Virus record (IMG/VR): IMGVR_UViG_3300008050_000168
Span: 1 to 32,282 of that record
Strand: one strand, 5' to 3'
Source: a virus
DNA length: 32,282 nt
Shown here: piece by piece, positions 1 through 32,282 of the stretch
How the letters are laid out: the number at the start of each line of letters is the position of its first letter
Numbering within the stretch: position 1 is the stretch's first letter
The notes under the pieces: model-generated
Seen by the model: only the letters and a program-made list of their open reading frames with translations
Database searches by the model: none
What the model was told of the DNA's origin: nothing
Made by a program: the position numbers and the translations under genes

Positions 1-225
1 CAGGGCCCTGCTCTTGAGGCTTTGAAGGCCCAAGACCAAGGCATGACCGAGGCTTTCAAGAGCCACGGCACCGCCGCAGTTCCCGCCAGCGATGGCAACG
101 AACTGACCGGCATCGCCAAGCGTTTCCGCGACGCTGACCCGTCCCTTTCCCCGGAGCAGGCCATGGCCAAGGCTCTGGAAACCCCCGAAGGCGCAGCGGC
201 TTACTCTAAGTCGCTCGGCTTCTAG
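1..225 (+). CDS. C-terminal end of a head maturation protease/scaffold-like protein (partial)
   Basis: The frame is open from the left edge of the window, so only the last 74 residues are seen. The visible part is Ala/Glu-rich and helical. It ends in a pattern (SLSPEQAMAKALETPEG followed by AAAYSKSLGF) that recalls the C-terminal helix of prohead protease/scaffold proteins of Mu-like and related phages, where 'A..A....P..Y' repeats occur. Its place directly before the decoration and capsid genes supports a head-assembly role. The protease active site, if there is one, lies outside the window. The family call is inference from position and composition. Confidence 0.5.
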   Translation, partial: QGPALEALKAQDQGMTEAFKSHGTAAVPASDGNELTGIAKRFRDADPSLSPEQAMAKALETPEGAAAYSKSLGF

Positions 226-249
226 TCCCGAAACGAAGGAGTAACTGAT

Positions 250-636
250 ATGGCTACCTCTCAAGGCGTGAAGCTGATCTCCGCGGAAGCGGGTTCTTCT
301 GTCACCGTATACCGTCTCGTCACCCAAGCGGCTGACGGACAAATGGATCACGTGGCTGACGCCACCGAAGTCCCCATCGGCGTCGCAGCCGAAACCGTTA
401 CCACCGTTGGGCAATCTTTGCCCGTCGCCATCCCTAACGGCGCTATCGTCAAAATGGAAGCTGGTGCTGCCATCACTATCAACGCCGCGCTGGAAGCAGC
501 CGGTGATGGTACTGGTCGTTGCATCACACACACCACTGGCGCAGGCGACTACAAGGTCGGCACCGCTATGACCGCAGCAGGCGCTGCGGGCGACATCATC
601 GAAGTCCAGTTCCTAGTCGACCTCGACCAAGCCTAG
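250..636 (+). CDS. Capsid decoration/stabilisation protein
   Basis: This 128-residue protein is rich in Ala, Gly, Val and Thr. It has the beta-rich, low-charge character of small head decoration proteins (lambda gpD or DUF2190-like types). Motifs such as ADATEVPIGVA and an ending in IIEVQFLVDLDQA suit that class. A good Shine-Dalgarno sequence (AAGGAG) sits 8 bases before ATG, consistent with strong expression. It lies between the protease/scaffold end and the major capsid gene, the usual place for a decoration protein. No catalytic motif is seen. Confidence 0.65.
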   Translation: MATSQGVKLISAEAGSSVTVYRLVTQAADGQMDHVADATEVPIGVAAETVTTVGQSLPVAIPNGAIVKMEAGAAITINAALEAAGDGTGRCITHTTGAGDYKVGTAMTAAGAAGDIIEVQFLVDLDQA

Positions 637-668
637 GCTTCTAGCCGCAACCATCAAGGAATTCAAAA

Positions 669-1655
669 ATGCCTTTTTCTCAACCGTCGCGGTCTGATGT
701 CCACATCAATGGGCCGCTGTCTAGCATCTCGCTGGCATTCATCCAGTCCGCCGACTCGTTCGTCGCCGATCGCGCTTTCCCGCGTCTCGCCGTCAGCAAG
801 CAGTCGGACACCTACTTCACCTACGACCGCGGCTACTTCAACCGCGCCGAGATGAAGAAGCGCGCCCCCGGTGCCGAAAGCGCCGGTGCAAACTACGCCC
901 TGTCGACGGACAGCTATTCAGCTGACGTCTGGGCATTGCACCGCGACGTGGCCGATCAGGTTCGTGCTAACGCCGACAGCCCGATCAGCCTCGACCGTGA
1001 GGCCACCGAGCTGCTGACCGTCCAGGGTCTTCTTCGCAAGGAAAAGGAGTGGGCGTCTGCTCACTTCGTGACCGGCGTCTGGACCACCGAGCGCGCAGGC
1101 GTCGCTGCTACCCCCACGGGTACGCAGTTCCTCCGCTGGGATAACGCCGCTTCGACTCCGATCGAAGACGTGCGTGGCGGCGTTCGCGCTGTCCAGCAGT
1201 CCACCGGCTTCCGCTGCAACCGCATGGTCTTGGGCCGCGACGTTTACGACGCGCTCCTGGATCACGCCGACGTAGTCGGTCGTCTTGACCGTGGTCAGAC
1301 TTCTGGTCCCGCCATCGTCATGCGTGACGCTCTTGCCGCTCTCTTCGAGATGGACGAGATCCTCGTGATGGACGCCATCGAGAACACTGCCAACGAAGGC
1401 GCGACTAACGTCCACGCATTCATTGGCGGCTCGAACGCTCTCTTGATCTACACGCCCGCATCTCCGGGCCTGATGATCCCCTCCGCTGGTTACACGTTCA
1501 CCTGGAACGGTCTCCTCGGCGGCGGTGCTCTTGCCACGCGCATCTCGCGCATGCGCATGGATCACCTCAAGAGTGACCGCATCGAGATCGAGATGGCATT
1601 CGACCAGAAGCTCGTCGCAGCCGACCTCGGCGCTATGTTCCTCGACGCTGTCTAG
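669..1655 (+). CDS. Major capsid protein
   Basis: This 328-residue protein is the likely HK97-fold shell subunit. The N-terminal part has the pattern of capsid proteins in this phage group: SFVADRAFPRLAVSKQSDTY, then a Tyr/Phe-rich strand, and a long helix around residues 105-130. Later come a 'NRMVLGRDVYDALLDH' segment and a C-terminal beta region ending in EMAFDQKLVAADLGAMF, as in 'capsid, major' families. The ATG follows AAGGA at suitable spacing. It is followed by a perfect 12-bp hairpin, often seen after highly expressed capsid genes. Family identification is from residue patterns and gene order, not from a search. Confidence 0.85.
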   Translation: MPFSQPSRSDVHINGPLSSISLAFIQSADSFVADRAFPRLAVSKQSDTYFTYDRGYFNRAEMKKRAPGAESAGANYALSTDSYSADVWALHRDVADQVRANADSPISLDREATELLTVQGLLRKEKEWASAHFVTGVWTTERAGVAATPTGTQFLRWDNAASTPIEDVRGGVRAVQQSTGFRCNRMVLGRDVYDALLDHADVVGRLDRGQTSGPAIVMRDALAALFEMDEILVMDAIENTANEGATNVHAFIGGSNALLIYTPASPGLMIPSAGYTFTWNGLLGGGALATRISRMRMDHLKSDRIEIEMAFDQKLVAADLGAMFLDAV

Positions 1656-1670
1656 TCCGTGACATCGCAG

Positions 1671-1699
1671 GCCCTGCCCAGCTTCGTGCTGGGCAGGGC
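1671..1699 (+). terminator. Perfect hairpin after the capsid gene
   Basis: GCCCTGCCCAGC and GCTGGGCAGGGC form a perfect 12-bp stem around the loop TTCGT, starting 16 bases after the capsid stop codon. No T-run follows, so it may be a partial terminator, a Rho-linked site or a 3'-end stabiliser of capsid mRNA, not a full intrinsic terminator. Confidence 0.6.
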
Positions 1700-1741
1700 T
1701 CGCACCTCTCCCCCAACACCCCCAAACCAACACCGAACACC

Positions 1742-2086
1742 ATGGGACTCCGACACTGGAAACAACACTTCGCGGCTGACGCTGATATGGTCTTCTCCCG
1801 AAGGATGAAGCTCGGCATCTGCGGAATTACAACCGTAGAACCCGGCACACCGGTCACCGACGAGATGAAGGTCATCTTGGGCCGCAACCGTCTACGCAAC
1901 TGGTGGGAAGCCAAGTACATCGAGCTGGCCCGTTTCGACGGCGACGAAGGGAAGCAACTTCCCCGCGAAGAATGCGATCACGTGCTCTTCGAGGCACCCC
2001 CGGCACTCACCGAAGAAGAACTGATCGAGCGTATCAGCGGTACGCCCATTGAGATCGAAGACGAGCCCACGGAGTCGCCCTTCTAA
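1742..2086 (+). CDS. Head-tail region protein of unknown function
   Basis: This 114-residue protein is acidic at its C-terminus (EELIERISGTPIEIEDEP). It has a Trp/Arg/Lys-rich middle (RNRLRNWWEAKYIELARF). I do not recognise a family with certainty. Its place between the capsid gene and the neck protein is where head-tail connector genes lie. The ATG has no Shine-Dalgarno sequence; the 42 bases before it are C/A-rich with almost no G. Its stop overlaps the next ATG by one base, so the two are probably translationally coupled. Confidence 0.6.
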   Translation: MGLRHWKQHFAADADMVFSRRMKLGICGITTVEPGTPVTDEMKVILGRNRLRNWWEAKYIELARFDGDEGKQLPREECDHVLFEAPPALTEEELIERISGTPIEIEDEPTESPF

Positions 2087-2502
2087 TGGCAGCGTCCAGC
2101 AAGGATCAGATCACCATCATCATCGACGGGCTCGAAAGCTCTGCCGAGCAGGTGATCAAGAAACTGACGCTGGACATCGTCGCAAACCTGACTAAGGCTC
2201 CGTCCGAAGGTGGTACGCCTGTGGCCACCGGATGGGCGCGGGCCAACTGGATGCCCAACGTGGGCAAGCCTATCACCGAGCCTGTCGGCTCACCTAGGAA
2301 CGTGGCAGCCACGCAAGGCAGCCAACAGGCTGGCCTGGGTTCGGTATTAGGTTACCGGCTCCGAGGTGGTCCCGTCTACATCACCAACAACGTCCCCTAC
2401 ATCCTTCGCCTGAATGACGGCAGCTCGGCACAAGCCCCTGCTGGTTTCGTGCAGGCCGCCATCCAGCTCGCAGTCACTCAAGTGCGAAGCATCGCAGCAT
2501 GA
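2086..2502 (+). CDS. Neck/tail-completion protein (HK97 gp10-like)
   Basis: This 138-residue protein has an N-terminal helix and then PVATGWARANWMPNVG, matching the 'TG.lr.nW' region of HK97 gp10-like neck proteins. It has the family's C-terminal signature VYITNNVPYILRLNDGSS, followed by APAGFVQAAI. Such proteins join the head to the tail or complete the tail top. It starts on the stop of the previous gene and its TGA overlaps the next ATG (ATGA), a tight assembly operon. Confidence 0.8.
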   Translation: MAASSKDQITIIIDGLESSAEQVIKKLTLDIVANLTKAPSEGGTPVATGWARANWMPNVGKPITEPVGSPRNVAATQGSQQAGLGSVLGYRLRGGPVYITNNVPYILRLNDGSSAQAPAGFVQAAIQLAVTQVRSIAA

Positions 2503-2912
2503 CAAGCGTCACCATCAACGAGGCCCGCGAGGCCATCTACCAGCGGTTCGTGGACAACACGACACTGGCGTCGAGTGCGTATACGTTCAGCAGTGAGAAA
2601 TTCAACGCGCCCACGGATACAAACTGGGCACGTGTTACCGTCAACCATGAAGCAGGCGAGCAGGACTCCCTCGGAAAGGTTGGCAATCGTAAGTACCTAC
2701 GCAAGGGCCGCGTCCTTGTGCAGATCTTTGGACCCGTGGATCAGGGCTTGCGCTCCCTGGACCTCTTGGCTGATGCCACGCGGGACATTTTCGAGGGCAC
2801 CCATTTTTCGGGGCTCTACTTCATCAGCGCAGACGTCCGCGAGTCTGGACAGGACGGCGAGTGGTTTCAGCTCGTCGTCGATGCCCCCTTCGACTACCAG
2901 GAAACAAAATAA
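2499..2912 (+). CDS. Tail terminator protein (gpU/DUF4128-like)
   Basis: The 137-residue protein has an order typical of tail terminators: a helix EAREAIYQRFVDNT, then WARVTVNHEAGEQDSLG, GRVLVQIFGP, a Gly-Leu-Arg helix, and ending in FQLVVDAPFDY. This matches the DUF4128/gpU-like fold that caps the tail tube at its head-proximal end and sets final tail length. ATGA overlap with the neck gene and direct adjacency to the tail tube gene agree with this role. Confidence 0.75.
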   Translation: MTSVTINEAREAIYQRFVDNTTLASSAYTFSSEKFNAPTDTNWARVTVNHEAGEQDSLGKVGNRKYLRKGRVLVQIFGPVDQGLRSLDLLADATRDIFEGTHFSGLYFISADVRESGQDGEWFQLVVDAPFDYQETK

Positions 2913-2914
2913 CC

Positions 2915-4429
2915 ATGGCACGTTCACTAACCAACAATCTCGCGATGGCCGTGGCCATCGAGACCACGATCGGCACGCTGCCTGCAACCCCCCTCTGGGT
3001 CAAGCTGGAGCCGAACACGCTCGGCGCATATGGCGCGTCGATTACCACCGTCCCCCGAAACCCGATCTCCAATACTCGCCAGCAGCGTAAGGGTTCCGTC
3101 ACGGACCTGGACAGCACCGTCGAGTGGGAAGGCGACCTGACGAAGGATCACGCGATGACCTTCATCGAGGGCTTCATCTTTTCGCAACGTCAGAACAACA
3201 CCCTGATGGAACGCATCCAGGCAGGAGCGGACTACGACACGCTGGCCGCCGTCGCGACGCCCGAGTACAGCCATGACGCCCTGTCTGCTGCGCTCGTCGC
3301 TGGCACGTTGGTCTACGCCCGAGGCTTCACGACTTCAGGCAACAACGGCCTGAAGGAAGTGGACGCCGCGAGCACCACGACCCTGACGAAGCTCACCTCG
3401 GCATTGACCGCGGAGACTCCGGCCACCACGACCGGCGCGCGCATCGACGTCTGCGGCTTCCGCCTGACGGACGCCACCTGGGACGACACCGCCAAAAATA
3501 TCGGCTCGGCAGGCACTGACCTGACGACGCTCGGCCTATCTGTCGGCCAGCTGATCCGCTTCGGCTCTGACGAGAATGCTGCGGGCACCGGCCAACTGGC
3601 TGGGCGCATCACGGCGATCGTCGCTGCGACCATCACCGTCGACAAGATCCAGAACCTCGGCACGTCCACCATCAACGGCGGCGGCAACGTGACCGCCACG
3701 GATGTCGACCTGCTCTATGGACCGTTCATCAAGAACGTGGCCGTAAGCGACTCGGACTTCCTGACCCGCTACTTCCAGTTCGAGCTGGTCTATGATGACC
3801 TACAAGAGCCCACCGGCACCGGCGACGAGTACGAGTACGCGATCGGCAACCTCTGCAACGAGCTAACCTTCAACACTCCCGGCCAAGACAAGGCCACCTT
3901 GGGCTTCGGCTTCGTCGGCACCAACTCCGACGACATCACGACGACCCGGAAAGGTAACACGGCCAACGCCGTCGAGCCCGTGCAGACCGCAGCCTTCAAC
4001 ACCGCGGCCAGCTTCGCTCGCCTGAACCTGACGGACGCATCCGAGAACAGTCTCGGCGCGTGCTTCAAGTCTCTGACGTTGACGCTGGGCAACGAAGTTT
4101 CCCCGGAGAAGTGCCTCGGCACCCTGGGTGCCTTGTTCATGAACACCGGCAACTTCACTGTCAGTATGGACGCCGAGCTGCTCTTCACGGACAGCGACCT
4201 CGCCCAGGCTGTGAAGGATAACCAGACGGTGACCATGGACTTCTTGCTGGAGAACGACGACGGTGCCATTGCCCTGGACATCCCGTCTATGACACTGGGC
4301 GGCGGCGCTAAGAGCTACCCGGTCAACGAGTCGATCAAGATCTCGGTCACCGGTTCGGCATTCGCTGACGATACCCTGGACACCAGCCTCGGATTTACGG
4401 AGTTCCCGTACTTCCCGAGCGTGGCCTAA
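2915..4429 (+). CDS. Major tail (tube) protein
   Basis: The ATG at 2915 is chosen because it directly follows the previous stop and begins MARSLTNNLAMAVAIE, a common start of tail tube proteins. An in-frame upstream start at 2861 would lie inside the tail terminator gene. The product is 504 residues, longer than minimal tube proteins. The middle (about residues 130-270) is Thr/Ala/Gly-rich and may be an inserted domain. The C-terminal half (LTLTLGNEVSPEKCLG, LFMNTGNFTVSMDAELLF) matches the tube fold with paired strands. No Shine-Dalgarno sequence precedes the start. A strong hairpin follows the gene. Confidence 0.8.
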   Translation: MARSLTNNLAMAVAIETTIGTLPATPLWVKLEPNTLGAYGASITTVPRNPISNTRQQRKGSVTDLDSTVEWEGDLTKDHAMTFIEGFIFSQRQNNTLMERIQAGADYDTLAAVATPEYSHDALSAALVAGTLVYARGFTTSGNNGLKEVDAASTTTLTKLTSALTAETPATTTGARIDVCGFRLTDATWDDTAKNIGSAGTDLTTLGLSVGQLIRFGSDENAAGTGQLAGRITAIVAATITVDKIQNLGTSTINGGGNVTATDVDLLYGPFIKNVAVSDSDFLTRYFQFELVYDDLQEPTGTGDEYEYAIGNLCNELTFNTPGQDKATLGFGFVGTNSDDITTTRKGNTANAVEPVQTAAFNTAASFARLNLTDASENSLGACFKSLTLTLGNEVSPEKCLGTLGALFMNTGNFTVSMDAELLFTDSDLAQAVKDNQTVTMDFLLENDDGAIALDIPSMTLGGGAKSYPVNESIKISVTGSAFADDTLDTSLGFTEFPYFPSVA

Positions 4430-4437
4430 TCTGTTAC

Positions 4438-4473
4438 AAACTAGGGGCACCCGCAGATGGGTGTCCCTAGTTT
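4438..4473 (+). terminator. Hairpin terminator after the tail tube gene
   Basis: AAACTAGGGGCACCC pairs with GGGTGTCCCTAGTTT (15 bp with one G-U pair) around the loop GCAGAT. The 3' arm ends in TTT followed by AC, so the U-run is short. It lies 8 bases after the tail tube stop, which suggests partial termination that keeps tube protein above the downstream tail proteins. Confidence 0.7.
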
Positions 4474-4504
4474 ACAACCTCAACCCCAAACCCCCATATC
4501 AACC

Positions 4505-4960
4505 ATGTCTAAATTCGGACACCTAAAGGCGCTGTCAGTCACTGGCGACGACACTGCCGACTATGTCTTCTACGAGATCGAAGGCGCGCCCACCCTCGTC
4601 GTATCCCCGGCCACCTCGGTCAATAAGCCCTTCATGAACGCAGTCATGCGGAAGTCGAAGGCAGCCGCCCGCAAGATGCGCAGCCGCAGAGGGCAGACGC
4701 CCACCGAGGCGCAGCTGCTGGAGGTCCGCCGTCAAGACGTGGCGATCTTTGTGGAGTTCATCGTCAAGGGTTGGTCGAACGTCATGGACAAGGACGGCAA
4801 GCAGGTTGAGTTCAATGCCGAGGAGTGCTCCGACTTCCTGCTGGCCATTCCCGCCGACCTCTTCGACGACCTCCGGGCCTTCTGCCTGGACATCTCAAAC
4901 TTCCGCGACGTCGAGCCCTCCATGGATCCCGAGGAGCAGGAGGAGCTGACGGGAAACTGA
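4505..4960 (+). CDS. Tail assembly chaperone, short form (gpG-like)
   Basis: The start at 4505 (MSKFGHLKALSV) follows a G-free leader; an in-frame ATG at 4457 lies inside the terminator hairpin and is rejected. The 151-residue product is mostly helical, with a basic patch (RKSKAAARKMRSRRGQTP) and an acidic C-terminus (DPEEQEELTGN). Position between tail tube and tape measure genes, plus the slippery GGGAAAC at its last sense codons, identifies it as the short chaperone that binds the tape measure protein during tail assembly. Confidence 0.85.
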   Translation: MSKFGHLKALSVTGDDTADYVFYEIEGAPTLVVSPATSVNKPFMNAVMRKSKAAARKMRSRRGQTPTEAQLLEVRRQDVAIFVEFIVKGWSNVMDKDGKQVEFNAEECSDFLLAIPADLFDDLRAFCLDISNFRDVEPSMDPEEQEELTGN

Positions 4961-5313
4961 AGCGGCGGCTGCTCTGGGAGCTGGAATACGACCAGAAGCA
5001 GTTCGCCATCGACGCCCACTATGTTCAGAATCGACCCCTCCCGCGCGCCATGCAGGAGCTGGTCGACAACGAGCCCGAGCTGGAGGAGTTCGAGGGCTTC
5101 TACCTGAAGGCATTCTGGCAGCTAATTACGGAGCGCAGGGGCGGCCACGTCATCCCGCATTCAGAGATCCGAGAATATGGGTCTCAAAATGGGCTTGATT
5201 CTGATATGATTGGCACACTCGTTGACGTGATCTGGGGTCTCGAAAGGGCGCACTCGGATTGGCTCAACGGTGAGCGCGACCGCATCAAACGAATGAACCA
5301 GAAAAATGACTGA
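4505..5313 (+). CDS. Tail assembly chaperone, frameshifted long form (gpGT-like)
   Basis: A -1 shift on the slippery heptamer at 4951-4957 joins the 151-residue short form to 118 further residues, giving about 269 residues. The added part begins LKRRLLWELEYDQKQFAI and has no start codon of its own at the right place. It ends eight bases inside the tape measure gene. In lambda, the analogous G and GT proteins are made in a fixed ratio and both are needed for tail assembly but absent from the virion. The shift is inferred from sequence and context. Confidence 0.85.
4951..4957 (+). other. Programmed -1 ribosomal frameshift site GGGAAAC
   Basis: In the zero frame the heptamer reads G GGA AAC and is followed at once by TGA. 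It fits the X XXY YYZ rule, and the -1 frame continues open as CTG AAG CGG to 5313. Lambda uses GGGAAAG at the same place. The immediate stop codon after the P/A-site codons is a common helper of -1 shifting. Confidence 0.88.
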
Positions 5314-8026
5314 CTTCCGTATCAACGTGATCGTCGACCCGAGTCGCGCCAAGCGCGGCGCGGCGCAGGTGGAGAAGTCACTCGACCGGATGACAGGGAA
5401 GGCCAATAACTTAGGTTCGGCCCTCCGGCGCGCCATCGGCTTCCTGGGCGTCGGGCTACTCGCTCGCCAAGCTATCGGCACCCTGGCCAGCTTCTCGCAG
5501 GAGATGTCGACGGTCGCAGCGGTGACTCACGCAACCGAGCAAGAGTTTGCTGCGCTCGAAGAGCGTGCGATCAGCCTCGGCACGAACACGCGATTCACCG
5601 CGACGCAGGCGGCGGAAGGTATGGTCGTCCTGGCTCGTGCTGGATTAGATACATCGGAAGCGATCGATTCAGTGGGCGCTGCGCTAATGCTGGCGCAGGC
5701 TGGTGCCCTTAGCATCGCGCAGGCTGCTGAGATCTCCACCACGGCCATCAAAGTATTTGGCAAGGATGCGAAAGACGCAGCCGACGTATCCGACGTTCTC
5801 GTGCTCGCCGCGAACAGTGCGAAGACCAACGTCACCCAACTAGGGCAGGCGTTCACGTTCGCAGCCACCGACGCGGCCGCACTGGGTATCGACCTGGAGA
5901 CCACCGCAGCCGCAGCCGCTACGCTCGCAGAAGGTGGCCTGACTGCTACGCGAGCAGGTACAGGTCTGCGCTCCGTATTGCAGTCACTATCTGCCCCGAC
6001 CAGGGAAGCCGAGAAGGCAATCAAGGACGCGGGACTGAAGATGTCCGACGTGAACATCGAGTCCCACGGACTCGAAGGTGCGCTGAAGAACATCGGCCCC
6101 GCAATGCAGGACTCTGGGTTCCGTGCTGCGGTCTTCGGTAAGCGGTTCGGAGCTGCTGCGCTTATCCTCCAGAGTAACCTCCCCATGATCGAGGAAATGA
6201 AGGGGAAGTTCGAGAACCTGGGCGGCGAAGCCCAGCGGGTCGCGGATGAGATGGACGATAACCTGAACGGCTCTATCCTCGCGATGAAGTCCGCATTCGA
6301 GGGCCTGATCCTACGGCTCGGCCAGAACGGAATGCAGGGTGCATTCCGGGGCCTCGTCGATACGATCACCAACGGCCTGCGGGCTGCGGCAGATAACGTC
6401 GAGCAGTTCATCCGCGTGGTCGAGGGGCTGGCATTCGTGCTGTCCGTCAATCTCGCACGCCGAGCCATCCCCGCAGTGATCGCGCAGGTGAAGGCGCTCG
6501 GCGTCGCCATCGCGACCAACCCCATCGGGGCGATGGCCACCGTGATCACCTTGGCGATCGGCTACCTGATCGCATTCCGTAAAGAGATCAAGCTAACTGG
6601 GGACGGCGTGACGACCATGGCCGACTTCATGACGGCAGCGTGGGACGGCATCCAGGACGGTCTGCAAGCCGTTAGCGAAGCCTTCGAGGGTGCTGGTCAA
6701 GCAATCAACGAAAGTCTGGGCGGTGCCTTCGACGGCTTCCAGCTGGACATGCAGACGGTGCTCCTGGGACTATCTACCTTCGCCGATACGGCGATCGGCA
6801 TCATGCTCGCCCTAGGTAATAGCCTAGTGGAACTCTTCACTGGACTGCCCAAGGCCGTGGGCTCCGGTATCCTTCAGGTCCTATCTGGCATCAACAACTT
6901 CATCGAAAGTGCCACCGATCACGCGCGGGCATTCTTCAATGCCATTGGATCGACTGCGAGGTCCGTCGGCATCGGTCTCGTGAACTTCTTCCGCGAGATT
7001 GACTTGGCGCTTACACAAATTGCCCAGGGTCAGCTCTCTGCGGCACGTGAGACGGTCTCCGGTGCGACTGAATTACTGAAAGGTCAGCTCGGTGGCATCG
7101 GGTCAACATTCGCGAGCACCTTCGAGGGTGAGCTGAAGCAGCTCAAGGGCGAGCGGCTGCTCAAGCCCATCGTGAACATCTTCGAGGGTGCAGGCGAAGA
7201 CATGGCTGCCAACATGACGGCAGGATGGGAGCGGGGTCTGTCGTTCTCTGGGCTGACTGACTTCACGCTGAACACCTTCCAAGCTGCGGACGCTATCGGT
7301 GCAGCTCGTGTAGCTGCCGAGGGTCAGGCAGCCGCGCAGGAGAAGGCCAACGAGCAGACCGCGAAAGCCATCGAGCTGGCTGCCCAGGTGCCCGAGTCCG
7401 TGGAACCTGCTACGCAGTCCGTGGCCAGCTTCGGCGACCAGCTCTCCGGCGGACTGACCGCTGGGCTCCAGGCAGGTGTCGCAGGCATTACCGACGTGTC
7501 GGGTGCAGCCGAGACTCTGATGGTGAACGGCTTCGGTGCAGCCGAAGACGCGCTCGTATCCTTCGCGACCACTGGCGAGGCCGACATCGGCGCTATGGTC
7601 GATGGTATGCTTGAGGACCTAGCACGCCTACTGGCTCGTCAGGCACTCTTCGGGCTGATCTCCAGCTTGGGCGGCGGCGGGTGGGTCGGATCAGCAGCAA
7701 ACGCACTAGGCGGCGGTGGCGGTGGCGGCGACTACGGCGGCGAGCGCGCAGGCGGCGGTCCCGTGAACCCGAATCAGGCATTCCTCGTCGGCGAGGAAGG
7801 CCCCGAACTCTTCGTGCCCCCCGGCGCGGGCAATATCAAAACAGCAGCAGAGACTGCTGGCATGGTCGGCGGCGCTGCCGTACAATCTCCCCCGGTCAAT
7901 GTCACCGTCGTGAACACCTCCGACCCCTCGGACACAATCTCCGCTATGGGATCCGCCCAGGGTACGCAGCTGATCCTGAACGCGATCCAGTCCAACCCCA
8001 CTGTAATCAAGAACAGCCTCCAATAA
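5306..8026 (+). CDS. Tail tape measure protein
   Basis: This 906-residue protein is the largest but one in the window. Residues about 50-230 carry the TIGR01760-type core: FSQEMSTVAAVTHATEQEF, NTRFTATQAAEGMVVLARAG and TTAAAAATLAEGGLTATRAG. Hydrophobic segments in the middle (around residues 370-430 and 490-540) suit the DNA-channel role of tape measures. The C-terminus has a Gly run, then NPNQAFLVGEEGPELFVPPG, a signature of tape-measure ends. It sets tail length; at roughly 0.15 nm per residue the tail would be about 135 nm. The ATG overlaps the end of the chaperone long form by eight bases. Confidence 0.92.
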   Translation: MTDFRINVIVDPSRAKRGAAQVEKSLDRMTGKANNLGSALRRAIGFLGVGLLARQAIGTLASFSQEMSTVAAVTHATEQEFAALEERAISLGTNTRFTATQAAEGMVVLARAGLDTSEAIDSVGAALMLAQAGALSIAQAAEISTTAIKVFGKDAKDAADVSDVLVLAANSAKTNVTQLGQAFTFAATDAAALGIDLETTAAAAATLAEGGLTATRAGTGLRSVLQSLSAPTREAEKAIKDAGLKMSDVNIESHGLEGALKNIGPAMQDSGFRAAVFGKRFGAAALILQSNLPMIEEMKGKFENLGGEAQRVADEMDDNLNGSILAMKSAFEGLILRLGQNGMQGAFRGLVDTITNGLRAAADNVEQFIRVVEGLAFVLSVNLARRAIPAVIAQVKALGVAIATNPIGAMATVITLAIGYLIAFRKEIKLTGDGVTTMADFMTAAWDGIQDGLQAVSEAFEGAGQAINESLGGAFDGFQLDMQTVLLGLSTFADTAIGIMLALGNSLVELFTGLPKAVGSGILQVLSGINNFIESATDHARAFFNAIGSTARSVGIGLVNFFREIDLALTQIAQGQLSAARETVSGATELLKGQLGGIGSTFASTFEGELKQLKGERLLKPIVNIFEGAGEDMAANMTAGWERGLSFSGLTDFTLNTFQAADAIGAARVAAEGQAAAQEKANEQTAKAIELAAQVPESVEPATQSVASFGDQLSGGLTAGLQAGVAGITDVSGAAETLMVNGFGAAEDALVSFATTGEADIGAMVDGMLEDLARLLARQALFGLISSLGGGGWVGSAANALGGGGGGGDYGGERAGGGPVNPNQAFLVGEEGPELFVPPGAGNIKTAAETAGMVGGAAVQSPPVNVTVVNTSDPSDTISAMGSAQGTQLILNAIQSNPTVIKNSLQ

Positions 8027-8027
8027 A

Positions 8028-9737
8028 ATGCCCTTCAACTACGGAACAGGAATCACCGATCACATCGGGATGCTCGATGCGCTGACGACTGTCGTCACGT
8101 CGGACTATGTCGATACGGCAGTCGTGGCTGGCGGCGGTGGCGGCACCGGCTACACCGTGGGCGAAGTCTTGACCGTCGCAGGCGGTACGGTCGCCGCGAC
8201 CACTGGCGGCGTCGCTGCGCTGCTGGAGGTGACGAGCGTCTCCGGTGGAGCGATCGACGGCATCCGCGTCTTGCGTGCAGGCACATATACATCTAACCCG
8301 GCGACGTCCAACTCTCCGACCACGACCGGCAACGACTGGACAGGTACGGTGCTATCCAGCGGCAACGACGACTGCACCATCACGTTGACCATGGGCACCG
8401 CGACGTGGGCAGTGAACCGACGCACGCAGGAAGCCGCCAGCGCCGCAGTGGGCACCTCGGGCACCGGCTACAACATCGGCGACATCCTGACCCTGACTGA
8501 TGGAGGTACGACCATTCACGGCGACGTCGACAGTGTGGGTACGCAAGGCACCACCGCCACATTCACGGTCGCGACACTGACCGGCGGCGCGGGTACTGGC
8601 GTGGCCACGGTGACCGTACTGGAGGCAGGCAACTACGAAGAGGTTCCCGCCAACGACGTGGGCACCACCAACGACGGCAGCGGCGACGATGCCTGCGAGC
8701 TAACTGTTACTTGGCAGGATGGCACGAAAACCAATAACGACTTCCAGGTCTGCATGCTGGAAGGCGAAGGCTCGGCAGGCACCGACGAAATTCACGTGGT
8801 GATCAAGGCATACGCCCTCGCCAACGGCTTTGATACCGCATTCAATTGGGCACTAATGGGCTGCACTGGCTACAACTCTGGGCTCCCGCTTCAGGTGCAG
8901 CCCGGTATCAACTCCAGCACATCCGGTGCCCAGATTCATACCACGAGCGGCGCACTGCCTACTACTGACACAGGTGCCTACATCGCACTGAAGGATACCA
9001 GCGAAGGCGCAAACATCGAGTGGTGGATCAACCACACCGGCCGACGCATTGTCCTCGTGGCGAAATGCGCGCACGGCGGTGGCGTGACCTACTCCAGCTG
9101 CTACTTGGGATTCCTGAACCAGTTCGGCACCGACACGGAATACCCCTATCCTCTCTGGGTCTCTGGCGGCTTCGCTGAGTCGAACCACATCTGGACAGAA
9201 ACAAACGAGCTTCTGGGCGGCGTGACTGAGGTCTTCGACCGCACGAGCACCGCATCCCAGACGACGGGCGGCGGATGGGTTCGTACTCCCGCAGGTGCAT
9301 GGCAGGCCCATGCGTGCGCAGGGTCAACCAATGCGTCCATCCGCACGGTAAAGTCCGACCATGGGATCTACCCCTACTTCACAGCATGGCCGAGCACTGA
9401 GCCCACCGCAGGCACTGGCGACGTCGGCTGGGCATTCGCTGCTGACGAGATGATCCCGGCGACCTTGGCAGGTGCGACACCTGATCTACTGCTACAACCT
9501 ACACCCGGCACCGGTGATGATTACTACTGGCTGGTGGCTCCTGCACTAATGGTACGCGACACGTGGCCGACGTCATATACGCAGTACGGTGAGATCGACG
9601 GCGTCTTCTGGTTCTCCGGTGGCCTTAGTGGCCCCGTCGCCGAGGACCGCTTCGAGCTTACATCCAAGCGTTACCGGATCTTCCAGAACGGAAACCAGAC
9701 GGAGTCGTACAGCTACTTCGCAATGGACGAGGACTAA
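8028..9737 (+). CDS. Tail protein with duplicated Gly-rich domain
   Basis: This 569-residue protein begins one base after the tape measure stop. Residues about 31-131 and 138-230 are two copies of one domain with the pattern GTGYTVGEVLTVAGGT and GTGYNIGDILTLTDGGT, each followed by a 'VLRAGTY/VLEAGNY' strand and an acidic Cys-containing end. This 'GYxxGDxL' module recurs in phage tail and fibre proteins. The C-terminal part is aromatic and Gly-rich and ends YGEIDGVFWFSGGLSG, AEDRF and YRIFQNGN, resembling the end of the next protein. A distal tail or side-fibre role is likely. Receptor specificity cannot be stated. Confidence 0.7.
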   Translation: MPFNYGTGITDHIGMLDALTTVVTSDYVDTAVVAGGGGGTGYTVGEVLTVAGGTVAATTGGVAALLEVTSVSGGAIDGIRVLRAGTYTSNPATSNSPTTTGNDWTGTVLSSGNDDCTITLTMGTATWAVNRRTQEAASAAVGTSGTGYNIGDILTLTDGGTTIHGDVDSVGTQGTTATFTVATLTGGAGTGVATVTVLEAGNYEEVPANDVGTTNDGSGDDACELTVTWQDGTKTNNDFQVCMLEGEGSAGTDEIHVVIKAYALANGFDTAFNWALMGCTGYNSGLPLQVQPGINSSTSGAQIHTTSGALPTTDTGAYIALKDTSEGANIEWWINHTGRRIVLVAKCAHGGGVTYSSCYLGFLNQFGTDTEYPYPLWVSGGFAESNHIWTETNELLGGVTEVFDRTSTASQTTGGGWVRTPAGAWQAHACAGSTNASIRTVKSDHGIYPYFTAWPSTEPTAGTGDVGWAFAADEMIPATLAGATPDLLLQPTPGTGDDYYWLVAPALMVRDTWPTSYTQYGEIDGVFWFSGGLSGPVAEDRFELTSKRYRIFQNGNQTESYSYFAMDED

Positions 9738-9741
9738 TCAC

Positions 9742-10785
9742 ATGGCATATACGACTGGCAGCGCCACCGATCTCGGCGACCTACTTACCAAGCTCGACGC
9801 GTTCCTGACCGGGACGCCCAGCTCGACCGTGCTCGGCGGCTACACGCAGGACGACTTCGATGATGGTGCGACCACTGCTGCGGAAGGTTTCGCGCTCTGG
9901 CATAAGTCCAACCTCTACGTCGGCGTGAAATGGATCGCGAACGCTCCGAACAACATGTCCATCCATCAGGCGTTGGGGTACACCAGCGGCTACCCCGGCG
10001 TGCAGACTGACGACAGCAACAACGGCTACAACTCCGCATTCGGTAGTGATGCCCAGCTCGACGACGGTCGATGCGTGAACGACATCGGCGACGGTCCCTT
10101 CGTGTCGTATCACTTCTTCGGTGACGCGACGCTCGACTACTGCCACGTCGTGGTCGAGATCGAGTCCGAGGTCTTCCGTCACTTCGGCTTCGGTAACCTG
10201 GAGAAGTTCAACGACTGGACCGGCGGCGAGTATTGCTACGGGCATTTCCAGGAGGAGAGTGCAACCTCGGCGGAAGGTACGGACACTGGTCACTGGCTTT
10301 TCTTTGACGGCATCCAGGCGAGTACGTCCTCGACAACCCGGCGCAACGCCACCATCCACGCCGAGGGCCTACCTCACCAAGGCGGCAGCGAGAAGTGGTT
10401 GCACCATTCGGGCGGCATCACGACAGACCCTGTCGCCGACTCGGACTTCCTGGATCGCGCGGGTCAGCCCAAGCGCATCACATACGGCGGATTCCGAGGC
10501 GGGCCTGTCGCGTACCCTTGGTCGCAGACTCGCTCCGACATCACCACGGGCCATATCCCCATGTACCCGCTGGCGATCTTTACCCGAGACTTCACCAACA
10601 GCTACGTCTACTACCTGGGCAACGTGCCCGACATTCGCGGCGTCGACATCCTCAACTTCTCCCCCGGTCAGGAAGTGACGATCGGTTCCGATGTCTGGAT
10701 CATCTTTCCCAGCAGCCGTCGAACCGAGGATAGCATCATCAACAGGTCGTTCTACCAGGGCGTCGCATATAGGAAGGTCACCTAG
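9742..10785 (+). CDS. Tail/virion structural protein
   Basis: The start at 9742 (MAYTTGSATDLGDLLTKLDA) directly follows the preceding stop; more upstream in-frame starts lie inside the previous gene. The 347-residue product has YCHVVVEIESEVFRHFGFGN then an 'DWTGGEYCYGHF' stretch. I associate this pattern with conserved siphophage tail proteins encoded next to the tape measure gene. Its C-terminus (GNVPDIRGVDILNFSPG, DVWIIFP, QGVAYRKV) parallels that of the upstream protein, suggesting paralogous end domains. Its stop overlaps the next start (TAGTG). Confidence 0.65.
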   Translation: MAYTTGSATDLGDLLTKLDAFLTGTPSSTVLGGYTQDDFDDGATTAAEGFALWHKSNLYVGVKWIANAPNNMSIHQALGYTSGYPGVQTDDSNNGYNSAFGSDAQLDDGRCVNDIGDGPFVSYHFFGDATLDYCHVVVEIESEVFRHFGFGNLEKFNDWTGGEYCYGHFQEESATSAEGTDTGHWLFFDGIQASTSSTTRRNATIHAEGLPHQGGSEKWLHHSGGITTDPVADSDFLDRAGQPKRITYGGFRGGPVAYPWSQTRSDITTGHIPMYPLAIFTRDFTNSYVYYLGNVPDIRGVDILNFSPGQEVTIGSDVWIIFPSSRRTEDSIINRSFYQGVAYRKVT

Positions 10786-12506
10786 TGACGGTATTCGCAG
10801 GTCTCGCAACCAGTGAGAAGCTGGGCATCTCCCTGGGCTCTGTAACGGGCACCAGTCAGAAGGCGTACAACCACGATGCCACCGGCGTGCCTGCACCTGG
10901 GCCTGATGACGTGACCATAGGTCAGGAAATGTATAACGAGGCCGCCGGACCCGGCTTTCCTGATCTTGTCGTCAACGATACATACGCCGGACTCTTTACG
11001 GAAAGTCAGCCGGAATGGTTCGAGAATTTCCACGTGGTGCCGCGCTCCTTCGACTTCGGCAACATCTTGTCGACGCAGACCAGCCCGCTGACGGTCTTCT
11101 CCGGCTACCGCAAAGAAGAGCGCACTTGGTCCAGCTTCACGAACAACGCAGGCGCAGGCACCGAGCTGCTGAATATCCCGGCGCTGCCGACCACCATGTA
11201 CCCCATGGACGGCCACGCGATGACGCTGGAGATCAGCACGTCGGGCAACCCTTCGGTCGACGACGACCTCGCGTTCGTCTTCGACTTCGGCGGCTCCACG
11301 ATCAGCGTGCCCATCGTACTGAACCGCGTCGTGCTCTTCCCCATCAAGCCCGAGATCCCCTACACCGAGCGGCTGCAATTCCGCACCGATGTCCTGCCCA
11401 AGGAGTCGGGAAAAGAACAGCGCATCCGCCTACGCAAGAACCCTCGGCAGTTCTTCGACTGGCGCGTCCGCATCGACGACGGCACCTTCGACAAGGGCCG
11501 CATGGATACCCTGCTCTTCGATTGGCAGTCCCGCACCTGGGGCGTCCCCATCTGGCACGAGGCCACCAGCATCACGTCGGCCGCGACGCTGGGCGACCTG
11601 ACGATCACCGTGGGCAGCACAGACGACGCCGACTACCGCATCGGCGAGCTGGTGCTGATCTACACCGACAGCGGCACCTTCGACGTGCAGACCATCGACA
11701 GCTTCACCTCGACCACCATCACGCTGAAGAACGCGCTACTGAGCAGCTACGCAGTGGGCGCCGAAGTGGCACCCCTGCGGACGGCCAACATGCGCAGCAA
11801 CGTGGGCGCGAACCGCTGGCCCAGTGCTGATCAGGAGCTGAACGTCTCGTTCCGAGTCTTGGACAACGACAGCGACCTCGCCGACCTCACAGGCTGGAAC
11901 ACGTACAACTCGAAGGTCATGCTGGATACGTGCAACGTGATGCGCGGCGGGTCTCTCGCTGAGACATACCAACGCAACATCATCATCCTGGACAACGGCA
12001 CCGGCGTCACGACGCAGGACAGCCCCTGGGACAACGGCAAACGCTCCACGACGCTGACGCTGCGCGCAGATACGAAGGCCGACGTCTGGAACCTGCGACA
12101 GCTCCTGCACTCCCTGGGCGGCAAGCAGGTGAGCTTCTACGTTCCCACCTTCGGGCAAGACCTAATCGCCGACCAGCCGCTTGTCAGTGCGTCGCAGGAT
12201 CTGGTCATTATGAACATCGGCTATACGCAGTTCGTCCGTAACCGTCAGCCCAGGAACCACATCTGGCTGCGAACGCTCGACGGTACGACATACGCGCGCG
12301 AGATCTCCAACTCCGTCGAGACCAGCTCGCTGGTCGAGACGCTCGAACTGTCCACAACCTGGGGCGCAGACATTGCCCTGGCGGACATCGACCGCATCTC
12401 CTACCTGGAGGAGGTCCGCTTCAACACGGATGACATCCGCATCGAATACTCCCGAGGCGAGCGTCAGGTCTACCTGACTGCGCCCGTCATCTCCACCTTT
12501 GACTAA
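10785..12506 (+). CDS. Distal tail/tail-tip protein
   Basis: This 573-residue product starts at GTG 10785, overlapping the previous stop by one base. The central part (FFDWRVRIDDGTFDKGRMDT, then DWQSRTWGVPIWHEATSI) and the C-terminal half (LRQLLHSLGGKQVSFYVPTF, then HIWLRTLDG) suggest a beta-rich distal tail protein. It occupies the place of gp12/DUF2460-type proteins in the gene transfer agent tail order, just before a DUF2163-like gene. I cannot assign a family with certainty. It probably forms the ring between tail tube and hub. Confidence 0.6.
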   Translation: MTVFAGLATSEKLGISLGSVTGTSQKAYNHDATGVPAPGPDDVTIGQEMYNEAAGPGFPDLVVNDTYAGLFTESQPEWFENFHVVPRSFDFGNILSTQTSPLTVFSGYRKEERTWSSFTNNAGAGTELLNIPALPTTMYPMDGHAMTLEISTSGNPSVDDDLAFVFDFGGSTISVPIVLNRVVLFPIKPEIPYTERLQFRTDVLPKESGKEQRIRLRKNPRQFFDWRVRIDDGTFDKGRMDTLLFDWQSRTWGVPIWHEATSITSAATLGDLTITVGSTDDADYRIGELVLIYTDSGTFDVQTIDSFTSTTITLKNALLSSYAVGAEVAPLRTANMRSNVGANRWPSADQELNVSFRVLDNDSDLADLTGWNTYNSKVMLDTCNVMRGGSLAETYQRNIIILDNGTGVTTQDSPWDNGKRSTTLTLRADTKADVWNLRQLLHSLGGKQVSFYVPTFGQDLIADQPLVSASQDLVIMNIGYTQFVRNRQPRNHIWLRTLDGTTYAREISNSVETSSLVETLELSTTWGADIALADIDRISYLEEVRFNTDDIRIEYSRGERQVYLTAPVISTFD

Positions 12507-12511
12507 CCCCC

Positions 12512-13342
12512 ATGGCCTATTCCACATACGAAGAGTCGCAAGAAGGCTCTGCGCCCATCGAGCTTTACACATTCACCATCGGCGCAGTCATCTATCGCTG
12601 GACATCCGCCGAGGATGACATCACCGAAAGCTCGGACACCTTTACCGCCATCCCGATTTCACGGTCGACGATCAAGGGCGGTGGGCCCGACACTCGTAAA
12701 GAGCACCTGATCGTGACGGTGTCCGGCGATAACGCAGTCGCGTCGCAGTTCATTGATAGCGTGCCTGGGGTGACTGCCCTACTGACCATCGAACGCATCC
12801 AACGCAGTGACGGCGCGAGCTACGAGGTCGTGACGATCTTCAATGGGAAGATCGCATCCGTGGCTTTCCAGAAGTCTGGACGGGAGGCCAAAATAAAGAT
12901 CGCGCCCCTAGTGACTGCGCAGTCCAAACCTATTCCGAATCACACCTACCAGAGTCTCTGCAATCACGTACTCTATGACGACATCTGTCAGGTCGACGAT
13001 ACCAGTGCCACCTTCAGGCTGTCGGGTGCGGAGGTGACAGCGGAAAGCGGTAACACTATCACCGTGACCGGCGCAGACGCCAACGGTGACGGATACTACA
13101 CTGGCGGCTGGGTCGAGTCCGCAGGCTCCTCGGATCGTCGTCTGATCCTGGACCAGACCGGCACGGTGCTGACGATCCTACTACCGTTCGCCAGCACGCA
13201 GCTGGGCTCCGACGTGACCGTCTTCGCTGGATGCGATCATGCGATCTCTACGTGCAAGAGCAAGTTCGATAACGTGATCAACTTCGGCGGATTCGCGTGG
13301 GTTCCCTCCAAGAACGTCTTCCAGACCGGGATCAGGATCTAA
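12512..13342 (+). CDS. Tail hub protein, DUF2163/BR0599-like with four-cysteine site
   Basis: This 276-residue protein shows the family's features: an N-terminal strand region (ELYTFTIGAVIYRWTSAEDD), a middle DGASYEVVTIFNGKIAS, and a C-terminal domain with C150, C159, C241 and C248. The pairs are spaced CX8C and CX6C, then KFDNVINFGGFAWVPSKN. In lambda gpL and in gene transfer agent gp13, as I recall, similarly placed cysteines bind an iron-sulfur cluster at the tail tip. Its stop overlaps the next ATG, which fits a hub complex with the next protein. The start codon has no Shine-Dalgarno sequence. Confidence 0.78.
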   Translation: MAYSTYEESQEGSAPIELYTFTIGAVIYRWTSAEDDITESSDTFTAIPISRSTIKGGGPDTRKEHLIVTVSGDNAVASQFIDSVPGVTALLTIERIQRSDGASYEVVTIFNGKIASVAFQKSGREAKIKIAPLVTAQSKPIPNHTYQSLCNHVLYDDICQVDDTSATFRLSGAEVTAESGNTITVTGADANGDGYYTGGWVESAGSSDRRLILDQTGTVLTILLPFASTQLGSDVTVFAGCDHAISTCKSKFDNVINFGGFAWVPSKNVFQTGIRI

Positions 13343-16260
13343 TGAAGCTGCTCAAGTTCAAGCAAGCGCGGCTTCGTAATCACAACCGTGGCGGCTTCTG
13401 GATGGCGCTACTTATTCAGATCGTCATCTTCGTGGCTGTCGAACTCCTACGCCCGAAGGAGAAACTAGAAAATGCCAAACCCTCCGGGCTCGGTGACTTT
13501 ACCTTCCCGACAGCAACCGAGGGTCGTGTCGTCCCGCTGCTATGGGGCACCGTTCGCGTGGACGGCCCGAACGTCGTCTGGTATGATGATCTTGATCAGG
13601 TCGCAATCATCGAGAAGATCAAGACGGGCCTATTCTCTAGTCAGAAGGTCGTCATCGGCCATTCGTATCGACTCGGCATGCAGTTCGCTATCGCCCGCGG
13701 ACCTGTCGACGCGCTGACTGGGCTATGGATCGGCGACGACCAAGTCTGGACCGGCAGCGTCGCGCACGGCGGTACGTTTACCCTGGACGACGACGAACTC
13801 TTCGGCGGTGACGAAGACGGCGATGGAGGCTTCGAGGGCACTTTCGAGTTCTTCGAGGGCAACAGCACCCAGTCCGCGTCGAGCTACCTGTCGACATTTC
13901 AGACGCAAGGCGGCGACACGCCCGCCTATCGGGGCACGTGCTACATCGCACCCAGTTCCGAGAACTGGTACGTGGGCAACAGCACCACGATCAAGCCCTG
14001 GAAGTTCGAGCTAAAGCGTACCCCCAACGGGCTGGCACTGATCGACGGAAAGGAAGAAGTAAACGGTGCGGACGCCAACCCGGCCAACGTGATCTACGAG
14101 ATCATGACAAACTCCGAATGGGGTCTGGGCTATTCCGCGTCCGACATCGACACGACTAACTTCACAACGGCGGCAACGACGCTCTATGATGAAGGCTTCG
14201 GGTTCTCCCTGCTGCTGACCTCGCCCCGAGAGGCTTCGGAAGTGATCAGGCAGATCGAGGAGCAGGTCGACTGCGTAGTGCGCTACAATCACGCGAGCGC
14301 CAAGTGGGAGATAAAGCTGATCCGTGCAGACTACACTCCTGGCACGATGCCCGAGGTGACTGTCGACAACATGGTAGAGCTTGTCAACTACTCGCGAGGC
14401 AGCTGGGAGGGTACGTCCAACATCGTGCGCGTGCAGTTCAACGACCGCACCGATGAATACAAACAGACCTATGCCACGGCGCAGGACTCGGCCAACGTCC
14501 GCATCCAGGACGTGGACCTGTCAGTGACCAAGAATTACCCCGGCGTGATGGATCGCACGCAGGCCAATAACTTGGCGTGGCGCGACCTACGTGTGTTGTC
14601 GTATCCGCTGGCCAAAGCGTCCGTCGTGGTCGACCGTACCTTCTGGGACGCACTACCTGGAGACGTGGTCGAGTTTACGCACGCATACCTGGACATCGAC
14701 ACATTGCCGATGCGCATCATGTCCATGGACTTCGGTGAGCTGGAGAATAACCGCATCCGCATGGAGCTGGTGCAGGACGTGTTCTACACCGCCACGCCGA
14801 GCTTCTCTGATCCGTCAAGTACCAAGTGGACCACGCCCAGCGACAGCATCTCGGCATATGCCAGCGACGAGCAGGTCGCGTTCGAGGCACCCCGCGCGAT
14901 CGTCCGACGAGATCCGAAGGACGGCTCGCTGGTGAATAAGATCATGGCGGCAGCCCGGCAGTCTGGAAACGAGATCACCTTCGACATCCGCGAACGCCAT
15001 CACCCGACGACACCTTCGGGCGCGTACACCACGGCGGGCACCGTCGTGCAGTTCGTCAAGATCGGCGAGCTGAATGCCGCACTGACCATGAAGAGCGCGT
15101 ACCCGCTCACCGCGCTGACCGTGACATCGTCCCCTGATACGCAGGCCGCGCTGCTCGGATCCTTCGCGATCCCCGCAGACGCAGACGAGCTGGGCACCTC
15201 ACTGATGAACCTCGTCATGGTCGACGATGAATTCATGCTGGTGACTGGCGCATCCGCCAACGGTGCAGACGTCGACATCGACGACGTCTACCGTGGCGTT
15301 CTCGATTCGGTACAGGCTGACCACGCATCCGGCGCCGAGGTCTTCGTACTTATGGCCGGTGCAGGAGTCACCGATAACGCCATCCCCGAGACGGACGCAG
15401 TCCACGTCGAGCTGATCCCCGTAGGCTTCTCCAACGAGCTGGCCGAAGGCGTAGGCACCCGCATCGACTTCACGATGGACAAGAGACTGCGGCGCCCCTA
15501 TCCGCCCAGCATGCTGACCCTGAATACGGTCGACTGGGACACCACCGCCGTGAACATGGAGTCCGGCGGAAGTGGGCCCGAGGACTACTCCATCGACTCC
15601 GTGATCCGCAGGCGCGACTACCGGCTGGCTGACAACCTGAACGAGATCACCGGCCTGACCGAGGATTCCGGCACGACCTTCGCCGACTTCCCTGCGGCCA
15701 ACAGTACCGACCACGATCTCGAAGTGAGGCACGACCCCACCGGCACCAACGACCTGATCCTAAACACCACGATCAGCGGCACCACGCATGCGCTGCTGCG
15801 CATTGACGTGCTCCAGGCTCTGGGCGGCGCAGTGCCCACGGGCGACATCGAGTGGACCTGGACGGCGTCCCACACCGACGGAGGGGAGACCCTGACGTCG
15901 CGTCAGGACCTCGTCCACGCTGCGGCCATCAGCAGCGCCCTGACGGGCTTGCACGAGTTCGGGCTGCTGGGAATCACAGACCAGGGTGCGGAGTACACAG
16001 CGGCCAGCACAGCCACGCACACGTTCACCCTATCGACTGCCTTCACTACGAGCAACGTGGAGTACGACGTCGACACCGGCGGCGGCTACCCCGGCACGTG
16101 GGCCACGCTAATCGCAGGAGGTGCAACGTCCAACGGCGTCGCGCTCAACTCCGGCGATAAGATCAAGATCAGAGTCTCGTCTGGAGACTCCGGCTTCCTG
16201 AAGCAGATCACCATGGACGTCGCGTCCACCGATCTCGCATTCGCCATCCTCGAACCCTAG
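13342..16260 (+). CDS. Central tail hub / host-specificity protein (gpJ-like)
   Basis: The ATG at 13342 overlaps the previous stop and gives 972 residues; an in-frame start at 13297 would lie within the previous gene. Residues 20-36 form a hydrophobic segment, then PSGLGDFTFPTATEGRVVPL and VDGPNVVWYDDL, a signature of tail-hub proteins in many siphophages. Residues about 200-480 hold the 'IYEIMTNSEWGLGYS' and 'NIVRVQFNDRT' blocks typical of gpJ/phage tail protein families. The C-terminal 400 residues look like beta domains (fibronectin-like composition) and probably contact the receptor. It is the last large virion gene. Confidence 0.82.
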   Translation: MKLLKFKQARLRNHNRGGFWMALLIQIVIFVAVELLRPKEKLENAKPSGLGDFTFPTATEGRVVPLLWGTVRVDGPNVVWYDDLDQVAIIEKIKTGLFSSQKVVIGHSYRLGMQFAIARGPVDALTGLWIGDDQVWTGSVAHGGTFTLDDDELFGGDEDGDGGFEGTFEFFEGNSTQSASSYLSTFQTQGGDTPAYRGTCYIAPSSENWYVGNSTTIKPWKFELKRTPNGLALIDGKEEVNGADANPANVIYEIMTNSEWGLGYSASDIDTTNFTTAATTLYDEGFGFSLLLTSPREASEVIRQIEEQVDCVVRYNHASAKWEIKLIRADYTPGTMPEVTVDNMVELVNYSRGSWEGTSNIVRVQFNDRTDEYKQTYATAQDSANVRIQDVDLSVTKNYPGVMDRTQANNLAWRDLRVLSYPLAKASVVVDRTFWDALPGDVVEFTHAYLDIDTLPMRIMSMDFGELENNRIRMELVQDVFYTATPSFSDPSSTKWTTPSDSISAYASDEQVAFEAPRAIVRRDPKDGSLVNKIMAAARQSGNEITFDIRERHHPTTPSGAYTTAGTVVQFVKIGELNAALTMKSAYPLTALTVTSSPDTQAALLGSFAIPADADELGTSLMNLVMVDDEFMLVTGASANGADVDIDDVYRGVLDSVQADHASGAEVFVLMAGAGVTDNAIPETDAVHVELIPVGFSNELAEGVGTRIDFTMDKRLRRPYPPSMLTLNTVDWDTTAVNMESGGSGPEDYSIDSVIRRRDYRLADNLNEITGLTEDSGTTFADFPAANSTDHDLEVRHDPTGTNDLILNTTISGTTHALLRIDVLQALGGAVPTGDIEWTWTASHTDGGETLTSRQDLVHAAAISSALTGLHEFGLLGITDQGAEYTAASTATHTFTLSTAFTTSNVEYDVDTGGGYPGTWATLIAGGATSNGVALNSGDKIKIRVSSGDSGFLKQITMDVASTDLAFAILEP

Positions 16261-16281
16261 ACCCCCCATCCCTGCCTAAAT

Positions 16282-16572
16282 ATGAACGATAGAGAACTCC
16301 GCGACATTATCCACGAAGAGCTGGAGGCCCAGCGTCCGCCGACGGTGAACGTCCAGGACGTTGTACGCACCGCCGTCAAGGAGACGCTGATCTCCATGGG
16401 CATGGATGTCTCCGACCCTCTCCAGCTTCAACAGGACATGGCATTCCTGCGCGACTTGAGGCGCGCATCCGACACCGTAAAGACGCGGGGCATGGTAGTG
16501 ATGGTCGGAATCTTCGTCACTGCGATAGTCGGCGCGATCTGGGTAGGAGTGAAGGCGGCGCTTCACTCCTAG
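16282..16572 (+). CDS. Single-span membrane protein (DUF6127-like, possible holin)
   Basis: This 96-residue protein has an acidic, helical N-terminus, a 'VKETLISMGMDVSDPLQLQ' block and one clear transmembrane segment at about residues 71-91 (GMVVMVGIFVTAIVGAIWVG). The length and layout match a small family found after tail genes in alphaproteobacterial phages, sometimes called DUF6127. One C-terminal span and a cytoplasmic N-terminus suit a class III-like holin or an accessory lysis protein. No endolysin lies nearby, so a lysis role is only possible. Its TAG lies inside a CTAGGAA-T-TTCCTAG inverted repeat. Confidence 0.65.
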   Translation: MNDRELRDIIHEELEAQRPPTVNVQDVVRTAVKETLISMGMDVSDPLQLQQDMAFLRDLRRASDTVKTRGMVVMVGIFVTAIVGAIWVGVKAALHS

Positions 16573-16836
16573 GAATTTCCTAGTAGCCCACGCAACTCCT
16601 AGTAAATGCAAGCCCTTACCGCCCAGGAGGTTACGTCCGATTTACTAGGAATCTACTAATCTAGGACTGAAACCAAAAAGCTCAAGAAAACGGGAAACGC
16701 TCCTATATGCGTCCATTTATATATATCTATATTATTTAGTAGTAAATATAGGGAAGTAGTAAATGGGCAGTGGCGGCCCCGGCAAGGGCGACTTTCTCAA
16801 AATGGACTCCTAGTAGCGGAATAGGATTCCTAGTGG
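16569..16836. repeat. CCTAGTA repeat island with AT-rich core
   Basis: Copies of CCTAGTAR or near forms occur at 16579-16586, 16598-16605, inverted at 16642-16649, and at 16809-16816 and 16829-16836. AGTAGTAAAT is repeated at 16738-16747 and 16755-16764. The first copy also belongs to the dyad CTAGGAA-T-TTCCTAG (16569-16583). The core at 16714-16750 is almost pure A/T in an otherwise GC-rich genome. Spacings near 19-20 bases in two pairs fit protein binding on one DNA face. Candidate roles are a replication origin with iterons or an operator array. The 377-base gap from 16573 to 16949 holds this island and the terminator at its end, but no convincing gene. Confidence 0.6.
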
Positions 16837-16869
16837 CGCACGTTGGGCGGGGGCCCAGCGGGTGGAGGT

Positions 16870-16900
16870 GAGGGGGGCCCGAAAGGGTCTCCCTCTTTTT
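16870..16900 (+). terminator. Intrinsic terminator ending the late region
   Basis: GAGGGGGGCCC and GGGTCTCCCTC form an 11-bp stem (two G-U pairs) closed by a GAAA tetraloop and followed by TTTTT. It lies 13 bases upstream of the -35 box of the first array promoter, so it isolates the small-gene array from late transcription. Confidence 0.85.
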
Positions 16901-16912
16901 CCAAGTTTCCGC

Positions 16913-16940
16913 TTGCCTTTCCGCGAGAATGGGGTATAGT
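16913..16940 (+). promoter_or_regulatory. Array promoter 1 (TTGCCT-16-TATAGT)
   Basis: -35 TTGCCT at 16913-16918, a 16-base spacer, -10 TATAGT at 16935-16940. ATG begins 10 bases after the end of the -10 box (9 bases between), so transcription starting at the usual distance would give a leader of only about 0-4 bases. An in-frame ATG at 16929 lies inside the promoter and is rejected as the gene start. Confidence 0.75.
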
Positions 16941-16949
16941 CCTGGCGAT

Positions 16950-17195
16950 ATGAAAAACGCAACAGCAGCCCAGGCTCGTAAAGCCCTCGATCAAGTCCGT
17001 AACCTCGCCCCCATGTTTCGCATCCGGTGCGGCGAGTCCCTCGACCACATGGCCACCTGCGACGACTTCCAGGTCCAGTTCGATGCGTGCAGCGATCTCG
17101 CCGACACTGGGTGCAGGCGTGCCCAGCTGATCATCTCGCTACTGGTTGACGCAGCCGTCGACCGGCGCGAGGACCTCTCCTTCCTGAACCTCTAG
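16950..17195 (+). CDS. Small array protein, unknown function
   Basis: This 81-residue protein begins MKNATAAQARKALDQVRNLA. It has four cysteines (RCGES, TCDDF, ACSDL, GCRRA) and a C-terminal hydrophobic helix (QLIISLLVDAAVD). I recognise no family. The start is set by the promoter directly upstream, which leaves almost no mRNA leader; ATGAAAAAC is shared with other array genes. It is the first gene of the array, separated from the tail operon by a terminator, and is followed after nine bases by the lipoprotein gene, probably on the same transcript. Confidence 0.7.
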   Translation: MKNATAAQARKALDQVRNLAPMFRIRCGESLDHMATCDDFQVQFDACSDLADTGCRRAQLIISLLVDAAVDRREDLSFLNL

Positions 17196-17204
17196 GCCAT
17201 CACC

Positions 17205-17738
17205 ATGAAATACATCGCACTAATACTCCTTCTCGCATCCTGCACGACCACCTCGCCCCAACTGGGCTACCGCGAGGCCCGCGGCTACGAGGGAAGCTCC
17301 GGCTTCCAGACCGGCGCAGGTATCCGAGCCACGCACGACGCTGGCCCTGTCACCTTCGAGGGCTCGGTCATGACCTGGACCGACCACGGCACAGACGATC
17401 GGTTCGTGAACCGCAGCACCAACGACATCGAGGCCGAAGCCTTCCAGGCATCGCTGGGCGTATGCGCCCCGATCGCCAAGGGTAACGGCTGGCAACTGAC
17501 CCTGGGCGGCGGCTTCGCGTACCAGCGTGCCGACGTGATGGTCGACCTGGACTATGCAGGCTCGGCGAGTGATACCGCCGAGGAGTGGGCAGCCTACGGC
17601 GAGATCGCGTACCGTCGCAGCGGCTGGTTCATCGGCGCGCGGATGGACGAGCCCCTAGATATGGGCCAGTCGCTATTCACCACCGAGCCCGGCGGCCGTG
17701 GTCCGAGTCTCACTTTCGGACTCACGTTCGGTAATTAG
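17205..17738 (+). CDS. Small lipoprotein with outer-membrane barrel-like body
   Basis: This 177-residue protein has a type II signal peptide: M-K-Y, a hydrophobic core, and lipobox L10-A11-S12-C13. The +2 residue is Thr, which would sort to the outer membrane in E. coli. The mature part alternates aromatic/hydrophobic and polar residues (VTFEGSVMTWTDH, WQLTLGGGFAYQRADVMV, GEIAYRRSGWFIGARMDE) and ends PSLTFGLTFGN, like amphipathic strands of a small beta-barrel. Such phage lipoproteins can block receptors or alter the cell surface, as T5 Llp does, but this role is inference. No Shine-Dalgarno sequence is seen. Confidence 0.72.
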   Translation: MKYIALILLLASCTTTSPQLGYREARGYEGSSGFQTGAGIRATHDAGPVTFEGSVMTWTDHGTDDRFVNRSTNDIEAEAFQASLGVCAPIAKGNGWQLTLGGGFAYQRADVMVDLDYAGSASDTAEEWAAYGEIAYRRSGWFIGARMDEPLDMGQSLFTTEPGGRGPSLTFGLTFGN

Positions 17739-17748
17739 GAAGTTCTAC

Positions 17749-17776
17749 TTGCCTATCCGTGAGAGTGGGGTATGGT
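17749..17776 (+). promoter_or_regulatory. Array promoter 2 (TTGCCT-16-TATGGT)
   Basis: -35 TTGCCT at 17749-17754, 16-base spacer, -10 TATGGT at 17771-17776, then ATCACCGTC and ATG at 17786. The segment from -10 to codon 3 (ATCACCGTCATGAAAAAC) is identical in array promoters 3 and 4. Confidence 0.75.
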
Positions 17777-17785
17777 ATCACCGTC

Positions 17786-18160
17786 ATGAAAAACTCACTA
17801 GCACACAGAACCGACGTCCAGTCCCGCGCCCAGTCCTCCGTCCTTGTTCAGTTCGAGGTCGACGGATTCCGCACTAACCTCGGCGGCAGCGTCTTCGACG
17901 GCGACGTCGAGATGGTCGTCGAGATCACGACCAACCCGCAGGGAGCCCGCCCCGGCGCGCTGATGGTCCTGAAGGCTGACGCAGCCGACAAGCTCGGCCT
18001 GGGCTGCAAGCCCACCATCGTGAACGTAGTGGCCCGCCCGGTGAACTCCGAAGGCTACGTCCGCCCCGGCGGTATGATGGACGGCGCATTCCTGCGCAGC
18101 TCGGATAGCCGCTGGCCCCTCACCACGCCCTGCCCCATCCACGACCGCTTCGAGTTCTAA
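17786..18160 (+). CDS. Small array protein, unknown function
   Basis: This 124-residue protein starts MKNSLAHRTDVQSRAQSSVL. It looks beta-rich in the middle (SVLVQFEVDGFRTNLGGSVF, DVEMVVEITTNPQ) and ends in PCPIHDRFEF. No family is recognised, and there is no signal peptide or membrane span. The start is fixed by the upstream promoter, with ATG nine bases after the -10 box; an in-frame ATG-less upstream start at 17759 would overlap the promoter. It is followed by the first hairpin-type leader. Confidence 0.65.
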   Translation: MKNSLAHRTDVQSRAQSSVLVQFEVDGFRTNLGGSVFDGDVEMVVEITTNPQGARPGALMVLKADAADKLGLGCKPTIVNVVARPVNSEGYVRPGGMMDGAFLRSSDSRWPLTTPCPIHDRFEF

Positions 18161-18177
18161 ATCGAGAAACTGAAAAA

Positions 18178-18217
18178 GGGGCTCCAGTTCCTGGGGCCCC
18201 CTGCCGAAGAAGGGTAT
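18178..18217 (+). promoter_or_regulatory. Hairpin leader copy 1
   Basis: GGGGCTCCAG pairs with CTGGGGCCCC (10 bp including one U-G) around a TTC loop, followed by 17 bases ending GCCGAAGAAGGGTAT and the ATG at 18218. AAGAAGG is the ribosome-binding sequence. A-rich sequence precedes the hairpin, so on the minus strand it would look like an intrinsic terminator. Confidence 0.8.
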
Positions 18218-18547
18218 ATGAAGAACAACACAGCGCACAAACTCGTCGACCCTTACGGGGAGACCGGATCCATCACCTTCACCAGCAACGGCACGACCGT
18301 CGAGGTCAGCCAGAACTGTCACCCCGACCTGCCCGCGACGGTCACCACGCTGTCGGTCCACGTGGCCCGCGACGCATACCGCGCAGCAGTCGCCCAGGGC
18401 ATGGTCCCGGCACCCTCGGCTGACGGCATGCCGCAGACCAAGGCAGAATGCGACGCGCAGACCGCTCGCCGCAGCAACCGGAACCGCGCGTCGAAGGCCC
18501 GCTGGAACCGCTCGGAAGAGATCCGCAGCCAGAACCGGATATTCTAA
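18218..18547 (+). CDS. Small array protein with basic C-terminus
   Basis: This 109-residue protein starts MKNNTAHKLVDPYGETGSIT. The middle has HVARDAYRAAVAQGMVPAP. The C-terminal 30 residues are strongly basic (RRSNRNRASKARWNRSEEIR), which could bind nucleic acid. No family is recognised. It is expressed behind hairpin leader copy 1, and its TAA overlaps the next ATG by one base, so it is coupled to the following gene. Confidence 0.65.
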   Translation: MKNNTAHKLVDPYGETGSITFTSNGTTVEVSQNCHPDLPATVTTLSVHVARDAYRAAVAQGMVPAPSADGMPQTKAECDAQTARRSNRNRASKARWNRSEEIRSQNRIF

Positions 18548-18828
18548 TGCACACTTGGACAAAACTACCGTCTTGGACTGGTCGCACAGCTCGGTCTACG
18601 AAGACCGTGCTGCCCTGCGGGTCCACCTTGAAGATCGTCCAGACAAAGGCATACAGGGAAGCCTGGGGGCGGTCCACGACTGTCCTGCGCTGCACGGCTG
18701 TCCTGATCGCACAGGGTGCGATCAGCATAGGTGCCCCGCACCTCAACCTGCACGCAACCCGTATTCCCGCAGCTAGGGTCGAGGCCCTCGCGTGGGCATC
18801 TGCTCGGATTGAGACGCCCGAGGAATAA
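18547..18828 (+). CDS. Small array protein, unknown function
   Basis: This frame gives 93 residues from the ATG that overlaps the previous stop (TAATG), beginning MHTWTKLPSWTGRTARSTKT. The C-terminal half has an Ala/Ile-rich helix (TTVLRCTAVLIAQGAISIG). No family is recognised. The 1-base overlap and the following hairpin leader at 18838 bound the gene neatly, which supports it as real. The frame is somewhat Arg/Thr-rich, so some doubt remains. Confidence 0.5.
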   Translation: MHTWTKLPSWTGRTARSTKTVLPCGSTLKIVQTKAYREAWGRSTTVLRCTAVLIAQGAISIGAPHLNLHATRIPAARVEALAWASARIETPEE

Positions 18829-18837
18829 ATGAAAACA

Positions 18838-18875
18838 GGCTCCAGATCCTGGGGCCCCCTGCCGAAGAAGGGTAT
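18838..18875 (+). promoter_or_regulatory. Hairpin leader copy 2
   Basis: GGCTCCAG pairs with CTGGGGCC around an ATC loop, followed by GCCGAAGAAGGGTAT and ATG at 18876. The outer pairs are shorter than in copy 1, but the core stem and the whole ribosome-binding segment are unchanged. Confidence 0.78.
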
Positions 18876-19061
18876 ATGGGAAAGTTCATCACACTACTAA
18901 ACGACCTGGGCGACGAGGTCATCTTCACTCTAGTGGCACTCAACCGCGTGGAGGTCTACAACACCCGCGAAGCCGTGGCCCACGTCGTGGACTGCGACAC
19001 GGCCAGCGCCATGCAGGCCGCGCACTTCGCCGACGGCTGGAAGCTGAAGATCACCAAGTGA
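18876..19061 (+). CDS. Very small array protein, unknown function
   Basis: This 61-residue protein begins MGKFITLLNDLGDEVIFTLV and ends ADGWKLKITK. It looks like a compact alpha/beta or beta-hairpin fold, with VAHVVDCDTASAMQAAHFAD in the middle. No family is recognised. It has its own hairpin leader (copy 2) and is followed by array promoter 3, so it is a separate expression unit. Confidence 0.62.
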   Translation: MGKFITLLNDLGDEVIFTLVALNRVEVYNTREAVAHVVDCDTASAMQAAHFADGWKLKITK

Positions 19062-19099
19062 CCCGAAGCGGGACACGAAAAAGAAACTGGACAAATAAC

Positions 19100-19127
19100 T
19101 GGCACATCCCCGAAACCGGGGTATAGT
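19100..19127 (+). promoter_or_regulatory. Array promoter 3 (TATAGT, weak -35)
   Basis: -10 TATAGT at 19122-19127 with the shared ATCACCGTC before ATG at 19137. The -35 position reads TGGCAC, a poorer match than TTGCCT. The spacer contains the dyad CCCCG-AAAC-CGGGG, as in promoter 4, which may be an operator. Confidence 0.68.
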
Positions 19128-19136
19128 ATCACCGTC

Positions 19137-19388
19137 ATGAAAAACAACAAACAAATCGCCAAGATCACCGCCGACTTCCTCTGCAAGCGTTACGACCTGG
19201 AATCCACCGAAAGCGTCCTCGTCGTCGACGGCACTGTCCAGATCTCCCTGAAGAACGGCGACCTGCTCCTCGACTGGTACGACTACCCGCAGTCCATCTT
19301 CGACTTCATCGGCGACTTCGGTGACGACTACCCCGAGCTGCTGGTCGACATCAAGAACCCCGGCTGCCTGACCGTCTCCAACGTATAA
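19137..19388 (+). CDS. Small acidic array protein
   Basis: This 83-residue protein starts MKNNKQIAKITADFLCKRYD and is strongly acidic in the second half (DWYDYPQSIFDFIGDFGDDY). It has no signal peptide or membrane span. Small acidic phage proteins often act as inhibitors or DNA mimics of host enzymes, but nothing in the sequence proves this here. It starts from array promoter 3 with almost no leader. Confidence 0.65.
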   Translation: MKNNKQIAKITADFLCKRYDLESTESVLVVDGTVQISLKNGDLLLDWYDYPQSIFDFIGDFGDDYPELLVDIKNPGCLTVSNV

Positions 19389-19415
19389 CGAGACACCCTC
19401 GAAATAAATAAAAAC

Positions 19416-19454
19416 GGGCTCCAGTTCCTGGGGCCCACTGCCGAAGAAGGGTAT
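19416..19454 (+). promoter_or_regulatory. Hairpin leader copy 3
   Basis: GGGCTCCAG pairs with CTGGGGCCC around TTC, followed by GCCGAAGAAGGGTAT and ATG at 19455. An A-rich run (AAATAAATAAAAAC) precedes it. Confidence 0.8.
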
Positions 19455-19691
19455 ATGAAAGTCATCACCGAAATCGAAACCACGCTCGAAAACCTGCTCG
19501 CTCCCATCACCCTCGCATTGCGTGCCAAGAAGCTGCCCTGCGATCTGCTGGACCACCGCATCAAGACGGGCGACCTCGCTGGTGTCCTGTCCGCACTGGA
19601 CATCGCTACCCAAGACGTCGGCGACGACGACTTCGCGAAGGGTGCCATCAACATGGCGCGCTGCCTCGTCGAGTCCCTGGAGGTCGCATGA
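19455..19691 (+). CDS. Small helical array protein
   Basis: This 78-residue protein begins MKVITEIETTLENLLAPITL. It appears wholly helical, with a 'DLLDHRIKTGDLAGVLSALD' block and a C-terminal helix. No family is recognised. It sits behind hairpin leader copy 3, and its TGA overlaps the next gene's ATG (ATGA), so the two are translationally coupled. Confidence 0.63.
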   Translation: MKVITEIETTLENLLAPITLALRAKKLPCDLLDHRIKTGDLAGVLSALDIATQDVGDDDFAKGAINMARCLVESLEVA

Positions 19692-19930
19692 TATACCTCT
19701 ACATCAACGACCGCGGCGAGCTATTCGCCGACGACACCTTCCTCGCATCCCGTGGACTCAACGCCGAAGACCTGAAGCGGGCGACCGCGTTCTTCGCTGC
19801 GCGACCGACCGCGGGCCTGGGCTGCTCGTCGAGCATCGACTTCCCGGAAGACTTCGGTGGTCCCGACGTGAGGCACCTGGATAAATTCCTGATGAAAGCG
19901 ACAACCGGCTACAGTTTTGGCAGCCGGTAG
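19688..19930 (+). CDS. Small array protein, unknown function
   Basis: This 80-residue protein begins MIYLYINDRGELFADDTFLA. It starts within the stop of the previous gene. Its final codons (TTGYSFGSR, then stop) are encoded by the same DNA that forms hairpin leader copy 4 of the next gene, so coding and RNA-structure needs overlap there. No family is recognised. Confidence 0.62.
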   Translation: MIYLYINDRGELFADDTFLASRGLNAEDLKRATAFFAARPTAGLGCSSSIDFPEDFGGPDVRHLDKFLMKATTGYSFGSR

Positions 19931-19944
19931 CCGAAGAAGGGTAT
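19904..19944 (+). promoter_or_regulatory. Hairpin leader copy 4 (overlaps coding sequence)
   Basis: ACCGGCT pairs with AGCCGGT (7 bp) around an 11-base loop that keeps part of the ACAG core. The ribosome-binding segment GCCGAAGAAGGGTAT then precedes ATG at 19945. Compared with the other copies, the outer bases changed on both arms (GGGGC/GCCCC to CCGGC/GCCGG), so pairing is kept while sequence differs. Confidence 0.75.
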
Positions 19945-20394
19945 ATGAAGAACAGCAACGCACGCCACACTCTGAGCAAAAAAGACGGCCAATGGATCCG
20001 AGGCGCTTACAGCTTCCAGGTCGAAGGCCCCGGTCAGATCGCCGTCTGGAGCCTATACGGCGAGACGACCGAACTGATGGCCACCGAGGAGGCCCGAGGG
20101 CTCTATCGCAGCCTGATCGCTGACGGCTACACTGGCGACACCGGCCCCGGAAATCAGTACTTCGTCTCTGCTGGTTCCCAGACGATCGACGCCGACCACC
20201 GCATGGCCGAAGCGATCAGGATCGCCGACATCCGCGTCGCGAGCATCGAGTCCTTCCGCTACGATACGGTCGACGCCGAGCGCGACCGGAAGCAGGAGGC
20301 AGACTTCCGTAGGAAGTTCCTCGGCGCGCTGGTCGAGCAGTACGCTGCGACGGGTGCCCCGATCAAAGCCTACAGCGGTAAGTGGTCCAAATAG
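19945..20394 (+). CDS. Array protein, unknown function
   Basis: This 149-residue protein starts MKNSNARHTLSKKDGQWIRG. Residues about 20-50 look like strands (AYSFQVEGPGQIAVWSLYGE), followed by helices (HRMAEAIRIADIRVASIESF) and a charged C-terminal helix (ERDRKQEADFRRKFLGALVE). It is the largest protein of the array. No family is recognised, and there is no membrane or export signal. It has leader copy 4 upstream and copy 5 downstream. Confidence 0.65.
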   Translation: MKNSNARHTLSKKDGQWIRGAYSFQVEGPGQIAVWSLYGETTELMATEEARGLYRSLIADGYTGDTGPGNQYFVSAGSQTIDADHRMAEAIRIADIRVASIESFRYDTVDAERDRKQEADFRRKFLGALVEQYAATGAPIKAYSGKWSK

Positions 20395-20406
20395 AGAAAA
20401 CGAAAA

Positions 20407-20446
20407 GGGGCTCCAGTTTCTGGGGTCCCTTGCCGAAGAAGGGTAT
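20407..20446 (+). promoter_or_regulatory. Hairpin leader copy 5
   Basis: GGGGCTCCAG pairs with CTGGGGTCCC (two wobble pairs) around TTT, followed by TTGCCGAAGAAGGGTAT and ATG at 20447. The C-to-T change in the 3' arm turns a G-C pair into G-U, so pairing is preserved. Confidence 0.8.
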
Positions 20447-20680
20447 ATGAAGAACAGCAAACAGCAATACATCGTCACCGAAGCAGTCACCCTGGACGCC
20501 GACACCCGCAGCCCGATGACCTTGGTCGTCGGCGACGTCCACGAGCTGGTCGTGATCACCGACGATCGGTGCATGGTACAGATCGGGTCCCGTCAGCTCT
20601 GGTGGCGCTACGACGCCGAAGGCAACATGATGACCCAGGATGAGGCAGGAAACGATTTTCCTTTCGAGCTGGTGAAATAA
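20447..20680 (+). CDS. Small array protein, unknown function
   Basis: This 77-residue protein begins MKNSKQQYIVTEAVTLDADT. It looks like an all-beta barrel-type fold (MTLVVGDVHELVVITDDRCM, QLWWRYDAEGN). The start is chosen at 20447 because the hairpin leader and ribosome-binding site lie directly upstream; an in-frame start at 20354 would sit in the previous gene. No family is recognised. Confidence 0.65.
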   Translation: MKNSKQQYIVTEAVTLDADTRSPMTLVVGDVHELVVITDDRCMVQIGSRQLWWRYDAEGNMMTQDEAGNDFPFELVK

Positions 20681-20694
20681 ACCGCACGTAGAAT

Positions 20695-20722
20695 TTGCCT
20701 TTCCCCGAAACCGGGGTATAGT
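20695..20722 (+). promoter_or_regulatory. Array promoter 4 (TTGCCT-16-TATAGT)
   Basis: -35 TTGCCT at 20695-20700, spacer with the dyad CCCCG-AAAC-CGGGG, -10 TATAGT at 20717-20722, then ATCACCGTC and ATG at 20732. This is the best match to the array promoter consensus. Confidence 0.8.
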
Positions 20723-20731
20723 ATCACCGTC

Positions 20732-21058
20732 ATGAAAAACACCAGCCAAACAACCGCCGACCGCTCGAAGAAGACCCTGACCGCAGTGTGCGCAGCCACC
20801 TGCCCCGGCTTCACCGTCGACCGCATCGCCATGGTCGCCATGCAGCCCAAGGTCCGCAACCTGATGGCCCTGGCCAACCGAGGCGGCGTGCCGAGCGACC
20901 GCGAGCTTGTCACCGCCATGGTAAACTTCGAGTGGATGGTCGACGACCTGATGGTCCCCGCAGCAGGTGCCAACGGCCGCCACCGTCAGGGCCAGATCCT
21001 GAAGGGATACCGCAAGGCATTCGAGATCGTGCGCGCGAAGGTCGCCCAGACATCATGA
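20732..21058 (+). CDS. Small helical array protein
   Basis: This 108-residue protein begins MKNTSQTTADRSKKTLTAVC. It is helical (MQPKVRNLMALANRGGVPSD, then ELVTAMVNFEWMVDDLMVPA) with a basic C-terminus (RQGQILKGYRKAFEIVRAKV). No family is recognised. It is expressed from array promoter 4 with nearly no leader, and is coupled by ATGA to the HicA-like gene. The pair could be an antitoxin-like/toxin-like unit by position alone, but this protein does not show the HicB fold. Confidence 0.63.
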   Translation: MKNTSQTTADRSKKTLTAVCAATCPGFTVDRIAMVAMQPKVRNLMALANRGGVPSDRELVTAMVNFEWMVDDLMVPAAGANGRHRQGQILKGYRKAFEIVRAKVAQTS

Positions 21059-21273
21059 TCACTAAGAGAATACTCAAGCGAATGCACCCAAAACTGCGGG
21101 CATACCTACTCGGTCTGCACTCGGAAGGGTACACTTCCGAGCAAGGCAATACGCACATCGCCATCCGCAACCCCGACGGCGTCCGCGTGGGCACCGTCTC
21201 CATCTCTCCCTCCGACCCCCGCACGCAATTGAATACCCTCTCCGACATCCGCCGAACTATCAAGACCCTCTGA
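21055..21273 (+). CDS. HicA-like small protein
   Basis: This 72-residue protein has a basic N-terminal helix (MITKRILKRMHPKLRAYLLG). Then comes GNTHIAIRNPDGVRVGTVSI, which parallels the 'GSHh.frhpdGr.vtvP' strand pair of HicA mRNA interferases with the catalytic His kept, and a final helix (LNTLSDIRRTIKTL). HicA-like folds without a HicB partner are common in phages. The ATG overlaps the previous stop, and its TGA overlaps the next ATG. RNA cleavage is not shown by the sequence. Confidence 0.55.
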   Translation: MITKRILKRMHPKLRAYLLGLHSEGYTSEQGNTHIAIRNPDGVRVGTVSISPSDPRTQLNTLSDIRRTIKTL

Positions 21274-21482
21274 TGCCCATCTACGTTTACCAGTGCGCGC
21301 ACTGCTCGCACGCATACGAGAAGCTCCAGAAGTCCTACAAGTCCCGACCGCCTGCTGCCTGCCCGAAGTGCGAGAAGCGTGGGCGGCAGAAGAAGCAGGT
21401 CGGCGACGGCGTCTCCTTCAAATTCAAGGGCCCCGGCTTCTACGCGAACGACTACCCGAGGAACAAGGGGCGGAAAAGATGA
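21273..21482 (+). CDS. FmdB-like zinc-ribbon protein
   Basis: This 69-residue protein begins MPIYVYQCAHCSHAYEKLQ with zinc ligands C8/C11 and C30/C33, then a basic tail and FKFKGPGFYANDYPRN. The order matches FmdB-type 'CxxC_CxxC' zinc ribbons, which end in a 'F.G.Gwy.tDY' segment. The role in phages is unknown; nucleic acid binding is likely. It overlaps the helicase gene by ATGA, suggesting a joint function or coupled expression. Confidence 0.8.
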   Translation: MPIYVYQCAHCSHAYEKLQKSYKSRPPAACPKCEKRGRQKKQVGDGVSFKFKGPGFYANDYPRNKGRKR

Positions 21483-23035
21483 AGTGCAGCATATGCGGCG
21501 TGGAGATGGACGGCGAGACTGCCGACACTAAGGACTTCGGCGGCGACTGCGCGAAGTGCATGCGCGAAGCCACTGGTGGGCAGCTCGACGACTGGGAGCT
21601 GAACCCTGTCCCGTATGACCATCAGCGATTCATCTGGGAGCAGTCCAAGGACCTTGAGGGGTTCGCGTACTGGTGGGAGATGGGATGCGCCAAGACGGCG
21701 CCCACGATCTGGACCGCGGCGCACCTCTTCACCGAAGGTAAGATCGACGGCCTGCTGGTGCTGGCTCCGAATGGAGTGCATGCCAACTGGACGGTCGAGG
21801 AGATCCCCGACCATATGCCTGCCGACATCGCTGCGCGTATGTCTTGCATGACGTGGTATTCAAAGAAGGCCAAGAACAAAAGCACGCAGAAGGAGCTGGC
21901 CAAGCTGCTCAAGTTCGACGGGCTCGCTGTCCTTGTCGCAAGCTACGATGCGATCATGACGCAGCTGGGCGGGCAGGCGATCAAGTCATTCCTCCAGAAG
22001 CGGAAGTGCCTCTACGTGCTTGACGAGTCCGGCAGGATCAAAGGCCCTGGTAGTAAGCGCACCAAGCGCGTGAACGCCAGCAGTAGCTACGCAGACTACC
22101 GACGCATCCTGACAGGTACGCCGATCGACAACGCCCCGCTGGACATCTACACGCAGACGCGATTCATCTGCCCCGAGGTCTGGGTCGACATGGGCATCCG
22201 CAACTTCTCGCAGTTCAAGATGCGGTTCGGCATCTGGGAGCAGCGCAAGACCTCAACGGGTGGGCGATTCGAGGCGCTTGTCCGCTACCGTGACCTGCAC
22301 ATCCTGAAGGAGATCGCGGCAGCGGTGGGCGACCGCAGACTGAAGGCCGACGTGCTCGACCTGCCCGAGAAGATCTACACCCGCCGCACCTTCGACCTGA
22401 ACCCCGAACAGCGCCGCGTCTACAAAGCCCTGGAGGAGGAATACTTCACCGAGCTGAAGGACGGCTCCGAGGTGACCGCCGACTTGGCCATCGTCCGCAT
22501 GCTGCGCATGTCACAGATCGCCAGCGGCTACGTGGGCAACGACGAAGACGAGCTTGTCCCCCTGGGCGAGAATGTCCGCATGAAGTGCCTGAAGGATACA
22601 CTCGAAGACATCACTGGCAGCGTCATCATCTGGGGCAGGTACAACTGCGAGATCGACGCGATCCGCGAGATGCTGGGCGAGAAGGACGCGGTGTACTACG
22701 ACGGCCGCACAAGCGACGAGGACAAGGCGGCCGCGCTGGTGAAGTTCCAGCGCGAGGGCAGCGTCCGGTTCTTCGTGGCGAAGCCCAGCGCAGCAGGCGA
22801 GGGTCTGACACTTCACCGAGCCAAGACGATGATCTACGTCTCGAACAGCTTCAGCCTGCGCGAGCGGCTCCAGTCCGAGGACCGTGCTCACCGTGCAGGT
22901 ATGTCCCACGAGCCCGTGACATATATCGACCTCGTGGCAAAGAACACCCTCGACGCCTATATCCTCCAGTCCCTTCGCAAAAAGAGAAACCTCGCCGCAG
23001 AAATTACTGGAGACAACTTGCCTTCCTGGGCATAG
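21479..23035 (+). CDS. SNF2-family DNA helicase/translocase
   Basis: The start at 21479 (MKCSICGVEM) overlaps the previous stop and gives 518 residues. An N-terminal zinc site is formed by C3/C6 and C24/C27. The ATPase core follows: WWEMGCAKT (residues 65-73, Walker A), LDES at 181-184 (motif II), LTGTP at 211-215 (motif III), and in the second lobe VIIWGRYNCEID, VAKPSAAGEGLTLHRA and SEDRAHRAGM (motifs IV-VI). Walker A reads GCAKT instead of GxGKT, and motif II reads DES instead of DEAH. Phage SNF2 proteins act in replication or recombination. Confidence 0.88.
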   Translation: MKCSICGVEMDGETADTKDFGGDCAKCMREATGGQLDDWELNPVPYDHQRFIWEQSKDLEGFAYWWEMGCAKTAPTIWTAAHLFTEGKIDGLLVLAPNGVHANWTVEEIPDHMPADIAARMSCMTWYSKKAKNKSTQKELAKLLKFDGLAVLVASYDAIMTQLGGQAIKSFLQKRKCLYVLDESGRIKGPGSKRTKRVNASSSYADYRRILTGTPIDNAPLDIYTQTRFICPEVWVDMGIRNFSQFKMRFGIWEQRKTSTGGRFEALVRYRDLHILKEIAAAVGDRRLKADVLDLPEKIYTRRTFDLNPEQRRVYKALEEEYFTELKDGSEVTADLAIVRMLRMSQIASGYVGNDEDELVPLGENVRMKCLKDTLEDITGSVIIWGRYNCEIDAIREMLGEKDAVYYDGRTSDEDKAAALVKFQREGSVRFFVAKPSAAGEGLTLHRAKTMIYVSNSFSLRERLQSEDRAHRAGMSHEPVTYIDLVAKNTLDAYILQSLRKKRNLAAEITGDNLPSWA

Positions 23036-23045
23036 CCGGTATAGT
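23018..23045 (+). promoter_or_regulatory. Array-type promoter 5 (TTGCCT-16-TATAGT)
   Basis: -35 TTGCCT at 23018-23023, 16-base spacer, -10 TATAGT at 23040-23045. Here ATG (23070) lies 24 bases after the -10 box, leaving a short true leader with a weak AGGT. It overlaps the end of the SNF2 gene. Confidence 0.7.
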
Positions 23046-23069
23046 AAAGCAACCTCAACAGGTAGCACC

Positions 23070-23636
23070 ATGACGAACGACTACAGTAAATTCATCGACG
23101 ACGCACCCGACACTGACGGGCTCGCGACACTTTCCTCACTGGCCACCGATCTCTACCTTGCCGAGATCGCCGCAGCGGAAGCAGCCGAGGCTGCGAAGGA
23201 AGCCCAGGCAGCAGTCCGCAACATCGCCGAGCACCGCATCCCCGAACTGATGACGCAACTGGGCATGGCAGAATTCACCACGACGTCCGGCATCAAGCTG
23301 AAGGTCGCGCCCAGTGTGCGGGCCAGCATCCCGAAGGCTCGACGCGAAGAGGCCCATCACTGGCTCGACGAGCACGACGAAGGCGGCATGATCAAAAACA
23401 ACGTGATCGTCGGCTTCGCGCGAGACCAAGGCGAGGATGCGGATCACCTGATCCGCGAGCTGGAGGACGACGGCTTCAACGTCAAGAACGAGCAGAAGGT
23501 CGAGTCGTCCACGCTGCGGGCCTGGGTCAGGAAGCAGCTCGAAGCTGGTGCCGACATCCCCATGGATCTCTTCGGAGCTTCCAAGGTCGACATCGCCAAG
23601 ATCACCGCGAAGCCCGAGTCCATGTTCGGCGAATAA
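23070..23636 (+). CDS. Conserved phage protein with N-terminal coiled coil
   Basis: This 188-residue protein has an Ala/Glu-rich helix at about residues 27-50 (EIAAAEAAEAAKEAQAAVRN), then IPELMTQLGMAEFTTTSGIK, HHWLDEHDEGGMIKNNV and STLRAWVRKQLEAGADIP. I know this layout from a conserved phage family of unknown function encoded next to ssDNA-binding and replication genes. The pattern 'E..iPelm...G...f.t..G..i.v' is typical. It has its own promoter, and the putative SSB gene follows. A role in replication is inferred from context only. Confidence 0.7.
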   Translation: MTNDYSKFIDDAPDTDGLATLSSLATDLYLAEIAAAEAAEAAKEAQAAVRNIAEHRIPELMTQLGMAEFTTTSGIKLKVAPSVRASIPKARREEAHHWLDEHDEGGMIKNNVIVGFARDQGEDADHLIRELEDDGFNVKNEQKVESSTLRAWVRKQLEAGADIPMDLFGASKVDIAKITAKPESMFGE

Positions 23637-23725
23637 GAAACAACCCCGGCACCGTGCTGGGGAGTAGTCCAACCGAGCCGCGGGACTCTAAAGTGCGCGC
23701 ATCAATCTCCGAAAGGAACCCTACT

Positions 23726-24550
23726 ATGGCACAAGCCAAAAACAAAAAATCCGAGACTGCGGTCTCCGTCCGTGCAGCCGGTGGCGATCTTGTCACCTAT
23801 GACTACGGCAACAACGCCGGAGCAGGCTGGGACAACACGTCGCAGGACGACTTCTCCATCCCCTTCCTGAACCAACTCCAGGCGCTGAGTCCTGAAGTGC
23901 AAGCAGGTGAAGACACCGCGATCGAAGGTGCCCAGGTGGGCATGTTCGTCAACAGTGTGACCCGCACCCTCTACAGCGAGGTCATCTTCGTGCCCGTGCA
24001 GACCGAGCACGTCTTCGTTGAATGGGTTCCCCAAGATCAGGGCGGCGGCTTCGTCGGCGTCCATCAGATCGACAGCCAAGCCGTGGCCGACGCTCGCAGC
24101 CGTGCGACCGATCGCCGCTTGACGACCGAGGGCGGTAACGACCTCGTCGAGACGTTCTATGTCTACGCGCTGATCCTCGACGAAGTCGGGGCAGAAGACG
24201 CCAGCGAGATGGTGGTGATGGCATTCAGCCGCACCAAGATCAAACGCTATAAGGCGATCATGACACGTCTGCGCACCCTCAAGGGCAGCGCAAACATTCC
24301 GCTCTTCGCGCACCAGATCCGCATGTCTGCGACCGGTGAGAAGAACGCAGCGGGCCAGCCCTACAAGAACGTAGAGCTGAACCCGGCAGTGGACGGCGAT
24401 GTCGCAGCGAGTCTGCTCGCCCCGTCCTCCGCGATCCTTGAGGCTTCCTCCGGCTTCCTTGAGAGTATCGCATCAGGTGAACGCAAGGCCGACCACGGAA
24501 CCGCAGCTGGCGAAGGTGCCAAGCCCGCGGCTTCCGACGAGGTCTTCTAG
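23726..24550 (+). CDS. Probable single-stranded-DNA-binding protein
   Basis: The start at 23726 (MAQAKNKKSE) has GAAAGGA upstream; a longer in-frame start at 23654 lacks one. The 274-residue product has DDFSIPFLNQLQALSPEVQA, a strand-rich middle (LYSEVIFVPVQTEHVFVEWV) and an Ala-rich linker ending in the acidic-hydrophobic tail ASDEVF. Such a tail is typical of SSB proteins that recruit partners. The family is one of uncharacterised phage SSB-like proteins, so the call rests on the tail, the context and the pattern. A strong terminator ends the unit. Confidence 0.6.
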   Translation: MAQAKNKKSETAVSVRAAGGDLVTYDYGNNAGAGWDNTSQDDFSIPFLNQLQALSPEVQAGEDTAIEGAQVGMFVNSVTRTLYSEVIFVPVQTEHVFVEWVPQDQGGGFVGVHQIDSQAVADARSRATDRRLTTEGGNDLVETFYVYALILDEVGAEDASEMVVMAFSRTKIKRYKAIMTRLRTLKGSANIPLFAHQIRMSATGEKNAAGQPYKNVELNPAVDGDVAASLLAPSSAILEASSGFLESIASGERKADHGTAAGEGAKPAASDEVF

Positions 24551-24676
24551 TCCAGTGCTACCTGGGACCGTCATGGTCTATTACGGCTTGGCGTGCGGGT
24601 GAAGGCCCGACTTCGTGGTGAAGTAAAAAACCAGAGGTGTGCATAGTACCGCACCGCAGCGGGAGGATACCCCGCA
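24551..24676. other. Short non-coding stretch with small dyads
   Basis: No gene is convincing here. It holds short inverted repeats, for example GAAG-GCCCGA-CTTC and GCGGG-AGGATAC-CCCGC, just before the strong terminator. It could be the 3' UTR of the SSB-like mRNA or a small RNA. Nothing further is supported. Confidence 0.3.
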
Positions 24677-24726
24677 CCCATAGAAAAAGCCCAGGACTCG
24701 CTAGAGCCCTGGGCTTTTTCTATGGG
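24677..24726. terminator. Bidirectional intrinsic terminator
   Basis: CCCATAGAAAAAGCCCAGG and CCTGGGCTTTTTCTATGGG form a perfect 19-bp stem around a 12-base loop. The A-run on one arm and T-run on the other make it work in both directions. It separates the convergent SSB-like gene (+) and the secreted-protein gene (-). Confidence 0.93.
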
Positions 24727-24736
24727 TAGTTAGCTA

Positions 24737-25327
24737 CTAGAAGCAGCAGGCTGCGACTGCGACCTGAAACGCCGTTTCGTTCGCACTGGCTGCCGCTTTA
24801 TATGTCGTCAATGCCGCACCAACTGCCGCGTTCATTGTGGCGATTGATGCGTCCAACGTATTGCAGTAGATACCGTCGCACTCAACGAGTGCGGCGGGGT
24901 CGCCATTGGCGAGGACGATGCAGCTGTCTCGGTCGAGGGCGGCGTACTGGCGGGCCATTAGTGCGTCCCATTGTGCGGTGCTAACAGCCTGGGTATACAT
25001 CCAACGCAGGGTCGAGTCCTTAGCATTGAAAGTAGCGATAGCACTCTGGAGGCATGCGGCGTAGCCAGCGGGCGGCTCGGGGCAATACGGGAAGAGTCCA
25101 GTAGACGCTGCGGGGAGCGTCTTGGTTACTGCGGCGATCGCAGCGGCGTGCGCATCATCACAAGGGAGCGACACAACGAGGGCAAGCATCACACCCGTGG
25201 GCAAGGAGTCAAGCTCGCCAGATTCGACAGTGACTTCACCACCGAAGGGAGTCCAAGAGGATGAGGGGGCTGCGAAAGCAGCCGAGCAGAAGACCATGGC
25301 AAGCACGGCAAATAGGATATTTTTCAT
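24737..25327 (-). CDS. Secreted cysteine-rich protein, unknown function
   Basis: This is the only minus-strand gene. The chosen start at 25327 gives 196 residues beginning MKNILFAVLAMVFCSAAFA, a clear Sec signal peptide with a likely cut before APSS. The mature part has eight cysteines (PCDD, YCPE, ACLQ, SCIV, ECDG, YCNT and a final ACCF), an even number that could form disulfides in the periplasm or outside. The rest is Ala-rich and helical. No family is recognised. Isolation by a bidirectional terminator and opposite strand suggests a moron-type acquisition. Confidence 0.72.
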   Translation of the reverse strand: MKNILFAVLAMVFCSAAFAAPSSSWTPFGGEVTVESGELDSLPTGVMLALVVSLPCDDAHAAAIAAVTKTLPAASTGLFPYCPEPPAGYAACLQSAIATFNAKDSTLRWMYTQAVSTAQWDALMARQYAALDRDSCIVLANGDPAALVECDGIYCNTLDASIATMNAAVGAALTTYKAAASANETAFQVAVAACCF

Positions 25328-25404
25328 GACCAGATGATACACATCGGTCTATGAACTGCACGCACAAAATTGAATTTTTCAGTACCCGGAAAGGCAAACC
25401 GTGG

Positions 25405-25418
25405 TATGGTTTGGCGTC
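25405..25418 (+). promoter_or_regulatory. Probable -10 box and minimal leader of the helicase gene
   Basis: TATGGT at 25405-25410 is followed by TTGGCGTC and ATG at 25419, the same close spacing as in the array promoters. No TTGCCT lies at the -35 position; the word occurs instead in reverse (GGAAAGGCAAA, 25388-25398), facing the minus-strand gene. Confidence 0.55.
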
Positions 25419-26594
25419 ATGAAATTATCACCCCAACAACAGAAAGCACTCGACGCAGCCGGTGCGTGGTTCGACTCCGGTGCCGGTGGCGTCTTCCGCG
25501 TCTTCGGATACGCAGGCACGGGCAAGACAACGATCGCCCGCATGTTCGCCGAGATGGTGGGCGGCAAGGTCCTCTTCGCGTGCTACACCGGCAAGGCCGC
25601 GCACGTCCTGCGCGAGAAGGGCTGCGACGGCGCAGGCACGCTGCACGCGCTGATCTACCAGCCCAAGAGTAAGAGCGCAGCAAGACTGCGCGAGCTTCAG
25701 CGTGACTACATCACGAAGGAGCGGGAAGGCGCAAGCCCTACCCAGCTGCTGGAGATCAAGCGCCTGATTCAGGTCGAGCAGGAGAACGTCAAGCGCCCGA
25801 GCTTCGGACTCAAGGATGACAGCGAGCTGAAGAGTGCGGCGCTACTGGTGATCGACGAGGTCTCCATGGTCGACGAGATCATGGGCGCGGACCTGGAGTC
25901 CTTCGGCGTACCGATCCTAGTCCTGGGCGACCCGGCCCAGCTTCCCCCGGTGAAGGGTGGCGGATACTTCACGAACCAGAAGCCTGACATTCTGCTGACC
26001 GAGATCCACCGACAGGCTGCCGACTCCCTGATCCTGAAGGTGGCGACCGACGTGCGCGAAGGCCGAGGGATCACCGACCTAGTAAAGCCCAAGGGTCAGT
26101 CGCTTGAGTTTATGTCGGGCTTCGATCAGATCCTCTGCGGCACCAACCGCACCCGGCAGATCATCAACCGTAAGATGCGCGAGCACCGAGGATTCAGCAG
26201 CATGCTGCCGCAGTCCGGCGACCGTCTGATCTGCACGCGCAACGATGGCGAGACTGGGCTACTCAACGGCAGCCAATGGTCCGTACTCGATGCGCACTGG
26301 GACGCAGTCGAGGAGACGCTGTCCCTGTCCATTCAGTCCGTCGACAGTGACGAGCAGATGACAGTCGACGCGCACCCCGAATACTTCATCGGCGAGGAGC
26401 CCGCATACTACGAGGTGCGGAAGAAGCAGTGCTTCGACTTCGCCTATGCTATGACCGTACACAAATCCCAGGGCAGTCAGTTCGACAGCGTATGCTTGAT
26501 CGACGAGGCTGGCCGCTTCCCCGCCCATCAGCGCCGAGCATGGCGATACACAGGCATTACCCGAGCAGCCAAAGAGCTGACGATCATTCAGTAG
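25419..26594 (+). CDS. RecD/Dda-like superfamily 1 DNA helicase
   Basis: ATG 25419 is chosen because the promoter's -10 box overlaps the alternative GTG at 25401. The 391-residue protein has GYAGTGKTT at 30-38 (Walker A), VIDEVSMVD at 144-152 (Walker B), GDPAQLPPV at 170-178 (motif III), EIHRQ near 195-199, and in the C-terminal half TVHKSQGSQFD at 346-356 and YTGITRA at 377-383 (motifs V/VI). The order and length match Dda/RecD2-like helicases, which move 5'-to-3' on single strands in phage replication. It lies in the replication/nucleotide block. Confidence 0.92.
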   Translation: MKLSPQQQKALDAAGAWFDSGAGGVFRVFGYAGTGKTTIARMFAEMVGGKVLFACYTGKAAHVLREKGCDGAGTLHALIYQPKSKSAARLRELQRDYITKEREGASPTQLLEIKRLIQVEQENVKRPSFGLKDDSELKSAALLVIDEVSMVDEIMGADLESFGVPILVLGDPAQLPPVKGGGYFTNQKPDILLTEIHRQAADSLILKVATDVREGRGITDLVKPKGQSLEFMSGFDQILCGTNRTRQIINRKMREHRGFSSMLPQSGDRLICTRNDGETGLLNGSQWSVLDAHWDAVEETLSLSIQSVDSDEQMTVDAHPEYFIGEEPAYYEVRKKQCFDFAYAMTVHKSQGSQFDSVCLIDEAGRFPAHQRRAWRYTGITRAAKELTIIQ

Positions 26595-26655
26595 TGCATC
26601 AACTCTGCCGCACTATCTCTCCAACCTCTACCACCGCATCAGAACTGATGCACTA
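26592..26655 (+). promoter_or_regulatory. Foldable leader with alternative hairpins before the reductase gene
   Basis: TAGTGCATCA (26592-26601) can pair with TGATGCACTA (26646-26655) over 10 bp. Alternatively TAGTGC pairs with GCACTA (26610-26615), and GCATCAG (26636-26642) pairs with CTGATGC (26645-26651) around AA. The two states exclude each other. AAAAAA and ATG 26661 follow at once, with no Shine-Dalgarno sequence. Confidence 0.6.
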
Positions 26656-26660
26656 AAAAA

Positions 26661-28361
26661 ATGAACGGACCCCAAACCAAGTTTGCCCAACACCTGCACG
26701 CCACGAAGTACCGCTCCGACGGTGAATGCTTCGACGAAGCCATGAACCGGATCGCGGCAGCCCTGACTGACGGCACCCGCGAACAGTTCCACGAGCTGCG
26801 TGAGATCCTGCGCTCTATGCGCTTCATGCCCGCAGGGCGCATCCAGGCCGCAGTCGGCGCACTCAAGAGCGTGACACCGTACAATTGTTTCGTCAGTGGT
26901 ACGATCGAGGACAGCTTCGTCGACGGCGACGGCTCCATCATGGCACGAGCCACCGAGGCCGCAGCCACCATGCGCATGGGTGGCGGCATCGGCTTCGACT
27001 TCAGTACACTGCGACCCCGAGGTGCGTTGATCCGCAGCCTGGACTCCTCAAGCTCTGGGCCTATTGCGTTCATGGAGATCTTCAACGCTCTATGCGAGTG
27101 CATCCGCAGCGCAGGCCACCGGCAAGGCGCAGAGATGGGCGTCTTCCGCGTGGACCATCCCGACATCGAGTCCTTCATCTACGCCAAGCAGAACAGCGAC
27201 AAGCTGACCGCGTTCAACATCTCGATCGGCATCACCGACGAATTCATGCGCGCCGTGGAGTCTGGCGAGCCCTTCGACCTGCGCTGGGATGGCGAGGTGT
27301 ACTCCACGATCGACGCCCGTGCATTGTGGGAGAAGATCATGCGCTCGACGTGGGATTGGGCCGAGCCCGGTGTGCTCTTCATCGACACGATCAACCGGAT
27401 GAACAGCCTGCACTACTGCGAGACGATCGCCGCGACCAACCCCTGCGGCGAGCAGCCGCTGCCCCCGCACGGCGCGTGCCTCTTGGGCTCGTTCAACCTG
27501 ACGAAGTACGTCACCCTGACCGAGCAGATCTGCGACTTCGACTGGCAGCAGTTCGAGGCCGACGTCCTGCCCGTGGTGCGAGCCATGGACAAGGTGATCG
27601 ACATCGCGACCTATCCGCTGCCCGAGCAGGAAGCGGAAGCGAAGAGCAAGCGACGCATGGGCCTAGGCATCACTGGACTGGCCAACGCTGGCGAAGCCTT
27701 GGGCTTCCGGTACGGCTCCCTCGCGTTCCTGGAGTTCGAAGCCCGCGTGCTGGAGACCCTGCGCGACGCAGCCTACTGGGCCAGCACGGTCCTGGCAGAA
27801 GAGCTGGGCCCGTTCCCGATGTTCGATGCGAAGGAATACATGCAGGGCGAGTTCATCGCCACGCTGCCGCAGGAGGTCCGCGACCGCATTCTCAAAGTGG
27901 GAATTCGAAATAGCCACCTGCTGTCCTTGGCTCCCACGGGGACGATCAGCCTCTGCGCCGACAACGTCAGCCCGAGCATCGAGCCGGTCTTCAGTAAGCG
28001 CCTGACGCGCACGGTGGAGAGCTTCGACGGCCCCACGGAGGTCGAGCTGGTGGACTACGGTCTGGCCACCTGGGGCGTCGAGCCCACGGAGTGCGTCGAC
28101 GTCACAGCAGCCGAGCACCTAGCCGTCCTGACAACCGCGCAGCGGTACGTTGACAGCGCCGTGAGTAAGACATGCAACGTCAGCCCCGTGATGCCCTGGA
28201 GCGACTTCAAGCAGCTGTACATGGACGCCTGGAAGGGTGGGGCCAAGGGCTGCACGACATTCAACGTCGGCGGCAAGCGCATGGGCATCCTGAAGGCCGA
28301 GCCCACCGAGGGCAGCTCCTGCGAGATTGATCCCATAACGGGACGCTCGAATTGCGAGTAG
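26661..28361 (+). CDS. nrdJ: Class II (adenosylcobalamin-dependent) ribonucleotide reductase
   Basis: This 566-residue protein reduces ribonucleotides for phage DNA synthesis. Visible motifs are PYNCFVSG (C76, first redox Cys), GGGIGFDFSTLRPRG, SSSGPIAFMEIFNA, RQGAEMGVFRVDHPDIE, NPCGEQ at 260-265 (radical site N260, C262, E264), LAPTGTISLCADNVSPSIEP and a C-terminal pair of Cys in SSCEIDPITGRSNCE. The close 'GGGIGFDFS' and NPCGEQ motifs with absence of a nearby small subunit gene point to class II. It needs cobalamin from the host. The start is preceded by the unusual hairpin leader. Confidence 0.93.
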   Translation: MNGPQTKFAQHLHATKYRSDGECFDEAMNRIAAALTDGTREQFHELREILRSMRFMPAGRIQAAVGALKSVTPYNCFVSGTIEDSFVDGDGSIMARATEAAATMRMGGGIGFDFSTLRPRGALIRSLDSSSSGPIAFMEIFNALCECIRSAGHRQGAEMGVFRVDHPDIESFIYAKQNSDKLTAFNISIGITDEFMRAVESGEPFDLRWDGEVYSTIDARALWEKIMRSTWDWAEPGVLFIDTINRMNSLHYCETIAATNPCGEQPLPPHGACLLGSFNLTKYVTLTEQICDFDWQQFEADVLPVVRAMDKVIDIATYPLPEQEAEAKSKRRMGLGITGLANAGEALGFRYGSLAFLEFEARVLETLRDAAYWASTVLAEELGPFPMFDAKEYMQGEFIATLPQEVRDRILKVGIRNSHLLSLAPTGTISLCADNVSPSIEPVFSKRLTRTVESFDGPTEVELVDYGLATWGVEPTECVDVTAAEHLAVLTTAQRYVDSAVSKTCNVSPVMPWSDFKQLYMDAWKGGAKGCTTFNVGGKRMGILKAEPTEGSSCEIDPITGRSNCE

Positions 28362-28380
28362 TGGTTTTTTGTGGTAACCT
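28352..28380 (+). promoter_or_regulatory. Possible promoter TTGCGA-17-TAACCT
   Basis: -35 TTGCGA at 28352-28357 and -10 TAACCT at 28375-28380 with ATG 28387 six bases later, so again a nearly leaderless start. It is a weaker match than the array promoters. Confidence 0.45.
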
Positions 28381-28386
28381 TCTGGC

Positions 28387-28860
28387 ATGAGTAAGCGAAA
28401 GTTCACAGCAGCAAAGAGCACGGGTGTGCTAGATGCGCGACCCGTGCCCGAGCTGCTGGAGTTATATCGTAAGCTCGTGCCGACGAGTACCAAGGAATTC
28501 AAGGACAAGAACGTGCTGGTCCGTGCGATCCTCCTGGAGCTGGCGAAGGACACACCGACCGGCAGACGTCGTCGCCTGTCCAGCACGAAGATGGAACCGG
28601 AGCCGCCCAACCGCAAGCCGCTACTCTTCGACCCGACCAAGGCCGAACCCCTGATACCTCGCAAGGGTACGAAGCGTGAGAAGCTGGTCGCGATGCTGCG
28701 CAAGGGCGCGACATTCCCCGAGGTGCAGGCTGCCCTAGGCTGGACATACAAGCAGGCGTTCTGCCAGATGCGGCGGACCAACCGCGACAACGGCTACGGA
28801 TTCTACGAACGCGCCAAGCGCATCTACATCTACACCTACGAAGAAGGACCGCCCGAATGA
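28387..28860 (+). CDS. Winged-helix-like DNA-binding protein (DUF3489-like)
   Basis: This 157-residue protein has a basic N-terminus, a helical part (VPELLELYRKLVPTSTKEF) and a C-terminal module from about residue 93: KGTKREKLVAMLRKGATFPE, then ALGWTYKQAFCQMRRTNRDN and a strand (IYIYTYEEG). The pattern 'K...l...L..Ga...e...a.GW....v...l' matches the DUF3489-like helix-turn-helix. A regulatory or DNA-binding role is likely. It follows the reductase gene and overlaps the sulfotransferase-like gene by ATGA. Confidence 0.6.
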   Translation: MSKRKFTAAKSTGVLDARPVPELLELYRKLVPTSTKEFKDKNVLVRAILLELAKDTPTGRRRRLSSTKMEPEPPNRKPLLFDPTKAEPLIPRKGTKREKLVAMLRKGATFPEVQAALGWTYKQAFCQMRRTNRDNGYGFYERAKRIYIYTYEEGPPE

Positions 28861-29411
28861 TTGCCTACATCCGAATCCCCAAGACCGCGAGCTGCACGGT
28901 GCTGGCCGCGCTGGAGAATACCGGCGTGAAGAGCGTCGACCATGAGCCGCTGTCCTTCTACGGAGACGTCGACGCGAGCTTCACCATAATCAGGAATCCC
29001 TGGACGAGACTCTTCTCATGGTATCGACATGCGAAGTACTTCCAGCGCCGCACGTTCGAGGAGTACGTCATGGGCGACGAACTCGACCCCATGAACCCCG
29101 TGGCACCGACGCAGTTCTACCGCCACGGGAACGCGAATCAGACCGACATGCTGGTAGCAGATCAAAGCGCGTGGTGGCGAGGTGGGCGTCCGACATACAT
29201 CGGCAAGATCGAGAACCTCGGCAGCGACATCGCGTGCATCGGGAAGCTGATGGGCTTTCAGCCCGGCGAAGTACGTCACCTAAACAAGAGCAACGACCGA
29301 CACGACCAACCCTACGACCCCAAGATCTGGACGCCTGAAATGGTCGAACGCATGGCCCCGATCTTTACCCCCTTCGCCGACGAGTTCGGCTACCTCCCCC
29401 CTACAAAATGA
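28857..29411 (+). CDS. Sulfotransferase-like protein
   Basis: This 184-residue protein has the two PAPS-binding signatures of sulfotransferases. IPKTASCT at 7-14 matches the 5'-phosphosulfate loop, and IIRNPWTRLFSWYRH at 44-58 matches the 3'-phosphate-binding segment 'RnPydRl.S.y' of the Sulfotransfer_2 type. The C-terminal part (IGKIENLGSDIACIGKLMGF, then a 'HLNKSND' stretch) fits the usual end of such enzymes. It is shorter than most family members. It would move sulfate from PAPS to a sugar or other target; the acceptor is unknown. It is embedded in the nucleotide/replication operon. Confidence 0.75.
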   Translation: MIAYIRIPKTASCTVLAALENTGVKSVDHEPLSFYGDVDASFTIIRNPWTRLFSWYRHAKYFQRRTFEEYVMGDELDPMNPVAPTQFYRHGNANQTDMLVADQSAWWRGGRPTYIGKIENLGSDIACIGKLMGFQPGEVRHLNKSNDRHDQPYDPKIWTPEMVERMAPIFTPFADEFGYLPPTK

Positions 29412-29788
29412 AACGCATCACAATCCACAACCCTGCCAACCTCGACGTCGGCACCGTCTCCGCTACCTTCCTCGGTGACGACTTCAAGGAACTGAAGGAG
29501 CGCGAAGAGGTTCAGCTCGTCGATCCCAGCGATCAGGACCTGATCTTCGCCGAGGTCATGAACGTATGGTCCGGCCCGCTGATCCATGCCCCGGCTGCAC
29601 TGCTGGAGATGTCGAACGACCCGCTTCAGCGTACCTTCTCCGGTGTGCATATGCACCTGCTCGCCCGACGCCCTACGCAAGAGACACAGGTTACACAGGA
29701 GTCCGCGGTCTCGATACTCGTGCTACGCCCGAAGCAGTCCACGCTGATACGTCCGACCCTCAACGATATGAAGAGGCTGTCCAGATGA
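29408..29788 (+). CDS. Conserved phage protein, unknown function
   Basis: This 126-residue protein begins MKRITIHNPANLDVGTVSAT. It has DDFKELKEREEVQLVDPSDQ, an 'AEVMNVWSGPLIHAPAALLE' block and NDPLQRTFSGVHMHLLARRP. This central block, with 'W.Gpl...Pa.lle...dp.qRt..g', recurs in phage proteins of unknown function, as I recall. It overlaps both neighbours by ATGA, so it is part of a tight operon. No catalytic motif is seen. Confidence 0.6.
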   Translation: MKRITIHNPANLDVGTVSATFLGDDFKELKEREEVQLVDPSDQDLIFAEVMNVWSGPLIHAPAALLEMSNDPLQRTFSGVHMHLLARRPTQETQVTQESAVSILVLRPKQSTLIRPTLNDMKRLSR

Positions 29789-29943
29789 TCGACTTCAAAA
29801 TCTGCGAGGGCCTAGGCGTGGCCATCGTCCTCACGTGGAACCGCTGGTTCCTGGGCGTTTCCTACGAGACGCAACCCGGCGCGCGGGCATTCGTGTTTTA
29901 CTTCGGACCCATTCACCTCCACATCGTGGCAGCATGCGAGTAA
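29785..29943 (+). CDS. Very small conserved phage protein
   Basis: This gene encodes 52 residues from the ATG overlapping the previous stop. The product is hydrophobic and aromatic (LGVAIVLTWNRWFLGVSY, then FYFGPIHLHIVA). It looks like a small beta-sheet protein and not a clear membrane span. Similar 50-60-residue proteins with an 'F..GP..l.i' end occur in many phages. Its stop lies past the start of the next gene. Confidence 0.6.
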   Translation: MIDFKICEGLGVAIVLTWNRWFLGVSYETQPGARAFVFYFGPIHLHIVAACE

Positions 29944-30773
29944 TCATAGCGCGCAATGCGCACCAAGCCCTGACCGAGTCCTGCTATCAGCTGGAGCACT
30001 TCGGACAGGCCGACGACAACGGAGGCAAAGTGCTGCCCATCCCGACGACCAGCACCATCTTGAACCCGCAGGAGCGCGTGGCACTGTATGAAGGTCTCGA
30101 CCCCTTCGATGCACTGCTGGGCGGCGCGCAGGACATGGCCGAACATCGGCTGCGCCACGTGAGTCACTGCGCTGCTGCGCTGAAGCGAGACCCCGCCACG
30201 CAGGTCACCCTCCGAGGTGGCGACTGCGAAAGCCTGGGCGCGGTCTACGTGCAGGTGGATATGGATGGCAAGGTGATGCTAATGGCCACGCGACACTCCA
30301 GCGAGGTGACCCTCGATCCCCGCGACATGGTCTACCTGTCGTTCGTGATGGAGTACATAGCCATCACCACCAAGCGCCCGGTCGGCGCGCTATGGATCAC
30401 CACAATGCGCCCCACGTGCTGGGTGGATCGTCTACCTATCGTGCAGGCCATCGCCAAGCATGCGCCCGAACCTCCTGCGCAGTTCGATGACCCGTACAGC
30501 TCGGAAGCGATCACGAACACCGTGCCCTTTATGTCGATCCCCCGAGGGCGATTCGATCGTGAGCTGATTCAGTTCTTCAGCGCGTTTGATACCGTCGAGT
30601 ACATCGACCCCTTCATCCAGAACGTACTGGCCCCCGCGCACCGTGCGCATACCCTCCACACCTCCGGCGCACCGCTTGCCCAGGTTCAGCGCGCGATCGG
30701 TGAGATCGCTGCGCAGGACTGGATGCAGGCGTGCCTACTCTACGTCAACACATGCACCCCGCCGACCGAGTAG
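29934..30773 (+). CDS. Thymidylate-synthase-family protein (possible pyrimidine hydroxymethylase)
   Basis: The start at 29934 (MRVIIARNAHQALTESCYQL) overlaps the previous gene by ten bases; an in-frame start at 29835 lies inside it. The 279-residue product shows the phage thymidylate-synthase layout: PIPTTSTILNPQERVALY, then LDPFDALLGG (like 'NPFFHLMEA'), GGDCESLGAVYVQVDMDGK with C98 at the place of the catalytic Cys, and MATRHSSEV with R120 at the 'QRS.D' position. Residue D131 aligns near the Asn that selects dUMP. The usual 'PCH' and 'HxY' motifs are altered, so the substrate is uncertain. Confidence 0.6.
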   Translation: MRVIIARNAHQALTESCYQLEHFGQADDNGGKVLPIPTTSTILNPQERVALYEGLDPFDALLGGAQDMAEHRLRHVSHCAAALKRDPATQVTLRGGDCESLGAVYVQVDMDGKVMLMATRHSSEVTLDPRDMVYLSFVMEYIAITTKRPVGALWITTMRPTCWVDRLPIVQAIAKHAPEPPAQFDDPYSSEAITNTVPFMSIPRGRFDRELIQFFSAFDTVEYIDPFIQNVLAPAHRAHTLHTSGAPLAQVQRAIGEIAAQDWMQACLLYVNTCTPPTE

Positions 30774-31264
30774 TCTACCTGCGCGAAGCGTCCAACGTCG
30801 AACGCTGTCACACCCTCCCCCACCATGGCAGCTATACCGTCGGCAAGCATAGCTACGACGCGGTGATGCTGCTGCTGGCGCTGAAGCCTGACGCATCACT
30901 GAACCTAATCAAGGCCGTGCTCTACCACGACCTGGGCGAACGGTTCACCGGCGACATGCCCTGGCCTGCGAAGCGTGCCGACGGCGAGATGGCCAAGCGG
31001 CTGGATCAATTCGAGGCACGTGCCCGTAACTTCCTCGCCCTGGGCGTCAAGCTCGACAGCGAGGAGCGGCGCTGGCTGCACGCAGTCGATCAGGTCGAGA
31101 TGCTGCTCTGGTGTAAGGATCAGCTCGGCCTGGGCAACATGAACGCGGCCAGCATAATCGGCGGCCTACTCTCCAGCCTGAACCATTCCGACCTGCCGCA
31201 GGTGGTGACAGAGTTCATCAATTCCCATACCTGGACAAGAAATCCTGATGTCTTGCCTTCTTGA
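30752..31264 (+). CDS. HD-domain nucleotidase (YfbR-like)
   Basis: ATG 30752 gives 170 residues; a GTG at 30731 would add seven. The sequence has RCHTLPHHGSYTVGKHSYDA with metal ligand H33, HD at 59-60 in YHDLGERFTGDMPWPAK, and a later LHAVDQVEML with the last Asp ligand. The 'HD..E..tGD.P.P.K' string is typical of YfbR-type 5'-deoxynucleotidases. It would remove phosphate from deoxynucleoside monophosphates and so balance pools made by the reductase and the synthase-like enzyme. It overlaps the previous gene by 22 bases. Confidence 0.83.
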   Translation: MHPADRVVYLREASNVERCHTLPHHGSYTVGKHSYDAVMLLLALKPDASLNLIKAVLYHDLGERFTGDMPWPAKRADGEMAKRLDQFEARARNFLALGVKLDSEERRWLHAVDQVEMLLWCKDQLGLGNMNAASIIGGLLSSLNHSDLPQVVTEFINSHTWTRNPDVLPS

Positions 31265-31281
31265 GATGCGTGCGGTATACT
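31253..31281 (+). promoter_or_regulatory. Array-type promoter before the polymerase (TTGCCT-17-TATACT)
   Basis: -35 TTGCCT at 31253-31258, 17-base spacer, -10 TATACT at 31276-31281, and ATG 31288 six bases later. It overlaps the last codons of the HD-domain gene, so the polymerase can be made independently with almost no leader. Confidence 0.72.
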
Positions 31282-31287
31282 TCTGCC

Positions 31288-32282
31288 ATGGCAATACCGA
31301 TATTCACCCCGCGATCAAACTGGAAGCCGACCCCGATCTCGCAGCTGCCGCAGTGGCCCGAGCATGGTCGCGTAGGCTTCGACCTTGAGACCAAGGACCC
31401 GATGCTGACACAGCTCGGCCCCGGCGTCCGTCGAGGCGGTAAGGTGATCGGCATCGGCTTCGCCATTGAAGACGGGCCCAGCCACTACATCCCCATCGGC
31501 CACGAGAACGGAACGAACCAAGACGCAGCCCATGCGTGGCAGTACCTGCGCGATCAAGCTGCCCGATTCAAGGGCGCGATCGTGGGCGCGAACCTACCCT
31601 ACGATCTGGACTACTCCGCGGAGAACGGCGTCGAGTTCGGCTGCGATCTCTTCGACGTGCAGGTGGCCGAGCCGCTGCTGGACGAGCTGCAATTCTCGTA
31701 CAGTCTGGACAACGTCGCGAAGCGGTGGAAGATCCCCGGCAAGGACGAGACGCATCTGCTGGCCGCAGCTAAGGCATGGGGCATCGACCCGAAGGCTGGC
31801 ATGTATGAGCTGCCGCCCGAGCACGTGGGCCCCTACGCAGAGCAGGACTGCCGCCTGCCGCTCCAGATCCTGCGACGACAGGAGCGCGCACTGGAGGCCG
31901 CTGGCCTGATGGATGTCTGGCGTCTCGAATCGAAGCTTCTGCTGGTACTTCTCAAGATGAGACGCAGGGGCGTGCGCATCAGCTTCGACCGCCTGGATCA
32001 GGTAGCGATCTGGGCACGCGAGCAGGAGATCAGCGCACTGTCGCGAATCAACCATGCAGTCGGCGCAAGGCTGACGCCCGAGGACACGACCAAGGCCAGC
32101 GCCCTGGGGCCTATCCTACGCGAGCTGGGCCTGGATGTCCCGCAGACGGAGAAGACCAAGAAGGACAGCGTCAAGACGCCCTGGCTTCAATCCTTAGACC
32201 ATCCGGTCGCCAAGGCGATGATCGCTGCCAAGAAGTTCAACAAGCTGCGCACGACGTTCGTGGAGTCCATCAGGACGCACGC
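31288..32282 (+). CDS. Family A DNA polymerase, N-terminal exonuclease part (partial)
   Basis: The frame is open to the right edge, giving 331 complete codons. It begins MAIPIFTPRSNW. The 3'-5' proofreading exonuclease motifs are present: FDLETKD with D32 and E34 (Exo I), GANLPYDLDY with N102 and D106 (Exo II), and YAEQDCRL with Y183 and D187 (Exo III). After that comes the linker/thumb region (LESKLLLVLLKMRRRGVRIS). The polymerase palm motifs lie beyond the window. It is the replicative polymerase of the phage and has its own array-type promoter. Confidence 0.93.
   Translation, partial: MAIPIFTPRSNWKPTPISQLPQWPEHGRVGFDLETKDPMLTQLGPGVRRGGKVIGIGFAIEDGPSHYIPIGHENGTNQDAAHAWQYLRDQAARFKGAIVGANLPYDLDYSAENGVEFGCDLFDVQVAEPLLDELQFSYSLDNVAKRWKIPGKDETHLLAAAKAWGIDPKAGMYELPPEHVGPYAEQDCRLPLQILRRQERALEAAGLMDVWRLESKLLLVLLKMRRRGVRISFDRLDQVAIWAREQEISALSRINHAVGARLTPEDTTKASALGPILRELGLDVPQTEKTKKDSVKTPWLQSLDHPVAKAMIAAKKFNKLRTTFVESIRTH

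Follow-up and report, generated by a model that had tools for sequence, protein, structure and literature searches.

A short leader, made up of a GC-rich hairpin and a conserved start block, recurs directly before the start codons of at least 12 open reading frames within about 46 kb of what appears to be a single phage. Our preferred reading, to which we give a probability of about 55%, is that it is an intercistronic ribosome-binding leader acting in the mRNA, with the hairpin marking or protecting a message boundary. A testable function at the level of RNA is indicated by a dozen near-identical leaders before unrelated genes and by the compensatory changes in their stems.

Leader copies and their start block

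The window (the whole 32,282-nucleotide stretch analyzed, IMG/VR record IMGVR_UViG_3300008050_000168) contains five copies of the leader, at 18178, 18838, 19416, 19904 and 20407, all on the + strand (Table 1). A first-pass annotation made from the letters alone had pointed out these five; each was recovered, and the family proved larger, with seven further copies on the IMG/VR contig L001 (IMGVR_UViG_3300008050_004817) bringing the total to at least 12. The layout is an A-rich stretch (A fraction 0.59 in the 17 bases lying 58 to 42 before the ATG), a GC-rich stem-loop, GCCGAAGAAGGGTAT, the ATG and an open reading frame. All 12 copies lie on the + strand, in one orientation and immediately before an ATG.

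Do the two contigs belong together? The last 123 bases of the window are identical to the first 123 of L001 and the same gene continues across the join, so L001 is very probably, to judge from this overlap, the contig that follows in the genome of the same phage; the two records appear to be one genome split at assembly. The divided gene, DNA polymerase I by gene order, occupies window positions 31261-32282 and goes on in L001 at 1-1027. The order of the capsid, tail, helicase, ribonucleotide reductase, thymidylate synthase, polymerase, deaminase and primase genes is that of PaMx11 (Mesyanzhinovviridae), and the replication genes are ordered as in Pam3 and RHph_TM26 too. GC content is 61%. A single-protein search with the helicase yielded no relatives, which were subsequently recovered by an alignment-based search; the nearest records are IMG/VR contigs whose capsid protein is 80-92% identical, and the array region had no DNA-level match among GenBank phages.

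Table 1. Positions of leader elements, the genes behind them and repeated promoters in the window
Feature	Position	Strand	Detail
Repeated sigma-70-like promoter	16913..16940	+	gene 16950-17195
Repeated sigma-70-like promoter	17749..17776	+	ATG 10 bases after -10 box; gene 17786-18160
A-rich tract, copy 1	18160..18177	+	from sequence
Hairpin, copy 1	18178..18200	+	10 pairs, 3-base loop
Start block GCCGAAGAAGGGTAT, copy 1	18203..18217	+	conserved block
Small gene, copy 1	18218..18547	+	109 aa, no family
Hairpin, copy 2	18838..18856	+	8 pairs
Start block, copy 2	18861..18875	+	conserved block
Small gene, copy 2	18876..19061	+	61 aa, no family
Repeated sigma-70-like promoter	19099..19127	+	CCCCG/CGGGG in spacer; gene 19137-19388
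Hairpin, copy 3	19416..19436	+	9 pairs
Start block, copy 3	19440..19454	+	conserved block
Small gene, copy 3	19455..19691	+	78 aa, no family
Hairpin, copy 4	19904..19928	+	7 outer pairs, 2 compensated; within last codons of preceding ORF 19688-19930
Start block, copy 4	19930..19944	+	conserved block
Small gene, copy 4	19945..20394	+	149 aa, no family
Hairpin, copy 5	20405..20431	+	12 pairs, one G-C to G-U
Start block, copy 5	20432..20446	+	conserved block
Small gene, copy 5	20447..20680	+	77 aa, no family
Repeated sigma-70-like promoter	20695..20722	+	gene 20732-21058

The start block is the most constant part of the element. The string CCGAAGAAGGGTATATG is exact in all five window copies and present on the + strand only, where 0.01 occurrences would be expected by chance even with up to three mismatches, and GCCGAAGAAGG-N4-ATG is nearly letter-identical throughout the 12. 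Three of the seven L001 copies have GGTACTATG in place of GGGTATATG (i.e., GAAGAAGG-TACT-ATG rather than GAAGAAGG-GTAT-ATG), and the distance to the ATG is unchanged. Among the 12 copies, the 18-base core has a mean pairwise identity of 92% and the hairpin block one of 70%, compared with 29% upstream and 34% downstream. The block is also kept more strictly than the hairpin, since two of the L001 copies have a weak or absent hairpin. Its Shine-Dalgarno match is moderate (about -5 to -6 kcal/mol), and its conservation, which includes GCC and an exact spacing, exceeds what that pairing involves. Judged by position and conservation, these are very likely genuine translation starts with the element as their leader, which supports the earlier suggestion of an mRNA leader. 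Elsewhere in the window, several structural and other genes (1742, 5306, 8028, 12512, 16282 and 29408) begin without an upstream Shine-Dalgarno match, which may hint at a host that makes little use of this signal.

How far does the family extend? An exact-pattern search of IMG/VR matched L001 as the sole other contig. The looser pattern GCCGAAGAAGG-N4-ATG occurs in at least 119 stretches; among the matches listed, all except L001 resemble chance matches inside genes, and one contig taken up as a possible member (L134) proved to be such a match in AT-rich coding DNA. Comparison of the window with the Rfam 15 families gave no covariance-model score above the gathering threshold.

Pairing of the hairpin

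A strong hairpin, with a stem of 7-12 pairs and a loop of 3-7 bases, stands before the start block in 10 of the 12 copies; the exceptions, where it is weak or absent, precede the L001 ATGs at 9534 (m2) and 10751 (m3). Its 3' arm lies about 17-19 bases before the ATG, and the structure sits close behind the preceding stop codon, with the A-rich stretch in front of it. Single-strand folding gives 10, 8, 9, 9 and 12 pairs for window copies 1 to 5. The first-pass annotation had noticed that the outer bases of copy 4 differ and still pair, and that copy 5 carries a wobble-preserving change. Both statements hold: copy 4 has C-G where the others have G-C at two outer positions, and copy 5 has G-U where the others have G-C. 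In the two copies with a 4-base loop, the 3' arm is shifted by one base and pairing is retained.

Is the RNA structure itself selected, as was proposed from these changes? We aligned the 12 copies without gaps and compared a 10-pair stem with 500 shuffles, which ignore the kinship of the copies. Paired cells amounted to 78.3% as against 72.2% in the shuffles (0/500 as high, for 12 paralogous copies from one phage), pairs changed on both sides numbered four against a shuffled mean of 1.1 (4/500 as high), and the covariation score was 0.174 against 0.085 (0/500 as high). The true register of the stem scored above every slid-register control. Part of the counted two-sided changes are chance pairs contributed by the outlier m2; compensation is clearest in window copy 4, at its two outer pairs, and in m3, at one inner pair. 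Eleven of the 12 stems keep a U-G pair (the remaining one has U-A), and G-U pairs are found elsewhere in the stem too; this favors an RNA read from the + strand, because the opposite strand would have A-C mismatches at these places. Summed folding energies agree in direction (-169 kcal/mol for the plus strand, -146 for the minus). From these base changes it seems that the RNA fold as such has been kept, and the hairpin probably acts as RNA. The proposal of selection thus stands as far as compensation among the copies and the better pairing of the plus strand carry it; all 12 being paralogous and in one phage, the stem changes could partly be drift among duplicates.

If the hairpin is an RNA structure, it does not seem to serve simply by shielding the ribosome-binding site. 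Predicted opening of the start block averaged 0.62 with the hairpin and 0.62 when its pairs were penalized (P = 0.91). With predicted access the same in either case, the role of a simple insulator is disfavored.

Transcription units and competing explanations

A second repeat, TTGCCT-N16/17-TATAGT, resembles a sigma-70 promoter. The pattern matched 14 times over the two contigs, in the window at 16913, 17749, 19099, 20695, 23018 and 31253 and on L001 between 5214 and 13503; the search found L001 only and no cellular genome. The ATG mostly lies 6 or 9 bases past the -10 box (a 24-base leader follows the repeat at 23018), and the message would therefore be nearly leaderless; the first genes behind these promoters are likely leaderless. 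Several of the repeats hold CCCCG/CGGGG in the spacer. The units follow a simple grammar, in which a promoter-led gene comes first and up to three hairpin-led genes follow before the next promoter. Hairpin copies never stand directly after a promoter, and are always inside a unit between same-strand genes. Genes that overlap their neighbor often carry an ordinary GGAGG site. The hairpin copies were also considered as promoters in their own right and set aside: no -35 element is suitably spaced, and where a -10 would be expected three copies read TACT.

The genes behind the leaders are mutually unrelated beyond their first few codons, which often read MKN, and comparison with PHROG and Pfam assigned them to no family, barring one weak PHROG match of unknown function. 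A pair of paralogous small genes, with 50% identity over 36 amino acids, joins the two kinds of front end: the copy at window 19137-19388 lies directly behind a promoter repeat, and that at L001 9635-9862 lies behind a hairpin-led ORF of 32 codons (L001 9534-9632). It is as if promoter and hairpin front ends were interchangeable.

These observations can be assembled into a model of the preferred reading, that of an intercistronic leader in the mRNA. Each promoter unit would be transcribed into a polycistronic mRNA, the first gene of which is translated with next to no leader, and the start block would let ribosomes load independently on each internal gene. The hairpin would fold just beyond the ribosome footprint and mark the cistron boundary; its position would suit either a message boundary or a site for a protein. 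The message might be cut, at a guess, in the A-rich stretch, and the hairpin would most likely stabilize the resulting RNA ends, so that internal genes would persist as hairpin-capped messages. A known case is the gene 32 mRNA of T4, from which processing by RNase E gives a stable species (a work cited in PMC3014915). That stability at message boundaries is the main job of the hairpin is our tentative inference, held at somewhat less than even odds. The genes behind the leader are small, unrelated and often begin with MKN, so the leader may in addition serve as a uniform front end on gene cassettes that can be exchanged.

Several other explanations compete with this one. The inverted repeat could be a DNA operator for a dimeric phage protein, placed beside a strong ribosome-binding site, as has been proposed for the extended start-associated sequences (ESAS) of Cluster K mycobacteriophages. 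There the original description saw little evidence that the repeats pair as RNA (PMC3203893) and later work located SigA-like promoters in them (PMC11373665); the promoter repeats of our phage and of its relative G001 likewise have inverted repeats in the spacer. The hairpin copies, however, have no recognizable -35/-10 pair at a workable distance, they fold better on the plus strand than on the minus, and, besides other G-U pairs, they keep a T-G pair, asymmetric as DNA yet paired as RNA, in all 12 copies but one, which has T-A. We regard a DNA site as rather unlikely.

Unlikely, too, is a phage or host RNA-binding protein that reads hairpin plus start block, switching the twelve genes jointly at the level of translation. 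In its favor are the conservation of the start block beyond Shine-Dalgarno pairing (GCC and exact spacing) and the folding of that block, in most copies, into a small stem-loop, UGCC-GAAGAA(G)-GGUA, which is suggestive at most and has A-U instead of G-U in one copy. Against it, two copies lose the outer pair of the small stem, the letters of the hairpin loop vary (TTC, ATC, TTT, ATCC), and no candidate protein was found. The same low credence goes to a broader version, in which the twelve leaders form one translational regulon under a phage-encoded RNA-binding protein or ribonuclease that reads the hairpin and the start-block loop and sets translation or stability for all these genes together, the leader doubling as the exchangeable front end of a cassette.

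The leaders might instead be neutral leftovers, the ends of recently duplicated cassettes under no selection, in keeping with their confinement to one genome and absence from relatives; the near-identity of the start block between fully diverged flanks, the compensatory changes, and the single orientation, always at a start codon, make this very improbable. A stable GC stem right behind stop codons, and an A-rich stretch that would be a U-tract on the minus strand, suggest intrinsic termination, either of the gene upstream or of antisense transcription. Such a terminator is hardly credible given that the plus strand has no U run after the stem, that the minus-strand stem is weaker and that a terminator scan flagged none of the five window hairpins on either strand.

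Relatives and known start-associated repeats

Is the leader shared with related phages? A covariance-model search of phage genomes, which the first-pass annotation had recommended, gave no copy in seven GenBank relatives or in G001 and G002, two close relatives with long records, and no convincing copy in 65 further related virus records (G004-G068), where the best E values were 0.6-2; some of the records are fragments. The relatives have start-associated repeats of other kinds. The string AGAAANGGAG precedes starts 8 times in Pam3, 9 in PaMx11, 11 in RHph_TM26 and 4 in SN1 (reversed control 0, 1, 0 and 0), often behind a GC-rich hairpin in the first three and not in SN1; we found no published description of this SAS-like repeat in the four phages. 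In addition, G001 (IMGVR_UViG_3300024520_000060) has about 18 copies of AAAAGAAAACGAGGTCAAAGTAGCCCCGGGTCAGATCCCGGGGTACACTGTACCC-ATGAAGAA at about 29.1-37.2 kb (L229:9108-17164), which resemble leaderless promoters, contain an inverted repeat in the spacer and in each case lead into a small MKN or MKK gene; the same check of five other relatives revealed no such repeat. The habit of repeating a start element is thus common to some relatives, and this particular leader is, in the collections searched, private to one phage. Different repeats in comparable places of related phages suggest that standardized gene front ends arise repeatedly, and such front ends may help small genes to move between phages.

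The Pam3, RHph_TM26 and PaMx11 blocks are like ours in that they belong to phages with a related replication-gene order and occupy gaps before starts, often behind a GC-rich hairpin; they differ in the start block itself, and their hairpins are not repeats of one sequence. The G001 repeats are similar in that about 18 of them are associated with starts, contain an inverted repeat and precede small MKN/MKK genes, and in sharing the design of the window's promoter repeats. Unlike the leader, they are promoters that end at the ATG, without a start block like GCCGAAGAAGG.

In actinobacteriophages, repeats of this start-associated kind have been on record since 2011 with no agreed role. The impression in the first-pass annotation that no element of this form had been described was mistaken, because the class is known from Cluster K (PMC3203893) and from Microbacterium Clusters EF and EG (PMC7302621). 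The Cluster K start-associated sequences (SAS) are repeats at the ribosome-binding position, with an inverted repeat upstream in the ESAS. Ours resemble them in several respects: a short asymmetric block, always in one orientation, occupies the ribosome-binding position before many genes (12 copies), its conservation goes further than the Shine-Dalgarno pairing, and an imperfect inverted repeat lies directly upstream in 10 of 12. In sequence they part: the Cluster K SAS is GGGATAGGAGCCC, with an AGGAG core, accompanied by 17-base repeats, and ours is GCCGAAGAAGG-N4, with moderate anti-Shine-Dalgarno pairing. The ESAS carry a SigA-like promoter, whereas here promoters are separate repeats, with none at the hairpins, and here the inverted repeat pairs as RNA. 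Nor did we find the conservation across related phages typical of Cluster K (G001, G002 and 65 further records, some of them fragments). The EF SAS/ESAS and the 18-base inverted repeats of EG, as far as the excerpted account in PMC7302621 describes them, likewise put a repeat into the short gaps ahead of start codons, at a distance of 14-22 bases in EG as compared with about 17-19 here; their sequences are different (GGGAAAGGACCCC; GATCAACCNNGGTTGATC), and no RNA covariation is described for them in that excerpt. Because of its differing sequence, its promoter elsewhere and its RNA-type covariation, we call the leader SAS-like and do not count it as a member of the SAS; these three features are what is new, in a class that was already known.
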